Part shown: positions 1-64,000 of the stretch, in pieces
Layout of the letters: each line of letters starts with the position of its first letter
Position numbering within the stretch: the first letter of the stretch is position 1
Assembly: GCA_013289875.1 (NCBI GenBank)
Contig: JABCZC010000025.1
Coordinates: forward strand, 1-64,000
Origin: Acidobacteriota bacterium
GTDB lineage: Bacteria > Acidobacteriota > Terriglobia > Terriglobales > Acidobacteriaceae
Reading direction: 5' to 3'
Length of the DNA stretch: 64,000 nucleotides
Notes under the pieces: model-generated
The model's database searches: none
Told to the model about the DNA's origin: nothing
Seen by the model: only the letters and a program-made list of their open reading frames with translations
Made by a program: the position numbers and the translations under genes

Positions 1-237
1 CGGGCAACCTTCGAACGCGCCCTGCCCCCGTTCGTTCGTGTAATCGACTCCGCGGAAGCAACAGCCACCCAGGTGGCCGCCGCGCTCTGTCTGGCCGACA
101 AACCATGCAACCCGGACGGCAAACCATACACCCGCCGCTTCTATGCGACCGACTCCGTCAACAAATTCCGCAATTTGGGCACACGTTTCCTTGGACAACG
201 GATCGAGCAAGTGGAACTGATCGATCTGGGCGGGTGA
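1..237 (+). CDS. murI: Glutamate racemase, C-terminal part (cut by window edge)
   Basis: The window opens inside a gene; the last 78 codons are present and end in TGA. Glutamate racemase makes D-glutamate for peptidoglycan in the cytoplasm. The translated end carries the family's typical C-terminal pattern: an IDSAEATA stretch near residue 16 of the fragment, then FYATDSVNKF and FLGQRIEQVEL close to the end. The N-terminal part with the first catalytic Cys lies outside the window. It converges with the next gene, with a 30-bp gap. The fragment is short, so the assignment rests on the C-terminal motif only. Confidence 0.85.
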   Translation, partial: RATFERALPPFVRVIDSAEATATQVAAALCLADKPCNPDGKPYTRRFYATDSVNKFRNLGTRFLGQRIEQVELIDLGG

Positions 238-267
238 ATCATCCCTGACGACAGCCGCCCGAATTCG

Positions 268-2121
268 TCAGGACCTTCTCAATTCGTGCTGTTGAAGAAT
301 CGCGTCGCCGGCAACTTCGACGGTATTTCGCCCGGCGCGCTTGGCCCTGTAGAGAGCGCTGTCGGCCGCGTCGATCAGGCCCTCAAGCTTTGAGTCCACA
401 TCCGGAGTCTGGGTGGCGCACCCGATGCTCACCGTGACCACGCCTTGCGGATTGCCTTCATGCAAAGTGCCGAGCGCCTGTGCGGCGCTGCGTATTCGCT
501 CAGCGATCTGTCTCGCGCCCGTTTGCGGGGTGTTGGGTAAAACCACGGCAAACTCTTCGCCGCCATAACGAGCTACCAGATCTGCAGGACGGGAAACCAA
601 CCCCAAAATCACTTTCGCAATCTGGCGAAGGCAATCGTCGCCCCGCAGATGACCGTGGATGTCGTTGTATGACTTGAAATGGTCCACATCGATCAGCAAC
701 AGAGAAATGTCGCAACGGGTCCGTATTGCGAGCCGCCATTGCTGCTCCAGAACCTGATCCAGACGTCGACGGTTGGCGATTTCAGTGAGGCCGTCAAGAC
801 TGGCGAGGCTCTCGACCAGCCGGAACGCTTTTTCGAGATCTTCTTCCGCAGCCTTGCGGCGCGAGATGTCCCGCACGACGTTAACGAAGCCAAACGGCTC
901 GCCGGTTGTCGGATCGTGATAAAGGCGCAGGTTCGACTCCATCCACAGATAGCTGCCATCCTTCTTTCGACACCGATACTGAAGAATCTTTCCTATCTTT
1001 CCAAGTCGGCAGTGTTCCAGCAGAGCTTTCCATTCGTCGAGATCATCGGGGTGAACGAGTTCACGGTAGCTGCCCCCCAGCAATTCCCCCGGCTCCCAAC
1101 CCAATAGCTCGGCCGCTGCGGGCGATACATATCGCCGTTCGCCATCGAGGTCGGTCAGCACAATAACGTCACGCGAGGTCTCGGCAAGCAACCGGAAGTA
1201 TCCTTCGCTGGACTGCAGGTTCTGCTGTAGCCGCCTGCTCTCAGCCATCACGACTTCAAGCAGATACAGCGACAGCATCGATATCGCGATGAAGAACTGA
1301 AAAGTCAAGATGTGCGCTTCTTGCGAGTTTGCGCGCATCAGCATGGTCGGCCCACGCCCTCCGGTTGTAAAAAAGCCACCGATCACCGAGACGATCAGCA
1401 ACCCCAAGGCAGAACCCGCAAGCCCCAGGCGAAGACCGATCACAATCAGGCAGGGCACAACCAGGAATAGAAAGGGGTAATCCGTTTGCCAGAAAACATA
1501 GACGGTAACCCCACAAAGCAGCGCGAAAGGCCACAGGAATTCAAAAGCGGATTGCTTTGGGAAGCGTCCTCTCTGGCCGAAAGCAAGGCAAAGTGGCGTG
1601 ACCGTCGAGATGCCCAAAGCGTCGGCAGTAAACCACAACCTGAAGGTATGTGCCATTGCAGTCGTATAGAATCTCTGCAGCGGAAGCGAAGCCAGAAACG
1701 CCGCAATCGCCGGCGCCAAAATCACTCCGCAAGCCAGAAAGCTCAACAATTGCCGCCGGCGAGTCAAATCCGGCGCAGGGGCAATCGTCCCGTACAAAAG
1801 GAACGCCGCTACCAGAACCTCGATCATGTTACAGCCGGCAAGATAAAAGGAGATCGGAACCGGGTTCGCGAGGCTCAGGTTAATCCCCACGTCTACGGAG
1901 TACGCGACACCGATATACGCGAGCCATTGCCGTCGAGGCGTAAGCAACAGCACCCCCAGCAGAAGACCGTTCGAAGGCCACACAATGGTGATGCCGCCGG
2001 AGCGAGTATTAAGCAACAGGGCGCAGTACGACAGCAGGGCGAGGAACACGCCAATTGCGGCGAGCCGCCGGATGGGAGGAAGGCGGCCAGTGTTATCCGG
2101 GTCGGTATCTATAGAAGTCAT
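268..2121 (-). CDS. Membrane diguanylate cyclase, MASE1-PAS-GGDEF
   Basis: A 617-residue protein predicted to make cyclic di-GMP at the inner membrane. Residues 20-295 are strongly hydrophobic with about eight to nine membrane segments and look like a MASE1 sensor. A PAS domain with PAC motif follows (about 305-422, ending in VVRDIS), then a GGDEF domain (about 435-605). The active-site loop is GGEEF at residues 520-524, which is a functional variant. An inhibitory I-site RxxD (R511-D514) sits five residues upstream of it, so product feedback is likely. No EAL domain is present. The signal sensed is unknown. Confidence 0.93.
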   Translation of the reverse strand: MTSIDTDPDNTGRLPPIRRLAAIGVFLALLSYCALLLNTRSGGITIVWPSNGLLLGVLLLTPRRQWLAYIGVAYSVDVGINLSLANPVPISFYLAGCNMIEVLVAAFLLYGTIAPAPDLTRRRQLLSFLACGVILAPAIAAFLASLPLQRFYTTAMAHTFRLWFTADALGISTVTPLCLAFGQRGRFPKQSAFEFLWPFALLCGVTVYVFWQTDYPFLFLVVPCLIVIGLRLGLAGSALGLLIVSVIGGFFTTGGRGPTMLMRANSQEAHILTFQFFIAISMLSLYLLEVVMAESRRLQQNLQSSEGYFRLLAETSRDVIVLTDLDGERRYVSPAAAELLGWEPGELLGGSYRELVHPDDLDEWKALLEHCRLGKIGKILQYRCRKKDGSYLWMESNLRLYHDPTTGEPFGFVNVVRDISRRKAAEEDLEKAFRLVESLASLDGLTEIANRRRLDQVLEQQWRLAIRTRCDISLLLIDVDHFKSYNDIHGHLRGDDCLRQIAKVILGLVSRPADLVARYGGEEFAVVLPNTPQTGARQIAERIRSAAQALGTLHEGNPQGVVTVSIGCATQTPDVDSKLEGLIDAADSALYRAKRAGRNTVEVAGDAILQQHELRRS

Positions 2122-2314
2122 GCGTCTCTGGAATCAAGAGTAACGAGCAAAGTGAGCACAAACAAGCAGATAGTTCTTCCCGAAGTGACCGTGGTGATGA
2201 GCAAAACCACGCCCAGATCGGCAAACTTACTCCTCGACGCATTTCCCAAAATGTTTTCAGTATCGGAAACGATAAATGCTCGACCTGATTCCCGTCTGCG
2301 CAGCGGGTCCCAGT

Positions 2315-2404
2315 TCAGCGCAGGTAGGATAACAAGGCGATTCCGAGCGCCAGGACAACAACCGGAATCCAAAACTGTGAGTCCGTCAGAATTGCCTTAA
2401 GCAC
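2315..2404 (-). CDS. Probable 29-residue single-span membrane peptide
   Basis: A very short reading frame starts at GTG 2404 with a GGTAGG motif six bases upstream. It encodes a peptide of 29 residues with a polar N-terminus (MLKAILTDSQFW), one hydrophobic span (about residues 11-27) and a final Arg. The layout is that of a genuine single-pass membrane microprotein, and the sequence lies in a 429-bp gap where no larger gene fits. Another frame across the same bases (2118-2372) has no such organisation. I do not recognise a characterised family. Without conservation data this remains a prediction. Confidence 0.5.
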   Translation of the reverse strand: MLKAILTDSQFWIPVVVLALGIALLSYLR

Positions 2405-2508
2405 AACAAGCCTACCGTTTCTGCAGTTAGCCGGTTCAGCGTCGGGACCGCGTTACCACGCAGCTACCATTTTACTTGATGGCCTCCCGGCGAGGGCTAG
2501 TTAATCGC

Positions 2509-2540
2509 TGCTAAAATTAGGACGCAAGTTTTTCCGCGGA
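2509..2540 (+). promoter_or_regulatory. Extended -10 promoter and RBS of the inositol oxygenase gene
   Basis: TG at 2509-2510, then C and TAAAAT at 2512-2517, form an extended -10 element. A GGAGGG ribosome-binding site follows at about 2535-2540, upstream of the ATG at 2551. No good -35 is seen, as expected for an extended -10 promoter. The rest of the 2405-2508 gap shows nothing I can name. Confidence 0.5.
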
Positions 2541-2550
2541 GGGTCACGCC

Positions 2551-3420
2551 ATGAATAGCACTCTCAGCCCAGTTGAGGTCGCACAGGCAGTTCACATCGA
2601 AGAAGAGTGGGACGAGTTTGTCAGCGGCCGCTACAAAGAGGGCAAAAGCGAGTCGGAGTTTCGCAACTACGATGCGAAGGTCGTGCCAACGGTCGCCGAA
2701 TTCTACAAGCTTAACCACGAGAAACAGACTCTCGACTTCGTTCTCCGCAAGGAAGCAGAGTATTTCCCACTCAAGAAGGGCGAAAAGACAATCTGGGAAG
2801 CGGCAGACTTCCTGAATACGCTGGTCGATGACAGCGACCCAGATACAGATCTTACCCAAATCGAGCACCTGCTTCAGACTTCGGAGGCGGTCCGCAGAGA
2901 TGGACACCCCCGATGGATGGTCGCGGCGGCTTTCGCACACGATCTGGGCAAGGTTCTATGCCTCTACGGAGAGCCGCAATGGGCAGTAGTGGGCGACACT
3001 TTCCCGGTGGGCTGCGCCTACTCCGATAAGATCGTCTTTCCCGAGTACTTTGCGAACAATCCGGATATGAACGTGCCGGAGTATCAGACGCTATACGGCA
3101 TCTATGAGCCAAACTGCGGCCTCGACAAGGTGCACATGTCGTGGGGACACGACGCCTACATCGCGCACGTGATGAAGCCGTATCTTCCCGAAGAGGCTCT
3201 CTATATGCTGCGCTATCACTCCTTTTACGCGGCGCACCAGCACGGCGCTTACACGCACTTGATGACCGAGCAAGACAAGCAAATGTTCGCGACCTGGGTT
3301 CTGAAGTTCAATCCCTACGATCTTTACTCGAAGGGTCTCGCCAAGCCGGATATGCCAGCGATCAAGCCCTATTACGACGATCTATTCGCGGAGTTTTTCC
3401 CCGGAAAGATCGCCTGGTAG
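2551..3420 (+). CDS. myo-Inositol oxygenase
   Basis: A 289-residue cytoplasmic di-iron enzyme of the MIOX family (HD-fold), which cleaves myo-inositol with O2 to D-glucuronate. All expected metal ligands of the animal enzyme have counterparts: H106 (EHLLQT), H130-D131 (AHDLGK), H200 (SWGHDAY), H223 (RYHSFY) and D257 (PYDLYS). The length matches the eukaryotic enzyme closely. Bacterial members are less common than the IolG route. The start is fixed by a GGAGGG site. It converges with a sugar-porter-like gene, which could supply a substrate, but no inositol or uronate pathway enzymes lie nearby. Confidence 0.93.
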
Positions 3421-3437
3421 CGGTTTCCTTTTGTAAG

Positions 3438-4745
3438 CTAGAAAAATCGGGTCCGCTTCCACAGCGTCCATCCGGCACCGAAGAGCAGGATTGCGAGCAG
3501 CACGCACAAGCCCGCAGCCCAACTCATATTCATGGCCAATGGCGGCAGCGTTGCTCCCCAGGCAAACCAGACAAACAGACCGATGGCCAGGGCGACAATC
3601 AGGTAGTCCCACCACTGACGGTTGCTTTGGGCCTGCTTATCATGTTCAATGCCAGCCTGCGCCATGAGAGCACGGTGATACTCCAGGTTGTAACGATTGC
3701 ACTCGCGCAGGAGCACTTCGTTTGTCGAGGCGTGCTCTTCTGCCGACGCAGCGGCGGTGCTGATGGCGAGCGCGCCGAGAATCATAACTGCCGATCCTGC
3801 AAGAATGGACAACTGATGCCTTCGATCGAGCCCGGCGAGTTCGCCGAAGACAAGCGCTCCCCACGCAAGTCCCCAGAGCTGGTTGGTGTTTGAAAGAGGA
3901 ATGCCGCGGCCAATGCCGATGTACTTGGTCGCGTACTGCTGAAAGAGGTCGCCGATGACCCAGCAGAATCCGCCGAGAAAAAGCCAGAAGACAAAGTGGC
4001 GCGCGGCGAAGAGCTGCCCGGCGACCGTATGGAAGCCGCCCGCGAGTCCGATTGAAAGGGCAAACATGGTGCCCAGCTCACCCACGGTGAAGATAGTCAC
4101 GAACGATAAAGGATTCATGCCGCTCAGATAGGCCTTGCGATAGGGAACATACATCGTGCCCCACAACAGGCTGGCTCCCAGGGCCGCGGCGACACCCGCC
4201 ACGGCATGCGTCGAGCTCGCGTTCGCGGAGCGGATCGTGCTGAACCCCAGCGTCGTTGCACCGGCCACGATTGCCAGAGCTCCCAGAATCACTTTCGCCC
4301 AGTTGCCGGCGGAGGCCCCTCTGAGTTCCTTGAACAGAACGATCCCCCACAGAATGCCGATCAGGCTGTTGGCGTTCCACAGGGGAAACGCGATCGCAAG
4401 CCCGACGTCGCGAATAGCGAAGACGGTGAGCGTGTTTGCGACTGCCCACAGCGCGCCGGCGAGAATCGCCCAGGCAAGGAGGTGAGGTTTGCTGAGCAGG
4501 TCTTCAAAAACATACTTCGTGCCACGCAACAGAGTTGGGAAGGTCCATCGGGCGGTAAAGACGCCCGCAACCATACAGAGTGAAATCGTGTATGGAGAGA
4601 GGCCTGTCGTAACCAGCTTGGTGGGAGCCTCCGCCGCACCCAGCCAGGCACCCGCCGCAATACCGCACAGCACCCCGAGACCATGCATTGAATGCCCGGG
4701 CATTGCTGATTTCGGTTGCTCGTCGATCTTTGATATTCCTGCCAT
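3438..4745 (-). CDS. GRP/DMT-superfamily sugar-porter-like membrane protein
   Basis: A 435-residue inner-membrane protein with about ten hydrophobic spans in residues 20-345, and two more after a hydrophilic Glu/Arg-rich loop (about 345-385) near the C-terminus. The fold resembles the glucose/ribose porter and EamA-type drug/metabolite transporters (conserved WG and PL..NAN-type helices), so sugar uptake is plausible but unproven. I use ATG 4745, which has GGAAAG upstream, rather than the TTG at 4763. It converges with inositol oxygenase and diverges from the tetR operon, sharing a 155-bp control region. Confidence 0.75.
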   Translation of the reverse strand: MAGISKIDEQPKSAMPGHSMHGLGVLCGIAAGAWLGAAEAPTKLVTTGLSPYTISLCMVAGVFTARWTFPTLLRGTKYVFEDLLSKPHLLAWAILAGALWAVANTLTVFAIRDVGLAIAFPLWNANSLIGILWGIVLFKELRGASAGNWAKVILGALAIVAGATTLGFSTIRSANASSTHAVAGVAAALGASLLWGTMYVPYRKAYLSGMNPLSFVTIFTVGELGTMFALSIGLAGGFHTVAGQLFAARHFVFWLFLGGFCWVIGDLFQQYATKYIGIGRGIPLSNTNQLWGLAWGALVFGELAGLDRRHQLSILAGSAVMILGALAISTAAASAEEHASTNEVLLRECNRYNLEYHRALMAQAGIEHDKQAQSNRQWWDYLIVALAIGLFVWFAWGATLPPLAMNMSWAAGLCVLLAILLFGAGWTLWKRTRFF

Positions 4746-4871
4746 CTCTCGAGTTCTTTCCAATCGGTGCAGGAAGCCACATTAAGGGACGCAGGGACAA
4801 GAGTCAACAAAGCCGCGACATCCCGGACGTCACAAAAGAACAAAAATTAGACGAGTATCGGCGAGACAATT

Positions 4872-4897
4872 GCTATAATTTTTAACTGACTGGTTAA
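4872..4897 (+). promoter_or_regulatory. Extended -10 promoter with overlapping inverted-repeat operator
   Basis: An extended -10 (TG 4871-4872, TATAAT 4874-4879) is followed at 4882-4897 by the perfect inverted repeat TTAAC-TGACTG-GTTAA. The repeat covers the predicted transcription start and ends three bases before the ATG of the TetR gene at 4901. This is the expected position for autorepression. No clear -35 is seen. Confidence 0.75.
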
Positions 4898-4900
4898 TTA

Positions 4901-5635
4901 ATGACAGACAAACCCATTCAGATTCGGCAAGACCGCGCCGACCAGACGCGGAAGCATATCCTGCGCGCTGCGATCCGTGAATTCAGCGCGCATGGTCTGG
5001 CAGGAGCACGTACGGACGCTATCGCCGTGTCGGCGAAGGTCAACAAGGCGCTCCTTTACTACTACTTCAAGAGCAAGCATGGTCTGTACGCGGCGGCGTT
5101 TGAGGAGATCGCCAGCAGCGTCGTCGAGCGCACCCTCGCCGCTCTTGACCCGGAATACAGCGCCGGGGAACGCCTTGTGCGCGCAGCACTGGACCACTTC
5201 GACCGGATTCTCACACAGCACGAGTTCCAGAGTCTCCTGCAGCAGGAGATGGTCAGGTTCCGCCGGGGCGAGAGTGGGGACGTGTCGCAGCTCGTCAAGA
5301 AGGTGTTCAAGCCGTTGCTCTTGAAGATGCAGGAAACAGTGCAAGAAGGTATTCGAGCGGGTGAGTTGTGTGAGGTTGACCCGTTACAGGTTGTGTATTC
5401 GATGCTGGGCGCCAATGTCTTCTATTTTCTAAGCGCGCCAATGATGCAATTTGCGCTGCCCTTCGATCCATTCGACGAGACGGCGCTGGAGATGCGGCGG
5501 CGGGCTACTGCGCAATTTTTGGGCAAAGCTCTCTTCGTTGACCGCGTTCGCGGAGTCAAGGTTGCGAAGCGCGTCCTGGCCGATATGCCTATGCCGAAGC
5601 TCAATAAGAATAGACTGTGGAGAAAGCACCCATGA
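4901..5635 (+). CDS. TetR-family transcriptional repressor of the efflux operon
   Basis: A 244-residue regulator. The N-terminal helix-turn-helix is clear (about residues 14-60: a TRKHILRAA helix, then AVSAKVNKALLYYYFKSK). The C-terminal ligand domain is helical and resembles the YsiA/CecR-like group. It is the first gene of a four-gene operon with a HlyD-like adaptor, an ABC ATPase and an ABC-2 permease, each overlapping the next by 4 bp. That order parallels E. coli cecR-ybhGFSR. It probably represses itself and the pump through the inverted repeat just upstream. The inducer is unknown. Confidence 0.92.
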   Translation: MTDKPIQIRQDRADQTRKHILRAAIREFSAHGLAGARTDAIAVSAKVNKALLYYYFKSKHGLYAAAFEEIASSVVERTLAALDPEYSAGERLVRAALDHFDRILTQHEFQSLLQQEMVRFRRGESGDVSQLVKKVFKPLLLKMQETVQEGIRAGELCEVDPLQVVYSMLGANVFYFLSAPMMQFALPFDPFDETALEMRRRATAQFLGKALFVDRVRGVKVAKRVLADMPMPKLNKNRLWRKHP

Positions 5636-6692
5636 ATGCACGCAATCGCGTGTTTATTTTGCTCGGGATACTCGCGCTCATCGCGCTCGCCTGGTATTTC
5701 TTTTCAACGCAGCGCTCAGACGATCTTCAGTTAATCGGCACGGTGGACGCCAATGAAGTCGTCGTCAGCTCGCGCATCCCTGGCCGCATACAAACACTGA
5801 CGGTCGACGAAGGCGACGACGTGAAGGCCGGGCGACTCATCGCAACCATCGAAAGCGACGACCTGGCGGCTGCAACCAATGCCGCCAAGGCGACAACGGT
5901 AAGCCAGCAGTACAAGCTGCAGGGGTCAAGCGATACGGAACGGCAGATGCTAGGAAGCACGTCCAGCCAGGTAATCAATGCGGAAGCCCAACTCCGCGCA
6001 GCGAGAGCCAGCTTGGTGCAGGCACAGGCTCAGTACGAGCATCAGCAGGCGGATACCTCGCGGACCGTGGCTCTGGCCAAGCAGGGCGTAATGAGCGAGC
6101 AGGCGCACGATGAAGCGGTTACCTCTTTGAATGCAGCGAAAGCTGCGGTCGATGCGGCGCAGGAGAATGTTTCTGCGGCTGAGGCCTCAGTGAAGCTCGC
6201 GAAGGCGAATACGATTCAGGCGCAGGCAGCCGCCAAAACAGTGCAGGCAACACGTGGCGATGTGCAAAATGCGCAGGCGCTGCTGAACCAAGCGCAGGTT
6301 CAACTGGGATATGCGCAGGTCGTTTCGCCAATCTCCGGCAAGGTCAACGTAAGAGCGGCGCGCCAAGGCGAGGTAGTTTCGCCCGGAACTCCAATCGTGA
6401 CCATCACCGACCTGACCCAGACGTGGATCTATGCGCCGCTGCCCGAGACGGAGGCCGATTCCGTGCAGGTGGGCGACAGCCTCCGTGTGGTCATGCCGAG
6501 CGGTTCTACCATTCAGGGCAAGGTGATCGCCAAGTCGGCGGAGGCAGACTTCGCCACGCAGCGCGATGTGAGCCGGCGTAAGAGAGATATCAAGACCATC
6601 AAGCTGAAACTGCTGATCGACAATCCCGGCATGAAGTACGTACCGGGAATGATCGCCGAAGTCTATATCCCGAAGAACAAGCCGGTGTCGCG

Positions 6693-6696
<4 letters not shown>
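5632..6696 (+). CDS. HlyD-family periplasmic adaptor of an ABC efflux pump
   Basis: A 354-residue membrane-fusion protein. One N-terminal anchor (residues 7-25) is followed by a biotinyl-lipoyl half motif (about 40-80), an Ala/Gln-rich coiled-coil hairpin (about 90-225) and the second lipoyl half with beta-barrel (about 225-340). I choose ATG 5632, which overlaps the tetR stop by 4 bp and has GGAGAAAG upstream, over the GTG at 5617. It should bridge the ABC permease encoded next to an outer-membrane TolC-like channel. The closest characterised layout is YbhG of the YbhGFSR pump. Confidence 0.9.
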
Positions 6697-7702
<1,006 letters not shown>

Positions 7703-7706
<4 letters not shown>

Positions 7707-8815
7707 CACGAATGATGGCAATTGTAGAACGCGAGATGCGGAAGTTCTTCCGCTCACCAGCGCTGATGATGGTCTCGATGGCCCTTCCGCTTGTCCAGCT
7801 GATCATCCTAGGCAACGCCTTCGGCGGCAAGATTCGCGGGGCGCGCATGGGGGTAGTCGACTACGACCGCGAGTCCCAATCGCTGAAGATCCACGAGGCC
7901 TTCGACTCGATTGCCGTAAACATCCGCACCTTTACCACGGTTCCATACAGTGACGAACAGCAGGCGCGGGAAGACGTGCGTACAGGAAAGATTGATGGCG
8001 CCGTTATCATTCCGGCGCAGTATTCGCGGCGCGTACTCGCCGGCGATTCTCCGGCAATCGGGTTGGTGGTCGACAACTCCGACCAGACCATGAGCAGCAG
8101 CCTCGAGGCCGAGATGCAATCACTCGTCGACGCATTGAACGCTCCCGTCATCCAGCAAAGAGTAGTTCAAAGCATCGCTCTCGAAATCGTAGAACTTTAC
8201 CCCTACGTCGAATACATGAAGTACCTGCTTTCCGGCTCTGTGGCGCTAGCCATGTATGTGGCCGTCATGATCGGCGGAGGCATGCTCTATATCGACGACA
8301 AGGCGCGGGGGGTGCACGAAGGCTATCTGGTAACGCCGATCACGAGACTGGAGTTGGTCCTCGGATTGAATCTCGCAGGCACCATCAAGGCTGTGCTTTC
8401 GGGCGTCTGCCTGACGGTGATTGGCTCGTTGATGGCGGGCCTGGGCGTGATCTTTCATCCGGAGTCAGCCTTGCTTCTCCTGCTGTTGATCCTGTCGACC
8501 TCAATCGCCTTCAACGGCATGATGTTCCTGATGATGGTGCGCGTCGAAGACCCCCTCATACCGCGAGCCATTTTTGGAGTGCTGAATACGCTGCTGTTCT
8601 TTCCGAGCGGGGCGATTTCTCCAGTCACAGGATTTCCACCCTGGCTGAAAGCGATTGCGGTTATCGATCCTTTTACCTATGCAGTGCACGGCTTCAAGGC
8701 AGTGCTGCTCAAGGATGGGGGCTTGACGGCTATCCGCACGGACCTGATTTTCCTGTTTGGGTTTGGGATCGCGACGTTGCTGGTCGCGACTCCTCTTTTC
8801 AAGCGCACTCTATAG
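7703..8815 (+). CDS. ABC-2 type export permease
   Basis: A 370-residue inner-membrane permease of the ABC-2 family. One N-terminal membrane span (about 20-38) precedes a long extracytoplasmic domain (about 40-170), and five spans follow (about 175-365), ending in a positively charged tail. Two permeases (YbhS, YbhR) occur in the related E. coli pump; here a single gene suggests a homodimer. It is the last gene of the tetR operon. The substrate is unknown; homologous systems export cationic drugs, antibiotics or sodium. Confidence 0.92.
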
Positions 8816-8835
8816 CGACCGGTACGCCGCCACGC

Positions 8836-8844
8836 TGCTATCCT
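8836..8844 (+). promoter_or_regulatory. Extended -10 element upstream of fabI
   Basis: TG at 8836-8837, then C and TATCCT at 8839-8844, form an extended -10. A GGAGGA ribosome-binding site (8853-8858) and the ATG at 8869 follow. The element lies just after the stop of the efflux operon, so fabI probably has its own transcript. Confidence 0.5.
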
Positions 8845-8868
8845 CTTTGTTTGGAGGAAACCTGTTCC

Positions 8869-9636
8869 ATGCTTAATCTTGAAGGTCGCGTCGCCGCCGT
8901 TTTCGGACTGGCCAACAAACGCAGCATCGCCTGGGGTATCGCCCAGAAGCTCCAGCAGGCGGGAGCCAGGCTCGCCATCAGCTACCAAAATGAGCGTATG
9001 AAGGCTGAAGCCCAGGACCTGATCGCCGATCTCCCCGGCGCTGAAGCTTTCCAGTGCGACGTGTCGAACGACGAGGAAATCCACCACGTCTTCGCGCAAC
9101 TAAAGGAGCGCTACGGCAAGCTTGATGTGCTGGTACACTCGATCGGCTATGCACCCGCGGAAGAGCTGAAGAACGACTTTGTCCAGACGACGCGTGATGG
9201 CTTCCGCATCGCACACGACGTCAGCGTCTACTCGCTGATCGCGCTCAGCCGCGGCGCGGCACCGCTGATGCCCGAGGGTGGCAGCATCATCACGCTCACC
9301 TATTACGGTGCGGAAAAGGTAGTTCCTCACTACAACGTGATGGGCGTGGCCAAGGCTGCGCTTGAGGCCACGGTGCGCTATCTTGCGGCTGATCTGGGCA
9401 AGCAGAACATTCGCGTCAATGCCATCTCCGCCGGACCGATCAAGACCCTCGCTGCGCGCGGCATCGGTGGTTTGAGCGATATGCTGAAGGCCCACGCTGA
9501 CCGCGCGCCGCTGCATCGCAATACGGAGCAATTGGAAGTGGGCGGCGCCGCTGTTTTTCTGGCTTCAGAGATGGCCAGCGGCATCACCGGAGAAACCATC
9601 TTCGTCGACTCGGGCTACAACATTATGGGCTTTTGA
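8869..9636 (+). CDS. fabI: Enoyl-[acyl-carrier-protein] reductase (NADH)
   Basis: A 255-residue short-chain-dehydrogenase-type enzyme that reduces enoyl-ACP in fatty acid synthesis. It has the FabI-specific features: the N-terminal cofactor region GLANKRSIAWGIA (13-25) and the active-site arrangement of a Tyr at 145/146, Y155 and K162 spaced as in E. coli FabI (Y146, Y156, K163). The C-terminus ends in the usual FVDSGYNIMG. The ATG at 8869 with GGAGGA upstream is preferred over a TTG at 8851. FabI is the target of triclosan and isoniazid-type inhibitors in other bacteria. Confidence 0.95.
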   Translation: MLNLEGRVAAVFGLANKRSIAWGIAQKLQQAGARLAISYQNERMKAEAQDLIADLPGAEAFQCDVSNDEEIHHVFAQLKERYGKLDVLVHSIGYAPAEELKNDFVQTTRDGFRIAHDVSVYSLIALSRGAAPLMPEGGSIITLTYYGAEKVVPHYNVMGVAKAALEATVRYLAADLGKQNIRVNAISAGPIKTLAARGIGGLSDMLKAHADRAPLHRNTEQLEVGGAAVFLASEMASGITGETIFVDSGYNIMGF

Positions 9637-9688
9637 GGGGAACTTTGCCGGCCGTCTCTCCGTAGCTCCAATGCGGTAGGTTTTTGCG

Positions 9689-9880
9689 ATGATTAAATTC
9701 CTTTTGTGGTGTGTTCTTCTGTTTCTGTGCTGGCCGCTGGCACTGCTGGCACTGATCGCGTATCCCTTTGTGTGGCTGATCCTGTTGCCCTTCCGGGTGG
9801 TCGGAATTGCGGTGGGCGGCGCCCTCGAACTGGTTGCTGCATTGATCTTTCTACCTGCGCGCCTGCTCCGTGCGGTCTAA
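9689..9880 (+). CDS. Small hydrophobic membrane protein
   Basis: A 63-residue protein that is almost entirely hydrophobic, with two likely membrane spans (about 4-35 and 38-58) and a positively charged C-terminus (PARLLRAV). A GGTAGG motif precedes the ATG. It lies between fabI and a TonB-like gene on the same strand. I do not recognise a named family. Confidence 0.65.
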   Translation: MIKFLLWCVLLFLCWPLALLALIAYPFVWLILLPFRVVGIAVGGALELVAALIFLPARLLRAV

Positions 9881-9943
9881 GCGTGCATTTGCCTTCCCGG
9901 CAACGCCATCCTGATGCACACTAGTGTTAGGAGATACTTTCCA

Positions 9944-10612
9944 GTGCTGGCAGAAATCCCAACTGAGCGTGGCGCAGACACATCGCCGATCGGCCGCTGG
10001 TCCTCGATCGCGGCGCACTCTATTTTGCTGGTTCTGCTCATTCTTGCCGGACGCCATGCATGGCAGGTTCGGCCTGTGAGTACACGTGGCGGCCAGCATT
10101 CTACGGTTCTTTACTGGGCAAGCTCTGTTGGAACAGGCGTGGCCCACTCCCATCAACAGGGCGCGGAAAAATTGTCCCCAGCGAGAGTGATCCCGCGGAA
10201 CAATCCCGTGAATCCGTCACACCAGAAGATGCTCGACCCGGAAACGCCCCAAGCCACCGAGACGGCTGCCGCGAGCCCAGCGGGAAGTTCGACCTCACCA
10301 TCGCAGAACGAAGGAACCGGGGATGGTTCAGAGAATATGACTCCGGCGTTTCCCGTTTACTCGCCCTCGCCGCATGTGGCCGACCGCTCCCTGCTCCCTC
10401 CGACCAATGAAAACGTCGTGGTCGATGTAAATGTCAGCGCGTTGGGTGAAGTGCTCGACGAGAAACTGGTCCATGGGCTGGGCAATAGCCTCGATCAGAC
10501 CATTCTGGACACGGTACGGAGCTGGAAGTTCCATCCGGCGACGGTAGACGGGAACGCGGTGGCCTCCGTGGCCGAGTTGGTCTTTCCGCTGAGTCAAAAG
10601 TGGAGAGGCTAG
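9944..10612 (+). CDS. TonB-family protein (energy transducer TonB-like)
   Basis: About 222 residues. One N-terminal membrane span (about 22-38) is followed by a long low-complexity Pro/Ser/Thr-rich periplasmic linker (about 40-145) and a C-terminal TonB-like domain (about 145-215, VVDVNVSALGEV...VRSWKFHPATVDG). It could pass proton-motive energy to an outer-membrane receptor such as the one at 21.9 kb. I favour GTG 9944, which has AGGAG nine bases upstream; an ATG at 9914 without such a site gives ten more residues. No ExbB or ExbD is nearby. Confidence 0.75.
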   Translation: MLAEIPTERGADTSPIGRWSSIAAHSILLVLLILAGRHAWQVRPVSTRGGQHSTVLYWASSVGTGVAHSHQQGAEKLSPARVIPRNNPVNPSHQKMLDPETPQATETAAASPAGSSTSPSQNEGTGDGSENMTPAFPVYSPSPHVADRSLLPPTNENVVVDVNVSALGEVLDEKLVHGLGNSLDQTILDTVRSWKFHPATVDGNAVASVAELVFPLSQKWRG

Positions 10613-10624
10613 CCCCAGCGCCAA

Positions 10625-10879
10625 CTACGCAGTTCGTCCTCGGGTGAATAGCCGGATAATCAGCGTGAGAATAACAGCCCCGAGCACGGCGACGATGATC
10701 GTGTAGAGCATACCGCCCGATCCGGCGAAACCCAGCGATCGCATAATAAAACCGCCAATAACGGCTCCGACGATGCCGACTACGATATCCATGAGCGCTC
10801 CGTACCCGCCCCCGCTCATGAGCTTGCCTGTAATCCAGCCTGCGATTAGGCCGACTATGATCCACCACAGAATGAACAT
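10625..10879 (-). CDS. GlsB/YeaQ/YmgE-family stress membrane protein
   Basis: An 84-residue, Gly-rich, three-span membrane protein of the transglycosylase-associated / YeaQ family, often induced by general stress. Glycine motifs in the spans (GLIAGWITGKLMSGGGYG, GAVIGGF) are typical. The ATG at 10879 has a GGAGGAG site; the longer open frame to 11146 is rejected because its first 89 residues are not protein-like for this family. The molecular role is not known. Confidence 0.88.
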   Translation of the reverse strand: MFILWWIIVGLIAGWITGKLMSGGGYGALMDIVVGIVGAVIGGFIMRSLGFAGSGGMLYTIIVAVLGAVILTLIIRLFTRGRTA

Positions 10880-11011
10880 AGACTCTCCTCCGATTACCAA
10901 AACACTTCGGATGGTATGATGCGGAAACGCACTTTCACGCTCGAACCGCCGCCCTTTGGGCTCATTTTTCTGATGGCTGTAACTGTAGCCAACTCTGCGA
11001 GTCAAACAGGT

Positions 11012-11854
11012 ATGAAGAGGATGCGAGGGATTTTCCAGGCTCGAGCCGGATACGTGATTCTTTCGTCCTGCGCGGCAGCATTGATCGCCGCCTGCTCGAT
11101 TTTCGCCGGACGTACCCAGGCTGCCGACAGCCCGGCGGCGAAGCAACCTGTTCTCGTTGAGCTATTTACGTCGGAGGGCTGCTCGAGCTGCCCTCCCGCG
11201 GATGCCCTTCTTGAGCTCCTCGATCACGAACAGCCTGTTCCCGGCGCCCGGGTCGTTGTGCTAAGCGAGCACGTGGATTACTGGGATCATGAGGGCTGGC
11301 GCGATCCCTTTTCTTCTCCTGAGATAACGGCGCGGCAGGACTTCTACGTCTCCCGCTTTTCGCAAGACAGTGCTTACACCCCCGAAGCTGTGATCGATGG
11401 AGCTCGCGGTCTCACCGGAAATGATCGCAGAGGCCTGGTCAGTGCTATTCAGGAAGCGGCGCAGAAGCCGAAGATTGAAATTGCAATTGCCAACGCTACC
11501 GTCAATGGCAAGTCTGTAGAGGCTACTGTGACGGCTGGGACACATCCTCGAACCGACCTGTACGCAGTACTCGCAGATGACCACGATGAGTCGAGCGTCT
11601 CACGGGGAGAAAACTCGGGAAAGCATCTCGAACACGTGGCTGTGGTGCGAGTGATCGAGAAGATAGGCTCTCTGAACGACGAGCTCAGCAAGCAGATCCA
11701 CGTCGCTCTACCCGGCCACGCGCAAGCAAAGATGCGGCTCGTGGTCTTCGCTCAAGAGCGCGGAACCGGCCACATACTGGGCGTAGCAGAAGCCACCTTT
11801 AGCGACACCGGAAGCCTCCCTCAGCAACAGGCGCAGTCTTCCCGCCCGCAATAG
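11012..11854 (+). CDS. Secreted DUF1223 thioredoxin-like protein
   Basis: About 280 residues. A hydrophobic N-terminal segment (about 12-30) serves as signal peptide or anchor. The DUF1223 domain starts with VELFTSEGCSSCPPADALL, a thioredoxin-like fold with a CSSC redox-type motif; its function is uncharacterised. The start is uncertain: ATG 11012 places the signal segment at the N-terminus, while ATG 10916 would add 32 residues. Its 3' end overlaps the sulfur-carrier gene on the other strand by 34 bp. Confidence 0.82.
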   Translation: MKRMRGIFQARAGYVILSSCAAALIAACSIFAGRTQAADSPAAKQPVLVELFTSEGCSSCPPADALLELLDHEQPVPGARVVVLSEHVDYWDHEGWRDPFSSPEITARQDFYVSRFSQDSAYTPEAVIDGARGLTGNDRRGLVSAIQEAAQKPKIEIAIANATVNGKSVEATVTAGTHPRTDLYAVLADDHDESSVSRGENSGKHLEHVAVVRVIEKIGSLNDELSKQIHVALPGHAQAKMRLVVFAQERGTGHILGVAEATFSDTGSLPQQQAQSSRPQ

Positions 11855-12144
11855 GAGCAACAGCTACAGCACCCGCCGGCAATTGACGGGATTACCAGCA
11901 CTTCATCGCCGTCCTTGAATGCGTACTTGTCATTACCGAGGAATCGGATGTCTTCCTCGTTGACGTAGAAATTGATGAAGCGACGCACCTGGCCATGCTC
12001 GTCGCGAAGATGGGTTTTGAGAGCCGGGAAAGTCGTTTCGATCTCCGTAATCAGTTCGGGCAGGTTGCCCGCGTTCGACTGGACCTCGCGGGCTCCGTTG
12101 GTGTGCTTGTGGAATGCGTTGGGCAGCAGAACTCTAACTGACAC
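11821..12144 (-). CDS. ThiS/MoaD-like sulfur carrier with Cys-rich tail after the GG
   Basis: A 107-residue beta-grasp protein. Residues 1-91 match the MoaD/ThiS/CysO group and end in the di-glycine (G90-G91, SIAGG) that is normally the C-terminus and is adenylated and turned into a thiocarboxylate. Here 16 more residues follow, CCSCCSYCGREDCACC, with eight cysteines. The GTG at 12144 has GGAGG seven bases upstream and lies inside the last codons of the threonine-synthase-like gene (11-bp overlap), so the two are probably translationally coupled. The carrier would need processing before activation. Alternatively, the tail is a recent stop-codon loss into the convergent neighbour, or a metal-binding tail. 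Confidence 0.85.
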   Translation of the reverse strand: MSVRVLLPNAFHKHTNGAREVQSNAGNLPELITEIETTFPALKTHLRDEHGQVRRFINFYVNEEDIRFLGNDKYAFKDGDEVLVIPSIAGGCCSCCSYCGREDCACC

Positions 12145-13405
12145 GGACGCCTCCAAAGACGAGCTCTTGCTCTTCATTTTGTTCCTCCAGATAGGTTTCG
12201 AAATCGGACAGCCTCGGACGTACAGGCGCTTCGAGCTCATAAGCTCCTGCCAGTGCGTCGGTGGTTTTGAGACCGTTGCCGGTGATGCAGGTAACGGTAA
12301 GCTCGTCTTGACGGATGCGTCCGTGAGCATACAGGCGTGCAGTGACAGCGGTCGTCACTCCTCCCGCGGTTTCGGTGAAGATGCCTTCAGTCTCGGCCAG
12401 TTCCTGGATCGCGGACACAATCTCGACGTCCGATACGTCTTCGGCCCAGCCGCCGCTCTCACGGATGCAGCGCGTTGCATAGACGCCGTCCGCTGGGTTG
12501 CCAATTGCCAGCGAGCGGGCGATGGTAGACGGCCGCTGCGGCTCGATGTGATCGGCGCCGGTCTTTACGGCAGTCGCGATGGGCGAGCAGCCCGTGGCCT
12601 GCGCGCCGAAGAAGCGCACTTCTTTTTCCTCGACCAGGCCGAGCGCGATCAGTTCCCTGAAGGCTTTGCGGATCTTGGTGATGAGTGAGCCGCCGGCCAT
12701 AGGCACTACAACGTTGTCGGGTAATCTCCAGCCGAGTTGCTCTGCAATCTCGAAGCCGACAGTCTTCGAGCCTTCCGCGTAGTAGGGACGCAGATTCACA
12801 TTGACGAAGCCCCAGTGGTAGCGGTCTGCGATCTGCGAACAGAGGCGGTTGACATGATCGTAGTTGCCGTCGATACGGACCAGTTTTGCGCCATAGACCT
12901 GCGTGTTGAGAATCTTGGCTGGTTCAAGATCAGAAGGCACCAGAATGTAGCTCTTGAGTCCGAGCCGTGCAGCCTGCGCTGCGACCGCGTTCGCGAGGTT
13001 GCCGGTAGACGAGCACCCGACGGTGTCAAAGCCGAAGATCTGCGCATTGGCGAGCGCAACCGATACCACGCGATCCTTGAAGCTCAGCGTGGGCAGACAA
13101 ACGGCGTCGTTCTTGATGTAGAGATTGCTGGCGCCGATGCGCTCGGCAAGCCGAGGGGCACGCAAGAGAGGCGTCCACCCCGCTGGAGTTGGCGCGACGT
13201 AATCGTCGGGCACCGGCAGCAAGGCCTGGTAACGCCACATGCTGCTTGGGCCTTTGGCGATCGCCTCGCGGGTAAACGTGTTACGGGCAGCCTCAAGATC
13301 GCACTGGACCTCGAGCGGAGAGAAACATTCGTCACAGATGGAAAGCGGCGCGTTGTCATACCGCTTGCCACATTCCCGACATCGCAATTCATAGGCGTGC
13401 GCCAT
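12134..13405 (-). CDS. thrC: Threonine-synthase-family PLP enzyme
   Basis: A 423-residue fold-type II PLP enzyme. An N-terminal zinc-ribbon-like segment (C9, C12, C24, C27) precedes the catalytic domain; the PLP lysine is K110 in LSFKDR, and phosphate-binding Gly/Ser motifs (SSTGNLANA, VPMAGGS) are present. Classical ThrC turns O-phosphohomoserine into threonine. Two features argue for a sulfur-linked role: a SAM-I riboswitch upstream and an overlapping sulfur-carrier gene. The related CysM of Mycobacterium uses a carrier thiocarboxylate. ATG 13405 with GAGGG upstream is preferred to a start at 13528. The exact reaction cannot be settled from sequence alone. Confidence 0.85.
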   Translation of the reverse strand: MAHAYELRCRECGKRYDNAPLSICDECFSPLEVQCDLEAARNTFTREAIAKGPSSMWRYQALLPVPDDYVAPTPAGWTPLLRAPRLAERIGASNLYIKNDAVCLPTLSFKDRVVSVALANAQIFGFDTVGCSSTGNLANAVAAQAARLGLKSYILVPSDLEPAKILNTQVYGAKLVRIDGNYDHVNRLCSQIADRYHWGFVNVNLRPYYAEGSKTVGFEIAEQLGWRLPDNVVVPMAGGSLITKIRKAFRELIALGLVEEKEVRFFGAQATGCSPIATAVKTGADHIEPQRPSTIARSLAIGNPADGVYATRCIRESGGWAEDVSDVEIVSAIQELAETEGIFTETAGGVTTAVTARLYAHGRIRQDELTVTCITGNGLKTTDALAGAYELEAPVRPRLSDFETYLEEQNEEQELVFGGVRVS

Positions 13406-13418
13406 AAAGCCCTCGATT

Positions 13419-13436
13419 CCTGAAACCAAATTCAGG
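13419..13436 (-). promoter_or_regulatory. Short hairpin 13 nt before the thrC-like start
   Basis: On the minus strand, CCTGAA and TTCAGG form a perfect 6-bp stem with a 6-base loop just upstream of the GAGGG ribosome-binding site. It may be part of the riboswitch expression platform acting on translation, since I see no intrinsic terminator between aptamer and gene. The remaining leader (13437-13567) has no clear feature. Confidence 0.35.
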
Positions 13437-13567
13437 AGCAGCGGCGGGACCCATCGAGGATTTCCCCTATGGGTACAAATGCACGGGCACGCGTGACGAA
13501 CTCTGCCAAACTTCTGGTACTGCGGCACTACTGGGATTCAGCGAAGTGCGATACAACATGCACCCCG

Positions 13568-13688
13568 AATCTCATGTTCCCCGATCCGTTTCCGGATTCA
13601 GGAGAGAGTTGACACCGATGTCTTAGATTGCCTAAGCCGGTTGTCGTGGCGTCACAGGGCCCGTCCCTCAGCCACTCTTCATGAAATT
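13568..13688 (-). promoter_or_regulatory. SAM-I (S-box) riboswitch aptamer
   Basis: On the minus strand a complete S-box aptamer is visible. P1 pairs AATTTCATG (5' end at 13688) with CATGAGATT (3' end at 13568). Then come GAAGAG, P2 GTGGC/GCCAC enclosing the kink-turn strand CTGAGGGAC and GGGCCC, the conserved GACAACCGG, a P3 stem around TTAG/CTAA, the CGGTGTCAACTC strand, and a P4 stem ATCCG-GAAA-CGGAT followed by GGGGAACATGAG. This matches the SAM-I consensus along its length. It lies about 160 nt upstream of the thrC-like gene on the same strand and should reduce expression when SAM is plentiful. Confidence 0.9.
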
Positions 13689-13844
13689 CAGGCTCGCTCC
13701 TAAGAGCAAACTTGAATATCCATTAGATAACACAACGGCGTCGGCGTTGCAAGTGGGTGTTTCAGTGCGGGGGGCAGCTTGAATTTAGTGGAATCCATAG
13801 CTGCCACAATCCAATTCTCAAGCACATTCCTCTTCCACTTTCCG

Positions 13845-16268
13845 TCAGGTTTCTCTCAGCACTGTCGCAGGATCCACCTTCGTCGCTCGCCGCGCAGGGA
13901 GATAGCTGGCGAGCAAGGCGACGAAGAGCAACACTAGCGGCGTGAGAGCAAAGGCCATCGGATCAAGCGCCCCAACTTTGTACAGCACGCTCGACATCAG
14001 CCTGGTCAGGAGCAGCGCTGCAATCAGACCAATGACAATGCCGATGGTGGCCAGCGTGAGTCCCTGGCGCACGATCAGGCGCAGGATGTCTGCGCGTTCC
14101 GCTCCAAGCGCCAAGCGGATGCCCAACTCGCGCCAGCGCTCCGTTACTGAGTAGGCCAGCACACTGTAAATTCCAATCGCGGCCAGCGCCAGCGCCGTGA
14201 CAGAAAAGGTTCCGAGCAACAGCATCGTGAAGCGCGGCTGCGCGCGGGAGCTATCAATAAGCTCATCAACCGTCTGGATGCTGGTTACCGGCTGATCAGA
14301 GTCCACGGCGGAAATCTGCGCACGCACCGCGGAGACTATGCTCTGTGACGGCACGGTCGTCCGCACCAGCAGGTCCATATTGCCCCAGGGCAACTGCGGG
14401 AAGGGAATATAAACCTGCGCCCGGGTGTCCTGCGCCAGCCCCTGGTTCTTGACATCCTCGCTCACGCCGATCACCTCAGCCGGCTCCGGCCCGCGCCCAA
14501 TCACCACATGCTTGCCCACTGGATTCTGGCTGGGCCAGAAACGGCGAGCGAAGGTTTCATTCACGATGACTACCCTGGGTGCCTGGACATTATCTGCTGG
14601 GGTGAATCCGCGGCCCTCACGGATCGGAACGCGCATGGTCTGGAACCACAGCGGACTGATGGCCTCAATATCGATAAACGGGCGCTGCGACAGAGGCACG
14701 TCCGGCTGGCCGTCCGGCAACATCGGAGTGATCCTCTTCGAACTCAAGGGGAGCGCAGCCGACATCGCGGCACTGCGCACGCCGGGCAGCGCGGAGACGC
14801 GGCGAAGCACCTCGTCAAAGAACGCGATCTGCTGTTGCGATTTTGCATACTTCACCGTGGATAGCGAGACATTCATGGTGAGCACCATGTGGGAGTCAAA
14901 TCCGGGATCGGCGAGCAGCAGCTGCTCGAAGCTGCGCAGCAGCAGTCCCGCCGCGATGAGCAGCAGCATTGAGAGCGCCACTTGGCCTACGACGAGCAAA
15001 CCTCTCATCTGCGAACGAGCATGGCTTCCGGAAGCACCTCTGCCTTCATCGCGCAGCGTAGTGTTCAGATCGACTCGTGAAAGCTGCATCGCAGGGAAGA
15101 CTCCGAAGACGATTCCCGTCAGGACTGAAAGGATCAAAGTGAACAACAGCACACGCAGGTCAATACCGATTGGAAGCCCCTGCGGGAGCTGGCTTGCTCC
15201 CCATGTAAGCAGCGCTCTCGTTGCAACCCAGCTCAGCCCCACACCAAGTGCGCCGGCAATGAGGGCGAGCAGCAGGCTTTCGGTAAGGAGTTGCCGCATC
15301 ACTGTGCTGCGACTTGCGCCAAGCGCCGTGCGTACGGCAATTTCCCTCCTGCGGGCCAACCCTCGTGAAAGCAGTAGGCTGGCCACATTAGCGCAAGCAA
15401 TCAGCAGCACTAGAGCAACTGCGCCCGACAATATCAACAATTTTCCGCGGACGTCTGCCACGACGAGGTCGCGCAACGGAGCGGCTGTCATCACGATAGC
15501 GGGATCCGCATCTGGTGCCGTGGGATTCTGTTCTCGATACTGCTGGTTGAGCACGGCAAGTTCATCCTGAGCGCGGGCGAGTGTTGTTCCCGGACGCAAC
15601 CTCGCCGCAAAGCCGAGATAGCCCACGCCCATCCGTAGCCGCTGCGGGGTCATGAGCGACAACTCGAAGTAACGGGGCGTCCAGATGTCGGTCTCGCCGA
15701 CGAATGGGAACTCAATATTCGGCGGCAATACGCCAACGACGACGTGCGGCATGGTATCAAGCGTGATCGTCTGCCCGATGATGTTGTGGTCTCCGCCATA
15801 GCGGCTTCGCCACACTGAATCACTGAGGATGACCACGGCCTGGCCTTCCGGACGGCCCTCGTCTTCGGTAAAGGTGCGGCCAAGCTGAGGCTGTACCCCG
15901 AGCATGGAGAGAAAGTTGGGCGACACTCGCGCTACACGTGCCTGCATCGGCTCGCCGTGACCGGTCAGGTTCAAGTTGTCATTCGCCCATGCCGCCACTG
16001 CATCGAATGACCGGCTGCGGTCGCGCACAAGTTCGTAACGCAGCAAGGTGCCCCCACGCTCCCCAGTCTTATCCCTTGCCTCTAGACTCACGAGTTGCTG
16101 CGGCTCATGGTAAGGGAGCGGCCGCAATAGCAGCGCGCTGGTGACGGTGAAGATGGCCGTGTTCGCGCCAACCCCCAGGGCGAGAGTGATGATCGCTGCG
16201 AACGCGAATCCAGGACTCTTTGTGAGCATGCGGGCAGCAAAACGGAGGTCCCGAGCGATGGCTTGCAT
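13845..16268 (-). CDS. ADOP-family MacB/FtsX-like ABC permease
   Basis: An 807-residue membrane protein with the duplicated permease layout characteristic of Acidobacteria: an N-terminal DLRFAARMLTKSPGF start, one membrane span, a large periplasmic MacB_PCD domain (about 45-245), three spans (about 275-400), one span (about 420-440), a second periplasmic domain (about 445-650) and three final spans. No ATPase is encoded beside it, which is usual for this orphan family. The substrate is unknown; roles in macrolide, lipid or peptide export are guessed from MacB. It lacks a Shine-Dalgarno site and has TATAAT nine bases before the ATG. Confidence 0.93.
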   Translation of the reverse strand: MQAIARDLRFAARMLTKSPGFAFAAIITLALGVGANTAIFTVTSALLLRPLPYHEPQQLVSLEARDKTGERGGTLLRYELVRDRSRSFDAVAAWANDNLNLTGHGEPMQARVARVSPNFLSMLGVQPQLGRTFTEDEGRPEGQAVVILSDSVWRSRYGGDHNIIGQTITLDTMPHVVVGVLPPNIEFPFVGETDIWTPRYFELSLMTPQRLRMGVGYLGFAARLRPGTTLARAQDELAVLNQQYREQNPTAPDADPAIVMTAAPLRDLVVADVRGKLLILSGAVALVLLIACANVASLLLSRGLARRREIAVRTALGASRSTVMRQLLTESLLLALIAGALGVGLSWVATRALLTWGASQLPQGLPIGIDLRVLLFTLILSVLTGIVFGVFPAMQLSRVDLNTTLRDEGRGASGSHARSQMRGLLVVGQVALSMLLLIAAGLLLRSFEQLLLADPGFDSHMVLTMNVSLSTVKYAKSQQQIAFFDEVLRRVSALPGVRSAAMSAALPLSSKRITPMLPDGQPDVPLSQRPFIDIEAISPLWFQTMRVPIREGRGFTPADNVQAPRVVIVNETFARRFWPSQNPVGKHVVIGRGPEPAEVIGVSEDVKNQGLAQDTRAQVYIPFPQLPWGNMDLLVRTTVPSQSIVSAVRAQISAVDSDQPVTSIQTVDELIDSSRAQPRFTMLLLGTFSVTALALAAIGIYSVLAYSVTERWRELGIRLALGAERADILRLIVRQGLTLATIGIVIGLIAALLLTRLMSSVLYKVGALDPMAFALTPLVLLFVALLASYLPARRATKVDPATVLRET

Positions 16269-16277
16269 TATGCAGCA

Positions 16278-16283
16278 ATTATA
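16278..16283 (-). promoter_or_regulatory. -10 element giving a near-leaderless ADOP permease mRNA
   Basis: TATAAT on the minus strand ends nine bases before the ATG at 16268, so transcription should begin within a few bases of the start codon. No ribosome-binding site is present. Confidence 0.5.
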
Positions 16284-16320
16284 GGAGGCGGAAGCAGGCG
16301 CCTAAAGCACGGCCTTCGGC

Positions 16321-18249
16321 TCAAGCTCCCATTGTTTTGAAGTAGACGGCATAGCGCTCGCCGGAAATCCTGTAGAGCGGCACAAGCTGGTGAGGCTCTC
16401 CGGCACCCTTTGTTGTGAATGTGAGCGTGCCCGTCGGTACGATGGCGGATGCTATGTCGCTGGATGCGACCTCAGGAGCTGGCGCTGGTTTGGGATCGCC
16501 GGACGGGTGGATGTCTTTGCCAGTGGTGTCGTACTGCATCATGGCATGAGTGAGACCGTCGCTCCCGAGGCGTGCGGCCAGAACCAGGGGTCCATACATC
16601 GCTGCCTGCAGGGTGCGGTCGCCGGGTAACGGGCTCGAGTGAAGCTGCATGGGAAGCGAAAGCTCAACCCGATCTCCGTCATGCCAGACGCGTTTGAGAG
16701 TGAGGTAGCTTGAGGGACGCGCAAAGACCTGCAAGGTATCGCCGTTAATCTTTACGGCACCGCCCTGCGTCGCCCAATAAGGAACGCGGAGCTGCAGCGC
16801 GAATTCCGTGGGTTGCGCGGTGTGGATTATGAGGCGTGTTCCCTGCTCTTCAGGGAAAGATGTTTCCTGACGAAGCGTGATTCCCTTCCGCTTCCAGTTG
16901 AGCTCTGACGCGATAAAGAGATTGACGTAAACGCCGTTCGCGTCATGGAAATAGATCGTGTCCGCGAGCTTTGCAAATTCTTCCGCTCCCGTCCCGGTGC
17001 AACACCAAAAAGATTGTGTCGCCGAATTGAAGTATTTCCAGTACCCGGCTGCGAGCGGCAGGTAGTACATCTTCAGGCCTTGCGAATCCTGCGTACCGAG
17101 GCGCGTGTTGAACAGCACACGCTCGTAATAGTCCATCACGCGCGGGTCCGTCGTCCATCCGAAAACGTGGCGCGACAGCTTCATCATGTTGTAGCCGACG
17201 CAGCACTCCTCGCTGTCCAGCGAGAGTTCGCCGCCGAGCTGGCCGGGGTCGGTGCGCCATCCCTCGAAGTTGCTCGTGCCGCCGGTCGCATAGGCGCGCT
17301 CGTTGACGATCTCTCCCCAGAAGTATTCGGAAATCTGGCGGTAGCGATCGTCGCCGGTAAGCTCGTAGCGGCGAGCTGCCCCAATCACCTTGGGCACGTG
17401 GGTATTGGCGTGCAGGCCCTTCAGTTCGTCACGATGCGCCGCGAGCGGGCCAAAAAACTCCTCCTGCTCGAAGCGCTGCGACAGCCGCAGATACCGCTTT
17501 TTGCCGGTCAGGGCGTAGAGGTTCAGCAGGCCCTCCATTGTGCCGCCGTATTCGGTCTTGAGGATGCGCGCCATCTGCGCATCGCTGATGCCCTCGGCCC
17601 AGTGATCGATCCAGTTTGCGAGGCCCTCGGCGTTCGCCAGCGCCTGCTTATTTCCGCAATAGATATACATGTCGAGATTCCCGGCAAGAATTTTGTGCAG
17701 CGTGTAGAAGGGCGCCCATACAGGCTGCTCCTTGCGCAGGCGATCGAAAAAATCTTCCGGATAGGCGCTCAGATAGCCGTTCGCATTGGCGGCCTGGCAC
17801 TTCGCAAGCTCAATGACGAGGGCATTGCCCTTATCGCGCAAGGCTTCGTCGCCAGTGCCGGCATAGGTGAGCGCCACAGCCGAGAGATAATGGCCGCCGT
17901 TGAAGTGGCCGCGCAACTCGCAGTCAGGCGCTTCCCATCCGCCGTAGGGCGTGCCTGGATTGGGCAGACCGGCTGTCTTGCGAAAACTCCACAGCAGGCT
18001 GTCGTTGTCGAGAGAGTGCAGATAGGCGCGGTTGATCTCCTGCTGGTCATAAAAGAGGCCGGGAAGGAGACGGACATCGGCCAGCGGGAAAGGCTCGGCT
18101 TGCCATGCTATCTTCTCGCGCACGCCGCGGGCGGACTCGCCCGTAGCATCGATGACCGGGTCCTGCGCAAAAGAAATTCGGGAAGCGAACAGCGAAGCCG
18201 CGGCGGTGGTCGATCCGGAAAGAAAGTGACGGCGCGTAAAGGATGTCAT
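16321..18249 (-). CDS. Tat-exported GH127-type beta-L-arabinofuranosidase
   Basis: A 642-residue glycoside hydrolase of the DUF1680/GH127 family, which removes L-arabinofuranose residues from plant glycans and glycopeptides. The N-terminus TRRHFLSG followed by a hydrophobic stretch and cleavage near AQD is a twin-arginine signal. An (alpha/alpha)6 domain spans about 50-440. Expected zinc and catalytic residues of HypBA1 have counterparts: E348 and C350 (EECCVGYNMM) and the C416-C417 pair (FWCCTGTG). A beta-sandwich domain closes the protein. Export suggests action in the periplasm or at the cell surface. It stands alone, without other glycan genes adjacent. Confidence 0.9.
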   Translation of the reverse strand: MTSFTRRHFLSGSTTAAASLFASRISFAQDPVIDATGESARGVREKIAWQAEPFPLADVRLLPGLFYDQQEINRAYLHSLDNDSLLWSFRKTAGLPNPGTPYGGWEAPDCELRGHFNGGHYLSAVALTYAGTGDEALRDKGNALVIELAKCQAANANGYLSAYPEDFFDRLRKEQPVWAPFYTLHKILAGNLDMYIYCGNKQALANAEGLANWIDHWAEGISDAQMARILKTEYGGTMEGLLNLYALTGKKRYLRLSQRFEQEEFFGPLAAHRDELKGLHANTHVPKVIGAARRYELTGDDRYRQISEYFWGEIVNERAYATGGTSNFEGWRTDPGQLGGELSLDSEECCVGYNMMKLSRHVFGWTTDPRVMDYYERVLFNTRLGTQDSQGLKMYYLPLAAGYWKYFNSATQSFWCCTGTGAEEFAKLADTIYFHDANGVYVNLFIASELNWKRKGITLRQETSFPEEQGTRLIIHTAQPTEFALQLRVPYWATQGGAVKINGDTLQVFARPSSYLTLKRVWHDGDRVELSLPMQLHSSPLPGDRTLQAAMYGPLVLAARLGSDGLTHAMMQYDTTGKDIHPSGDPKPAPAPEVASSDIASAIVPTGTLTFTTKGAGEPHQLVPLYRISGERYAVYFKTMGA

Positions 18250-18321
18250 GCGTCTTGGAAAATGCGGCAGGGAAACGTTCTCTGTCGCGCGAAATCATGA
18301 TACCGATCTGCTGAGGTGCTG

Positions 18322-18819
18322 TCAGGGCTGAGCTTCCGTGTCCGGAAGCACGAGCAGGATGAAGACGATGCCAATAACAGCGAACATGCGGAAAGCCGCG
18401 TCCTGACCGTTCCAAATCTTTGATTGCCACATGAGGAACCACTCGCCTCCCACGATGATGAAGGCAACGAACCATAGCAGCATGCCGACGGTAAGGGCGA
18501 CGACCGAGAAGCGCTTGGCAAAATTGAAGGTGGCAGCCGGGCTGCGAAGCGCCTGCACCATCAGGACGACACCGATCCACGTCAAAATCATGGTCACCGT
18601 CTCCCAGCCGATAATGCCGTCATAGAAAACTGTCTGGGCAACCGGCGAATGAATCGCGCGCCACATACCGTGGTTGCCGGGAGAGGTCGTGTCCATCAGC
18701 AGAACGTGGTGAACGAACTGATAATTCGTGCCGTAGTCGGTTGTATTGTTGAAGACGACGAGCGTGTAAAAGAGTGCGACTGCTGCAACGAGGACAACCT
18801 TTGCGATGCGCAGCGTCAT
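18322..18819 (-). CDS. DUF2165 small integral membrane protein
   Basis: A 165-residue protein with four predicted membrane spans (about 6-24, 70-90, 105-125, 140-158) and a conserved periplasmic loop (NNTTDYGTNYQFVHHVLLMDTT) characteristic of DUF2165. Function unknown. Its ATG overlaps the stop of the cytochrome c gene by 4 bp, so the two are co-transcribed and may form a membrane redox pair. Confidence 0.85.
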   Translation of the reverse strand: MTLRIAKVVLVAAVALFYTLVVFNNTTDYGTNYQFVHHVLLMDTTSPGNHGMWRAIHSPVAQTVFYDGIIGWETVTMILTWIGVVLMVQALRSPAATFNFAKRFSVVALTVGMLLWFVAFIIVGGEWFLMWQSKIWNGQDAAFRMFAVIGIVFILLVLPDTEAQP

Positions 18820-19745
18820 TTCGATCCCTTTTCGGGCGCGAAAGCTCGAAAGTAAGCGGTAAGTGCTGCCAGGGTGGCATCATCGTAATCAGGAAAGCTG
18901 GGCATTTCCGCGTATGCGCTTTGCGACGGAGGATCCTTGATATATGCGCTGAAGTAAACAGGTTTTGAGTCGGCCATTTTTGCGAGCGAACTCCAGGAGA
19001 CGCTGGCCTTACGGCCACCGTAGGGACCTGCGTTGTGGCACCGAAAACAGTTTTCGCGGGCGATTAGGTAGCCCTGCATCTGCGGTGAACCGTCTGCAAA
19101 TTCTCCTGGAGGATGGATGGCGCCGAGAGCCAAATCCTCTTTCACAAAACGAAGTTCGATCACACCGTTGGGAATTTGCGCTTCTTCCGGATGCGCGAGT
19201 GTCCGGTACCTGGAAGTGAATGACGGATGCGAGATGAGATATGGCCCATAAATGCCGCCATCGCCCGTTCGTTTCGAAACGGCGAGTTGCTTGCCGTTCA
19301 AGCGCAATACAAGGATAGGATCGTGCGCGGCCCGGTATTCGACCGGATAATGCGCTTCGTATTCGTCGTCGCAGATAGCAGCGATCAGCGTATTTTTTCC
19401 GGGGATACCAAGCGCCGCCAGGAGCTCATCAAGATGAACACCGGTGATTTCTGCCTTTTTTTTAAAGTTCGGGTCATCTGTAACAGTAAAGGTGACTTGC
19501 GGCAGCTTCGCCAACTCAAGATATGAGACGAAGCGCACAGAGTTCGCGGGTACGCCGGGCAACTCACCTGAGAGTTTCAAATCGTCTGGCGACATCCGCT
19601 TCTCGTGCAAGGGTAGTTTCTCCTGCCCTACTGACTTCTCCTGACCTGCCGGCTCCTCCTGAGAAAACAGCTTTTCCACTCCGGTCACAGCGAGGGATAG
19701 AGTGGCGGCAATTGCCAGGAGACCAGCCAACCAAGTGATTTTCAT
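18816..19745 (-). CDS. Exported protein with molybdopterin-type fold and cytochrome c domain
   Basis: A 309-residue protein. A signal peptide (about 1-28) is followed by a Gln/Glu/Lys-rich linker (28-52), a domain resembling a trimmed sulfite-oxidase-type molybdopterin-binding fold (about 55-205, with LAKLPQVTFTV and the LRLNGKQL strand), and a class I cytochrome c domain with CFRCH (C233, C236, H237) and a likely axial Met near 281 (AEMPSF). It is probably a periplasmic electron-transfer protein. The Mo-type domain has no obvious cofactor Cys in the usual place, so catalysis is doubtful. ATG 19745 is preferred, preceded by AGGATAGG. Confidence 0.75.
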   Translation of the reverse strand: MKITWLAGLLAIAATLSLAVTGVEKLFSQEEPAGQEKSVGQEKLPLHEKRMSPDDLKLSGELPGVPANSVRFVSYLELAKLPQVTFTVTDDPNFKKKAEITGVHLDELLAALGIPGKNTLIAAICDDEYEAHYPVEYRAAHDPILVLRLNGKQLAVSKRTGDGGIYGPYLISHPSFTSRYRTLAHPEEAQIPNGVIELRFVKEDLALGAIHPPGEFADGSPQMQGYLIARENCFRCHNAGPYGGRKASVSWSSLAKMADSKPVYFSAYIKDPPSQSAYAEMPSFPDYDDATLAALTAYFRAFAPEKGSK

Positions 19746-19821
19746 TGGGCCTATCCTAATTCCCGGTTCGTGCAAAGTGCAGCAATAATGCATGCCTCTT
19801 CCACAGGCTTATCCTGACACA

Positions 19822-19830
19822 TGCTAGAGT
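19822..19830 (+). promoter_or_regulatory. Extended -10 eight bases before the RidA start (leaderless)
   Basis: TG, C and TAGAGT (19825-19830) are followed by eight bases and ATG 19839. There is no ribosome-binding site. The element supports ATG 19839 over ATG 19821, which overlaps the -10 itself. Confidence 0.5.
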
Positions 19831-19838
19831 ACGGGCAA

Positions 19839-20291
19839 ATGAGCGCCGATCAAAAGCTGAGTGAACTTGGTTACACACTACCGGAGTTGCCTGCCCCGGG
19901 CGGCAATTATTTATCTGCCAAGGTTGTTGGCAATCTTGTATTTCTTGCTGGCGTAATATCCATCGACGAGCATGGCGTAATGACTGGCATCGTCGGTCAG
20001 GATCGCACCATTGAAGATGCATACGCTGCCGCGCGACGCTGCGCACTTACGCAGCTGGCCGTTTTGAAGCAGGCACTCGGCTCCCTCGATCGAATCAGGC
20101 AGATCGTCTCCGTCAGCGGATACGTGAATACCATCTCCGGATTTGCCGACTCTCCCAGGGTGATCAACGGCGCCTCCGACCTCCTGGTCGCAGTCTTTGG
20201 GGAAAGCGGCCGTCACGTCAGAGCCGCGCTCGGCGTGGCCGCGTTGCCCCGCAACGCAATGGTCGAACTGCAGATGACGGTGGAGATCTGA
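19839..20291 (+). CDS. RidA/YjgF-family enamine/imine deaminase-like protein
   Basis: A 150-residue member of the RidA (YjgF/YER057c) superfamily, YoaB-like long branch. Some members hydrolyse reactive enamines and imines released by PLP enzymes; others act on specific ring-opening products. Visible features are the N-terminal MSADQKLSELGYTLPE pattern, the GNLVFLAGVI strand and the C-terminal RAALGVAALPRNAMVEL with a conserved Arg. It leads a three-gene operon with a formamidase-like and an AtzH-like gene, 6 bp upstream of the former, so a role in nitrogen compound degradation is plausible. Confidence 0.88.
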   Translation: MSADQKLSELGYTLPELPAPGGNYLSAKVVGNLVFLAGVISIDEHGVMTGIVGQDRTIEDAYAAARRCALTQLAVLKQALGSLDRIRQIVSVSGYVNTISGFADSPRVINGASDLLVAVFGESGRHVRAALGVAALPRNAMVELQMTVEI

Positions 20292-20297
20292 TCCACC

Positions 20298-21236
20298 ATG
20301 GCAGGCCATATTCTTTCAGCCGAACCCATTCACTCGCGATGGAACCGCGACCTCGCGCCGCGCATCGAGATCGCATCCGGCGACACAGTTCATATCGAGT
20401 GCCTGGACTCCAGCGGCTCGCAGGTGCACCCAGGAATGACGGTCGAGGATTTTCTCGCCATCGATCGCGGAAGGATTCACGCGCTGACCGGACCGATCGC
20501 TGTGCGCGATGCCGCGCCCGGCGACACATTGGAAGTAGAGGTGCTGGAAGTAAAGCACAAAGGCTGGGGTTGGTCGAGCGTGACCCCCGGTCTGGGATTC
20601 CTTAAGGATCGCTTCACCGACCCATTCCTTTTTGACTGGGCGCTTGAAGAGAACCTCAGTCGCTCGCTCTTCCCTGCTATCGTGCCGCTGCGTCCTTTCC
20701 TGGGCGTGATGGGTGTAGCGCGCGCCCAAGCCGGTGAGTTCCGCACCCGGCCGCCGGGGCCCTTTGGCGGAAACATGGATGTGCGCGAGCTGTGCGGGGG
20801 CGCAAGACTTTATCTGCCGGTGCTTAACACCGGCGCGCTCTTCTCGGCGGGCGATGCGCACGCCGCGCAGGGCGATGGTGAGGTCTGCATTAATGGCATC
20901 GAGTGTCCGGCAGAAGCAAGACTCCGTTTCAATCTCCATAAACATCGCACGCTCTCCGCGCCCATCATTGAGTCGACAGATACCAGGCACCCCGACTGTG
21001 CAGCGGATTCCTGGATCGTCGTCGAGTCGGCGGAAGACGCGATCGCCGCCGCCCGCGCCGCCACTTCGCGCATGATCGATCTGCTCGTTGAGCACTGGGG
21101 CTTTTCCGCGGTTCACGCCTACCTGCTGTGCAGCGTCGCCCTGAAGCTCCGTTTGAGCCAGGTGGTCAACGAGCCTATGTTCACCGTCAGCGCCGCGATG
21201 CCAAAACAAGTGCTGCCGAAAAGGAAGCTCTTTTAG
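20298..21236 (+). CDS. Acetamidase/formamidase-family amidohydrolase
   Basis: A 312-residue FmdA/AmdA-family cytoplasmic enzyme that releases ammonia from small amides such as formamide or acetamide. It shows the family's all-beta pattern with GD(T/V) start, ALTGPIAVRDAAPGDTLEVEVLEV, the GPFGGNMDVRELCGGARLYLPV core and the AQGDGEVCINGIECP stretch, with acidic and His residues expected at the active site. It lies between RidA and AtzH-like genes with intervals of 6 and 2 bp. It may complete nitrogen release from a larger substrate handled by neighbouring amidases. Confidence 0.9.
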   Translation: MAGHILSAEPIHSRWNRDLAPRIEIASGDTVHIECLDSSGSQVHPGMTVEDFLAIDRGRIHALTGPIAVRDAAPGDTLEVEVLEVKHKGWGWSSVTPGLGFLKDRFTDPFLFDWALEENLSRSLFPAIVPLRPFLGVMGVARAQAGEFRTRPPGPFGGNMDVRELCGGARLYLPVLNTGALFSAGDAHAAQGDGEVCINGIECPAEARLRFNLHKHRTLSAPIIESTDTRHPDCAADSWIVVESAEDAIAAARAATSRMIDLLVEHWGFSAVHAYLLCSVALKLRLSQVVNEPMFTVSAAMPKQVLPKRKLF

Positions 21237-21238
21237 CG

Positions 21239-21619
21239 ATGGTCATCAACGATCCGGAAGTGGTGGCGGAATTGGCGGCCGTATATCCGAAATACGAAGA
21301 GGCGCTGATGGCCAACGATGCCGTGACCCTGATCGCGATGTTCTGGAATTCGGAGCATGTCCTGCGTTTCGGTGCTGCGGAAAACCTGCATGGATTTGAG
21401 GAAATCTCGGCCTTTCGCAAAGGCCGGCCTGCCGTAAATCTGGCGCGCACGATAAAAAGACTCGACATTGTTACATTTGGCCGCGACTTCGGCAGTATCA
21501 CGCTGGAGTTTGAACGGCAGGTGGAAGGCAAGACCATTTGCGGACGGCAAAGCCAGGTGTGGGTTCGACTTACAGAGGGTTGGCGCATCGTCTCAGCACA
21601 CGTTTCAGTCCTGTCTTAG
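21239..21619 (+). CDS. AtzH/HpxZ-like (DUF3225) small protein
   Basis: A 126-residue SnoaL/NTF2-fold protein like AtzH of cyanuric acid degradation and HpxZ of oxalurate catabolism, which accompany AtzE/GatA-type amidases. Features are the helical start MVINDPEVVAELAA, LIAMFW, VLRFGAAENLHGFEEI and the C-terminal WRIVSAHVS. The ATG lies 2 bp after the formamidase stop. A candidate partner amidase is encoded at 32.9 kb. The longer frame starting at 21128 overlaps the upstream gene and is rejected. Confidence 0.82.
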   Translation: MVINDPEVVAELAAVYPKYEEALMANDAVTLIAMFWNSEHVLRFGAAENLHGFEEISAFRKGRPAVNLARTIKRLDIVTFGRDFGSITLEFERQVEGKTICGRQSQVWVRLTEGWRIVSAHVSVLS

Positions 21620-21850
21620 CGACTCCCTTCGAACGTTTGTCCGTGGATGAACAGCCTCATATAAGAGATTTTTATAGCGCCCTGCAAAGAAAGAATATGT
21701 GACGAATTTTCCTGTAAGCGCGGCGACAAACTGCGTTATGCTCGCAGCAAGTTTTCATAAAAGCTGGCAATTAAAACATCACAGCTACCGCTTCTTCGAG
21801 TTTCGGTGTAGTTCATGGCGTTCCTCATCGGGGAATGAAGAGCGGTTTAT

Positions 21851-21892
21851 GGCCTCACGCAGGCCGCAGCATCCTTTTACTCGAATGAGGCC
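21851..21892 (+). promoter_or_regulatory. Hairpin masking the ribosome-binding site of the TonB-dependent receptor
   Basis: GGCCTCA (21851-21857) is complementary to TGAGGCC (21886-21892). The 3' arm contains the only GAGG motif (21887-21890) at the right distance from ATG 21901, so folding would hide the ribosome-binding site. The upstream part of the gap (21620-21850) shows no promoter I can name. Confidence 0.35.
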
Positions 21893-21900
21893 AAGAGACT

Positions 21901-24900
21901 ATGTTCAAGAGACCAGGTGTAGCTGTATTCCTTTTCCTCCTCAGCATCTTCATCTCTACAGGCTGCAGCTGGGCGCAGCAAACTCTTGGCGGCATCACAG
22001 GTGAGGTAACCGATTCCACAGGCGGAGTACTTTCCGATACACAAGTGACGGCGGTCGCTGATCAAACTGCTCTCACGCGCATGGCAAAGACGAACGCCAG
22101 CGGCTCCTATCTCTTTTCCAACCTGCCAATCGGAACATACACAATCTCCTTTGTGCATGATGGATTCGACACGCAAAAGGTACCCTCCATCCTCGTGCAG
22201 GCCGACCGTACCGCGACCATCAATGCCGTACTCAAGGTGGGCCAGGTCAGCCAGTCCGTTACCGTCGAAGAGTCGCCGATGATGAACGCCGTCGATACAA
22301 CCAATGGCTATGTGCTTGACAAGCAGCAGATTGACTCCGTTCCTCTGCCCACCGGCAGCTTTACTGGCCTGGCAATTCTCTCCCCCGGCGTCAACGCCGA
22401 GCTGCCTGGCGGAACCGGCTCAAACAGTGGACTTGGCAATGCTCCTATCTGGGCGAATGGCCAGCGCGATACCTCGAACAGCTTTTTGCTCAATGGTGTA
22501 GACGCTAGCAACCTCTTCAACGGCAAGAGCACGAGCCAGGTAGCGTCCGCTCGCGTTGTGAACAATACCGGCGGGAGCGCCTCGAGCGGCACAACCAGCG
22601 CCGGCGTCGAGCCAGGCGCGTCATCGGTCTATCTTTCGATCGGTAATGCGCTTCCCACGCCCGCCCCGGAAACTCTGCAGGAGGTCAGGGTTAACGCTTC
22701 GATGTACGGCGCGGATCAGGGCTCGGCCAGCGGCGCGCACATCGACATGAGCACCGGATCGGGCACCAATGTCATACACGGCACTCTCTACGGCCACCGC
22801 GGCACCAATTGGATCAACGCGGCACCTTTCTTTTTCAAGAACAATACCGGCATTCCGGTCGAGGACAGGAACCCCGAGCTGCACCGCTGGATCGCCGGCG
22901 GCACTTTCGGCGGACCAATCATCAAGGGCAAGCTCTTTTACTACGTCGGTTACCAGCACCTGCATGTTTCGGATCAGGAGACGGGCGATACCCTTATCGC
23001 TGTTCCGCCGGGCCTCAGCGATACCAACCGAACAGCCGCAGGCCTGGCGATGATTGCCAACAATTACTGGGGAGAGACCGACACCAGCAACGGCTTCACG
23101 GTAGGACCTTCCGACTGGGCAAACAACCCGGTGGGCCTGGCACTCTTTCAGGCCAAGCTTCCCAATGGGCAATGGCTCATCCCGAATGATAATGGCCACG
23201 TACCCGACGCGCTTTCGCCTTCCAATGCCTTCGAGACCGGTACATCGTACTTCACATCCAACCAGGCTGTCGGTGGCCTTGACTGGAACGCCTCGCCGAA
23301 AGATCTGGTCAGCCTGAAGTACTATTACCAGCACGATCCCAACAGCTCACCGTATGGAACCTCCAGCGTTCCCGGATTCACAGTATTTATGGATACCGGA
23401 TCACAGGTGGCCAGCATCAACAACGTCCAGACGATCCGTCCCTCGTTCAGTCTGACTGAAACCTTTGGCTACCTGCGGGAGAAGGCCTACAGCACCAATG
23501 AACAGCCATGGGCACCCGGCCAGTCTGGAACCCCGATCGCGGACATGACGACTTCTTTCGGCTCCTACTTCCCCGGGATCACCATTATCGATGCTCTGGG
23601 CTCCTATGGTTCCAACCTTGGGCTCCCGCAGGTGATGCTGAATATCGGGCCCAGCGCAGCGAACCAGGGCCCTTACACCGGTATCTTCCAGAACCGCTTC
23701 ATGCCATCGGCGAGTGCCATCTGGACGAAGGGCAATCACTCTGTCACCTTTGGCGGAAGCTACGCGTATACGCAGCTTAACGTCCGCGATCTGCGCACAG
23801 GTAAGGGCAATGTGTCCACGCCCGACTTTTCGACATTCGCCATGAACTGGGTCACGCCATATACGACGAATGGCTTTGTTGCTTCTACTTTTCTTCAAGG
23901 TGATGCCAACCGCTACTATCGTGCCAACCAGACGGGGCTCTATGTTCAGGATAAGTACCAGGTTCTTCCCACTCTCAGCATCACGGCCGGGTTGCGCTAC
24001 GACTGGAACGGCGGCCTTACAGAGAAATACGGACGTATTTTCAACTTCGAGCCCTCCGATTACGAATACGCCGCCGGATCCGACACGATTACCAATCCCG
24101 GCTTTATTATCGCGGGCAATAACGCGAACGGAACGAAGGGTGTCAGCAACACCACCCTTACCGGACGCCAGTGGGGCATCGCGCCGCGTTTCGGATTCGC
24201 GTTCCAGCCCCATGAATTACATGACAAGGTCGTCATTCGCGGGGGAACCGGTTTCTACTACGATCGTGGCGAGCTCTACACGTATTTCTCACCGGGATAT
24301 GCAGCAGGTGAGATATCGGGCGGACCTTTTGGCGTCAGCCAGACCCCTCCCTTTGTGACCCATCAGAACTGCCCCTATAGCGCGTCGCCCTATGGCAACA
24401 CCAGCTTCCTGTACAACTACTACATTCCGATCTGCGGACTGGAGCCCTTTAATCCGGTCGATGGTTCGACGCTGCCCTACAATCTCGCCAACCCCTGGGG
24501 ACCCACGCGCTCTGCCCCGCCTTCAAACCCCAGCGCGGCCGATCTGATCAACTACCTTCCCAATGCCGCCCAGATCATCGCGGGCTCTGAGCCGTTCACG
24601 CTCGGTGTCTATAACCGGAAGAACAAGCTGCCCTATTCGATCAATTACACGCTCGACATTCAGTGGCAACCTCGTAATGACCTGGCCATAGAGGTCGGCT
24701 ATGTAGGTAATGTGGGCCGTCACCAGGTAGTTCCCCTGCCATTCAACCAGTCGCAGATTGCCACACCAACAAACCCCATAAACGGTCAGAACTTCACCTA
24801 CGGCTATACCGTCTACGATCCGACCACCTTCGCCCCCATCTGCGTGAATCAGGACCCGGGCTGCAAGTACGGCTTCATGCAGCAGAACTACGAGGGAGGC

Positions 24901-25875
24901 AACGTCGACTTGCGCGTTCCCTACATCGGCTATTCGTCTGAATCCGAGTCCTACACGGCTGCCGGCTTGTCTACCTACAACGCGTTACAGGTGCACGTCG
25001 AAAAGCGGCTGAGCCATAACTTCCAGGCGGGCGTTTCTTACACTTATTCGCACGCGACTGACGAACAAAGCGCGCTTGGACTCTTCTACAACGGCAATAA
25101 TCCCAACAACCTTCTCAGCGGTTATGGATCGGCCGATTTCGACCGCAAACACGTACTGAACTTCACCTATGGTTTCTTCCTGCCGAAGATCTCCAGCCAG
25201 AATGCAATTGTGGGAAAGATCATTAACGACTGGTCGCTGGTCGGCGTCGGGATTGTACAGAGCGGGCAGCCGTACAGCATCATCGATTACTCCGGTGCCG
25301 TGGGCAGCATTTACTACAGCACCTTCGACGGCATCACCAACCCAATCGTCCCGCTTGCTCCTGGCTGCACGGCAAAGACCGCTGTGACGGGCAAATCCGG
25401 CGCGTTTTATAACGGCACGGCTAACAGCGCCGCGTTGAAGGCTTCCTGCTTCACGCTCCCGCTGCTGTCGCCCGGGACTGACGGCGTCCCCAATGGGGAT
25501 AATTTCGAGACCACCTTCACTGACGGTCAGCGCAATATCTTCCGCCAGCCAGTCCAGAAGCGCACCGACGCGTCTGTGGTCAAAACGCTGCAGGTAAAGG
25601 AACGCTACGTCCTGAAATATACGTTCGACGTCTTTAACGTGTTTAATACCACGAGCTTCGATATTCCCACCAACAATGTCACGCAAAACGCCGGGTATAA
25701 CAATGCACCGAGCCTGGCCTCAAGCTACTCTGAAGTGGCTCCGACCCCGGCACAATGCCAAGCCAATAACGCACCGGCGAACACGTTCTACAGCTGTCCC
25801 ACGGGCCTGGGGGTGGTGAAGCACACCATCGGAAGCCCTCGCCAGATTCAGATGTCGCTGCGCTTGAACTTCTGA
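21901..25875 (+). CDS. Oar-like TonB-dependent outer-membrane receptor
   Basis: A 1324-residue outer-membrane protein typical of Acidobacteria. A signal peptide (about 1-27, ending WAQQ) is followed by a carboxypeptidase-regulatory-like beta-sandwich (about 28-115), a plug domain (about 120-260) and a large beta-barrel (about 290-1324) closing with the aromatic C-terminus LRLNF. Such receptors import large or scarce substrates, often glycans or peptides, using TonB energy; a TonB-like gene sits at 9.9 kb. It follows the RidA operon and precedes an ABC-uptake locus, so it may bring the same compound across the outer membrane, but that link is inference. Confidence 0.92.
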   Translation: MFKRPGVAVFLFLLSIFISTGCSWAQQTLGGITGEVTDSTGGVLSDTQVTAVADQTALTRMAKTNASGSYLFSNLPIGTYTISFVHDGFDTQKVPSILVQADRTATINAVLKVGQVSQSVTVEESPMMNAVDTTNGYVLDKQQIDSVPLPTGSFTGLAILSPGVNAELPGGTGSNSGLGNAPIWANGQRDTSNSFLLNGVDASNLFNGKSTSQVASARVVNNTGGSASSGTTSAGVEPGASSVYLSIGNALPTPAPETLQEVRVNASMYGADQGSASGAHIDMSTGSGTNVIHGTLYGHRGTNWINAAPFFFKNNTGIPVEDRNPELHRWIAGGTFGGPIIKGKLFYYVGYQHLHVSDQETGDTLIAVPPGLSDTNRTAAGLAMIANNYWGETDTSNGFTVGPSDWANNPVGLALFQAKLPNGQWLIPNDNGHVPDALSPSNAFETGTSYFTSNQAVGGLDWNASPKDLVSLKYYYQHDPNSSPYGTSSVPGFTVFMDTGSQVASINNVQTIRPSFSLTETFGYLREKAYSTNEQPWAPGQSGTPIADMTTSFGSYFPGITIIDALGSYGSNLGLPQVMLNIGPSAANQGPYTGIFQNRFMPSASAIWTKGNHSVTFGGSYAYTQLNVRDLRTGKGNVSTPDFSTFAMNWVTPYTTNGFVASTFLQGDANRYYRANQTGLYVQDKYQVLPTLSITAGLRYDWNGGLTEKYGRIFNFEPSDYEYAAGSDTITNPGFIIAGNNANGTKGVSNTTLTGRQWGIAPRFGFAFQPHELHDKVVIRGGTGFYYDRGELYTYFSPGYAAGEISGGPFGVSQTPPFVTHQNCPYSASPYGNTSFLYNYYIPICGLEPFNPVDGSTLPYNLANPWGPTRSAPPSNPSAADLINYLPNAAQIIAGSEPFTLGVYNRKNKLPYSINYTLDIQWQPRNDLAIEVGYVGNVGRHQVVPLPFNQSQIATPTNPINGQNFTYGYTVYDPTTFAPICVNQDPGCKYGFMQQNYEGGNVDLRVPYIGYSSESESYTAAGLSTYNALQVHVEKRLSHNFQAGVSYTYSHATDEQSALGLFYNGNNPNNLLSGYGSADFDRKHVLNFTYGFFLPKISSQNAIVGKIINDWSLVGVGIVQSGQPYSIIDYSGAVGSIYYSTFDGITNPIVPLAPGCTAKTAVTGKSGAFYNGTANSAALKASCFTLPLLSPGTDGVPNGDNFETTFTDGQRNIFRQPVQKRTDASVVKTLQVKERYVLKYTFDVFNVFNTTSFDIPTNNVTQNAGYNNAPSLASSYSEVAPTPAQCQANNAPANTFYSCPTGLGVVKHTIGSPRQIQMSLRLNF

Positions 25876-25896
25876 CTTCTCCGGCCAATTACCTTG

Positions 25897-25928
25897 AAGG
25901 CAGCCCCGTGCGGCTGCCTTTCTTTTTT
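25897..25928 (+). terminator. Intrinsic terminator after the TonB-dependent receptor
   Basis: A perfect 9-bp stem AAGGCAGCC / GGCTGCCTT with a 6-base loop is followed by TCTTTTTT. It is a strong Rho-independent terminator 21 bp after the stop codon. Confidence 0.92.
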
Positions 25929-25960
25929 ACTCCCGGCATCCCCGGTCCCCGCAGGCTGAA

Positions 25961-26782
25961 TCAGGCGACCACAGTTATTTCAAGCTGCACCGATTCCGCC
26001 GCTGAGAAGCACTCCTGAAGATCATCGGCTTTCGCAAATAGCTTGCCCTCGACGTGACGCGCGAGGAAACAGAACGTGAGAGCGTTCTCTGCAAAGGGAT
26101 ACGGGTCGAGCCTGAATTTGCGCTTTCCTATCGACTGAACCGCCACGGTTCGATATCCACCGTCTTTGAGCGGCAATGGATGGAGAAGAGTCGCTGGCCG
26201 ACCATAGTTCACGCAGGCGAGCAACGAAAGATTATCGGTCGCCTGAAGCAATCGGAAGTTGTCACGGATGGCAGCATTGTCCGATTGTTCGGGGGGAAAA
26301 CCGGTGTCGAGAGAGATCCTCTCGCGCAGGCTCTGTTGCATCGCTCTTTGTTGAATTAGGAAGTCATCAAGCAGGGGGAGTTGCGCCGAACCGATAGTCG
26401 AGCGGTCTGCGCGCTCGGTAAGCAGGTTGCAGGTGTGCATCGAGACGAGGATAGCCGCGTAAGGATCTTCCTCGGCAATGAGGCGGACGGCGCGGTCACG
26501 AACCGCGAGGTACTCGGCGAGGTCGATCTCCTCAAAAGCTGAATATTTTCCCACAAGCTCTACGGAAAAGGCGCTCGGCTTTCCCTGCCGGGTGATCTGC
26601 GGCTGCGCATCGCGTTCGCGCCAGCCGTCGTCGTGGCGCGAGATACCCTTGAGCACCTGCGCCCGCGGTTCAGGGGACCGAAACAACTCATTCCCCCATT
26701 GAGCGGCAAAGTCTCCCGCGAGGTTTGCGTGATCGACGTGAGTGACGAGCCAGTATCCGGTATCTGTTTCGAGACGAAGCAT
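25961..26782 (-). CDS. DUF3891-family protein
   Basis: A 273-residue soluble protein matching DUF3891 throughout: the start MLRLETDTGYWLVTHVDHANLAGDFA, the ISRHDDGW motif, SMHTCNLL and a beta-rich C-terminal half. The His/Asp-rich motifs (HVDH, RHDDGW, MHTC) suggest a metal-dependent phosphohydrolase-like helical fold, but no function is established. It has no ribosome-binding site; TAGGTT lies five bases before the ATG, so the transcript may be leaderless. It is the gene just downstream of the ABC permease operon (21-bp gap). Confidence 0.82.
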   Translation of the reverse strand: MLRLETDTGYWLVTHVDHANLAGDFAAQWGNELFRSPEPRAQVLKGISRHDDGWRERDAQPQITRQGKPSAFSVELVGKYSAFEEIDLAEYLAVRDRAVRLIAEEDPYAAILVSMHTCNLLTERADRSTIGSAQLPLLDDFLIQQRAMQQSLRERISLDTGFPPEQSDNAAIRDNFRLLQATDNLSLLACVNYGRPATLLHPLPLKDGGYRTVAVQSIGKRKFRLDPYPFAENALTFCFLARHVEGKLFAKADDLQECFSAAESVQLEITVVA

Positions 26783-26787
26783 GCTTT

Positions 26788-26793
26788 AACCTA
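26788..26793 (-). promoter_or_regulatory. -10 element five bases before the DUF3891 start
   Basis: TAGGTT on the minus strand ends five bases before ATG 26782 in the short gap after the ABC permease gene. It suggests an internal leaderless promoter, though read-through from the operon is also possible. Confidence 0.35.
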
Positions 26794-26803
26794 GCGCATC
26801 CGG

Positions 26804-27595
26804 CTATTCGACTTCAGGCTTGCGGGCGGATTCGTGCCACTTGTGCAGAAAATACCACTCCAGGAACGCCACTATGAAGTAAAAGGAGAAGCCGAGGGCC
26901 GCAGCGGCAACTATAAGGGCGAAGAGATAATCGGTCTGAAGCTGCTGCGAGGCATAGATGATGGAATAGCCGAGACCGCCTCTTCCCACGCTGTTCGATC
27001 CCGCGAAGAGCTCGCCGGTGATGGCGCCGATGACGGCGATACCGGCCGAGATGCGGATGCCAACAAAGAGCGAGGGAACGGCATTTGGTAGACGCAGCTT
27101 GAAAAGTATCTGGCTGCGCGTGGCGTTGTGCATCAGAAAGAGGTGGATAAAGTTCTCGTCCACGGCGATCAGTCCCTGCGTCGTGTTGGCGATGATGGGA
27201 GCTAGACAGATGATGAAGGTGATGAGGGTGACCGCTCCAGTACCGGCGCCTACCCACATCAGTATCAGCGGCGTGATGGCTACGATGGGAACTGTTTGCA
27301 GCAAAAGCGTGTAGGGGTACAACAAGCGGCGTGTCCACCGCGACTGTGCGAACAGCAATGCAATGCCAACTCCGGCGAGGATGCTTCCGATGAGGCCGAC
27401 CGTCGCGGCAAAAGCAGTGATTTCGAAGGACTCCGCGAGCGGCGAGAAACGCTTCGAGACGACCTGGGCGACCCGCCAGGGCGATGGCAGCATGTAGGCC
27501 GGCATATGTCCGAGCCAGATGATCAATTGCCAAAACAGCAAAAAGGCTGCGAAGACGGCAAGCGAATTCAGAAAGACAAGAAGACGCTGCCTCAT
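26804..27595 (-). CDS. ABC importer permease, SsuC/TauC type
   Basis: A 263-residue inner-membrane permease with six predicted spans and the cytoplasmic EAA-type loop (about residues 165-185, RSQILFKLRLPNAVPSLFVGIRISAG), as in taurine, sulfonate, nitrate and thiamin-precursor importers. Its ATG overlaps the ATPase stop by 4 bp. The matching binding protein is encoded at 34.2 kb on the other strand. Substrate class cannot be read from the permease alone. Confidence 0.92.
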   Translation of the reverse strand: MRQRLLVFLNSLAVFAAFLLFWQLIIWLGHMPAYMLPSPWRVAQVVSKRFSPLAESFEITAFAATVGLIGSILAGVGIALLFAQSRWTRRLLYPYTLLLQTVPIVAITPLILMWVGAGTGAVTLITFIICLAPIIANTTQGLIAVDENFIHLFLMHNATRSQILFKLRLPNAVPSLFVGIRISAGIAVIGAITGELFAGSNSVGRGGLGYSIIYASQQLQTDYLFALIVAAAALGFSFYFIVAFLEWYFLHKWHESARKPEVE

Positions 27596-28377
27596 GCCGA
27601 GCGGGCGCCCCGAAGGATGCGGGAAACAGCAGTGACGGTCTGCTCGAACTCGAGTGTGGCGCGCAGTTCCGCTGTTCGCGGATTGGGCAGGTTGACGGGC
27701 AGGTCGGCGTGGATACGTCCGGGGCTGGGCGCGAGGACCAGAATACGTGTCGAAAGAAAGACGGCTTCAGAAACCGAGTGAGTGACGAAGGCTACGGTCC
27801 ATTTCAGTTCGTCGCGCAACCGAAGCAGTTCCTCATTCATGCGGTCGCGCGTCATTTCGTCGAGCGCGGCGAAGGGTTCATCCATCAGCAGCAGGCGAGG
27901 GCCGGTAACGAGGGCGCGAGCGATGGACAGACGCATCTTCATTCCGCCCGACAGTTCTCGAGGATAGGCGCGGCTCACGTGCGAGAGGCCAACGAGCTCC
28001 AGGAGTGAATCGACCCTGATCTCGCGTTTTTCCTTAGGCATGCGTTCGAGTTCGAGACCCAAAACCGCATTGGCGCGCACAGTGCGCCATGGCAGCAAGG
28101 TGGGGTCCTGAAAGATGAACGAGATGGTTTCGCGTGCATTTTCTGGCGTCATGCCGTCGACAAGAATGCTTCCCGAGGTCGCTGTCGCAAGACCGGAAAT
28201 GAGTTTGAGTACAGTCGATTTGCCGCAGCCTGAGGGCCCAATGATGCTGAGAAACTCGCCTTTGGCTACCGCGAAGTTAAGGTTATCGATAATCAGACGC
28301 TGGTACTTCTTCGACACGCCGGCGAATTCGATTTGGGGGACGGCAAAGTCCTGTACCAATCTCGTCTGCGCGCTCAT
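27592..28377 (-). CDS. ABC importer ATPase, SsuB/TauB type
   Basis: A 261-residue ATP-binding subunit. Walker A GPSGCGKST, Q-loop (SFIFQDPTLLPWRTV), signature LSGGM and Walker B RLLLMDEPFAALDE are all intact, with the switch His in FVTHSVSEA. ATG 28377 overlaps the CocE-like stop by 4 bp and is preferred over an upstream ATG at 28464 that lies inside that gene. It powers the permease encoded next. Confidence 0.94.
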   Translation of the reverse strand: MSAQTRLVQDFAVPQIEFAGVSKKYQRLIIDNLNFAVAKGEFLSIIGPSGCGKSTVLKLISGLATATSGSILVDGMTPENARETISFIFQDPTLLPWRTVRANAVLGLELERMPKEKREIRVDSLLELVGLSHVSRAYPRELSGGMKMRLSIARALVTGPRLLLMDEPFAALDEMTRDRMNEELLRLRDELKWTVAFVTHSVSEAVFLSTRILVLAPSPGRIHADLPVNLPNPRTAELRATLEFEQTVTAVSRILRGARSA

Positions 28378-30086
28378 GCCTTTTCCTTCCGGAGCGGAAG
28401 ATGCAAAGCCGAGGGCCGTGCCTCGTCGTGATAGACGAATTGTGTGGAGCGGGTCCAGTCCCACGAGGTTGCTTGCGGCGAAGGAACGCCGCTTCCCGGG
28501 TTGCGGTCGTAAAGTGGAAAGACGCTACTGGCAATTTCCAGACGAATGCAGTCGCCGGCCTCGAAGCGGCAGGAGGTTGGCTCTAATTCGAATTCCCAGC
28601 GGTGGATCGCGTCGGGCATGAAAGTGGCATCAAAGAGAAAGTCAGAGCGGGCGATACCAATGCAGACGAAGTCGGCACGCCCATCCGGGCGGACACGAAC
28701 GAGTTTAGCGGTGAAGTCAGTCGTCTTCGCCGACGCCGCACAGTAGAGAATGAGTTGCGCTGATCCGAAAATAGCAACCGGCTCTGACAAGGGCTCGGTG
28801 GTGTAGACAAGGACATTGTTGCCCAACTCCAGCGCGGCCAGATTGTACGAGCCGCCGAGTGCGCCGGGGCCTCCGGGGGCGAGCACCGGAACCTCAGGAT
28901 CGTAGACGAAAACGTCGCAGGGCTCTCCCGAAGAGGGTTGCGTTAAGCTGAGGCCTCCATCGCCTTTGCGTGAATTGGCGCGGCCGTTGCTGTGCAGGTA
29001 ATATGTCTCCTCTGTTCCAGGCGGCCATTCTTCGGTCTGATACCAGCGGTTCTCGAACAAAGCAAAGTGACGGATTCGCGGTTCCTGCGCGAATTCACCC
29101 GAATCCTTGAGCCAGTGATTGAACCAGTGTAGATGAATCGTGTCGGTATCGAGGAGCGCTTCAGGGCCGAAGTTGAATTCGCCAATTTGATCTCCCCAGG
29201 GAAAGTGAACCCAGGGACCGGCAATCAGGTATTGGTTGTCGCGCGCATGTGCGCTCGCGGCCCTTTCGCACAGCGCTTGAAAGCCATCGATGGTTCCCTT
29301 GAGATAAGGATCGAACCAGCCGGCGATATGAAGAGCAGGCACGTTGATCCGGTCCTGGCTTGCACTGACGTCGAGCGCTTTCCAGTACTCGCCGGGATGG
29401 TCGTGTTCGAACCAGTCGAGCACGTACGCCGGCAATTCCGCCGATTGCAACGCGGGATGGGAGCGAAACGGCAACACGCCGAACTGGTTGCGTATGTCTG
29501 CCCAGGCCTGTTCAAGCTTGTCGCTTGCCTCTCGAAAACCGAGACGGCGCGCATCCATCTTGAGCATCTGCAATCCCCATGCGAGGCTGGTTGCGAACCG
29601 GAGAGCTCCGTTGTGATAGAACCAGCCGTTGTATAAATCGGTCGCAGCCATTCCCGGCGCAATGGCGAGCAGTCCCTCAGGTTGAGCGGCGGCGGCGAGA
29701 AACTGCGTGACACCCTGATAGGAGAAACCGTACATGCCGATGCGGCCATTTGACTCGGGACGCGCGCGCAGCCACTCGATGGTGGCGGCCCCATCGTCGC
29801 GTTCATTGCGGAAGGGGTAAAATTCGCCCTCCGAACCGCCGCGGCCGCGGACATCCTGAACGACGACGTTGTAGCCGTGACGCGCAAACCAGACAGGGTG
29901 CGCGTAGACGACAGTCGACGCGATGTCGCGGCCATAAGGCTGCCGCATGAGCAGCGTGGGATGCGGTCCCGGTTCAGCTGGATAATAGTGATCCGACAGA
30001 AGACGGACCCCATCTGGCATCGTGCAAACAACGCCGCGTTCAAGGCGCACGCCGTTGCCGCAGTCAATGAAAGCTGAAGAGGTCAT
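28374..30086 (-). CDS. CocE/NonD-family alpha/beta hydrolase (S15-like)
   Basis: A 570-residue serine hydrolase of the X-Pro dipeptidyl-peptidase / cocaine esterase group, which cleaves esters or amides. The nucleophile elbow is GFSYQG (about residue 127), a cap region follows, and the C-terminal jelly-roll domain (about 350-565) is present. The oxyanion region YGRDIAST is as in CocE. It has no signal peptide, so it acts in the cytoplasm on an imported substrate. It overlaps both neighbours by 4 bp. ATG 30086 is preferred over a start at 30161. Confidence 0.88.
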   Translation of the reverse strand: MTSSAFIDCGNGVRLERGVVCTMPDGVRLLSDHYYPAEPGPHPTLLMRQPYGRDIASTVVYAHPVWFARHGYNVVVQDVRGRGGSEGEFYPFRNERDDGAATIEWLRARPESNGRIGMYGFSYQGVTQFLAAAAQPEGLLAIAPGMAATDLYNGWFYHNGALRFATSLAWGLQMLKMDARRLGFREASDKLEQAWADIRNQFGVLPFRSHPALQSAELPAYVLDWFEHDHPGEYWKALDVSASQDRINVPALHIAGWFDPYLKGTIDGFQALCERAASAHARDNQYLIAGPWVHFPWGDQIGEFNFGPEALLDTDTIHLHWFNHWLKDSGEFAQEPRIRHFALFENRWYQTEEWPPGTEETYYLHSNGRANSRKGDGGLSLTQPSSGEPCDVFVYDPEVPVLAPGGPGALGGSYNLAALELGNNVLVYTTEPLSEPVAIFGSAQLILYCAASAKTTDFTAKLVRVRPDGRADFVCIGIARSDFLFDATFMPDAIHRWEFELEPTSCRFEAGDCIRLEIASSVFPLYDRNPGSGVPSPQATSWDWTRSTQFVYHDEARPSALHLPLRKEKA

Positions 30087-30877
30087 GGACGATAGAGATT
30101 CTCGTATTGCGCCATCGCCTGCAGCGCTTCGGCGACGCGCGCAGCCGCCTGATCGATCCAACGCGCGCCGTTCTGCGCTGTAGCCGGATGAGGATCGCCC
30201 ATCACGCCGCTCGCAGCGATATCCCGCGTGAGCCAGGCGAATGTGGCAGAGGCATTTTCGGGGCGCAGCAGCTCCGGCTTGTCCACATGAGCGATGTAGT
30301 TGATGGTGTACGCCCCGGTATCAACAAGCTCAGGCACGGCGCTGAGCAGGAATGCGGTCTCGACTTCTCCGGCGTGAAAGCCATAAGCTTTCTCCTGCTC
30401 GCTCAAGCCTTCGAAGTTCACGCCTCCCGAACCATAGAGGGCAAAGGTGCGCAGGCCGAACTCCGCGCGAAGATCGCGCGCCATCACATCAACCAACGAA
30501 GTGTTCCCGCCATGCGTGTTGTAAAGGCAGAGCTTCTTGAATCCCGACGCGGACAGACTCGCGCCGATATCGCGCACTACTGCCATGAAAGTCGCGGCCG
30601 ATACGGAGAGCGTGCCTGGAAATCCGATGTGCTCATTGCTTTTGCCGTAGCAGATGGGCGGCAGCGCGAACACCGGCAAGTCGGCGGGAAGTTTTTCGAG
30701 CGCTTTGCCGAGGAGAAGATGATTGATCAACGTGTCAGTGGCGAGCGGCAGATGATGTCCGTGCTGCTCGATGGCAGCGGTCGGCAGTATGAGCAGAGTC
30801 GAATCTTTCGGCAGAGCCTCGACCTGCTTCCAATTGAGATAAGCGAAAGTTCGGGAGTGCGGAATCCAGGTTTTCAC
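30083..30877 (-). CDS. Creatininase-family metal-dependent amidohydrolase
   Basis: A 264-residue enzyme of the creatininase family, whose members open cyclic amides or cleave amide bonds with two metal ions. Ligand motifs are visible: E37, H39 and D48 in AAIEQHGHHLPLATDT, the YNTHGGNTSL His, and the C-terminal FHAGEVETA Glu. It could open a lactam-like ring, as creatininase, 3-hydroxyformylation enzymes or MftE-type members act on unusual amides. It is fourth in the six-gene operon. Confidence 0.88.
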   Translation of the reverse strand: MKTWIPHSRTFAYLNWKQVEALPKDSTLLILPTAAIEQHGHHLPLATDTLINHLLLGKALEKLPADLPVFALPPICYGKSNEHIGFPGTLSVSAATFMAVVRDIGASLSASGFKKLCLYNTHGGNTSLVDVMARDLRAEFGLRTFALYGSGGVNFEGLSEQEKAYGFHAGEVETAFLLSAVPELVDTGAYTINYIAHVDKPELLRPENASATFAWLTRDIAASGVMGDPHPATAQNGARWIDQAAARVAEALQAMAQYENLYRP

Positions 30878-32244
30878 GGGCGAGCGGCCCCTTCAGTCTG
30901 AGGCTGGAAGCTGAGCATCTTGCCTGGGTTCAGCAGACCCTTTGGATCGTAGCGGCGTTTGGCGGCGAGTTGCACGTTGTCTTCGCGATAGCGGCCACCA
31001 GCTTCGACATTATTCACATGAGGATTCGCAACGAAGACACCGATGGCGCGGCAGAAGCGGATCATGTCGTTGAGGCGCTCCTCGGTTGTGAAGTAGACAA
31101 GTGGAAGAGCGCCCGGAATCATGCGGCCCACCGCATTTTTCCAAAACTCCATGTGGAAGAGCATCTCGTTGCCGTATCGTTCCCTGAGCTGGCGCATCTG
31201 GTCGCGCACTCGGTCGGGATCAAACGCGCACTGGAGGTAGGTGTAGGCTGCGTCGTGCTTGATGGCCCACAGGGTGGTGTGATTCCAGGTGTAATCGGAA
31301 AGCAGCGGCCTGGTGCTGAGGCCTTTGTATGCTCCTGAATAGGTAATTGCTCCTCCCGCCGCCTGTGATAACTGCTCGAACGCGGCGAGTTGTTCCTGCG
31401 CGATAAGAAAGAAGATCAGATGCGTGCCTGAGGGCACGATGCTTTTAAGGGAACCGAAGTACGAGGGTATCGGCCACTCGAATGTCGTAACCAGGCGCTT
31501 GGTCCACTCCGGTGCATTGGCAATATGCTCGCTGAAATCGTAGGCCTTGGCAAAGGTGTCAAAAGCTACCGAACACTGCGCCCAATCAACTTCAGGTGCA
31601 AGCGCGAGCCAGATTTTGGTGATGATGCCGTTCGTTCCCCAGGCGTGCAGAACATCGTGCACGGCCTGACCTTCGAGTAACTGCACCTGCGGCTCCTGTT
31701 CCATCGTGACAATTTCGAGAGCGCGGACCGTCTGATAGTCACGCAGATTGCCATTGAGAACCGAGCCGATCCCTCCGGAACCCCCGCCTAAAAATCCTCC
31801 AATCGATGCTTTGACAATCGTGCTCGGATAGCAACGCAGTTCCCAGCCTTGCGCACGCGCTCGAGTTTCGAGCGCGCCGAGACGAACTCCGGGCTGGCAG
31901 ATTGCGACGCCGTCGCTCGTGATCGCTTCGATATCATCCATGCGCGAGAGGTCCAGGACAATACCGCCATTCAGCGGAATCGCCTGGCCGTAGTTGCCCG
32001 TGCCGGCGCCTCGCGGCGTGACCGGGATATCGTGTGCGAAACAGAAGCGCAGTAAATTGCGGATTTCTCCAACGTCAATGGGCTGAATCACCGCGTCAGC
32101 GTGCTTGCCATCCAATTGCCTCTTGAGGATCGGCGAGTACCAGTAGAAGTCTTTGGAGAGCCGTTCGATGATGGCGGGCGCGGCAATGTACCGCTGCGGA
32201 TCTGAGATCAGATTGGGGATCGCATTCGCGAGCGCGTCAGGCAT
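30874..32244 (-). CDS. FAD-linked oxidase, GlcD/VAO type
   Basis: About 456 residues. The N-terminal FAD-binding domain of the vanillyl-alcohol-oxidase fold is clear (about 40-210: VTPRGAGTGNYGQAIPLNGG, then ASIGGFLGGGSGGIGS), and a C-terminal substrate domain (about 240-440) follows. No Fe-S cluster or covalent-FAD His is evident. It probably oxidises an alcohol, hydroxy acid or amine. ATG 32244 with GGGAG upstream overlaps the deaminase stop by 8 bp; ATG 32256 would add four residues. Confidence 0.88.
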   Translation of the reverse strand: MPDALANAIPNLISDPQRYIAAPAIIERLSKDFYWYSPILKRQLDGKHADAVIQPIDVGEIRNLLRFCFAHDIPVTPRGAGTGNYGQAIPLNGGIVLDLSRMDDIEAITSDGVAICQPGVRLGALETRARAQGWELRCYPSTIVKASIGGFLGGGSGGIGSVLNGNLRDYQTVRALEIVTMEQEPQVQLLEGQAVHDVLHAWGTNGIITKIWLALAPEVDWAQCSVAFDTFAKAYDFSEHIANAPEWTKRLVTTFEWPIPSYFGSLKSIVPSGTHLIFFLIAQEQLAAFEQLSQAAGGAITYSGAYKGLSTRPLLSDYTWNHTTLWAIKHDAAYTYLQCAFDPDRVRDQMRQLRERYGNEMLFHMEFWKNAVGRMIPGALPLVYFTTEERLNDMIRFCRAIGVFVANPHVNNVEAGGRYREDNVQLAAKRRYDPKGLLNPGKMLSFQPQTEGAARP

Positions 32245-32782
32245 TCGTACTCCCATTGTTTCTCGTCACCTTGCGGGTGCTCCACGCTTGGAAAGCCTTC
32301 AGCATTCTGTGATCGGTGAATAGACCATAGCAGAGATCGCGGAGGACTTCGCCTTCGACAACACAGGTCATATCGCTCCGCCGGGCGATCTCTTGCGCCG
32401 AAATGTGAATCTGGTTGCAGTGACGATTGGCATCCTTGATGGTGGCTCCGTAAACCACACGGTCGAGGCGCGCCCATAGCGCGTTCGCCATGCACATGGC
32501 GCAGGGCTCGCAGGTGGAGTAGAGCGTGTATCCAGCGAGTGACGGTTTGCCAAGCTTCTTAGCCGCAAGCCGAACGGTGCGTAACTCGGCATGAGAGCTC
32601 GGGTCGGACTCGCGCGTCACAGCGTTGCGTGCGCGGTACAACAAATCTCCGGACTTGCTGTGCACGATGGCCGCGCCAAAGGGCACAGGATTGGGCGTGC
32701 GGAAGCTGAGGGCCGTGAAGCGGACAAGCTCCGTCATGATCGCTACATCTCGATCATGTTCTGGCCTCAAAAGCTTTCCCAT
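32237..32782 (-). CDS. Cytidine/guanine-deaminase-type nucleobase deaminase
   Basis: A 181-residue zinc deaminase of the CDA superfamily, closest in look to guanine and tRNA-adenosine deaminase-like proteins. The catalytic set is intact: H64-A-E66 and PC..C as C91-E-P-C94. A substrate amino group on a purine-, pterin- or pyrimidine-like ring is likely. It is the first gene of the operon. ATG 32782 has TGCTAAATT ending six bases upstream and no ribosome-binding site, so this start is chosen as leaderless; ATG 32737 is the alternative. Confidence 0.85.
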   Translation of the reverse strand: MGKLLRPEHDRDVAIMTELVRFTALSFRTPNPVPFGAAIVHSKSGDLLYRARNAVTRESDPSSHAELRTVRLAAKKLGKPSLAGYTLYSTCEPCAMCMANALWARLDRVVYGATIKDANRHCNQIHISAQEIARRSDMTCVVEGEVLRDLCYGLFTDHRMLKAFQAWSTRKVTRNNGSTNA

Positions 32783-32788
32783 TGACGA

Positions 32789-32797
32789 AATTTAGCA
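32789..32797 (-). promoter_or_regulatory. Extended -10 of the six-gene catabolic operon (leaderless)
   Basis: On the minus strand TG, C and TAAATT (32789-32794) end six bases before ATG 32782. It forms one half of a 72-bp divergent control region. Confidence 0.55.
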
Positions 32798-32842
32798 TGG
32801 ATCGCGTGAATTCGAGCCGACTGTTTCCTCTTCATTCGCGAA

Positions 32843-32848
32843 TAGAAT
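32843..32848 (+). promoter_or_regulatory. -10 element six bases before the amidase start (leaderless)
   Basis: TAGAAT ends six bases before ATG 32855, with no ribosome-binding site. It mirrors the opposing promoter, so both divergent transcripts look leaderless. Confidence 0.5.
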
Positions 32849-32854
32849 CAGCTC

Positions 32855-34135
32855 ATGGAAATAGAAGCGTCGCCGATTGAGAAGGTGCTCGAGCTTGCGG
32901 CAGTCGATCCGGAGGGATTGGCGGCTACGGCTCTGGCGAGGGTGAATGGCAGTGCCAGCCGGAATACATACCTGGTCCTGCAGCCAACCTGGACTCACGA
33001 CCGCGCGGCCAAATTGGCAGAGCAAGGTCCCGATCCCCAGAAGCTGCTGTATGGACTCCCGGTGGCCCTCAAAGACTGCTTTGATCTAGAGGGATTCGTT
33101 ACCAGTGCGGGCTCGCGGTTTTATGCGAGTCATAATACGCCTGCTATCTCCGATTCGTGGGTTGCAGAGCGACTGAAGGACGCCGGCGCCGTGATCACAG
33201 GCAAGACACACATGCAGATGCTGGCGTATGGCATCACCGGGGAGAACCGCGACTATGGCGACTGCGTTCAGCCCGCGGATGCGACCAGCCTGACCGGCGG
33301 GTCGTCGAGCGGCTCGGCGGCCGCCGTGCAGGAAGGCTCCGCCATAGCGGCGATCGGAAGCGATACCGGCGGCTCGATTCGTGCTCCAGCCGCGTTGTGC
33401 GGCCTCGCAGGCTACCGCGCCTCCTTAGGCGTGGGCGACTGGCGCGGCGGTGCGCATCTGGCAGAATCCTTCGACACGATTGGCTGGCTCTGCCGCGATC
33501 TGCGCGACCTGCCGCGACTGGCGCATGGGCTCTTTGCCCTGCCGGAGACAGTGCGTTCTGCAGAACAGCTCCGAGTGGCGATTGTCATCGGCGCCTTGCT
33601 CGAGGATTGCGACGCGTCTGTGCTGGCATCGATGAGGATGTGGCAAGAGCGGATCGCGAGCGTCGGCGCGCAGGTGAATGCCGTCGAACCCGATTGCTGG
33701 ACAAGCGCCTTCGAGATCTATGCTTCTCTGCAAGCCGTTGAGGCTGCTCGGTGGCATACCGGGTTCTTCGACGAGTTCGAACCGGCCATCGCAGACAGGC
33801 TTCGCTGGGGCGCGTCCTTGAAGGATGAGGAAGTCGCGGAGTTTCATGCGCGGCATCAAGGGTTCGTGCGTGAGATGGACGCTCTATTTTTGCAGGCGGA
33901 CTTTTTGTTGATGCCGGCGGTGCCCCTGCCGCGACTGGCGGCCGGGTCGGACCTCTCCGCGGCGAGGCCAAGGATCCTGCGGTACACCACGCCGGGGAGT
34001 CTGGCGGGATTGCCAGCGGTGGTGTTGCCGGGCAAGCCGGGTGTGCAGTTGCTGGCGGCGCGGGGCGGCGATAGTCAATTGCTGGAGTTTGCGGCTAGCC
34101 TGGGAAAGCGGCTGGCGGCGGAAGAAGCGTCTTGA
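32855..34135 (+). CDS. Amidase-signature hydrolase (AtzE/GatA-like)
   Basis: A 426-residue amidase-signature enzyme. The Ser-cisSer-Lys triad is visible: K73 (ALKDCF), the cis-Ser in TGGSSSGSAA (S150/S151) and the nucleophile S174 in DTGGSIRAP. AtzE and oxalurate amidohydrolase-type relatives work with AtzH/HpxZ-like proteins, one of which is encoded at 21.2 kb. It is shorter than GatA and has no GatB or GatC neighbour, so it is a catabolic amidase. It is divergent from the six-gene operon and followed by the ABC binding protein. Confidence 0.92.
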   Translation: MEIEASPIEKVLELAAVDPEGLAATALARVNGSASRNTYLVLQPTWTHDRAAKLAEQGPDPQKLLYGLPVALKDCFDLEGFVTSAGSRFYASHNTPAISDSWVAERLKDAGAVITGKTHMQMLAYGITGENRDYGDCVQPADATSLTGGSSSGSAAAVQEGSAIAAIGSDTGGSIRAPAALCGLAGYRASLGVGDWRGGAHLAESFDTIGWLCRDLRDLPRLAHGLFALPETVRSAEQLRVAIVIGALLEDCDASVLASMRMWQERIASVGAQVNAVEPDCWTSAFEIYASLQAVEAARWHTGFFDEFEPAIADRLRWGASLKDEEVAEFHARHQGFVREMDALFLQADFLLMPAVPLPRLAAGSDLSAARPRILRYTTPGSLAGLPAVVLPGKPGVQLLAARGGDSQLLEFAASLGKRLAAEEAS

Positions 34136-34151
34136 TCGACTGAGGAGGCAT

Positions 34152-34160
34152 TGCTAAGCT
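34152..34160 (+). promoter_or_regulatory. Extended -10 five bases before the binding-protein start
   Basis: TG, C and TAAGCT (34155-34160) end five bases before ATG 34166. A GAGGAGG at 34142-34148 is 17 bases from that ATG, too far for normal use, so a leaderless transcript besides read-through is possible. Confidence 0.4.
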
Positions 34161-34165
34161 CGGGC

Positions 34166-35137
34166 ATGATCCGTGCGAAACTCTCTCTTGCGCTGTCCGT
34201 CGTGTTCCTCAGTCTGCTGGGTTGCCACGGCGGGATAAGTAACAGTGGTCTGATTCCGGTCAAATTTCAGGCTGACTGGTACCCCCAGCCGGAACAGGGC
34301 GGCTTCTACGAGGCGCAGCTCAAGGGGTACTACCGGCAGGAGGGGCTGGATGTCTCCATCCTTCCGGGCGGCCCCTATGTGATTGCCGAGCAGCAGGTCT
34401 CGCTGGGCGCGGCGCAGTTCGCGATGGGTTCGTCGGATCGTGTTCTGGCGGCGGACTCGCAGGGGCAGTCTCTGGTCGCCGTCGCCGCGACGATGCAGCA
34501 CGATCCGCAGGGCATCATGGTGCATGCGGACTCTGCGGTGCATACCTTTGCGGACCTGGAAGGGCACTCTGTCGCCGCCAAACCGGGATCGACCTGGTTT
34601 GAGTACCTGGTGGCTCGGTACAAGTTGAAGGATGTTCACGAGGTGCCGGCGACTTACTCCATCGCCAACTTCCTTCGGGACCCGAATTACATCCAGCAGA
34701 TCTTTGTCACGTCCGAGCCCTACTTTGCGCGCGAGGCAGGAGCGAATGTACGCACGATGCTGATCAGCGATACGGGGTATGCGCCCTACCGGGTTTTCTT
34801 CACTTCGCGCGACTACCTGACGCAGCATCCAGAGGTGGTCGCCAAGTTTGTAGGCGCTTCGCTGCGCGGGTGGCGCGACTACATTGCCGATCCGCGCGAG
34901 GTGAACGCCGAACTCTTAAAGCTGAATCCGGCGATGACGCTTGAACAGATGCAGTTCACCTGTCAGGCGCTGAAGGAAGGGCACTTCATCTATCCTGATA
35001 ACGATCCGGCGAAGGCCGGCGACTTCGACCCGGCCCGGTGGTCGGCGATGTATCAGCAGCTAGTCGATCTGAAGGTGATCCAGCAGCCGATCGATCCAGC
35101 GACCGTGTACACGATGCAATTCGTCGGAAAGCAGTAG
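34166..35137 (+). CDS. ABC importer substrate-binding lipoprotein, NMT1/THI5-like
   Basis: A 323-residue periplasmic binding protein. The N-terminus is a lipoprotein signal with lipobox LLGC (C20). The body resembles NMT1/SsuA-type proteins: KFQADWYPQPEQGGFYEAQLKGYY near residue 30, the GAAQFAMGSSDRV loop, and hinge and C-lobe motifs. Relatives bind formylaminopyrimidine, hydroxymethylpyrimidine, riboflavin or sulfonates. It surely serves the permease and ATPase genes across the divergent operon, the only such pair here. The ATG at 34166 is chosen for its correct signal peptide. Confidence 0.9.
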   Translation: MIRAKLSLALSVVFLSLLGCHGGISNSGLIPVKFQADWYPQPEQGGFYEAQLKGYYRQEGLDVSILPGGPYVIAEQQVSLGAAQFAMGSSDRVLAADSQGQSLVAVAATMQHDPQGIMVHADSAVHTFADLEGHSVAAKPGSTWFEYLVARYKLKDVHEVPATYSIANFLRDPNYIQQIFVTSEPYFAREAGANVRTMLISDTGYAPYRVFFTSRDYLTQHPEVVAKFVGASLRGWRDYIADPREVNAELLKLNPAMTLEQMQFTCQALKEGHFIYPDNDPAKAGDFDPARWSAMYQQLVDLKVIQQPIDPATVYTMQFVGKQ

Positions 35138-35465
35138 CTTATTACGGTCAGGGCACCCCCTCCCCCCTTATCCTCCATTTTCTTGCTACTTAATTCATTC
35201 CATTGGAGCTAATGGATGGGTTGAAGTGTAATTAACTCATAACAGATTACTTATACGCATCTAATAGAAAGCAAATGAGTTGCTGCTCATCACAGAAAAT
35301 AAATAACTTAGCATGCTATCGCTGATTCTAACGGACTTACGGATAACGATGATTACTTCCGCGAACTGCAAGAAGGCCCGGCTGATGGCAGCCGGGCCTT
35401 TGGGTCTCTATTTCTATTATAGGACTTCAGGGGAAATTGTCGGCCAAGTATCTTCGGCCAGCTCT
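35138..35465. other. AT-rich intergenic region between convergent genes
   Basis: A 328-bp stretch markedly richer in A and T than its surroundings, especially 35170-35340. I find no convincing gene on either strand; the 35313-35495 reading frame overlaps the hairpin below and has no protein-like pattern. Only the terminator hairpin at 35373-35400 stands out. Confidence 0.6.
35373..35400. terminator. Probable bidirectional terminator hairpin
   Basis: AAGGCCCGGCT pairs with AGCCGGGCCTT (11 bp, loop of 6). It lies between the binding-protein gene and the FG-GAP gene, which converge. The T-tracts are modest on both sides, so efficiency is uncertain. Confidence 0.7.
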
Positions 35466-36443
35466 CTAAGGTGGATCGATGGTGTAGGCGGCTGAGGTCA
35501 CAGGGCTATCGGTAGCCCCGTTCGAGACCGCGATCGCGTTGATCGTTTCGTTCGCCGAAACGGTGATTGGCCCCGTGTAGTGTGCGGACGATGTCGTAGG
35601 CATGCTGCCGTCGATGGTGTAGTAGAAGGTCGTACCCCGTGAAACGTCGCTGAGGGTTACGCTTTGCGGAGTGGTATAAGAACCGGCCGGGGGGCTGAAT
35701 ACTGGCCTGGCCAGCACAGGTTTGATGGTATATTCCGCCATCGCCACCGCGCTGTCGATGTATCCGCTCTCGACTGCAATTGCCTGTATCGTGTGGATTC
35801 CAACGTTGTTGAAAAAAATCGGCTTCGTGCACACCGCTGACGAAGAGCTGGGTCGGCCTCCGTCGATCGTACAGTAGATCGTCGCGCCCGATGTGGCGCT
35901 GAGAGTCACGGTTGTACTGGGGTAGGTCCCTGACGCCACGCTGAAGGTCGGCGCCGGAAGCGGCTCGATCGTGTAGGCGGCTGACGTCACCGGGCTGTCG
36001 GTAGCCCCGTTCGAGACCGCGATCGCGTTGATCGTTTCGTTCGCCGAAACCGTGATTGACCCCATATAGAGTGTGGACGATGTCGTAGGCATGCTGCCGT
36101 CGGTGGTGTAGTAGAAGGTCGTCCCGCGTGAAACATCGCTGAGGGTCACGCTTTGCGGAGTGGTATAAGAGCCGGCCGGGGGGCTGAATACTGGCCTGGC
36201 CAGCACAGGTTTGATGGTATATTCCGCCGTCGCCACCGCGCTGTCGATGTATCCGCTCTCGATTGCAATTGCCTGTATGGTGTGAATTCCAACGTTATTG
36301 AAAAAAATCGGCTTCGTGCACACCGCTGACGAAGAGCTGGGTCGGCCTCCGTCGATCGTGCAGTAGATCGTCGCGCCGGGCGTGGCGTCGTTGATCGTGA
36401 TGGTGGCATTCGGATAGGTCCCCGACGGCAGACTAAAGATCGG
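35466..36443 (-). repeat. Tandem 489-bp duplication inside the FG-GAP gene
   Basis: Two consecutive copies, about 35466-35954 and 35955-36443, are nearly identical at DNA level, with long stretches differing by single bases. The period of 489 bp equals 163 codons, so the frame is kept. It is a recent duplication or gene-conversion product of two beta-sandwich modules. Confidence 0.85.
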
Positions 36444-39242
36444 CGTCCCGGCCACAGGCTCTACGAGCTGCGCGACTGAATTGCTGGTGGCAGCGGCGTA
36501 GTAGCCATCACTCGCATACGCGGCGGTCAGCGTATCGGTTCCGGCAGGAAGCGAGGCGATGTTCAGCGTGGCAAACCCCGCAGTGTATGGAGCGGCGAAG
36601 AGTTCAGACAGAGTGCCAGTGCCTATGATCGTCCCGCCATTGTAGAAGGTTATGGTTTCACCCAGGTTTGTAGGAAGAGGGCCGAATCCGTATGGGTTGA
36701 GGATTGCCGTCAGCGTGATCTGGTTGCTGGCAGGGGCGTTGGTGCTGGAGGTGAGAGTTAGCGTCGTTGGGAGTGGCGATATCGTCTGAAGCACGGTACC
36801 TGACGTGCCACTAAAGTTGGCGTCGCCTGAGTAACTAGCCGTGATTGAGTAAGTTCCAGCCGGGACCCTGTACAGTGGCTGCATGTACCACGTAGCTACA
36901 CCTGAGGAGAGTGTTCCCGTGCCCACAGCTGTTCCACCCTCGTAGAATGTGACCGTCTCACCATCGGTAGTGATACTTGCAAGGGAATACGGGCTGAGGG
37001 TGGCCGTGAAAGTGGGCAACGCAGCTACAGAATCGGGATTGGAGTTGGAACTGAGCGTCAACGTAGTTGTAACCTTCGCTGCGAGAAGCGGCAGAGTGCT
37101 CGAGGTGCTGGCGCTGAAGTTCGTGTCGCCAGGATAGCTGGCCTCGATTAGATGTGTTTCCGTACCAGATATCGAAACATTGCTCAGGGTGGCCGTCGCC
37201 GTCTCCGAGATATTGTTCAGCAACACCGTCACCGTGTCGTCGTCAAAGCTTGCCGAAGCCAGGTCCTGGGTGCCGTCCCCATTGAAGTCGGCTACCGCGA
37301 GCGAGAAGGGTAAATAGCCGGGAGTGAGCATGGGGCCGGTGGAAAACGTCCCATCCCCGTTGCCCAGCAGTACCGGCACCTGGTTGACACCGCCGCAATG
37401 GGAGCCGCAACTGCTCAGCGCAAGGTCCAGGATGCCATCGCCGTTGAAGTCGCCCACAACAATCCCGACGTAGTAATAGTCTGTAGCCGACGAAGTCTTG
37501 GCGGTAAACGTCCCGTCTCCGTTGCCCAACAGCACTGTCACCACACCCTCGTTCGCAGTGGCGAGATCGGGGATGCCGTCCCCGTTGAAATCGCCCACCA
37601 CGAGAACGAGGTTGGAAGGGGCGGCAGCGGGCGACGATTTGAAGGAGAACGTTCCGTCCCCGTTGCCGAGCAACACCGTCACCGTACTATCGCCAGAATT
37701 GGCTACCGCCAGGTCGGGAATGCCGTCCCCATTGAAATCGCTCACCACGAGGAACCGGGGCGCCGCTCCGACAGTGAGCGTAGACTTCGTCGTAAATGTT
37801 CCGTCTCCGTTGCCCAGAAGCACGGTGATCGTATTGTCGCTCCCATTGGTCACCGCAAGGTCTGGAATGCCGTCCCCGTTGAAGTCGCCTATCGCGACGA
37901 ACTCGGGCGCCGTGCCGACAGTGAGTGTGGACTTCGTGGTGAATGTCCCGTCTCCGTTGCCCAGCAGCACGGTCACCGTATTGCTGTTGTAGCTGAAATA
38001 GCTGCAATTGCCACAATTGGCTACGGCCATGTCCAGGATGCCGTCCCCGTTAAAGTCGCCTATTGCGAAGGAGTAGGGTGCGTTGCCAACGGCGGGCGAG
38101 GACTTGAGGGTGAAAGTCCCGTCTCCGTTACCCAGCAACACGCTCATCGTATTGCCGGCTGAATTGGCCGTTACCAAATCGGGGATGCCGTCCCCGTTGA
38201 AGTCACCCACGGCGACAGAAGTTGGTGCGGAACCGGTAGCAGATGTTGGACCGGTCGTGAAACCGGTTCCCCCTGCCCCTGTGGCTGTTCCCAGTGCTGC
38301 GGTTCCCAGCGAGGCATTGCCGTTGGTTGTATCCACAAAGGAAACATCGCCCGTTGGGGAAAGAGTGTTGCTGCCAATGCCGACCACCGTCGCAGTCAGC
38401 GTATAGTTGCCGGGCGAACCGGAGGATGCGATTGCGGTTGTGGTCGGATATTTCGCCGGGGAAGATACGGTCAGAGCCGACGCTGCCGATGAGCTGTTTG
38501 CATAGCTCGTGGTTCCAACGAAAACTGCTTGGTACTTGTGGCTTCCGGGGCCGGGCCGGAATTTGTACGTGGCGGATCCGGCGGTGGTCAGCTGCGCGGA
38601 TGCGAGCAAGGCCGAGTCTTCGCAGCGAGCTGCCGCCGCGTCGCAGAAGTTCACCTGTCCCGGAGTCACTTTGGCCGAGCCGGAAACCACGGTCGCAGTC
38701 AGGGTCACAACTGCGCCCGAAGCCACAGACGTCACCGCAGAGTCGCCGCTGGTCACGGTCAGCGTGGTGGTGGTCGTAGCGGCCGCTGGGTTATTGAGCG
38801 GATCGAAAAGGGTAAAACGATCCACATCGCCGTCGACCGTGCACGTGGGACAGCACGTTCCAGAAGCGGTCATTTGCGTATTGGACAGGATCGCAATGAT
38901 TCCCTGACAAACGTCTGTATCGTATGGAGCGTTCGGCGGAACCGTGGTGATCGTTGTTTGATGCGTGGCCGGGTTCCAAGAGTAAATAACTATGGGACCG
39001 GGATTGTTGCCGACATAAGAGGTATCTCTTATTAAGGTCGCAAAGTAAGTTGTGGTATTGATGAAACCTTGAAAACCTGATGAAGTGGCGACCGGAGTCG
39101 GCACATTGACGACCTGAGCTTCGCTCATCGCGGTCAGGAACCCTGCCGCGAGCATTGCAGGCAGCATGAACGCGCGAAGAGTGGCTCGAGGGTGGAGGGT
39201 TCGGCGGACGAGACGGGAGAAATAGTGTATTGCCGGGATCAT
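35466..39242 (-). CDS. Large secreted repeat protein: Ig-like, FG-GAP propeller, chitobiase-type C-terminal repeats
   Basis: A 1258-residue exported protein. A signal peptide (about 1-42, ending SEAQ) is followed by a unique domain, an Ig-like domain (about 120-240), then seven FG-GAP/VCBS repeats each with a DFNGDG calcium-binding-type motif, which suits a seven-bladed propeller. Further Ig-like Big_3-type domains follow, and the end has alternating CHB_HEX_C-type modules (PVFSPPAGSYTTPQSV...) in two near-identical 163-residue copies. ATG 39242 has AGGAG upstream; the frame to 39443 is not used. Adhesion or carbohydrate binding at the cell surface is likely. Confidence 0.85.
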   Translation of the reverse strand: MIPAIHYFSRLVRRTLHPRATLRAFMLPAMLAAGFLTAMSEAQVVNVPTPVATSSGFQGFINTTTYFATLIRDTSYVGNNPGPIVIYSWNPATHQTTITTVPPNAPYDTDVCQGIIAILSNTQMTASGTCCPTCTVDGDVDRFTLFDPLNNPAAATTTTTLTVTSGDSAVTSVASGAVVTLTATVVSGSAKVTPGQVNFCDAAAARCEDSALLASAQLTTAGSATYKFRPGPGSHKYQAVFVGTTSYANSSSAASALTVSSPAKYPTTTAIASSGSPGNYTLTATVVGIGSNTLSPTGDVSFVDTTNGNASLGTAALGTATGAGGTGFTTGPTSATGSAPTSVAVGDFNGDGIPDLVTANSAGNTMSVLLGNGDGTFTLKSSPAVGNAPYSFAIGDFNGDGILDMAVANCGNCSYFSYNSNTVTVLLGNGDGTFTTKSTLTVGTAPEFVAIGDFNGDGIPDLAVTNGSDNTITVLLGNGDGTFTTKSTLTVGAAPRFLVVSDFNGDGIPDLAVANSGDSTVTVLLGNGDGTFSFKSSPAAAPSNLVLVVGDFNGDGIPDLATANEGVVTVLLGNGDGTFTAKTSSATDYYYVGIVVGDFNGDGILDLALSSCGSHCGGVNQVPVLLGNGDGTFSTGPMLTPGYLPFSLAVADFNGDGTQDLASASFDDDTVTVLLNNISETATATLSNVSISGTETHLIEASYPGDTNFSASTSSTLPLLAAKVTTTLTLSSNSNPDSVAALPTFTATLSPYSLASITTDGETVTFYEGGTAVGTGTLSSGVATWYMQPLYRVPAGTYSITASYSGDANFSGTSGTVLQTISPLPTTLTLTSSTNAPASNQITLTAILNPYGFGPLPTNLGETITFYNGGTIIGTGTLSELFAAPYTAGFATLNIASLPAGTDTLTAAYASDGYYAAATSNSVAQLVEPVAGTPIFSLPSGTYPNATITINDATPGATIYCTIDGGRPSSSSAVCTKPIFFNNVGIHTIQAIAIESGYIDSAVATAEYTIKPVLARPVFSPPAGSYTTPQSVTLSDVSRGTTFYYTTDGSMPTTSSTLYMGSITVSANETINAIAVSNGATDSPVTSAAYTIEPLPAPTFSVASGTYPSTTVTLSATSGATIYCTIDGGRPSSSSAVCTKPIFFNNVGIHTIQAIAVESGYIDSAVAMAEYTIKPVLARPVFSPPAGSYTTPQSVTLSDVSRGTTFYYTIDGSMPTTSSAHYTGPITVSANETINAIAVSNGATDSPVTSAAYTIDPP
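37250..38235 (-). repeat. Seven FG-GAP/VCBS repeat units
   Basis: Seven units of about 135-170 bp each contain a codon block for DFNGDG and another for VLLGNGDGTF. Near-identical DNA across units 2-5 suggests expansion by duplication. Confidence 0.85.
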
Positions 39243-39474
39243 TTCGGACTCCTGAGCGAGGGAACTGGACCCAAAATCGATGCTGATCGGAGAGCGGAAT
39301 CGAGCAGACCAGAATCCGAAAAGCAACCCCGGGATGCAAACAATCGGTACAACTGGTGGTTGTCTACGTCTTGCTCCGACTGCAGAAGCGGCTTGATCAT
39401 GCCACCGTGTCAGGCACTCGTCAAGAACAATCAGCCGCAACATGAATCTCGCGGTATTGTGCGATGGCTGGATT

Positions 39475-39843
39475 CTATTTCTGGGACTCGAGGATGGCCT
39501 GGACGCCGTCGATCATGGCCTGCGGGTTGAACTCGCTGCGGATGATGTCGTCGGGGCAGTCAGTGAGGACGGAGACCCGGTAGTTGCAGATGAATGCGAC
39601 TTCCTGATCGGGGCGATGCTTCTTGATTTCGCTACAGAGCTTCTCGGCAGCGGGGATGCGTCCGTCACCCTCGACATCGATGATGACAAGAGAGTATTTG
39701 CGGGCCTGAGCGAGCTTCAATCCTTCGTCTAGCGATAAGGTCGAATCAACCTCAAGGCCGTGGAGCCGGAAAATCTGATCGCGGAGAACAAGGATAATGT
39801 CGCGGGTGCAGACGTGAAGAATCGCAGGGGGAGAGGTGCTCAT
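39475..39843 (-). CDS. Degenerate response-regulator receiver-like protein
   Basis: A 122-residue single-domain protein with the CheY alpha/beta order (AILHVCTRD, SLVIIDVEGDGRIPAAEKL, EVAFICNYR). The phospho-acceptor Asp may be D56 in VIIDVEG, but the acidic pair at the end of strand 1 and the conserved Thr/Ser and Lys are not in place (ICNYR instead), so ordinary phosphorylation is unlikely. It lies 46 bp downstream of NuoI on the same strand. A protein-interaction role is a guess. Confidence 0.65.
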   Translation of the reverse strand: MSTSPPAILHVCTRDIILVLRDQIFRLHGLEVDSTLSLDEGLKLAQARKYSLVIIDVEGDGRIPAAEKLCSEIKKHRPDQEVAFICNYRVSVLTDCPDDIIRSEFNPQAMIDGVQAILESQK

Positions 39844-39889
39844 CCGGGTCTCAGGCGTGGCTACGCTTCCGTGCCGCGCAGGTTTGATG

Positions 39890-40384
39890 CTACTTCACGG
39901 AATCCGCCTTTGCGGCCAGTACGCCGGGCGCGCCGACGTGGGGAACCAGCATGTCCTCTTTACGCATAACCATGGTGGTGGCGTTAAGGCTGGCGAGCTC
40001 GAAGCCGTGGCCGTGCGTGATGGCGTCGGTGGGGCAAGCCTCAACGCAGTATCCGCAGAAAATGCAGCGGTTGTAATCGATGTTGTAGACCTTGGCGTAA
40101 CGCTCGGCGCTGGAGATGCGCTGTTCGGCGGTGTTCTCGGCAGCTTCAATATAGATGCAGTTCGCCGGGCAGGCGGCCGCGCAGAGGAAACAGGCGACGC
40201 ACTTCTCGAGGCCGTTCTCGTCGCGCTGCAGAACGTGCGCGCCGCGGAAGCGCTCTTGCAAAACCGCGCCACGGTTGGGGCCGGGGCCATCGGGATAGTT
40301 CTCAACCTCGACGGGCTTGAACATCTCCCCGAAGGTGATGCTCATGCCTTTGCTGATGGCGGCGATGTTGCGCACGATCGACAT
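39890..40384 (-). CDS. nuoI: NADH-quinone oxidoreductase subunit I-like ferredoxin
   Basis: A 164-residue 8Fe-8S protein with two CxxCxxCxxxCP clusters: CVACFLCAAACP (about 62-73) and CIFCGYCVEACP (about 107-118). The N-terminal helix region and the EVENYPDGPGPNRG motif are those of NuoI. In complex I this subunit carries electrons along the peripheral arm. No other nuo gene is nearby. ATG 40384 has TATACT ending six bases upstream and no ribosome-binding site. The frame to 40558 is not used. Confidence 0.9.
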   Translation of the reverse strand: MSIVRNIAAISKGMSITFGEMFKPVEVENYPDGPGPNRGAVLQERFRGAHVLQRDENGLEKCVACFLCAAACPANCIYIEAAENTAEQRISSAERYAKVYNIDYNRCIFCGYCVEACPTDAITHGHGFELASLNATTMVMRKEDMLVPHVGAPGVLAAKADSVK

Positions 40385-40390
40385 GCGAAC

Positions 40391-40396
40391 AGTATA
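40391..40396 (-). promoter_or_regulatory. -10 element six bases before the nuoI start (leaderless)
   Basis: TATACT on the minus strand ends six bases before ATG 40384, so transcription should begin at or next to the A of the start codon. No Shine-Dalgarno site is present. Confidence 0.5.
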
Positions 40397-40473
40397 AGGC
40401 CAAGTGGCGGACAGGGGGAAAGCAGTCAGCCGAAAAGCGGATAAGATGAAGGCTGATTTTTCTGGAGGAGTTC

Positions 40474-40974
40474 GTGAGGGCTTTGCGGATGTTTTCGAGG
40501 TTTTTTGTTCTCTTCGTCGGCCTGACCGGCAGCCTGTTTGTGCAAGGGACCTCTTCAACTCTTCAAATTCGGAGCGGCGACAAACATATCGAGTTCACGC
40601 TGGATGCGCTGAAGGCTATGCCGCAGAAGACGGTGAGCTACCACAATCCGCATACCAATGCAGATGAGACATACTCAGGCGTGCCGCTGATCGACCTGTT
40701 AGCGGGCTTGGGTGTTGCGCATGGGAAGGACCTGCATGGGAAGGCGCTCTCGGAATATGTAGTCGCTACGGGATCCGATGGCTACAAGGCGGTGCTGGCG
40801 CTTGCCGAGGCCGATCCGGAGTTTCATCCGGGAGATGTGCTGGTCGCCGACGCGATGGATGGCAAACCGCTCGACGCGAAGACCGGGCCGTTCCGGCTGG
40901 TGGTGAGCGAAGACAAGCGTCCGGCGCGATCGGTGCATAGTCTGGTGTCGATTGAGGTGAAGGCGGCGGACTAA
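40474..40974 (+). CDS. Exported molybdopterin-oxidoreductase-fold protein
   Basis: A 166-residue protein. The GTG at 40474 has GGAGG seven bases upstream. A signal peptide (about 1-27) is followed by one domain resembling the sulfite-oxidase-type molybdopterin-binding fold (FTLDALKAMPQKTVSYH, SGVPLIDLLAGLGV, GPFRLVVSEDKRPARSVHSLVSIEV). No cofactor Cys is seen, so it is probably not a full oxidoreductase. A similar domain is fused to cytochrome c in the gene at 18.8-19.7 kb. It ends overlapping UbiD by 4 bp, tail to tail. Confidence 0.75.
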   Translation: MRALRMFSRFFVLFVGLTGSLFVQGTSSTLQIRSGDKHIEFTLDALKAMPQKTVSYHNPHTNADETYSGVPLIDLLAGLGVAHGKDLHGKALSEYVVATGSDGYKAVLALAEADPEFHPGDVLVADAMDGKPLDAKTGPFRLVVSEDKRPARSVHSLVSIEVKAAD

Positions 40975-42533
40975 TCAATGCCCAGCTTCTTCCAGATGGC
41001 GTCCACGCGCGCTTTCGTAGCGGCGTCCATCTCGATCATCGGAGGCCAGGGGCGGGCGAAGCCTTCAGCGGCCCATTTGCGAGTGGCGTCAATGCCCATT
41101 TTGCTGCCGTAGTTGGGCATGCGGGAGGCGTGATCGAGGGAATCGATGGGGCCGAGGGTGAACTGGATGTCGCGCTCGGGATCGATGTTGTTGGTCGCGC
41201 GCAGGGTGACTTCGGCGATGTCCTGCACGTCGCAGTCCTCATCGACAACGATGATGCACTTGGTGAACATGGCCTGGCCGAGGGCCCAGATTCCGCTCAT
41301 GACTTTACGCGCCTGTCCGGCGTAGCTCTTGCGGATGGACACGATCATGAGGTTGTGGAAGACGCCTTCGACGGGCAGGTTGATGTCCACAATCTCGGGC
41401 AGCGTGAGGCGCATGAGCGGCAGGAAGATGCGCTCGACGGCCTTGCCCATCCAGGCATCCTCCATGGGCGGCTTGCCGACGATGGTGGAGGAGTAAATGG
41501 GATCTTTGCGATGCGTGATGCAGGTGAGGTGGAAGACGGGGTATGCCTCCTCCATCGTATAGAAGCCGGTGTGGTCGCCGAAGGGGCCTTCGCTGCGCAG
41601 CTCGTCGAGCTTAACGTAGCCTTCGAGAACGATCTCGGCGCGCGCAGGGACTTCGAGGTCCACGGTTTCGCACTTGACCAACTCGACCGGCTTCTGGCGG
41701 AGGAATCCGGCGATGATGAACTCCTCGATCTCTGGGGGAGCGGGAACGATAGCGGAGAAGGTGGTAGCAGGGTCGGTACCGATGGCCACGGCGACTTCGA
41801 GCCGGTCGTCTTTCACATTGCCGAGCGCGATATTGGCGGTGCCTCCGGCGGTTTCGGCCATTGCATGGACGTGCTGTGCGGCAGTTGAACCCGCGGCGGC
41901 GCGCAGGCGTTCACGCAGGTGCTCGGCGGCATTTTTCTGGCGCTGCCAGTGCATGCCGGTGGTTTGCCCGTCGTAGACCTGCATGCGATACATGCCCATG
42001 TTGCGCTTGCCGGTTTTGGGATCGCGGGTGACGACGCAGGGCAGGGTGATAAAGCGGCCTCCGTCGAGCGGCCAGCATTGCAGGATAGGAAAGTCGAGCA
42101 GATTGAAGTTTTCGCGGAGGATGACTTCCTTGCAGGCCGCTTCCTTTGCCGGGACGGTCTTGGGGAAGAAGCTGCCGACTTCCGCGAGCATGGGCAACAT
42201 CTTGAATTTTTCAAGGAAGCCCTGGGGCGACTTGATTTCCATAAAGGCGCGGATACGGGCGGCGACTTCATCGAGTGAGTCGACATCGAGGGCGAGCCGC
42301 ATGCGACGCTCGCTGCCGAACTGGTTCATCAGAACGCGCGATCCGGGATGGCCTTTGACGTTCTCGAAGAGAAGCGCAGGGCCGCCGGGTGTTCCGCCTT
42401 TTCTTCCGGACTTTGAGGCGCGGTCGGTAATCTCCGCGATTTCGAGAATGGGATCGACCTCCTGCCGGATGCGCTTGAGTTCGCCGGCTTTGTCCAGCGC
42501 TTTGATCCAATCTCTCAGGTCGTCGTATGCCAA
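40971..42533 (-). CDS. ubiD: UbiD-family prenylated-FMN decarboxylase
   Basis: A 520-residue enzyme that uses prenylated FMN for reversible decarboxylation of aromatic or unsaturated acids, for example in ubiquinone or menaquinone formation. It spans the full UbiD length and has the N-terminal AYDDLRDWIKAL, the mid-region RNMGMYRMQVYD, the GPFGDHTGFYT motif with the active-site Glu nearby, and the C-terminal MWK-type end. TTG 42533 with GAGGAAG upstream matches the usual N-terminus; the ATG at 42584 does not. The partner UbiX is not in the window, so the substrate is uncertain. Confidence 0.9.
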   Translation of the reverse strand: MAYDDLRDWIKALDKAGELKRIRQEVDPILEIAEITDRASKSGRKGGTPGGPALLFENVKGHPGSRVLMNQFGSERRMRLALDVDSLDEVAARIRAFMEIKSPQGFLEKFKMLPMLAEVGSFFPKTVPAKEAACKEVILRENFNLLDFPILQCWPLDGGRFITLPCVVTRDPKTGKRNMGMYRMQVYDGQTTGMHWQRQKNAAEHLRERLRAAAGSTAAQHVHAMAETAGGTANIALGNVKDDRLEVAVAIGTDPATTFSAIVPAPPEIEEFIIAGFLRQKPVELVKCETVDLEVPARAEIVLEGYVKLDELRSEGPFGDHTGFYTMEEAYPVFHLTCITHRKDPIYSSTIVGKPPMEDAWMGKAVERIFLPLMRLTLPEIVDINLPVEGVFHNLMIVSIRKSYAGQARKVMSGIWALGQAMFTKCIIVVDEDCDVQDIAEVTLRATNNIDPERDIQFTLGPIDSLDHASRMPNYGSKMGIDATRKWAAEGFARPWPPMIEMDAATKARVDAIWKKLGID

Positions 42534-42637
42534 TGATCTTCCTCGGCGCTCCGGTTGTTGGGTCGCTGGAGCACAACCTTTCATAGTATGCGACTTGTGA
42601 GATCAGGTTGAGGCGGTTGAGATTACAGGGCGGGAAA

Positions 42638-42886
42638 TCAGAGTTCTTCGTTCTTGGCCTGCATCCAGCGATCCATGATGGTTTGTGCACAGCGCGCGCC
42701 ACACAGGTGCTTCGCATCCGCATCGTGAGAGAGGAAGGTATTCCATCGAGTAATCTTCAAGACCGGCTGTTGATGATCGCTGGGCGTGGGAGAAAGCTTC
42801 TCACTCCAGGCCAGCCACCAATCCTCGACTTCCTCGCTCTTCGCCTTGCCGCAAACGTCGCAGGAATATCTCTCAGTCCAAGCCAT
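42638..42886 (-). CDS. Small zinc-binding-type hypothetical protein
   Basis: An 82-residue soluble protein. It starts with CDVCGKA (a CxxC knuckle at C9 and C12) and ends with HLCGARCAQTIMDRWM, a second pair of Cys with a His, so one zinc site is likely. Trp-rich central part (EDWWLAWSEKL). No named family is recognised. It sits alone between UbiD and DedA genes. Confidence 0.65.
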   Translation of the reverse strand: MAWTERYSCDVCGKAKSEEVEDWWLAWSEKLSPTPSDHQQPVLKITRWNTFLSHDADAKHLCGARCAQTIMDRWMQAKNEEL

Positions 42887-42996
42887 GCCTCAACCTCTAT
42901 TTTGCGCGAACCCTGTCGCATGTCTCTCGAAAGTTAGCACAAGATGGGGAAAGTTGGAGCGAATCTCCGGTGAAGATCTCGTACCTTGGGCGGGTA

Positions 42997-43956
42997 CTAC
43001 CCGGCCCGGGCGGTGAGCTGCGGTGGAATATCCACCAGTGGGTAGCCGAGCCGTTTCCATTCATCGAAGCCGCCGCGCAGCGGACGCACGCGGTAGATGC
43101 CCATCTTGCGAATGGTGAGCGCCATTTTGGCCGCCGTAGCTTCGCTGGGGCAGGTGCAAAACAGAACTACGTCGCGGTCCCGTGGGATCTCCTCGGTCTG
43201 TTGGACGAGTGTGTCAGGGGTGAGAAGAACAGCTCCCGGGAGGGTCCGCGGGTCGGGCAGGTAATCGAGCGGATGGCGGAGATCAACGATGTACACCGGC
43301 TGATCGTGGTCGAGCATTGTCTTCAATTCCTGCGGCTCGAGACGCGCCATTCGAATCTCGCGGAGAAAGGCGCGCTGGCGGAGAAACCGGTGAATGAAAA
43401 AGCCAAGCAGCAGGAGCACGAAGAGCAAGAAGGCAAAATGCTCGACCCACTGCAGCGCGTTCGGGTTCTTCTTCAAGACATCTCCGAAGAAGCGCCCGGT
43501 GAGCGTAAAGGTAAAGGCCCAGAGGAGAATTCCAGCAGTATCGAAGAGCGCGAAGAAGCGATATTTCATGCCGGTCTGTCCGGCAATCGGCGCGGCTACG
43601 GAGCCCAAGCCAGGGACGAATTTAGCCAGCACCAAAGCACCCGCCCCGTGTTTGGTGAAGTAATTTTCGGTGCGGCGCACGCAGGTGGAGCTTTCCATGG
43701 AGAGGCGACAAAGCAGCTTGACCACTCCGCCACCGTATCTTTTGCCCATGATGTACCAGACGCTGTCGCTCACCAGGCTTCCGAGGACGACGGAAAGCAA
43801 CACCAGGGGAAGACTCAGCTTGTGCGTGGCGGTCAATGTGCCTGCCGTAAGCAGCAGCGGTACGCTCGGGATGGGAACCCCGAACTGCTCGACGAGCACC
43901 CAGAGAAAGATTATCCAATAGGCGTAATGCAGAAAAAAATCCAACGCGAGCGGCAT
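42997..43956 (-). CDS. DedA-family membrane protein fused to a rhodanese domain
   Basis: A 319-residue fusion. Residues 1-200 form a DedA/VTT membrane domain with re-entrant loops and the conserved FVPGLGSVAAPIAGQTGM motif; DedA proteins move lipids such as undecaprenyl phosphate or affect proton motive force. After a basic linker (about 190-205), residues 210-310 form a rhodanese-like domain with its Cys in LFCTCPSEATA. A TATAGT-like -10 lies about 35 bp upstream. The fusion could link sulfur or redox state to membrane lipid transport. DedA-rhodanese fusions are known in some bacteria; their function is not established. Confidence 0.88.
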   Translation of the reverse strand: MPLALDFFLHYAYWIIFLWVLVEQFGVPIPSVPLLLTAGTLTATHKLSLPLVLLSVVLGSLVSDSVWYIMGKRYGGGVVKLLCRLSMESSTCVRRTENYFTKHGAGALVLAKFVPGLGSVAAPIAGQTGMKYRFFALFDTAGILLWAFTFTLTGRFFGDVLKKNPNALQWVEHFAFLLFVLLLLGFFIHRFLRQRAFLREIRMARLEPQELKTMLDHDQPVYIVDLRHPLDYLPDPRTLPGAVLLTPDTLVQQTEEIPRDRDVVLFCTCPSEATAAKMALTIRKMGIYRVRPLRGGFDEWKRLGYPLVDIPPQLTARAG

Positions 43957-44037
43957 CGCGGGTGGCCCTCTGTGACCGTTTACCTAAACTATAAAGAAGA
44001 TGTGCGCGAACCGAAAACGATTCGCCGCAAAAGGAAT

Positions 44038-44061
44038 GGGCCGGATCCAGGGACCCGGCCC
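44038..44061 (-). terminator. Probable terminator downstream of dps
   Basis: GGGCCGG pairs with CCGGCCC (7 bp, loop of 10). Read on the minus strand it is followed by ATTCCTTTTG, and it lies about 50 bp after the Dps stop. Confidence 0.6.
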
Positions 44062-44114
44062 GCAGTTTGGGGGAACTGCATCTTTTCGCTCTGCACCGCG
44101 GCGATTTAGTCCAA

Positions 44115-44729
44115 TTATCTGGCGCCATTCCTCGCGTGGACGAGCGGCATGTCAACCAGGTGTTCGCTGATGAACCACACCTGGAATTCATTGGTCCGAA
44201 TGATGTTACTGACCAGAATATCGTTGGTCCCGTCATCACCCAGGTCGGCCGCCTTCCTGGCCAGCTCGCGCGCATCCTTGAGGATGAGGGCGTGTGCTTC
44301 GAGCAGGCGCGAAATCTGCACCGGAACCTCTTCGCGGCCCTTTGGGGGCCGGGTGAGACGGGTCAGTTCGGCGATGTCGTGGGCCATGGCAATGCTGACG
44401 CCGCCCAGAGTTTGAATGCGCTCAGCGAGCAGATCGACGAGCTCAACCTGTTCTCCGAAATGCTTATCGAAGAGCAGATGAAGCTGATAGAACGTTGGAC
44501 CGCCAACCTGCCAATGCGATTTCTTGTAGAGATCGCGGAGGCTGGCCGTGTCGGCAAGCAGGACGTTGAGGCGATCGCAGATCTCAGTACGCGTCTTTTC
44601 ATCGATGCCGATGGGTAGATCGCGAACTACCGTACCGAACTTCTGAATTTCTTTGGCTTTTTCGTGCCAGTGGGGGGTGATGAGGTCGTGGCTTTTCGAG
44701 GGGGCGTCTTTCAGTGCAGTGTTGCTCAT
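44115..44729 (-). CDS. dps: Dps-family DNA-protecting ferritin
   Basis: A 204-residue mini-ferritin that stores iron, removes peroxide and may bind DNA. The ferroxidase ligands match those of E. coli Dps: H72 (SHWQ), H84, D88 (LHLLFDKH), and D99 with E103 (VDLLAER). The N-terminal tail (about 1-45) is long and basic-mixed, as in DNA-binding Dps. ATG 44729 has GGAGG ten bases upstream; the frame continues to 44864 but is not used. It follows the EmrA-like gene on the same strand, separated by a hairpin. Confidence 0.92.
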   Translation of the reverse strand: MSNTALKDAPSKSHDLITPHWHEKAKEIQKFGTVVRDLPIGIDEKTRTEICDRLNVLLADTASLRDLYKKSHWQVGGPTFYQLHLLFDKHFGEQVELVDLLAERIQTLGGVSIAMAHDIAELTRLTRPPKGREEVPVQISRLLEAHALILKDARELARKAADLGDDGTNDILVSNIIRTNEFQVWFISEHLVDMPLVHARNGAR

Positions 44730-44823
44730 TCGAAACATCCTCCGTTGAATTGGATGCGGGAGCGATCTGTTTGGCTCCGGCGTTCGCGAGGATTCTACGC
44801 CGGCTCGATGAATCCTGGGCAAC

Positions 44824-44856
44824 GAAGAAGGCTTTGCCAGAAGCAACGCCTTCTTC
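44824..44856 (-). terminator. Hairpin between the EmrA-like gene and dps
   Basis: GAAGAAGGC pairs with GCCTTCTTC (9 bp), with an inner TTGC/GCAA stem. It has no T-tract after it, so it may attenuate or protect the transcript end rather than act as a strong intrinsic terminator. Confidence 0.5.
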
Positions 44857-44864
44857 AGTTGCAA

Positions 44865-46094
44865 TTAGTCCTTGACCCTCACCTTGGGTTCGACTGAGAG
44901 CCCGGGCCGCAACAGGTGATCGGAATTTTGTTTAGGATCGCTGAGGTCAATGCGGACCGGAACACGCTGGACTACCTTGACGTAATTGCCTGTCGCGTTC
45001 TCCGGCGGGAAAAGGCTGAGAACGGAGCCGGTTGCTCCGCCTATCTGGGTTATTTTCCCATCGAACTTGCGGCCTCCGTAAGCATCGACCGAAATGACGA
45101 CTGCTTGTCCGGCGCGCATGTGCTCGAGCTGGGTTTCCTTGAAGTTTGCCGTAATCCAGATGTCATTGAGCGAGACGAGGGTCATCATGTTCTGACCGAT
45201 GCTGACGTTCTGGCCAACCTCGACGCTTTTGCGGGTAACGATGCCGGCTTCAGGGGCGATTATCCTGGTATAGCTAAGATTCAACTTGGCCTGATCCAAC
45301 TCTGCCTGAGCCTGCTGCACGATGGCAGCCGCCTGATCGGCCTTGGCCTTCTGGATGGCCACCTGCTGCGGAGCGGTCTGAGCGTTCTTGAACGAAGCCT
45401 CGGACTGGGCGAGGCGATCGCGCGCCACGCGGACGGCATCCTCGGAGGCAATGACGTTGGCTTGGGCTTCGACGAGGGCTGCCTTGTTGGCGTCGGCGGC
45501 ATCAACGGCGGCGTCAAATTGCTGTTTCGAGATCACGTCCTTCTCAACCAGGGGCCTGTAGCGGTCGAGGTCGGCCTGTGACTTGGTCGAGTTCGCCTGT
45601 GCCTGAACGACACGCGCCCTGGCGGCGTCGAGTTGACGCTCGGCCTGCGCGATCTGCGCGGTCGATCCGTGGACATCGGCGCCGGCGGAGGTGAGTGTAC
45701 TGCCCGTATTTATGTTAGTCACCGGGACGTTGACTCTTGCCGCCTCGTAGGCCGCTTCGGCGCTCTGCAGGTTGGCTTCGTCCTGCTGGACGGCAACCTG
45801 GAAGTCCTTGGGGTCGAGCTCGACCAGCACGGTGCCGGCTTCGACAGCCTGGTTCTCATCGACGTTGACCTTGATCACCTGGCCGGCAATGCGCGCGCTG
45901 ATCTGGATGAGGTGACCGTTCACCTGCGCGTCGTCAGTGTCCTCATAGTAAGTCGAGTGCCACCAGAACAGGAGAGCGCCAACCACAAGCAACGCAACGA
46001 CAGCGATGATGATGAACCTTCGCCGCGACTTTGGTTTCTCCGGCTGCGGGTCCGGGCTCTCGTCTTGCTTTTCCTCGGGCTTTTCGTCCGCCAC
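44865..46094 (-). CDS. HlyD/EmrA-family periplasmic adaptor
   Basis: A 409-residue membrane-fusion protein. It starts with a charged cytoplasmic tail (about 1-25, Glu/Pro/Lys-rich), one anchor span (27-46), then DDAQVNGHLIQISARIAGQV, the EmrA-type lipoyl start, a long coiled coil (about 95-260) and a C-terminal barrel. The GTG start has GGAGG upstream, lying at the end of the TolC-like gene. EmrA works with an MFS pump (EmrB) and TolC; only the TolC-like gene is adjacent here, so the inner-membrane partner must be elsewhere. Confidence 0.9.
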   Translation of the reverse strand: MADEKPEEKQDESPDPQPEKPKSRRRFIIIAVVALLVVGALLFWWHSTYYEDTDDAQVNGHLIQISARIAGQVIKVNVDENQAVEAGTVLVELDPKDFQVAVQQDEANLQSAEAAYEAARVNVPVTNINTGSTLTSAGADVHGSTAQIAQAERQLDAARARVVQAQANSTKSQADLDRYRPLVEKDVISKQQFDAAVDAADANKAALVEAQANVIASEDAVRVARDRLAQSEASFKNAQTAPQQVAIQKAKADQAAAIVQQAQAELDQAKLNLSYTRIIAPEAGIVTRKSVEVGQNVSIGQNMMTLVSLNDIWITANFKETQLEHMRAGQAVVISVDAYGGRKFDGKITQIGGATGSVLSLFPPENATGNYVKVVQRVPVRIDLSDPKQNSDHLLRPGLSVEPKVRVKD

Positions 46095-46097
46095 TGT

Positions 46098-47591
46098 TTA
46101 CTTTCCTCCCACATACATCTTGTAACTGCTCTCAGCCACGCCCAGGGCACGCGCCAGAGAAAGCTTGGCGATGTTGTGACGGTATAGGCTGCTGACATAT
46201 TGATTGTCGGCTTGCGCAACGGATTCGAGCGCCTGCGACACGGCGAGATTGTCGGACACGCCGGCCTTGTAGCGCTGCTGCGCTTCGCTGAGAGCTTCCT
46301 TGGCCAATTCCGAATTGCTGCGCGCCACTTCCACCTGCTTGGCCGCGGCTTGAATATCGAGAATGCTGTCGCGAACGTCGGCGCCGATCTGACCCTGCAA
46401 ATCACTTGCCTGCGCGCGCTTCTGATCCAGCTGCGATTGCGCCTGCTTGGCGTCGCCGCGGAGCTTGGCTTCCTCGAAAAGAGGCACGTCGAGAGTGCCG
46501 CTCGCGTTGCCAGTCCCGTGCGAGTTCCCAAAGTTAACGCCAGTGTCGCCATAGTCGCCCGAAAAATTGATCTCGGGATAGCGTTCCGCAGTCGCGGCCT
46601 TGCGGGCGTGTTCGGAGGCAACGACCTGCTCCTGCATAGCCTTCAGATCGTTCCGATTGCCGAGAGCCTGCTTCACGGCGGCGTCAGGATCGAGGTTGTC
46701 GAGAGCAGCGTAGGGCGCCTGATCGGTGAGTTTGAATTTCTGCTCCAGCGGCAGACCGATGGCGCGTGCCAGGGCGATCTTGTCTTTTTCGTATTGATTT
46801 GTCGCCGTGATCAGCGACTGCTGCTGTGTCTGGTAATCGACGCGCGCGCGTAGCTCGTCGAGCAGGGGTGAAGTACCGGCCTGGTGGTTGTCGACGGCCT
46901 GGTCGAGAGAGACCTTGGATGTGTCGACTTGAGCCTGCGTGGCATCGATGAGCGCCTGATCGGCAATGCAGGTGAGATAGGCATTGCCGACGGTGAGCAC
47001 GACCATATCCCGTGCATCTTTGACAGAAAGCTGCGCGCTGGCAAAGTTGTGCTTTGAGGCGAGGTAGTTCTGCAACGACGAGACGTTGATCAGGGCCAAG
47101 GTAAGCGAGGCGCGAAGGTCGAAGTATCCATAGGGGCCAATGATGGCCGGGAAGGCGCCGCCACGCAGGCCGAGGGCCTGGAGATCCGTCTGCGCCACGG
47201 CCTCCTTCCAGGTGGCATTGATGGTGGGCAGCAGCGTTTGCAACTGCTGCAGCTGGGAGCCGTGGGACGATTGCTGGCTCTGACTGGTGAGGATGAGGCC
47301 GAGGTTGAACTTGAGACCGCGCGCGATCGCATCGTCAAGCGAAAGATCGAGCACCCCGGCGGTCGCCTTGTCTGTGGTCTGACTGCCTTGGTATGTGGTG
47401 CTGTTGATCTGCGGCTGCGTGACCTGAATTGGCGGAGCCGGCTGCACGACGCTTCCGCCACCCGGCTGGCCGAACTGGAATGCAAATGCCGTTGGGCACG
47501 CCGCGGGAAGCAGAAGCGCAGCGGCCAGCGCCCAGATGCGCGCACCGCTCTCCCGGCTGCCTTGACTAGCCTTGAATACGAAAGACTTCAT
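46098..47591 (-). CDS. TolC-family outer-membrane efflux protein
   Basis: A 497-residue outer-membrane channel protein. A signal peptide (about 1-37, ending AFA) is followed by two OEP repeats (about 85-285 and 300-485) with the long alpha-helical hairpins typical of TolC (NQYEKDKIALARAIGLPLE, AQQRYKAGVSDNLAVSQALE). It ends 3 bp before the EmrA-like gene, forming a two-gene efflux unit. The promoter could lie in the 147-bp gap upstream, where I see no clear element. Confidence 0.9.
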   Translation of the reverse strand: MKSFVFKASQGSRESGARIWALAAALLLPAACPTAFAFQFGQPGGGSVVQPAPPIQVTQPQINSTTYQGSQTTDKATAGVLDLSLDDAIARGLKFNLGLILTSQSQQSSHGSQLQQLQTLLPTINATWKEAVAQTDLQALGLRGGAFPAIIGPYGYFDLRASLTLALINVSSLQNYLASKHNFASAQLSVKDARDMVVLTVGNAYLTCIADQALIDATQAQVDTSKVSLDQAVDNHQAGTSPLLDELRARVDYQTQQQSLITATNQYEKDKIALARAIGLPLEQKFKLTDQAPYAALDNLDPDAAVKQALGNRNDLKAMQEQVVASEHARKAATAERYPEINFSGDYGDTGVNFGNSHGTGNASGTLDVPLFEEAKLRGDAKQAQSQLDQKRAQASDLQGQIGADVRDSILDIQAAAKQVEVARSNSELAKEALSEAQQRYKAGVSDNLAVSQALESVAQADNQYVSSLYRHNIAKLSLARALGVAESSYKMYVGGK

Positions 47592-47738
47592 TCCTGGAAA
47601 AGATTCCCTTTAAGACAACTAACTTCTTTGGACAGCTACGAAATTTGGATGCCGAGGTCCCGGAAAGTATTCAAAAAGAACACTAAATCCCTCGGGATAA
47701 TTCCCTGAGCATTAGGAGCGCCGGGCTTCAAGGAGAGC

Positions 47739-48320
47739 TTACACCGTGGCCTTGTGCGCCTCGGAGTGGACGAGCGAATTGGCAAGGGAGCAGAGCGCCT
47801 GACGAAACATCCCACTGACCTGTTGGGCCGACCATGCCGGCTTCGCTCCTGTGCCAGTATCGAGACACGCCGCCGTGGTTCCGTTGTCCCAACCGAGCAC
47901 AGCACGCTGGACGAAGACAGCGCGCTGCGCCAAGGGCAATTTTTCGAGCCACACGCGCAGGTCGCCGCGTCCGGCGCCGCCGATCAGTTCCGCCATCTGG
48001 CTCGAAGAGATCCCGGCCGCCGAGAGATCCTCTTCCTCGATGCAGCTGACAACGGGTCCGTCGGCGGGAGCAGGCGCAACGAAAGCCTGCGGATCAATCT
48101 GCTTCATGCGGGCCACGGCCGCTTCGATGAGGTGATGGCGAGCCGCATCGACGGCGGCCTCTTCTTCGGCACAGGGATCGACATCGACCTGCGCCACCGT
48201 GGATTCGACCAGGTTGAGCGCTTCACTCTCGTTGCCCAACATCAGGGCGGCCAACTGATAGAGTTCGACCGCCGTATCCTGCGCCTTCAGAAGGCCGCCT
48301 TCACAATCACCAACCTGCAT
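47739..48320 (-). CDS. Sigma-factor-like regulatory protein
   Basis: A 193-residue protein. The C-terminal part (about 125-185: LEKLPLAQRAVFVQRAVLGWDNGTTAACL...AWSAQQVSGMFRQALCSLA) resembles sigma-70 region 4 with a helix-turn-helix, while the N-terminal half is acidic and lacks recognisable region 2. It may be a reduced ECF-like or decoy regulator. ATG 48320 with GGAGG eight bases upstream is chosen over 48401. It is divergent from ppk1 across a 170-bp gap. Confidence 0.6.
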   Translation of the reverse strand: MQVGDCEGGLLKAQDTAVELYQLAALMLGNESEALNLVESTVAQVDVDPCAEEEAAVDAARHHLIEAAVARMKQIDPQAFVAPAPADGPVVSCIEEEDLSAAGISSSQMAELIGGAGRGDLRVWLEKLPLAQRAVFVQRAVLGWDNGTTAACLDTGTGAKPAWSAQQVSGMFRQALCSLANSLVHSEAHKATV

Positions 48321-48490
48321 GGCTTGAACCTCCGGTACACTTCTCTTTTCATCCTTACTGAGGCGCAGTCCGGAGTCAAATTGACGCCCGGGAATAAACA
48401 ATCTTTTCGTGAACGTTTCATTCAGCCGCTACGGGCCTGAGGTATAGCAATTTATGTACACTTTGGGGACGCGGTGCCCACCCAAAACTT

Positions 48491-50683
48491 ATGGCTAGAG
48501 CGCAAATTCGGCAGCAAAACCTCTTCTTCGGCAGAGACGAATCCTGGCTCAACTTCAACCGCCGTGTGCTGGAAGAAGCGCAGGATATAACGAATCCTCT
48601 TCTGGAGCGGGTAAAGTTTCTGGCGATCACGGCCAGCAATCTGGATGAGTTTGTCGAGATTCGCGTTGCCGGAATATTGCAACGAATTGAGGACGGCTAT
48701 GCCGAGCCTGCTCCGGATGGCACCACGCTCGAGCAATCGCTAGCCACGATCAACGCAATCACGCACGGCTTCGTGGCCGAGCAATACCTTTGCTGGAACC
48801 AGCAATTGCTGCCGGAGCTGCGCGCCGCAGGCGTGCGTGTGCTGCGATGGGATGACATGGACGACGAGGCACGCAAAGCGGCGACCTTGTACTACCAGCG
48901 CGAGGTAGACCCACTGCTTACGCCGATCACCATCGATCCGGCGCATCCCTTCCCGCGCGTGCTGAACAAAGCCTTGTGTATCGCGCTGCTGCTCAGACGC
49001 AAGCGCAAAGGCGCGACCGGGCCGGTATTGGGAGTGGTTACTGTACCGCGCGCCCTGCCGCGATTTGTCGAGCTGCCTTCGACAGGAGGCAAGCACGACT
49101 TCCTCTTTCTGCATGATCTGATCGAGCGCAGCGCGGCGGGGATGTACCGAGGCTACGAGATTCTCTCGAAGGCCGCCTTCCGGGTCACGCGCAACAGCAA
49201 CCTCTACTTTCAGGAAGAGGAATCGCGCACGCTGCTGGAGACGGTGCGCTCGGAGCTGCACAACCGGCGCAAGGGCGATGCAGTGCGGCTGGAAATCGAA
49301 AAATCGGCCGATCCGGAGATCGTCGACCGGCTGCGAATGAACTTCGAACTCGACGACTCGCAGGTGTACCGCACGGACGGCCCGGTGAATCTGTCGCGCG
49401 TCATGCATCTGGCGGACACGCCGCGGCCTGACCTGAAGTTTCAGCCGTTCGTCCCGCGCGAACTGCGGCTGAATCGCAAGTCGACAGACCTGTTCGATGA
49501 GCTGCGGCACCGGGATATTCTGATGCATCACCCCTACGATTCCTACGACGGCGTGGTGGGATTCATCCAGGCAGCGGCGCAGGACCCGCAAGTCGTGTCG
49601 ATAAAGCAGACTCTTTACCGGACGAGCGCCGATTCGCTCATCTTTCAGGCTCTCACCCAAGCCGCCCAGAACAAGGAAGTGACGGCAGTTGTCGAGCTGA
49701 TGGCGCGCTTCGACGAGGCCTCGAACATTCGCTGGGCGCGCGATCTGGAGGATGCGGGAGTGCAGGTGTTCCACGGCATCGTGGGCCTGAAGACGCACTG
49801 CAAGTTGGCGCTCCTGGTGCGCCGCGATCCGGACGGCGTGGTGCGGCGGTACGGACACTTGGGAACGGGCAATTACAACCCGAATACGGCACGCTTCTAC
49901 ACCGACCTGAGCCTGCTGACCGCCGATCCGGCGATCACAGCCAGTATGGGCGCCGTGTTCAACTACCTGACGGCGCATTCCGAGTCGGACGACTATGCAC
50001 CCCTGCTTGTGGCGCCACTCACCCTGGCCGAGAGCTTCATAGGCCTGATCCATCGCGAGACCGAGCATGCGGCCGCGGGACGCCCGGCGCGCATTGTCGC
50101 GAAGATGAATTCCCTGCTTGAGCCCAGCGTGATCGAGGCTCTCTACGCGGCGTCGAAGGCGGGCGTGCAGATTGACCTGATCGTCCGCGGCATCTGCTCG
50201 CTGCGGCCGGGGCTGAAAGGGGTGAGCGACAATATCCGTGTCGTCTCGATCATTGGGCGATTCCTCGAACACAGCCGGATCTTTCTCTTCGAGAATGGCG
50301 GCCAGGAGGAAATCTACTGCGGCAGCGCAGACTGGATGCCTCGCAACCTGTTCGAGCGCTGCGAGGTGGTGTTTCCGATTCGCGATGCCCAGATTGGCGC
50401 CCGGATCCGCAATGAGATTCTTACCGCCTATCTGGCGGACACGGTGAAGGCCCGCCTGCTGCACGCTAACGGCGTGTATCAGCGTGTGCGCGAGACCGAT
50501 GCCAGGCACGCGCTGCCGGCATTCAGCTCGCAGGACTTTTTCATACGGGTGGCAGAGGGAAAAGCGTCGGCAGAGGAGATTCCCGCTTTGCCCCTGCCGG
50601 AAAAACACCATGTGAGGCATCCGGCGAAGAAGGTGAGCGCAAGGCAGAAGCCTGCGGCAAAGGAAAAAACGGCGGCCGATTAA
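48491..50683 (+). CDS. ppk1: Polyphosphate kinase 1
   Basis: A 730-residue membrane-associated enzyme that makes long polyphosphate chains from ATP. The four-domain PPK1 order is seen: N domain (NLFFGRDESWLNFNRRVLEEA), H domain (about 115-325), and two C domains. The autophosphorylated and catalytic histidines are H436 (GLKTHCK) and H594 (FLEHSR), matching E. coli H435 and H592. A Lys/Ala-rich tail of about 40 residues is extra. It heads a locus with exopolyphosphatase-, SixA- and CHAD-type genes, so phosphate storage and turnover are grouped here. Confidence 0.96.
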   Translation: MARAQIRQQNLFFGRDESWLNFNRRVLEEAQDITNPLLERVKFLAITASNLDEFVEIRVAGILQRIEDGYAEPAPDGTTLEQSLATINAITHGFVAEQYLCWNQQLLPELRAAGVRVLRWDDMDDEARKAATLYYQREVDPLLTPITIDPAHPFPRVLNKALCIALLLRRKRKGATGPVLGVVTVPRALPRFVELPSTGGKHDFLFLHDLIERSAAGMYRGYEILSKAAFRVTRNSNLYFQEEESRTLLETVRSELHNRRKGDAVRLEIEKSADPEIVDRLRMNFELDDSQVYRTDGPVNLSRVMHLADTPRPDLKFQPFVPRELRLNRKSTDLFDELRHRDILMHHPYDSYDGVVGFIQAAAQDPQVVSIKQTLYRTSADSLIFQALTQAAQNKEVTAVVELMARFDEASNIRWARDLEDAGVQVFHGIVGLKTHCKLALLVRRDPDGVVRRYGHLGTGNYNPNTARFYTDLSLLTADPAITASMGAVFNYLTAHSESDDYAPLLVAPLTLAESFIGLIHRETEHAAAGRPARIVAKMNSLLEPSVIEALYAASKAGVQIDLIVRGICSLRPGLKGVSDNIRVVSIIGRFLEHSRIFLFENGGQEEIYCGSADWMPRNLFERCEVVFPIRDAQIGARIRNEILTAYLADTVKARLLHANGVYQRVRETDARHALPAFSSQDFFIRVAEGKASAEEIPALPLPEKHHVRHPAKKVSARQKPAAKEKTAAD

Positions 50684-50693
50684 AACGCACGCG

Positions 50694-50727
50694 CCGGCAT
50701 CTTAAAATCGCCGGCATCTTAAAATCG
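50694..50727 (+). repeat. Tandem 17-bp direct repeat after ppk1
   Basis: CCGGCATCTTAAAATCG occurs twice in a row (50694-50710, 50711-50727), immediately before the GTG of the next gene. It may be a simple slippage duplication affecting spacing in the leader. Confidence 0.8.
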
Positions 50728-50731
50728 TAGA

Positions 50732-51637
50732 GTGGTCCTTGCTCCGCCACCTCTCGCCATCCCCGCCGCCCAGCGCGGCTTCCGTATTTCCGCGATATTC
50801 CAGTGGTGGCATCTGCTCTCGCTGGATGCTCCCACCGTGGCTGCTCTATGGGCGTGGAGCATCGCCCGCGCGGTGAACATCGGGTTGCCCTTGAGCGGAC
50901 TCCTGCTGCTCGCCTCGGGAACATGGCTTGTTTATGTCGCGGATCGCATCCTCGACGGGCTCCGCTTCGATTCTTCCGGAAAGCTGCGCGAGCGGCACTT
51001 TTTCTACGTAAGACACAGACGCAAGGCGTTGGTTGGTGAAGCGGCGGTCAGCCTTGTCCTTCTCTGGTTGATTGCCACGCGCATGAACCCAACGGCCCGG
51101 CGAGAAGACGCAGCGCTGTTCGCTGTAGCTCTGGCCTATTTTTGTCTCGTCCACCTTTGCCGCCCGGGCATCGAACGGTGGTTACCGAAGGAGGCGACCG
51201 TCGGCGTGGTATTCGCCGCGGCGGTCGCGGTACCCGCATGGTCGAGGCTGCAGGGACACAGGCTTTCGTTGATTCCTGTGGTCACGCTGTTCGCTCTGCT
51301 CTGCTGGCTGAATTGCATTGCCATCGAGAAATGGGAGCGCCAGACTCAGGAAAAGGCGCGGGATGGGATGGTTGGCCTTTCACACGCCACGACGCGATGG
51401 GCGCAGCAGCATTTCTCTTTCGTGAGTTGCGCCATTGCCCTGCTGGCGGCGATCGTGTGCGCTCGATCAGCTTTGTCGACAGGTCCGGTCGCGATGACCG
51501 CGCTTTATATGGCCTGCGCGATCTCGGCGGTGATGTTTCCTGCATTCGACAGGTCGCGGCTGAGCAGCTTCCAACTGCGGATTGCAGCCGACGCTGTTCT
51601 GCTCACGCCGCTGCTGTTCGTGGCGGTTTTGCATTAA
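50732..51637 (+). CDS. UbiA-like polytopic membrane protein
   Basis: A 301-residue protein with about eight hydrophobic spans. The stretch GTWLVYVADRILDG (about 62-75) resembles the first Asp-rich motif of UbiA prenyltransferases, and IAIEKWERQ (about 195) may sit in place of the second, so the catalytic Asp set is incomplete. Activity is therefore uncertain. The GTG start has no good ribosome-binding site. It overlaps the methyltransferase gene by one base (TAATG), so the two probably act together, perhaps on a lipid or quinone. Confidence 0.6.
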   Translation: MVLAPPPLAIPAAQRGFRISAIFQWWHLLSLDAPTVAALWAWSIARAVNIGLPLSGLLLLASGTWLVYVADRILDGLRFDSSGKLRERHFFYVRHRRKALVGEAAVSLVLLWLIATRMNPTARREDAALFAVALAYFCLVHLCRPGIERWLPKEATVGVVFAAAVAVPAWSRLQGHRLSLIPVVTLFALLCWLNCIAIEKWERQTQEKARDGMVGLSHATTRWAQQHFSFVSCAIALLAAIVCARSALSTGPVAMTALYMACAISAVMFPAFDRSRLSSFQLRIAADAVLLTPLLFVAVLH

Positions 51638-52305
51638 TGCGGCCAGACTTCGATCGCATTGCCCGCCCTTATCGCTGGCTTGAATATCTCTCGTTTGGAC
51701 CCATGCTCGAACGGTGTCGCTTTTACCGGCTACCCGAGCTGACCGACGCGCGACGGGCGCTGGTGCTGGGAGATGGAGACGGCAGATTCCTGGTGCGGCT
51801 GCTCAAGAGCAATCCGCAGTTAAGCGCCGATGCCGTCGATTTGAGTCCCACGATGCTGCGATTGCTCAGCAACCGTGTCGCCCTGGCCGGTGTGCTGGAT
51901 CGCGTTACCTTGTATTGCGTCGATGCGCGCGAATTCATCCTCCCCGGGAGCTATGACCTCGTTGTCACCCACTTTTTTCTGGACTGCTTAACCATGGAAG
52001 ATCTGCATGCGCTTGCCGGCCGGATTCGCGGTCATCTGACTCCGGGCGCTCGCTGGGTGGTGTCTGAGTTTGCGATCCCTTCCGGAGTGGCATCGCTTCC
52101 AGCGAGATTCATCGTCTCGACTCTCTACGCTGCCTTTGCCCTGCTGACAGGGCTCGAAACACGCCGCTTGCCGGATTACCCGGCGGCTCTCAGGAGCGCG
52201 GGTCTCTTGCTCCTTGGGAGGCACCGCTGGCTGGGAGGCCTGCTGGTGAGCGAAATATGGAAACTAGAGGCAACCAACAGTGCGCCCGCCAGCTCGCATC
52301 CATGA
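51637..52305 (+). CDS. Class I SAM-dependent methyltransferase
   Basis: A 222-residue methyltransferase. Motif I is LVLGDGDGRFLVRLL (about 41-55), followed by DAVDLSPTML (motif post-I) and a YDLVVTHFFLDCL motif II/III region. The type resembles UbiE/Coq5-like small-molecule methyltransferases. It starts within the stop of the UbiA-like gene (TAATG), which suggests a joint role in modifying an isoprenoid or quinone. The frame running from 51142 is an artefact of the overlap. Confidence 0.85.
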   Translation: MRPDFDRIARPYRWLEYLSFGPMLERCRFYRLPELTDARRALVLGDGDGRFLVRLLKSNPQLSADAVDLSPTMLRLLSNRVALAGVLDRVTLYCVDAREFILPGSYDLVVTHFFLDCLTMEDLHALAGRIRGHLTPGARWVVSEFAIPSGVASLPARFIVSTLYAAFALLTGLETRRLPDYPAALRSAGLLLLGRHRWLGGLLVSEIWKLEATNSAPASSHP

Positions 52306-52309
52306 GAGC

Positions 52310-52510
52310 ATGACTTCCATCGGCAGTTCCCTCCTCCAGCCTCATGTCCCATGTCCACCTTCCAGCTCTGTTCCCGGCTTCGACCCCACCATACCTCCTT
52401 TTCGAGGGCCGGACCCCAACACGGATTCTCCTCCCAATCCCATCCCGGAACCGAGCCCGATCGCGAGCCAGAGTTGCCGCCGGGCCCTGCACCCACGCCT
52501 GCGCCCGTGA
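52310..52510 (+). CDS. Possible short Pro-rich reading frame
   Basis: A 66-residue frame rich in Pro, Ser and Asp (for example PFRGPDPNTDSPPNPIPEPS). No ribosome-binding site is seen. A Pro-rich continuation also exists in the next frame up to about 52512 (REPELPPGPAPTPAPVI), as if a single frameshift separated two parts of one C-rich gene. C-rich DNA alone can give this in any frame, so the call is weak. Confidence 0.2.
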   Translation: MTSIGSSLLQPHVPCPPSSSVPGFDPTIPPFRGPDPNTDSPPNPIPEPSPIASQSCRRALHPRLRP

Positions 52511-52564
52511 TTTAGGCCCGTGCTGAGAGCAAAGGTACCGTCACACTGACGAGGCGAATTAAAT

Positions 52565-52573
52565 TGTTACAAT
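52565..52573 (+). promoter_or_regulatory. Extended -10 upstream of sixA
   Basis: TG, T and TACAAT (52568-52573) form an extended -10 element about 50 bp before the GTG at 52624. No clear -35 is seen. Confidence 0.45.
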
Positions 52574-52623
52574 CGTGTTAATTGCGAGGGAGTACACTTA
52601 ATTCCCCGAACGGAATCAACCAC

Positions 52624-53148
52624 GTGAATCTATATATTCTTCGTCATGCCAGCGCCGGAACAAGTCGGCCAAATCCCCTTATTGACGTCAAACGCCCGCT
52701 CGACAAAGAAGGTAAGCAACAATGCATTCTGGTGGGCAACTACCTGAATGCGCTCAAAGTCCACTTTGACATGGTTGTCTCCAGCCCGCTCAAACGGGCT
52801 TTGCAAACAGCCTCGTTGGTAGGTACGGAAACCGGCTACGACGGCAAAATCATGGTGTCCGAAGCTCTTGCGCCAGGCGCAACGGTTGCCCACTTTGAAA
52901 AACTGCTGGTCGAACTCGCCAAACACGAAACTGTTCTCGTAGTGGGACATAATCCGAATCTGGCAACGTTTCTGGGAGCCTTGCTCGCACCCAGCCGGAT
53001 GAATATTCGTCTGCGAAAAGGCGCGATCGCACGTGTGGACACGACGCGCCGCCCGGGTATCCTGCACTGGCTGGTGGACCCGCGCATCCTGCGCGGCAAC
53101 TACGCCAGCGTCACGAAGAGCTCGCGGCGAAAGACATCGAAGAAGTAA
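52624..53148 (+). CDS. sixA: SixA-type phosphohistidine phosphatase
   Basis: A 174-residue member of the histidine phosphatase superfamily. The RHG-type motif is LYILRHASAG with the catalytic His at about residue 8, followed by VVSSPLKRALQTA and a second His in VVGHNPNL. In E. coli SixA removes phosphate from a histidine-phosphate on PtsP or ArcB. It is convergent with the Ppx/GppA gene and overlaps it by 49 bp. The GTG at 52624 matches the family N-terminus; a TTG at 52582 is in frame but too close to the -10. Confidence 0.88.
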   Translation: MNLYILRHASAGTSRPNPLIDVKRPLDKEGKQQCILVGNYLNALKVHFDMVVSSPLKRALQTASLVGTETGYDGKIMVSEALAPGATVAHFEKLLVELAKHETVLVVGHNPNLATFLGALLAPSRMNIRLRKGAIARVDTTRRPGILHWLVDPRILRGNYASVTKSSRRKTSKK

Positions 53149-54623
53149 GCGGCCTCCTTGCGGAGCGACCACAACTCGAGCTCCGCACCGGTGCGACCCG
53201 GGCTGATTTCGAGCAGCACCCTTTTGGGATACACCCGGACTCTGACGCGAAGCACATCGCTGGCACGATCTTGATTCAGCGCCACGGCCAGCCGCAATAA
53301 CACCACGGCACGCCTGACATGTTCATGCTCTTCCGGAGGAACCTGCCGCATGGTGCGGCCCTCCGGCTCGGGACGACTCTTGCCGATGTAGCGGGCAACG
53401 GCTGAGGTTATGACGCGCTGCGTGGCGTTGAATCCGAAGATTTCAGAGTTGGCAATGATGTACTGCGCGTGCCGGTGGTACCCCTGATAGTTGAGGAACT
53501 TGCCGATGTCCCGCATCATGGCCGCAACCTCAAGCCAGGTCTTGTACTCGGTCGGAAGCTCGTGAACGGCGACCATGTCGTGGAAGAGCTGCGCAGCATG
53601 CTGGCGCACGGGTTCGGCCTGGCGGGGATCGACGCCGTAGCGGCGACAGGTTTCAAGCACTGCCTGCCAGCGGTCGCGTTCATACTGTTGGTGCGCGAAG
53701 GTGCGCGCATCCTGCTCGGCCAGCATCTGGGCAAGAATGCCGTCGCGTAATCCCATGTCGGAATAGCGGAAGCCGGGCAGCGAGAAATGCTCGAGCATCA
53801 GGGAGTAAACCTGCGCGCCCGCGACGATGATTTCAGAACGGCGCGGACCGATCCCGGGAACCGCGCTGCGATCTTCATTCTTCATCTTTGTGAGCTTGTC
53901 GGCGAGACGCCTGATGTCACGAGCCGGCGCTACGTATTCTTTAGCGCGCGCCTTGTGGATGGCTTTGCTGGCCTCCGACAGCGCGGCCGCCGTGCCTGAG
54001 GTCGCAATCACCAGTTGCACACGGTCCGCGCTGACGCGGCGCGTCGCCTTTCTGAGTTCGCGGGCAACGAATTGCTTCATGCGGGCGATCTCTTCCTTCG
54101 CAGGGGGATCACTCTTCAGAAACTCTTCCGTCAGTCGCACGGCGCCCAGCGGGAGGCTGATGGTCTCCTGAAGGCGCTTGCGCACGGAGAGGGAGATCTC
54201 GCAACTTCCACCGCCAACGTCAACGAGCAGGCAGCGTCCGGAAGTGCCGGGCTCATTGTCCATGACTCCGCGGTGAATCAGCCGGGCTTCCTCAAGGCCG
54301 GAGATGATTTCCACTTCCCAGCCCGTCTCGTCCTTCACCCAGGCGAGAAAGGCGCGTCCATTGCGTGCGTCGCGCATGGCAGCGGTAGCCACGGCGCGCA
54401 CCTGGTCGGCTCCATGCGATTGCACCGCCCGGAAGAAGCGCTTGAGCGCGCTCAGCGTGGCGGCCATAGACTCCGGGGAAACCAGACCCGATTCAAATAC
54501 GCTTGCACCCAGCCGCGTAACTTCGCGGTCTTCGTGGATCACGCGCAGGCTGTGCTGCACCACGCGGGCGATCTTCAGTCTGCATGAGTTCGAACCGATG
54601 TCCACTGCCGCAAAGGTCTGCAT
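53100..54623 (-). CDS. ppx: Ppx/GppA-family exopolyphosphatase
   Basis: A 507-residue enzyme that hydrolyses polyphosphate or pppGpp. The N-terminal ASKHA domains are clear (AAVDIGSNSCRLKIA at 5-19, VDVGGGSCEISL near 145), and a C-terminal HD-type domain (about 310-500, with MMRDIGKFLNYQGYHRHAQYII) carries the ligands. ATG 54623 has AAGGA upstream; the frame to 54776 is not used. It lies in the ppk1 locus and is followed on the same strand side by a CHAD gene upstream, so synthesis and breakdown of polyphosphate are encoded together. Confidence 0.93.
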   Translation of the reverse strand: MQTFAAVDIGSNSCRLKIARVVQHSLRVIHEDREVTRLGASVFESGLVSPESMAATLSALKRFFRAVQSHGADQVRAVATAAMRDARNGRAFLAWVKDETGWEVEIISGLEEARLIHRGVMDNEPGTSGRCLLVDVGGGSCEISLSVRKRLQETISLPLGAVRLTEEFLKSDPPAKEEIARMKQFVARELRKATRRVSADRVQLVIATSGTAAALSEASKAIHKARAKEYVAPARDIRRLADKLTKMKNEDRSAVPGIGPRRSEIIVAGAQVYSLMLEHFSLPGFRYSDMGLRDGILAQMLAEQDARTFAHQQYERDRWQAVLETCRRYGVDPRQAEPVRQHAAQLFHDMVAVHELPTEYKTWLEVAAMMRDIGKFLNYQGYHRHAQYIIANSEIFGFNATQRVITSAVARYIGKSRPEPEGRTMRQVPPEEHEHVRRAVVLLRLAVALNQDRASDVLRVRVRVYPKRVLLEISPGRTGAELELWSLRKEAAYFFDVFRRELFVTLA

Positions 54624-54703
54624 TGATTCCTTGGAATGATTTTTTGGCCGTTGAAAGCACGATACACGAGAGAGATTGCGGAAATGTGCAGTCAAAATAC
54701 GGT

Positions 54704-55696
54704 TCAGGAAACTTCGGTGCGCGCCGGAAGACGAGGTCTGATGCGCACAGGCGGACGGGCGCCCAGCGCCTGCCACTCACCCATGAGCCGTCCGCGCATA
54801 CGCTCGGTGATATTCATGGCCAGTGCACAGTGCATGTCGCGCTCTTTTTCGATGAGCGCGGTCAGCTCCAGGCCGTGCGATCCCAAAGCCTCGTTAGCCT
54901 CCTCGGCGAGGACCAGCCAGTCGTGCCAGTCGCCAATCTCGTCCTGCAGTCTCTTCAGCGCCTTGCCGACGGCTCCGGCATGTTCATCCGTGCCGCCTGA
55001 TTCGGCCATGTATCGCGCCTTCTTGGCGCCCTTGCGGAAGTCGTGCAGATTGCCGGCGTCAAGCTGCTGCATCTGGCTGGCAAGGCGGGCGAAGGCTTCC
55101 AGCGCGGTGACCGCGGCGTTGCGCGAAGCTTTGCGGCGCAGCGGACTCTGGCGCATTGCCTCTTCCAGCGAAGCCAACTGCGTCTCCACCTGTGGCGCCC
55201 ACTTCGGCGCAGCCTTCATGAGCGGCCGTGCCTGGTCAGCGCGCGTCTGCTTTAGCCAGGCGTCGAGGTCGTCAGCCTGCTGCTTGACAGGGCCGGACAG
55301 AATCGCCGGAGCATCGCTGGGTTCGATCGCGTTCTCTCCGGGCGCAACGGCTTTCTTCTGTGGCTTGAATTTTTCGAGCAGTTTGCGATGCACATCCAGA
55401 TCGCGCACTGGGGCAGCAGTACGACGGATTCTTTTAAGCAGACGCAGCCAGCGTTCTGCCGTTTTGGGCAGGTCGTCGGGTTGGAGACCCGGTTTTTGCG
55501 GAACACTTTCGCCGAGGGCCGGCTGAGTGCGCTCGCGCAAAATGGTGTCGAGCAGGGCTTCGATGCGGCGCGTGCCGGTACGAATATCGTGCACGGCGTC
55601 GATGGTTGCGTCTTTGGCACACAGCTCCAGATTCTGCTTAAGCGCCGCGGTCAATTGCCGCAGCCGATCGAGTTCAGCATTCACAGCGCGTTTCAC
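54704..55696 (-). CDS. CHAD-domain polyphosphate-binding protein
   Basis: A 330-residue, strongly basic helical protein made of one CHAD domain (about 5-315). Conserved His and basic residues lie in AVHDIRTGTRRIEALLD, RDLDVHRKLL, NLHDFRKGAKKARYMAE and IGDWHDWLVL. CHAD binds inorganic polyphosphate and often targets proteins to granules. It has no CYTH domain, so it is a stand-alone binder. It lies just upstream of the Ppx gene on the same strand (80-bp gap), in a polyphosphate locus. The GTG start is 40 bp from the divergent GT39 gene. Confidence 0.9.
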   Translation of the reverse strand: MKRAVNAELDRLRQLTAALKQNLELCAKDATIDAVHDIRTGTRRIEALLDTILRERTQPALGESVPQKPGLQPDDLPKTAERWLRLLKRIRRTAAPVRDLDVHRKLLEKFKPQKKAVAPGENAIEPSDAPAILSGPVKQQADDLDAWLKQTRADQARPLMKAAPKWAPQVETQLASLEEAMRQSPLRRKASRNAAVTALEAFARLASQMQQLDAGNLHDFRKGAKKARYMAESGGTDEHAGAVGKALKRLQDEIGDWHDWLVLAEEANEALGSHGLELTALIEKERDMHCALAMNITERMRGRLMGEWQALGARPPVRIRPRLPARTEVS

Positions 55697-55736
55697 AGGC
55701 CCGTTTCTCCACTGATATTCTGGCTTTTCAGATCAA

Positions 55737-57740
55737 ATGATTTCGATGATAACCCCCGATCTTCACAAGCAGCTTGAATCCACCGCCGATAAACCTGCGC
55801 TGCTTTCATCTCCTGTCAAGACCTGGTCCTTGCTGCTGCTGGTTTTTCTCGCGGTCCACTTTGCTGCGCTATTTTCCCCCTCGCTGCTGGATGATGCCGA
55901 CGCCACCCACGCCAACGCCGCCCAGCACATGGCCATCAGTGGCGACTGGGTCACGCTTTCGGTCAATGGCATTCGCTACCTCGAGAAGCCTCCGCTGCCC
56001 TACTGGCTGGCCGCAATCGATTATCACCTGTTTGGCTACAACACTTTTGCGACTCACCTGCCTGTGTCGCTGGCGGTTCTTGCCTGCGCCTTTCTGGCCT
56101 GGACATGGTCGCGCAGAGCCTGCGGGGATCGCGCCGCGTTTTATGCAGCCCTGGCCATCCTGACTTCCACCGGCATCTTTCTGTTCACGCGCTTCCTGAT
56201 TCCGGAATCGCTGCTCACTTTCTTTCTCGCTCTCGCGCTTTACGCATTTTTTACAGGATTGGAAGATCGAAAGCCGGGGCGCCTCTACCTTGCATACGCG
56301 GCGCTGGCCGTTGCGGTGCTCGCCAAAGGGCTCGTCGCCCCGGTCTTCTTTATTGCCGCCGTCGTTCCTTACCTTTTCATCACAGGCGAGTGGCGACGCT
56401 GGCGCGAGCTGAGACTCTTCAGCGGTATCCTGCTCTTCCTGGCCATCGCTGCGCCGTGGCACCTACTCGCCGGCCTGCGTAATCCCGATCAGGGAAATCC
56501 CGTTGGCAATATTCCTACACCGGGTCATGTTCATGGCTTCTTCTACTTCTATTTCATGAACGAACACATTCTGCGCTTCCTGGGCAAGCGCTATCCGCAC
56601 GACTACAACAAGCAGCCGTGGTTTGCTTTCTGGCCGGGGCAACTGGTCTGGCTCTTTCCCTGGAGCCTGTTCCTCCCGGCGGCGCTGATTCGCGCCTGGC
56701 GCAATCGCCGCATCTTCGCTTCGGACCTGCGCTACGACTCGACCAATACCATCCAGTTCCTGGACCCGCGTTTGAGCGCACACGCTGCATCGTCCATCGC
56801 CGCGCGCCTGCGCTTCCGCGCCCGCACCGGCCTGCTGCTCTCGATCTTCGCCGCGTTCATTCTGGCCTTCTTTGCCATCTCGACCAACCAGGAGTACTAC
56901 ACCTTCCCCGCTTGGTTTGCGCTGCTGATGCTCATTACCGGATCCCTGGCGACGATCGAGGAGGCTCCCGAGGGCAATGACGGCGGGATCAATGCCTCCA
57001 GAATCAATGCACGGAGCCGGTGGCTGACGGGCGCGCACGCAGTCTTCGCCGTCATCGGCACGATGGTTGCCCTCGCGGTCGGGTACGGCCTCTGGGCATC
57101 GCGGCATCTGCCCTTCGTGCCGGACATCGGAACCCTGCTGGCCCATCGCGGCGTAGGCGATTATGCGCTGGCCACATCGCAGTTCTTCGACCTTACCGGA
57201 GCATCGTTTGCTGCGTTGCGATTGCCCGCGGTCATTGCCGTGATTGCGTTGCTGTTTGGGCCACTGACGGCCTGGGCCCTGCGCCAGCGCAGACATGGAT
57301 TCGAAGCAACCGTCTCCGTCGCTTTCACCGCGGCGATCTTTCTCATCGCAGCACAGATTGCCCTCGTGCGCTTCGAACCGATGCTCTCCTCGCGCGCGAT
57401 TGCTGACACCATCAACCGCATAGCCGGTCCGCAAGATCAGTTGATGCTCTATGGCGACCAGTCCTATGGATCGTCGGTGCTTTTCTATACCCATCGCAGT
57501 GCGCTGCTGGTCAACGGCCGCTCGTCGTCGATGGTCTGGGGCTCCTACTATCCGGATGCTCCCCACATTTTCCTCGAAGATGCCGATCTTCTCGCGATGT
57601 GGGGCACGGGACCTCGCAAATTCCTCTTCGTGCCGGGGGATTTCCACGATCACGTCGAACAACTGTTGAAGGGAAGGCTGTACAAGCTGCAGGAACTGTC
57701 GGACAAGACTCTGTACACCGACCGGCCGCTCGGACAATAG
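55737..57740 (+). CDS. GT39/ArnT-like membrane glycosyltransferase
   Basis: A 667-residue integral membrane enzyme that transfers a sugar from a polyprenyl-phosphate donor. About 12 hydrophobic spans are seen. The first periplasmic loop has DDADATHANAAQHMAISGDW (about 52-71), in the place of the GT39 acidic motif, followed by LEKPPLPYWLAA, the conserved K-P-P motif of ArnT-type enzymes. The large C-terminal periplasmic domain is present. A TATTCT lies 15 bases before the ATG. ArnT-like proteins modify lipid A or glycoproteins; the acceptor here is unknown. Confidence 0.88.
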   Translation: MISMITPDLHKQLESTADKPALLSSPVKTWSLLLLVFLAVHFAALFSPSLLDDADATHANAAQHMAISGDWVTLSVNGIRYLEKPPLPYWLAAIDYHLFGYNTFATHLPVSLAVLACAFLAWTWSRRACGDRAAFYAALAILTSTGIFLFTRFLIPESLLTFFLALALYAFFTGLEDRKPGRLYLAYAALAVAVLAKGLVAPVFFIAAVVPYLFITGEWRRWRELRLFSGILLFLAIAAPWHLLAGLRNPDQGNPVGNIPTPGHVHGFFYFYFMNEHILRFLGKRYPHDYNKQPWFAFWPGQLVWLFPWSLFLPAALIRAWRNRRIFASDLRYDSTNTIQFLDPRLSAHAASSIAARLRFRARTGLLLSIFAAFILAFFAISTNQEYYTFPAWFALLMLITGSLATIEEAPEGNDGGINASRINARSRWLTGAHAVFAVIGTMVALAVGYGLWASRHLPFVPDIGTLLAHRGVGDYALATSQFFDLTGASFAALRLPAVIAVIALLFGPLTAWALRQRRHGFEATVSVAFTAAIFLIAAQIALVRFEPMLSSRAIADTINRIAGPQDQLMLYGDQSYGSSVLFYTHRSALLVNGRSSSMVWGSYYPDAPHIFLEDADLLAMWGTGPRKFLFVPGDFHDHVEQLLKGRLYKLQELSDKTLYTDRPLGQ

Positions 57741-59162
57741 CTACTGCCCGGGTATCACCAGGTATTGCTCCAGCTTTCCATCGGGCATGGTGTAGGTGGT
57801 CACCTGCAGGTGCTGCTTACTGTCAGCCAGCACGACGCTGAAAACCCTGAAGATCATGCCGCCGCGCAATTCCTCTGTGGTCTTCTTTAGCGCGGTTGGT
57901 TTGCCCAATGGACTGAGGCTGGATTGGAAATCTTCGAGTGCCTCCTGGCTGAAGTACGCATTGCAGTTCGGAGTGAAGAGCGCGCGATCGATCTTGCCCT
58001 GCTGAAAGCCGGTGAAGATGTCCAGCGCCTGCTTCTCTGGCTCACTCGAAGCCTGCGTATCGATGCCAAGCACAACTGGGCCAAGACCGCGGGCGATGAT
58101 TGAAGCAGCGCGCGCGGCGTCCTGATTCGTCAGTACCGCAATCGCCGCCTTGTCATCGGGAAAGACGATGTTGTCGGAGACGAAGCCGGAGACTTCGCCG
58201 GAGTGCTCGTAATAGGTGTGCCCCGACGAGTTGCGCACAAAGAGGCCCAGACCATAGTGAGAATCGGTGCCGTCCTTCAGCTTCACTGTGGCAACCATCT
58301 CGTGGTAAGACTTCGGAGCGAGCAGCGACCGGTTCATTACGCTGATATCCCATTGCGCCAGGTCATATGCCGGCATCGCCAACTCGCCCGCGGCAAACAT
58401 CCATCCCTTACCTTCTTTGGGCGCAGGCCGCAGCGGACCCAGCGCATAGCGGATATAGCCGGAGGCATCGGTGTCGCCCAGTCTTTCGGCGTCGGAGTTC
58501 CACACCGATTGCATGTCGAGCGGCTTGAAGACGTTGGCCTGAAGGAATTTCATCAGCGGGATTCCGCTTACTTTCTCGACGATCAGCCCTGCAATGACGT
58601 AATTCGTGTTCGAATACTGCCAACGCGTGCCCGGATCGAAATCGAGAGGCTTCTTCGCCCACACATCGAGAATGTGCTGCGCTGTCGTCGACTCGCGCAT
58701 GGGAGGCATCAGATAGTCCTCCGGCCAGAAGTCCTGGTAGCCAGCCGTGTGCGACAGCAGCATGCGAATCGTCACTTCGTTCGCGCGCGTGAGGTCGGGG
58801 ATGTACTTCGATACAGGGTCGTCGATCGAGAGCTTGCCCTGCTGCTCCAACAGAAGGAGCGCCGCTGCCGTAAATTGCTTCGAGATCGACCCGATCGAAT
58901 ACCGCATCGCCGGCGTCGCAGGAACGGGCGGGTCCAGCTTCGCCTTCCCATAGGCCTGGGTGTACACGATCTTGCCGTGCTGCACGATGGCTACAGACGC
59001 GGAGGGCACGCCTGTCTGGTCGAGCGCCTGCTGCGCGGTGGCGTCAATCCTGCTCCGTAAGTCAGCGGAAATGTCGTTTACGGTGAAGCTGGTTTGTCCG
59101 CGCGCGGCAGCGGAGAGCAGACAGCAACCAAGAGCGAGAAGGCAGGCATAAGTACGTCGCAT
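57741..59162 (-). CDS. Exported beta-lactamase-family serine hydrolase (class C-like)
   Basis: A 473-residue protein with signal peptide (1-22, ending ARG). The class C/esterase motif SxxK is S92-I-S-K95 (GSISKQFTA) and the second motif is YSN in QYSNTNY (about 180). A C-terminal lipocalin-like extra domain (about 370-470) is present, as in many uncharacterised esterase/peptidase members. Beta-lactam resistance is not implied. It ends one base after the GT39 stop, and starts from ATG 59162 without a good ribosome-binding site; TGCTACGCT lies 11 bases upstream. Confidence 0.88.
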   Translation of the reverse strand: MRRTYACLLALGCCLLSAAARGQTSFTVNDISADLRSRIDATAQQALDQTGVPSASVAIVQHGKIVYTQAYGKAKLDPPVPATPAMRYSIGSISKQFTAAALLLLEQQGKLSIDDPVSKYIPDLTRANEVTIRMLLSHTAGYQDFWPEDYLMPPMRESTTAQHILDVWAKKPLDFDPGTRWQYSNTNYVIAGLIVEKVSGIPLMKFLQANVFKPLDMQSVWNSDAERLGDTDASGYIRYALGPLRPAPKEGKGWMFAAGELAMPAYDLAQWDISVMNRSLLAPKSYHEMVATVKLKDGTDSHYGLGLFVRNSSGHTYYEHSGEVSGFVSDNIVFPDDKAAIAVLTNQDAARAASIIARGLGPVVLGIDTQASSEPEKQALDIFTGFQQGKIDRALFTPNCNAYFSQEALEDFQSSLSPLGKPTALKKTTEELRGGMIFRVFSVVLADSKQHLQVTTYTMPDGKLEQYLVIPGQ

Positions 59163-59286
59163 ATCGAAAGGCCAGCGTAGCAGGATGGCCGCCTTCGGGC
59201 CAAGGTCACGGTATTCAGCAGCCAAATGCGGGGACATTGATTTAACATACGTCCCGTTATTCTCTGCCCGTTTTTCTTTCATCGCC

Positions 59287-61038
59287 ATGTACAAACCATT
59301 CTTCTCAAGACGACTCGTTTCCGATGCTTTTGTGTGGGCGGCGACGCTTACTCTCTGCTCCGCAGTATCGCTCGCCCAGACCGGAGCTGCCGCCTCGCAT
59401 CAGCTATCTCCAAAAGCTGAACAGGGACAGCCCATCGAGGCGTACATTCACGCCGCATGGGATGAACTCTCGCGATCGATGGACGACTGCAAGTCTGTGG
59501 CAGATCCAAAGCTCGCCACGGTTCCGATTCTCTATCTGCCGAAGGATGTGGCCGAACCGCTGGAAATCGCCGCGCTGGAAAAGTCATGCAAGGTGAAGGT
59601 CGACCGCCTTCCCCGACGCATCGAGCAACTCGGCGAGGTAAGGCCATCGGAGATTGCCCACTCGGGACTCCTGTATCTGCCCAACAAGTACGTCGTCCCG
59701 GGAGGCCGCTTCAATGAGATGTATGGCTGGGACAGCTATTTCATCATCCTCGGATTGATCCAGGACGGGCGCGACGAACTCGCGAAAGGGATGGTCGAGA
59801 ATTTCTTCTACGAGATCGAACACTATGGCGGAATCCTGAACGCAAACCGCACTTACTACTTCACCCGTTCGCAGCCTCCTTTTCTTTCCTCGATGATCCG
59901 CGCTGTCTACGACGCGGAATCTTCCGCCGGACACAAAGATCGCGCAGCGGCCTGGCTCCCTCGCGCCTACGGATATGCTTCGCGCGATCACGCGCTATGG
60001 CTGAGCGACTTTCACAAGGCGGGCGACACGGGCCTGGCGCGCTACTTCGACCTGGGCGAAGGGCCCGTGGAAGAGATGGCCGACGACAGTACCTACTATC
60101 CCGATGTCATTCGCTGGCTGCTCGGGCATCCCGAGGTAAAAACCGATTTTCTGGTGAATGGACCGGACAACCCGGATGCCGCAGCACAGGTCGAGTTGGC
60201 TAAGACCAGTTGCGATCCGCACATTTCCTACGTATGCGCGCACGCGCATGTCGATGGGCACTGGCTGAGCCACGACTTCTACGAAGGCGATCGGGCGATG
60301 CGCGAATCCGGCTTCGATCCGGCTTTCCGCTACGGCCCCTTCAGCGGCTGGACTCATCACAACGCGCCTTCCGGCCTGAACTCGCTGCTCTATAAATATG
60401 AGCGCGATCTCGCGTGGATGGCAGAGCAACTGGGCAAGCCGGGCGAAGCAAAACACTGGAACCAACTGGCCGACCGGCGTCGCGCTGCGATCAATAAGTA
60501 TCTGTGGAACCCGCAAAGGGGCATGTATTACGACTACGACTTCGTGGCGGGCAAGCAATCGACCTACGATTACCTCACGACCTTCTATCCTCTATGGGCT
60601 GGCGCCGCCGACTTGCAACAGGCCACGGCTGTCGAAGCGAACCTCAAGGTATTCGAACGCGCCGGAGGCGCAGCCATGAGCCCCTATGAAACGGGAGTGC
60701 AGTGGGATCTCCCATATGGCTGGGCGCCGGTTACCTGGCTCACCGTCGAGGGCCTCACGAAAAGCGGTGACACGAAAGACGCGGTCCGGATCTCCGAAAA
60801 ATTCCGGGAAATGGTGAAGCAGAATTACGCGTGCGACCTCAGCATCCGCGAGAAATACAACGTCATCACGGCATCGACCGAGGTCAACGTCGCCAGCGGA
60901 TACAAGATGAATGTCATCGGCTTCGGCTGGACGAACGCCGCCTATTTGAAGATGGGAGCTTTGATCAAAAATTCGGGAGAGCCGGTCCAGCCCGTCGAGA
61001 TTCCGCGCCGCGATTGCACAATGCCGGCAAGTCAGTAA
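59287..61038 (+). CDS. treA: Exported trehalase, GH37
   Basis: A 583-residue alpha,alpha-trehalase with a signal peptide (about 1-30, ending SLAQ), so it hydrolyses trehalose to glucose in the periplasm. Both GH37 signatures are intact: PGGRFNEMYGWDSYF (138-152) and QWDLPYGWAP (about 475). Catalytic Asp and Glu are expected in the ESGFDPAFRY region and near the C-terminal EKYNV motif. ATG 59287 is chosen because it precedes the signal peptide; a longer frame starts at 59185. It shares a 124-bp gap with the divergent hydrolase gene. Confidence 0.93.
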   Translation: MYKPFFSRRLVSDAFVWAATLTLCSAVSLAQTGAAASHQLSPKAEQGQPIEAYIHAAWDELSRSMDDCKSVADPKLATVPILYLPKDVAEPLEIAALEKSCKVKVDRLPRRIEQLGEVRPSEIAHSGLLYLPNKYVVPGGRFNEMYGWDSYFIILGLIQDGRDELAKGMVENFFYEIEHYGGILNANRTYYFTRSQPPFLSSMIRAVYDAESSAGHKDRAAAWLPRAYGYASRDHALWLSDFHKAGDTGLARYFDLGEGPVEEMADDSTYYPDVIRWLLGHPEVKTDFLVNGPDNPDAAAQVELAKTSCDPHISYVCAHAHVDGHWLSHDFYEGDRAMRESGFDPAFRYGPFSGWTHHNAPSGLNSLLYKYERDLAWMAEQLGKPGEAKHWNQLADRRRAAINKYLWNPQRGMYYDYDFVAGKQSTYDYLTTFYPLWAGAADLQQATAVEANLKVFERAGGAAMSPYETGVQWDLPYGWAPVTWLTVEGLTKSGDTKDAVRISEKFREMVKQNYACDLSIREKYNVITASTEVNVASGYKMNVIGFGWTNAAYLKMGALIKNSGEPVQPVEIPRRDCTMPASQ

Positions 61039-61088
61039 GATCTCCGGAGGCTAATCGCTAATCCCTAATGGCGAATGGCTGGTTCTGC

Positions 61089-61094
61089 TATTCT
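61089..61094 (+). promoter_or_regulatory. Extended -10 upstream of the M28-like gene
   Basis: TG at 61086-61087, then C and TATTCT at 61089-61094, lie 20 bases before ATG 61115. The predicted leader is about 14 bases with no Shine-Dalgarno site. Confidence 0.4.
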
Positions 61095-61114
61095 GCCCCC
61101 ACCGGCAAATTCCA

Positions 61115-61993
61115 ATGCGTGTTCTGGCCAACTTTTTCATCCTCTTGCTCCCGGCCTTTGCCTCGGACACTAACCAGCCGCCGAAAATCATCTTTTGGAA
61201 CATGCAGCGGCATTCCGTGGATATGCTCGTGCATAACGTTCCGCGACGTGATGCGGACCGCCTCTCCCAGCTCAAACAAACCTTCTACGATCTCGAATGC
61301 AAGGGAGACAACCTGCGCGAGCGGCCTGCCGGCGAAGGCACCAACCTCGTCTGCACCTTGCCTGGAGTCGCACCCCAAGGCACGAAGCTCGAGACTATCG
61401 TCCTCACAGCTCACTACGAGCATGAAGGCGCAGGCATGAGCGCTGTCGATAACTGGAGCGGCGCGATGATGCTTCCGTTTCTCTACCACGCCCTGTCGGC
61501 CGTCCCCCGGCGCCACACTTTTGTGTTTGCGGAAGTCGATGGCGAGACCGGTTCCAAGGCTCTGCTCCAGTCGCTGCACGGAGCGAGGGCGGTCATTGCC
61601 TTTGAAGCGCTCGGCCTCGGACCACCGTGCTTCTATATTCAACCCAGCGGATCGGTGCCCAGCTATACCGAGGCTATATTGAAGGCCGCGCTCCTTCGCG
61701 CTGCCGATGAGGTCGGAAAACCCGAGCCCGAAGCATCGATTCCCGGCTCATGGTTCAGGATCGACGTTACCCGGCAATATCGCTACGCCGGCATCGCCGC
61801 CATCCTGCTTCACTCCGTCTCCAAGGCGACCAAACATCTGCCTGGTTCCGTGGACGACACGCCTGAAAAGATCGACAGCGACGCCTACTTCGGCTCCTAC
61901 AACCTGCTCTGTTACTACGTGGTGGGGCTCGATCAGTTTCCTTCGCAACCATTAGCGCCTGACCAGCGCACTGGAGGCGGAAGACACAGATGA
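61115..61993 (+). CDS. M28-family-like metallopeptidase
   Basis: A 292-residue protein of the M28 aminopeptidase fold. The N-terminus (about 1-17) is a likely signal peptide. Metal-binding candidates are H and D in LTAHYEHEGAGMSAVDNWSGAMM (about 108-130) and the Glu pair in FAEVDGETGS; the usual HxD motif is altered to HYEH, so activity is uncertain. The family also includes glutaminyl cyclases. It lies between trehalase and an asparaginase-like gene on the same strand. Confidence 0.75.
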   Translation: MRVLANFFILLLPAFASDTNQPPKIIFWNMQRHSVDMLVHNVPRRDADRLSQLKQTFYDLECKGDNLRERPAGEGTNLVCTLPGVAPQGTKLETIVLTAHYEHEGAGMSAVDNWSGAMMLPFLYHALSAVPRRHTFVFAEVDGETGSKALLQSLHGARAVIAFEALGLGPPCFYIQPSGSVPSYTEAILKAALLRAADEVGKPEPEASIPGSWFRIDVTRQYRYAGIAAILLHSVSKATKHLPGSVDDTPEKIDSDAYFGSYNLLCYYVVGLDQFPSQPLAPDQRTGGGRHR

Positions 61994-62040
61994 AGTCCTC
62001 ACGGTTTCTTCAACCTTCCGCGTATCGTCAACTCCCCCTT

Positions 62041-62049
62041 TGCTAAGAT
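62041..62049 (+). promoter_or_regulatory. Extended -10 seven bases before the asparaginase-like start
   Basis: TG, C and TAAGAT (62044-62049) end seven bases before ATG 62057. There is no ribosome-binding site; a leaderless transcript is predicted. Confidence 0.5.
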
Positions 62050-62056
62050 CGCGAGC

Positions 62057-63325
62057 ATGACCACCCGCCGCGACTTTCTCTCGCTGGGCGCACTCGGCGC
62101 CGCTGGACTCGGCCTTTCCGGCCCCGACGCTGACGCTGACATCGCCGAGCAGGTCAAGCAGCTCAAGCCTCCAGCGAAGCCCGTCATCGTTACGCGCATC
62201 ACTGGCGATCAGTCAGTCCAGGAGGCTTACCAGATGCTCCTTGACGGCGTGGACACGCTCGAGGCGGCGCATCACATCTGCGTTGGGCGAGAAAACGATC
62301 CCAGGGATCACAGCGTTGGACTGGGCGGACTGCCGAATGAAGAAGGCGTGGTCGAGCTCGACTCCTGCTGCATGCACGGACCGACACGCCGTGCGGGCTC
62401 CGTCGGCGGTGTACGCAACGTCAAGAACGTCTGCCTGGTCGCGCGCAAGGTTTTCGAGCATACCGGGCACGTGATGCTGGTTGCGGAAGGGGCGGAGAAA
62501 TTCGCCGTCGATCTCGGCTTTACGCGGGAAAATCTGCTCACCGACGACGCCCGCAAAATATGGCTGCTGTGGAAGGAGAGCAATTCGCAGATGGACTGGT
62601 GGGGGCCGGGTATGGCCGATCCGGGCTGGAAAGATCCCTTCGCCGATAAGCCCGCGCCCAATCCGACCGTCGATCTCCATGGACTGTCGTCTCTGCGGCC
62701 GGGGTCGATCCCGCGGCATCCTACGGCGGAATGGGATGAAACGATTCGCTTGCGTACGAAGAAGCTGACCGAGATGGCGGCTGATCTGGGCATTGAGCCG
62801 CAACAGCGTCTCTTCGCGGTCGAGCAGGTGCTGTGGCCGACAACGGGAACGATCCATGTTTCTGTGGTCAACACAAAGGGCGAGATCTCAGGGACAACCA
62901 CCACGTCTGGCCTTGCATGGAAACTGCCGGGCCGCCTGGGCGACTCGCCGATTCTCGGCGCAGGCAGCTATACCGACCAGGATGTGGGCTCGGCTGGCGC
63001 GACCGGATCTGGCGAAGAGAACATCAAGGTCGCAGGAGGACACACCATCGTCGAGTTGATGCGCCAAGGCTACAGCCCGAAAGACGCTGGCATGGAGACG
63101 CTGCGCCGCGTTGTTCGCAACTACAACGGCGACATGAAGAAAATCCGATATCTAGACATGGAGTACTATATCGCTCGCAAGGACGGCGCTTACGCCGGCT
63201 GCTCGCTGTGGAGCACGGGCGCGACTGGCAAGCCGCGAGTCTTCGCGGTTCACGACGGCGCCTATCGGGTGGAAAAATTCGAAGCTCTCTTCCAGGGCAG
63301 CCCGACCGAGTGGCCTCCCTTTTAG
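62057..63325 (+). CDS. Tat-exported N4-glycosylasparaginase/isoaspartyl peptidase-like Ntn hydrolase
   Basis: A 422-residue protein. TTRRDFLSLGALGAAGLG is a twin-arginine signal (about 1-28). The body matches the asparaginase type 2 / glycosylasparaginase family, with a GLGGLPNEEGVVELDSCCMHG motif and the autocleavage site at GTIHVSVV (the Thr nucleophile, about residue 269), then TTTTSG and TGSGEENIKVAGG. The family's usual GTIG motif is GTIH here. It should mature by self-cleavage and remove Asn-linked sugars or isoaspartate residues in the periplasm. Confidence 0.9.
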   Translation: MTTRRDFLSLGALGAAGLGLSGPDADADIAEQVKQLKPPAKPVIVTRITGDQSVQEAYQMLLDGVDTLEAAHHICVGRENDPRDHSVGLGGLPNEEGVVELDSCCMHGPTRRAGSVGGVRNVKNVCLVARKVFEHTGHVMLVAEGAEKFAVDLGFTRENLLTDDARKIWLLWKESNSQMDWWGPGMADPGWKDPFADKPAPNPTVDLHGLSSLRPGSIPRHPTAEWDETIRLRTKKLTEMAADLGIEPQQRLFAVEQVLWPTTGTIHVSVVNTKGEISGTTTTSGLAWKLPGRLGDSPILGAGSYTDQDVGSAGATGSGEENIKVAGGHTIVELMRQGYSPKDAGMETLRRVVRNYNGDMKKIRYLDMEYYIARKDGAYAGCSLWSTGATGKPRVFAVHDGAYRVEKFEALFQGSPTEWPPF

Positions 63326-63816
63326 CGGGCGCGGAGGATCGTCTTCCCAGGAATCTTCACCAGGAACTCCACATCGATATAGGGCATTGGAGACCGGTCG
63401 GGCGGCGAAGTTATCCTTCCCGGAGCTATCTTTCGCCAAAACCTTGTGGTCCTTCAACTAACCTCCGGCGTTGACTTCGAACGTACTGACTCTTTCTGGG
63501 ACTATTACCTCGGGAACCTCTACTTCTCATTATCATTTTGGCCAAGCCGTCGAATAAGGCCGTAAATTCCTCTAACTCATTGAAAAACAAGAAAGCAAAA
63601 AAAAAGGCCCTTTACCAAAGTAACCCCATTATCTCTTTCGGGATCATCTCCGGGTCAGATAAATTCGCCTCAGTCGTCACCACGATTGAGAGCGGTGAAT
63701 TAGGGTGCAGTTACTCCGCTCAAAAAAAATCGCACAAAAGTTGTAGTAGATTGCATCAGACGGGGTTAGTCTCATTTCAGCGCAACCCCCACGCAACCCT
63801 TTGGAGAGAAAACTTA
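63326..63816. other. Intergenic region of lower GC before the last gene
   Basis: A 491-bp gap. Its second half (about 63500-63780) is clearly richer in A and T than the neighbourhood and has A-tracts at 63596-63606 and 63722-63728. I find no gene with convincing features; a short minus-strand frame at 63326-63395 reads MPYIDVEFLVKIPGKTILRAR and is too short to judge. It probably contains the promoter of the gene at 63817, but no clear -10 is identifiable. Confidence 0.5.
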
Positions 63817-64000
63817 ATGTCGAAATATCCCGCTTCATCGCTACTTTTCACTGCGATTCTTCTGGCTTCCACTGGCAGCGCCTTAGCTAGCATCAATCAT
63901 GGACCCGCGACACCTTCGCCTCTGCCTCCTCCAGCTGTTGCCGTCAATCATGGCCCCGCGACACCTTCGCCACTGCCTCCTCCAGCGGTTGCCGTCAATC
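63817..64000 (+). CDS. Secreted Pro-rich repeat protein, 5' part (cut by window edge)
   Basis: The ATG at 63817 has GGAGAG nine bases upstream. A signal peptide (about residues 1-25, ending ALA) is followed by tandem 17-residue units NHGPATPSPLPPPAVAV. Two full units and the start of a third are visible before the window ends. The composition suggests a surface or periplasmic, extended, protease-resistant protein. The remainder is outside the window, so its function cannot be judged. Confidence 0.7.
   Translation, partial: MSKYPASSLLFTAILLASTGSALASINHGPATPSPLPPPAVAVNHGPATPSPLPPPAVAVN
63895..64000 (+). repeat. 51-bp tandem repeats encoding NHGPATPSPLPPPAVAV
   Basis: Units at 63895-63945 and 63946-63996 differ at only a few positions, and a third begins at 63997. 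The 51-bp period keeps the reading frame. The array continues past the window end. Confidence 0.9.

What the first reader, a model, noticed from the sequence alone, without database searches (positions are those of the whole stretch)
11821..13688. Possible carrier-dependent sulfur amino acid pathway: riboswitch + PLP enzyme + thiocarboxylate carrier
The PLP enzyme and the carrier overlap by 11 bp and sit under one SAM riboswitch. In Mycobacterium, CysM (same PLP fold type) accepts sulfur from CysO-thiocarboxylate; in Wolinella, HcyS donates sulfur for homocysteine. A threonine-synthase-type enzyme that uses carrier-bound sulfide with O-phosphohomoserine would be a previously undescribed variant. 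The hypothesis combines visible overlap and control with family knowledge.
Basis: inference. Interest (0 to 1): 0.8.

Follow-up and report, generated by a model that had tools for sequence, protein, structure and literature searches.

The report
SAM-controlled carrier-fed homocysteine synthase pair
A bacterium of the Acidobacteria group appears to make homocysteine, the precursor of methionine, with a threonine-synthase look-alike fed sulfur by a small carrier protein under a SAM-sensing RNA switch; this route was reported in Streptomyces in 2024, and here the carrier wears an unusual conserved cysteine-rich tail.

Summary
Observation confirmed: on the minus strand a SAM-I riboswitch (13687-13569) precedes a threonine-synthase-like PLP enzyme (13405-12134), which overlaps a ThiS/MoaD-fold carrier (12144-11821) by 11 bp. 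Enzyme then carrier, same strand, holds in 39 of 39 loci compared (38 of the window's family), and a carrier follows within 208 bp in 70 of the 80 best relatives, which span several phyla. The enzyme clade is distinct from ordinary ThrC; 42 of 43 pair genomes carry a second ThrC. In the family the pair and MetX hardly co-occur (1 of 45), and 20 of 41 pair genomes show no MetY/MetB/MetC-type enzyme.

It is not undescribed: it matches MetM/MetO of Streptomyces albulus (Hasebe et al. 2024, seen only as cited in PMC12172450). Against it: the related Microcystis enzyme made threonine in vitro.

New is the carrier's end. After the GG expected to carry sulfur, the window's clade has a tail with the motif CCSYCGxExCxC, under purifying selection. 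Other carriers add a few residues or a NIL domain. Removal by a JAMM protease is inferred; none was found in this 90%-complete genome.

The parts
13569..13687 (-). SAM-I (S-box) riboswitch aptamer, RF00162
   Evidence: 71.3 bits, E 1.1e-14; also upstream of the pair in 20 of 22 further family loci
13410..13414 (-). GAGGG, likely ribosome-binding site of the enzyme gene; could be masked by a leader hairpin (suggestion only)
   Evidence: read from the sequence; hairpin over it seen in L053 and L140 but the favoured fold in the window differs
12134..13405 (-). threonine-synthase-like PLP enzyme, 423 aa, MetM-type; zinc-ribbon Cys 9, 12, 24, 27 and PLP lysine 110 (SFKDR; role recalled)
11821..12144 (-). 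ThiS/MoaD-fold sulfur carrier, 107 aa, MetO/CysO-like, GTG start, overlaps the enzyme gene by 11 bp
11872..11877 (-). codons of Gly90-Gly91, the expected thiocarboxylate site
   Evidence: both Gly invariant in the 38 carriers aligned
11824..11871 (-). 16-residue Cys-rich tail after GG (linker CCS, then CCSYCGREDCAC, then C)
   Evidence: low confidence in the model, pLDDT about 52

Best explanation
This is a MetM/MetO-type homocysteine synthase unit. When SAM is low the riboswitch lets the operon be expressed (established for the riboswitch family, inferred here). The carrier is cut after GG to remove its tail (inferred; a JAMM protease is the likely agent), then adenylated and thiocarboxylated by a MoeZ/ThiF-type E1 (inferred). 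The ThrC-like PLP enzyme takes O-phosphohomoserine from the threonine branch, eliminates phosphate, and the carrier thiocarboxylate attacks the gamma carbon instead of water attacking the beta carbon as in ordinary ThrC (inferred from ThrC chemistry and the reported MetM reaction). Homocysteine is released directly or by proteolysis of a carrier adduct, as Mec+ does for CysO-cysteine. Shown here: gene unit, riboswitch, folds, wide conservation, gene partners, near exclusion of the MetX route in the family. Every catalytic step is inferred.
For: Order and strand conserved in 39 of 39 loci and carrier found downstream in 73 of 80 best relatives, 70 within 208 bp. SAM-I riboswitch directly upstream in 20 of 22 family loci, and in 7 of 18, 5 of 17 and 10 of 15 further loci. 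Pair and MetX in the 45 family genomes: both 1, pair only 18, MetX only 14, neither 12, Fisher p 0.00096. 20 of 41 pair genomes have no Cys_Met_Meta-type hit better than 1e-9. A second ThrC over cut-off in 42 of 43 pair genomes; in the window's genome one lies beside homoserine kinase. Flanks with thrB or ordinary thrC, MoeZ and JAMM in other lineages. An actinobacterial relative (Nonomuraea, 53% identical) has the same layout riboswitch-enzyme-carrier, as reported for S. albulus metM/metO.
Against: The Microcystis enzyme of this kind (51.6% identical to MetM by its authors) made threonine and deaminated it in vitro; with sulfide it gave only an unidentified peak, and methionine did not rise in cells; the carrier was not supplied there as far as the passages show. 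Pair against MetY alone is weak: 4 both, 15, 13, 13, p 0.065 (0.041 in the 36 better genomes). 12 of 45 family genomes have neither pair nor MetX nor MetY over cut-off. No JAMM, MoeZ or second CysO-like carrier found in the window's genome. Seven of 80 relatives have no carrier found next to them, two of them at contig ends.
Confidence: 0.85

Rival explanations
1. The PLP enzyme is a second threonine synthase (or synthase/deaminase, as reported for Microcystis) and the carrier next to it serves something else, such as molybdopterin or tRNA thiolation.
For: thrC equivalog score over cut-off; ThrC fold; in vitro activities of the Microcystis relative.
Against: A second ThrC in 42 of 43 pair genomes; SAM, not threonine, control; conserved carrier partner; 28 columns fixed differently from ordinary ThrC; near exclusion with MetX.
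Confidence: 0.07
2. The pair makes cysteine from O-phosphoserine, as CysM with CysO in Mycobacterium.
For: Carrier closest to CysO; same broad PLP fold family; CysO/CysM/Mec+/MoeZ mechanism known (PMC3227635 passages).
Against: Enzyme is ThrC-like, and cysteine synthases come far down the structure list; clade relatives have a separate CysM-JAMM-CysO-MoeZ cluster; SAM riboswitch; thrB and thrC neighbours; the window's genome has two genes over the cysK cut-off.
Confidence: 0.03
3. The enzyme makes homocysteine from O-phosphohomoserine with free sulfide, and the carrier is an accessory only.
For: Five of 80 relatives with room have no carrier found next to them, among them Pseudanabaena biceps.
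Against: Carrier adjacency in 73 of 80 and 39 of 39; MoeZ or JAMM in many flanks; a carrier elsewhere in those five genomes was not searched for.
Confidence: 0.04
4. In the window's clade the sulfur is carried as persulfide or metal-bound on the Cys-rich tail, not as a thiocarboxylate on GG.
For: The tail is conserved and Cys-rich; no JAMM found in this genome.
Against: GG stays invariant; close relatives without the tail keep the same enzyme and end at GG (L098, L162); JAMM is over cut-off in four tailed relatives (G329, G325, G309, G324) and found in a fifth (G139).
Confidence: 0.04

Closest known systems
MetM/MetO of Streptomyces albulus (Hasebe et al. 2024, Appl Environ Microbiol 90:e01247-24; not held, seen as cited in PMC12172450)
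   Same: ThrC-like enzyme plus adjacent sulfur carrier, SAM riboswitch, O-phosphohomoserine to homocysteine (as reported there); a Nonomuraea unit of the same layout is 53% identical in the enzyme
   Different: Acidobacteriota; carrier with a Cys-rich tail after GG; 11-bp gene overlap; S. albulus sequences not compared directly
CysM/CysO/Mec+/MoeZ of Mycobacterium tuberculosis
   Same: Carrier fold and closest carrier relatives; likely activation by MoeZ and release by a JAMM protease
   Different: Enzyme is ThrC-like, not CysM-like; probable substrate phosphohomoserine; that route is encoded separately in clade relatives
HcyS/HcyD with MetY in Wolinella succinogenes (recalled; Krishnamoorthy and Begley 2011 not held)
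   Same: Carrier thiocarboxylate as sulfur donor for homocysteine; carrier needs trimming after GG (recalled)
   Different: Partner there is MetY, another PLP fold; here a ThrC-type enzyme, and MetY is below cut-off in 34 of 41 pair genomes
Threonine synthase ThrC
   Same: Fold and PLP lysine motif, probable substrate
   Different: About 30-38% identity to the ThrC-like rows; 28 columns fixed differently; carrier partner and SAM control

Membership tests
MetM/MetO homocysteine synthase | ThrC-like enzyme in a clade apart from ordinary ThrC, together with an actinobacterial relative of metM-metO layout | tested here: met
   One side of a branch, SH-aLRT 100, 44 rows against 26, Nonomuraea row inside; rows were chosen by identity to the window's enzyme, so partly by construction
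MetM/MetO homocysteine synthase | sulfur carrier gene directly downstream | tested here: met
   11-bp overlap; 39 of 39 loci
MetM/MetO homocysteine synthase | SAM riboswitch upstream (reported for S. albulus) | tested here: met
MetM/MetO homocysteine synthase | carrier usable as thiocarboxylate donor: GG end or a means to expose it | tested here: inconclusive
   GG present but followed by 16 residues; JAMM found in five tailed relatives, not in this genome
MetM/MetO homocysteine synthase | sequence similarity to S. albulus MetM and MetO themselves | not tested
   those sequences were not reached with the tools left
MetM/MetO homocysteine synthase | homocysteine from O-phosphohomoserine and thiocarboxylated carrier | not testable with these tools
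   needs an assay
Ordinary threonine synthase (ThrC) | residues fixed in ordinary ThrC | tested here: not met
   28 columns fixed differently between 118 MetM-type and 35 ordinary rows (some rows near copies), e.g. Arg to Tyr209 and Asn to Arg206
Ordinary threonine synthase (ThrC) | threonine formation | not testable with these tools
   needs an assay; positive for the Microcystis relative
CysM/CysO cysteine synthase | CysM-type enzyme | tested here: not met
   no cysM or cysK model among the 25 families shown for the window enzyme; fold nearest ThrC
MetY/HcyS route | MetY-type partner enzyme | tested here: not met
   no MetY over cut-off in the window's genome; partner is ThrC-like

The most novel reading that the evidence does not exclude
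The Cys-rich tail is a working part, not merely a cap: a small metal- or persulfide-binding module joined through GG that keeps the carrier inactive, reports zinc or redox state, or hands sulfur on during maturation, so that methionine synthesis in this clade is gated at the carrier as well as at the riboswitch. The NIL-domain carriers of other lineages would be a second solution of the same kind.
Probability: 0.25. Interest if true: 0.7.

Novelty: new variant of a known kind. Interest (0 to 1): 0.5.

Why it matters
[quoted passage not shown] Genes now annotated as a second threonine synthase would be methionine genes. If the tail works, sulfur carriers have a control point at their C-terminus.

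Tried and rejected
A fused enzyme-carrier reading of the long open frames (about 485 aa) was rejected: those read (L047, L049, L131) are carrier plus MoeZ/rhodanese ORFs, with a CysM-like gene beside them. Cysteine synthesis by the pair was set aside (see rivals). A leader hairpin masking the ribosome-binding site appears in the folds of L053 and L140 but is not the favoured fold in the window, and the leader's fold energy is only weakly unusual (z -1.97): left as a suggestion.

Choices made after seeing the lists: MetX called at over 300 bits (gap from 322 to 156 bits; none of the 45 family genomes, and none of the 14 controls, reaches the curated 500-bit cut-off); pair called at carrier E below 1e-25 (gap from 6.6e-29 to 2.6e-19). 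The 45 genomes have different genus codes but are not independent; no species tree was made. The clade test is partly by construction, and L007 and L271 are long branches in it. Of 23 pair loci of the family, 22 were fetched with surroundings (G163 left out). Completeness of the genomes is not told. Structure models confirmed folds and said nothing on the tail.
Full report
What is there. The minus strand of 13687-11821 holds, in order, a SAM-I riboswitch, a threonine-synthase-like PLP enzyme and a beta-grasp sulfur carrier that overlaps the enzyme gene by 11 bp when read from its GTG. The enzyme's nearest solved relatives are threonine synthases, 1.1e-49 at best, and its model (mean pLDDT 87.9) matches threonine synthases first. 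The carrier's nearest are CysO proteins by sequence and by fold.

Is the unit real? A survey of 297 genomes of the phylum found carrier-like matches in 142, a mixture of this carrier and of carriers that belong to a CysM-MoeZ route. I fetched 22 of the 23 strong matches of the window's family with surroundings, and one from another family of the phylum, and 15 more family loci came from a search of 45 genomes of the family, listed under 45 different genus codes. With the window that makes 39 loci. In 39 of 39 the enzyme gene comes first and the carrier follows on the same strand, with gaps from -11 to +127 bases (the enzyme of L056 is cut by its contig). Of 22 family loci searched beside the window, 20 have the SAM-I riboswitch upstream; L056 is cut by its contig and L070 has none at gathering score.

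How wide is it? Their titles name Acidobacteriota, Nitrospirota, Cyanobacteriota, Mariprofundus, Rokubacteria, Omnitrophota, Kiritimatiellae, Myxococcales and others. A carrier was found downstream in 73 of 80, within 208 bp in 70 (one of these, L155, with a broken frame); of the seven without, two contigs end there. SAM-I riboswitches stand directly upstream in 7 of 18, 5 of 17 and 10 of 15 (Nonomuraea included) loci. None was found in the cyanobacterial, nitrospiral and rokubacterial loci searched, some of which have little upstream sequence; PMC12172450 likewise says that Microcystis has none. Flanks of other lineages show MoeZ, JAMM, CysM, ordinary thrC or thrB; the layouts enzyme-carrier-thrC (Nitrospirota) and enzyme-carrier-thrB (some Acidobacteriota) place the pair in the O-phosphohomoserine branch.

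It is not the housekeeping threonine synthase. The window's genome has three ThrC-like genes among nine PALP matches; one of the other two stands beside homoserine kinase. Of 43 pair-bearing genomes, 42 have at least two ThrC over cut-off; the remaining one has a second, partial match at a contig edge. In a tree of 70 rows the MetM-type enzymes are one side of a branch with SH-aLRT 100, partly by construction. Between 118 MetM-type and 35 ordinary rows (some near copies), 28 columns are fixed differently, among them the loop NSxNPxR, which becomes NxxRxxY. That this Arg binds the substrate phosphate is recalled, not tested.

What does it replace? In the 45 family genomes the pair is in 19, a strong MetX in 15, both in one, neither in 12; Fisher p 0.00096, and 0.0013 in the 36 better genomes. 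MetY over cut-off is in 17 of 45 and in 4 of the 19 pair genomes; that contrast alone is weak (p 0.065; 0.041 in the 36). None of the 12 without pair and MetX has MetY over cut-off, so their route is unexplained. In 41 pair-bearing genomes, 39 of them reached through the loci, MetY is over cut-off in 7; in 20 no match of this family is better than E 1e-9, while the other 21 have one below 1e-30. The 20 include Pseudanabaena biceps PCC 7429, whose enzyme has no carrier within the 4 kb downstream that I hold, and Calothrix elsteri. The window's own genome has a single full-length Cys_Met_Meta enzyme, closest to cystathionine gamma-lyase but below that model's cut-off, beside a cysteine-synthase-like gene. 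This would suit the reverse direction, homocysteine to cysteine (inference).

Prior knowledge. PMC12172450 (outline, abstract, passages) states that Hasebe et al. 2024 identified MetM, a homocysteine synthase in Streptomyces with homologues in cyanobacteria, that it converts O-phosphohomoserine to homocysteine, that metM has a SAM riboswitch, and that metO is a sulfur carrier gene. The Hasebe paper is not held; that thiocarboxylated MetO is the donor in vitro is recalled from its abstract. A Nonomuraea record has the same layout: riboswitch, enzyme 53% identical to the window's, carrier 24 bases on and ending at GG. Iyer et al. 2006 (PMC1779556, passages) list carrier-E1-JAB operons with cysteine synthase; the passages found name none with threonine synthase. 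My other literature searches (listings) showed no earlier report of the pairing, in an open-licence library only. The same mSystems paper gives the main evidence against: the Microcystis enzyme made threonine and deaminated it in vitro, and gave only an unidentified peak with sulfide.

The carrier's end. CysO ends at GG. Of the 39 carriers, 5 end at GG, 2 have one more residue, 21 have two, and 11 have three or more. In the window's clade the addition is a tail: linkers of 3 to 28 residues, then CCSYCGxExCxC. It is in 9 loci with 8 different tails; a DNA pattern for it occurs in 12 of the 271 loci then held, which are these 9 places and repeat fetches of two of them. Nine of twelve motif positions are invariant, eight of those with synonymous codon changes, so the protein sequence is under selection. 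Near relatives L098 and L162 end at GG and L145 at GG plus two, so the tail was probably gained within this clade (inference). Two deltaproteobacterial carriers continue after GG into a NIL domain, and two more look alike by length and sequence. GG is invariant in the 38 carriers aligned. I infer that the tail is removed before thiocarboxylation. A JAMM protease is over cut-off in four tailed relatives (G329, G325, G309, G324) and present in G139, but not found in the window's genome, where no MoeZ-type E1 and no second CysO-like carrier was found either. In the relatives these lie in one cluster, so one missing stretch of a 90%-complete assembly could explain it, or the cluster is lost. A MoeB/ThiF-type protein is present (C29) and might serve.

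Verdict. The function is well supported by comparison, not by assay; the pathway has been known since 2024; the tailed carrier is the new part.

Noticed in passing
L171:5275-5787 and L204:5288-5800 (also L178 and L194 by length and sequence): MetO-like carrier continuing after GG into a NIL domain (PF02597 then PF09383).
   Followed up: partly
L136:1177-3069 (window's genome, contig C52): Multiubiquitin-domain protein, a DUF6791-ThiF protein and a DUF6527 protein in a row: a ubiquitin-like operon unrelated to this pair.
   Followed up: partly
L203 (Pseudanabaena biceps PCC 7429): MetM-type enzyme with no carrier found in the 4 kb downstream, in a genome with no MetY-like match better than 1e-9.
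   Followed up: no
12 family genomes: G023, G210, G297, G302, G304, G312, G315, G317, G327, G330, G331, G332: Neither the pair nor a strong MetX nor MetY over cut-off; how these make homocysteine is unexplained.
   Followed up: no
L131:9385-10887 (G329): CysO-like carrier fused to a MoeZ-type E1 plus rhodanese in one ORF after CysM and JAMM genes.
   Followed up: partly
L172, L183, L193, L196: MetM-type enzyme followed by homoserine kinase without a carrier found nearby.
   Followed up: no
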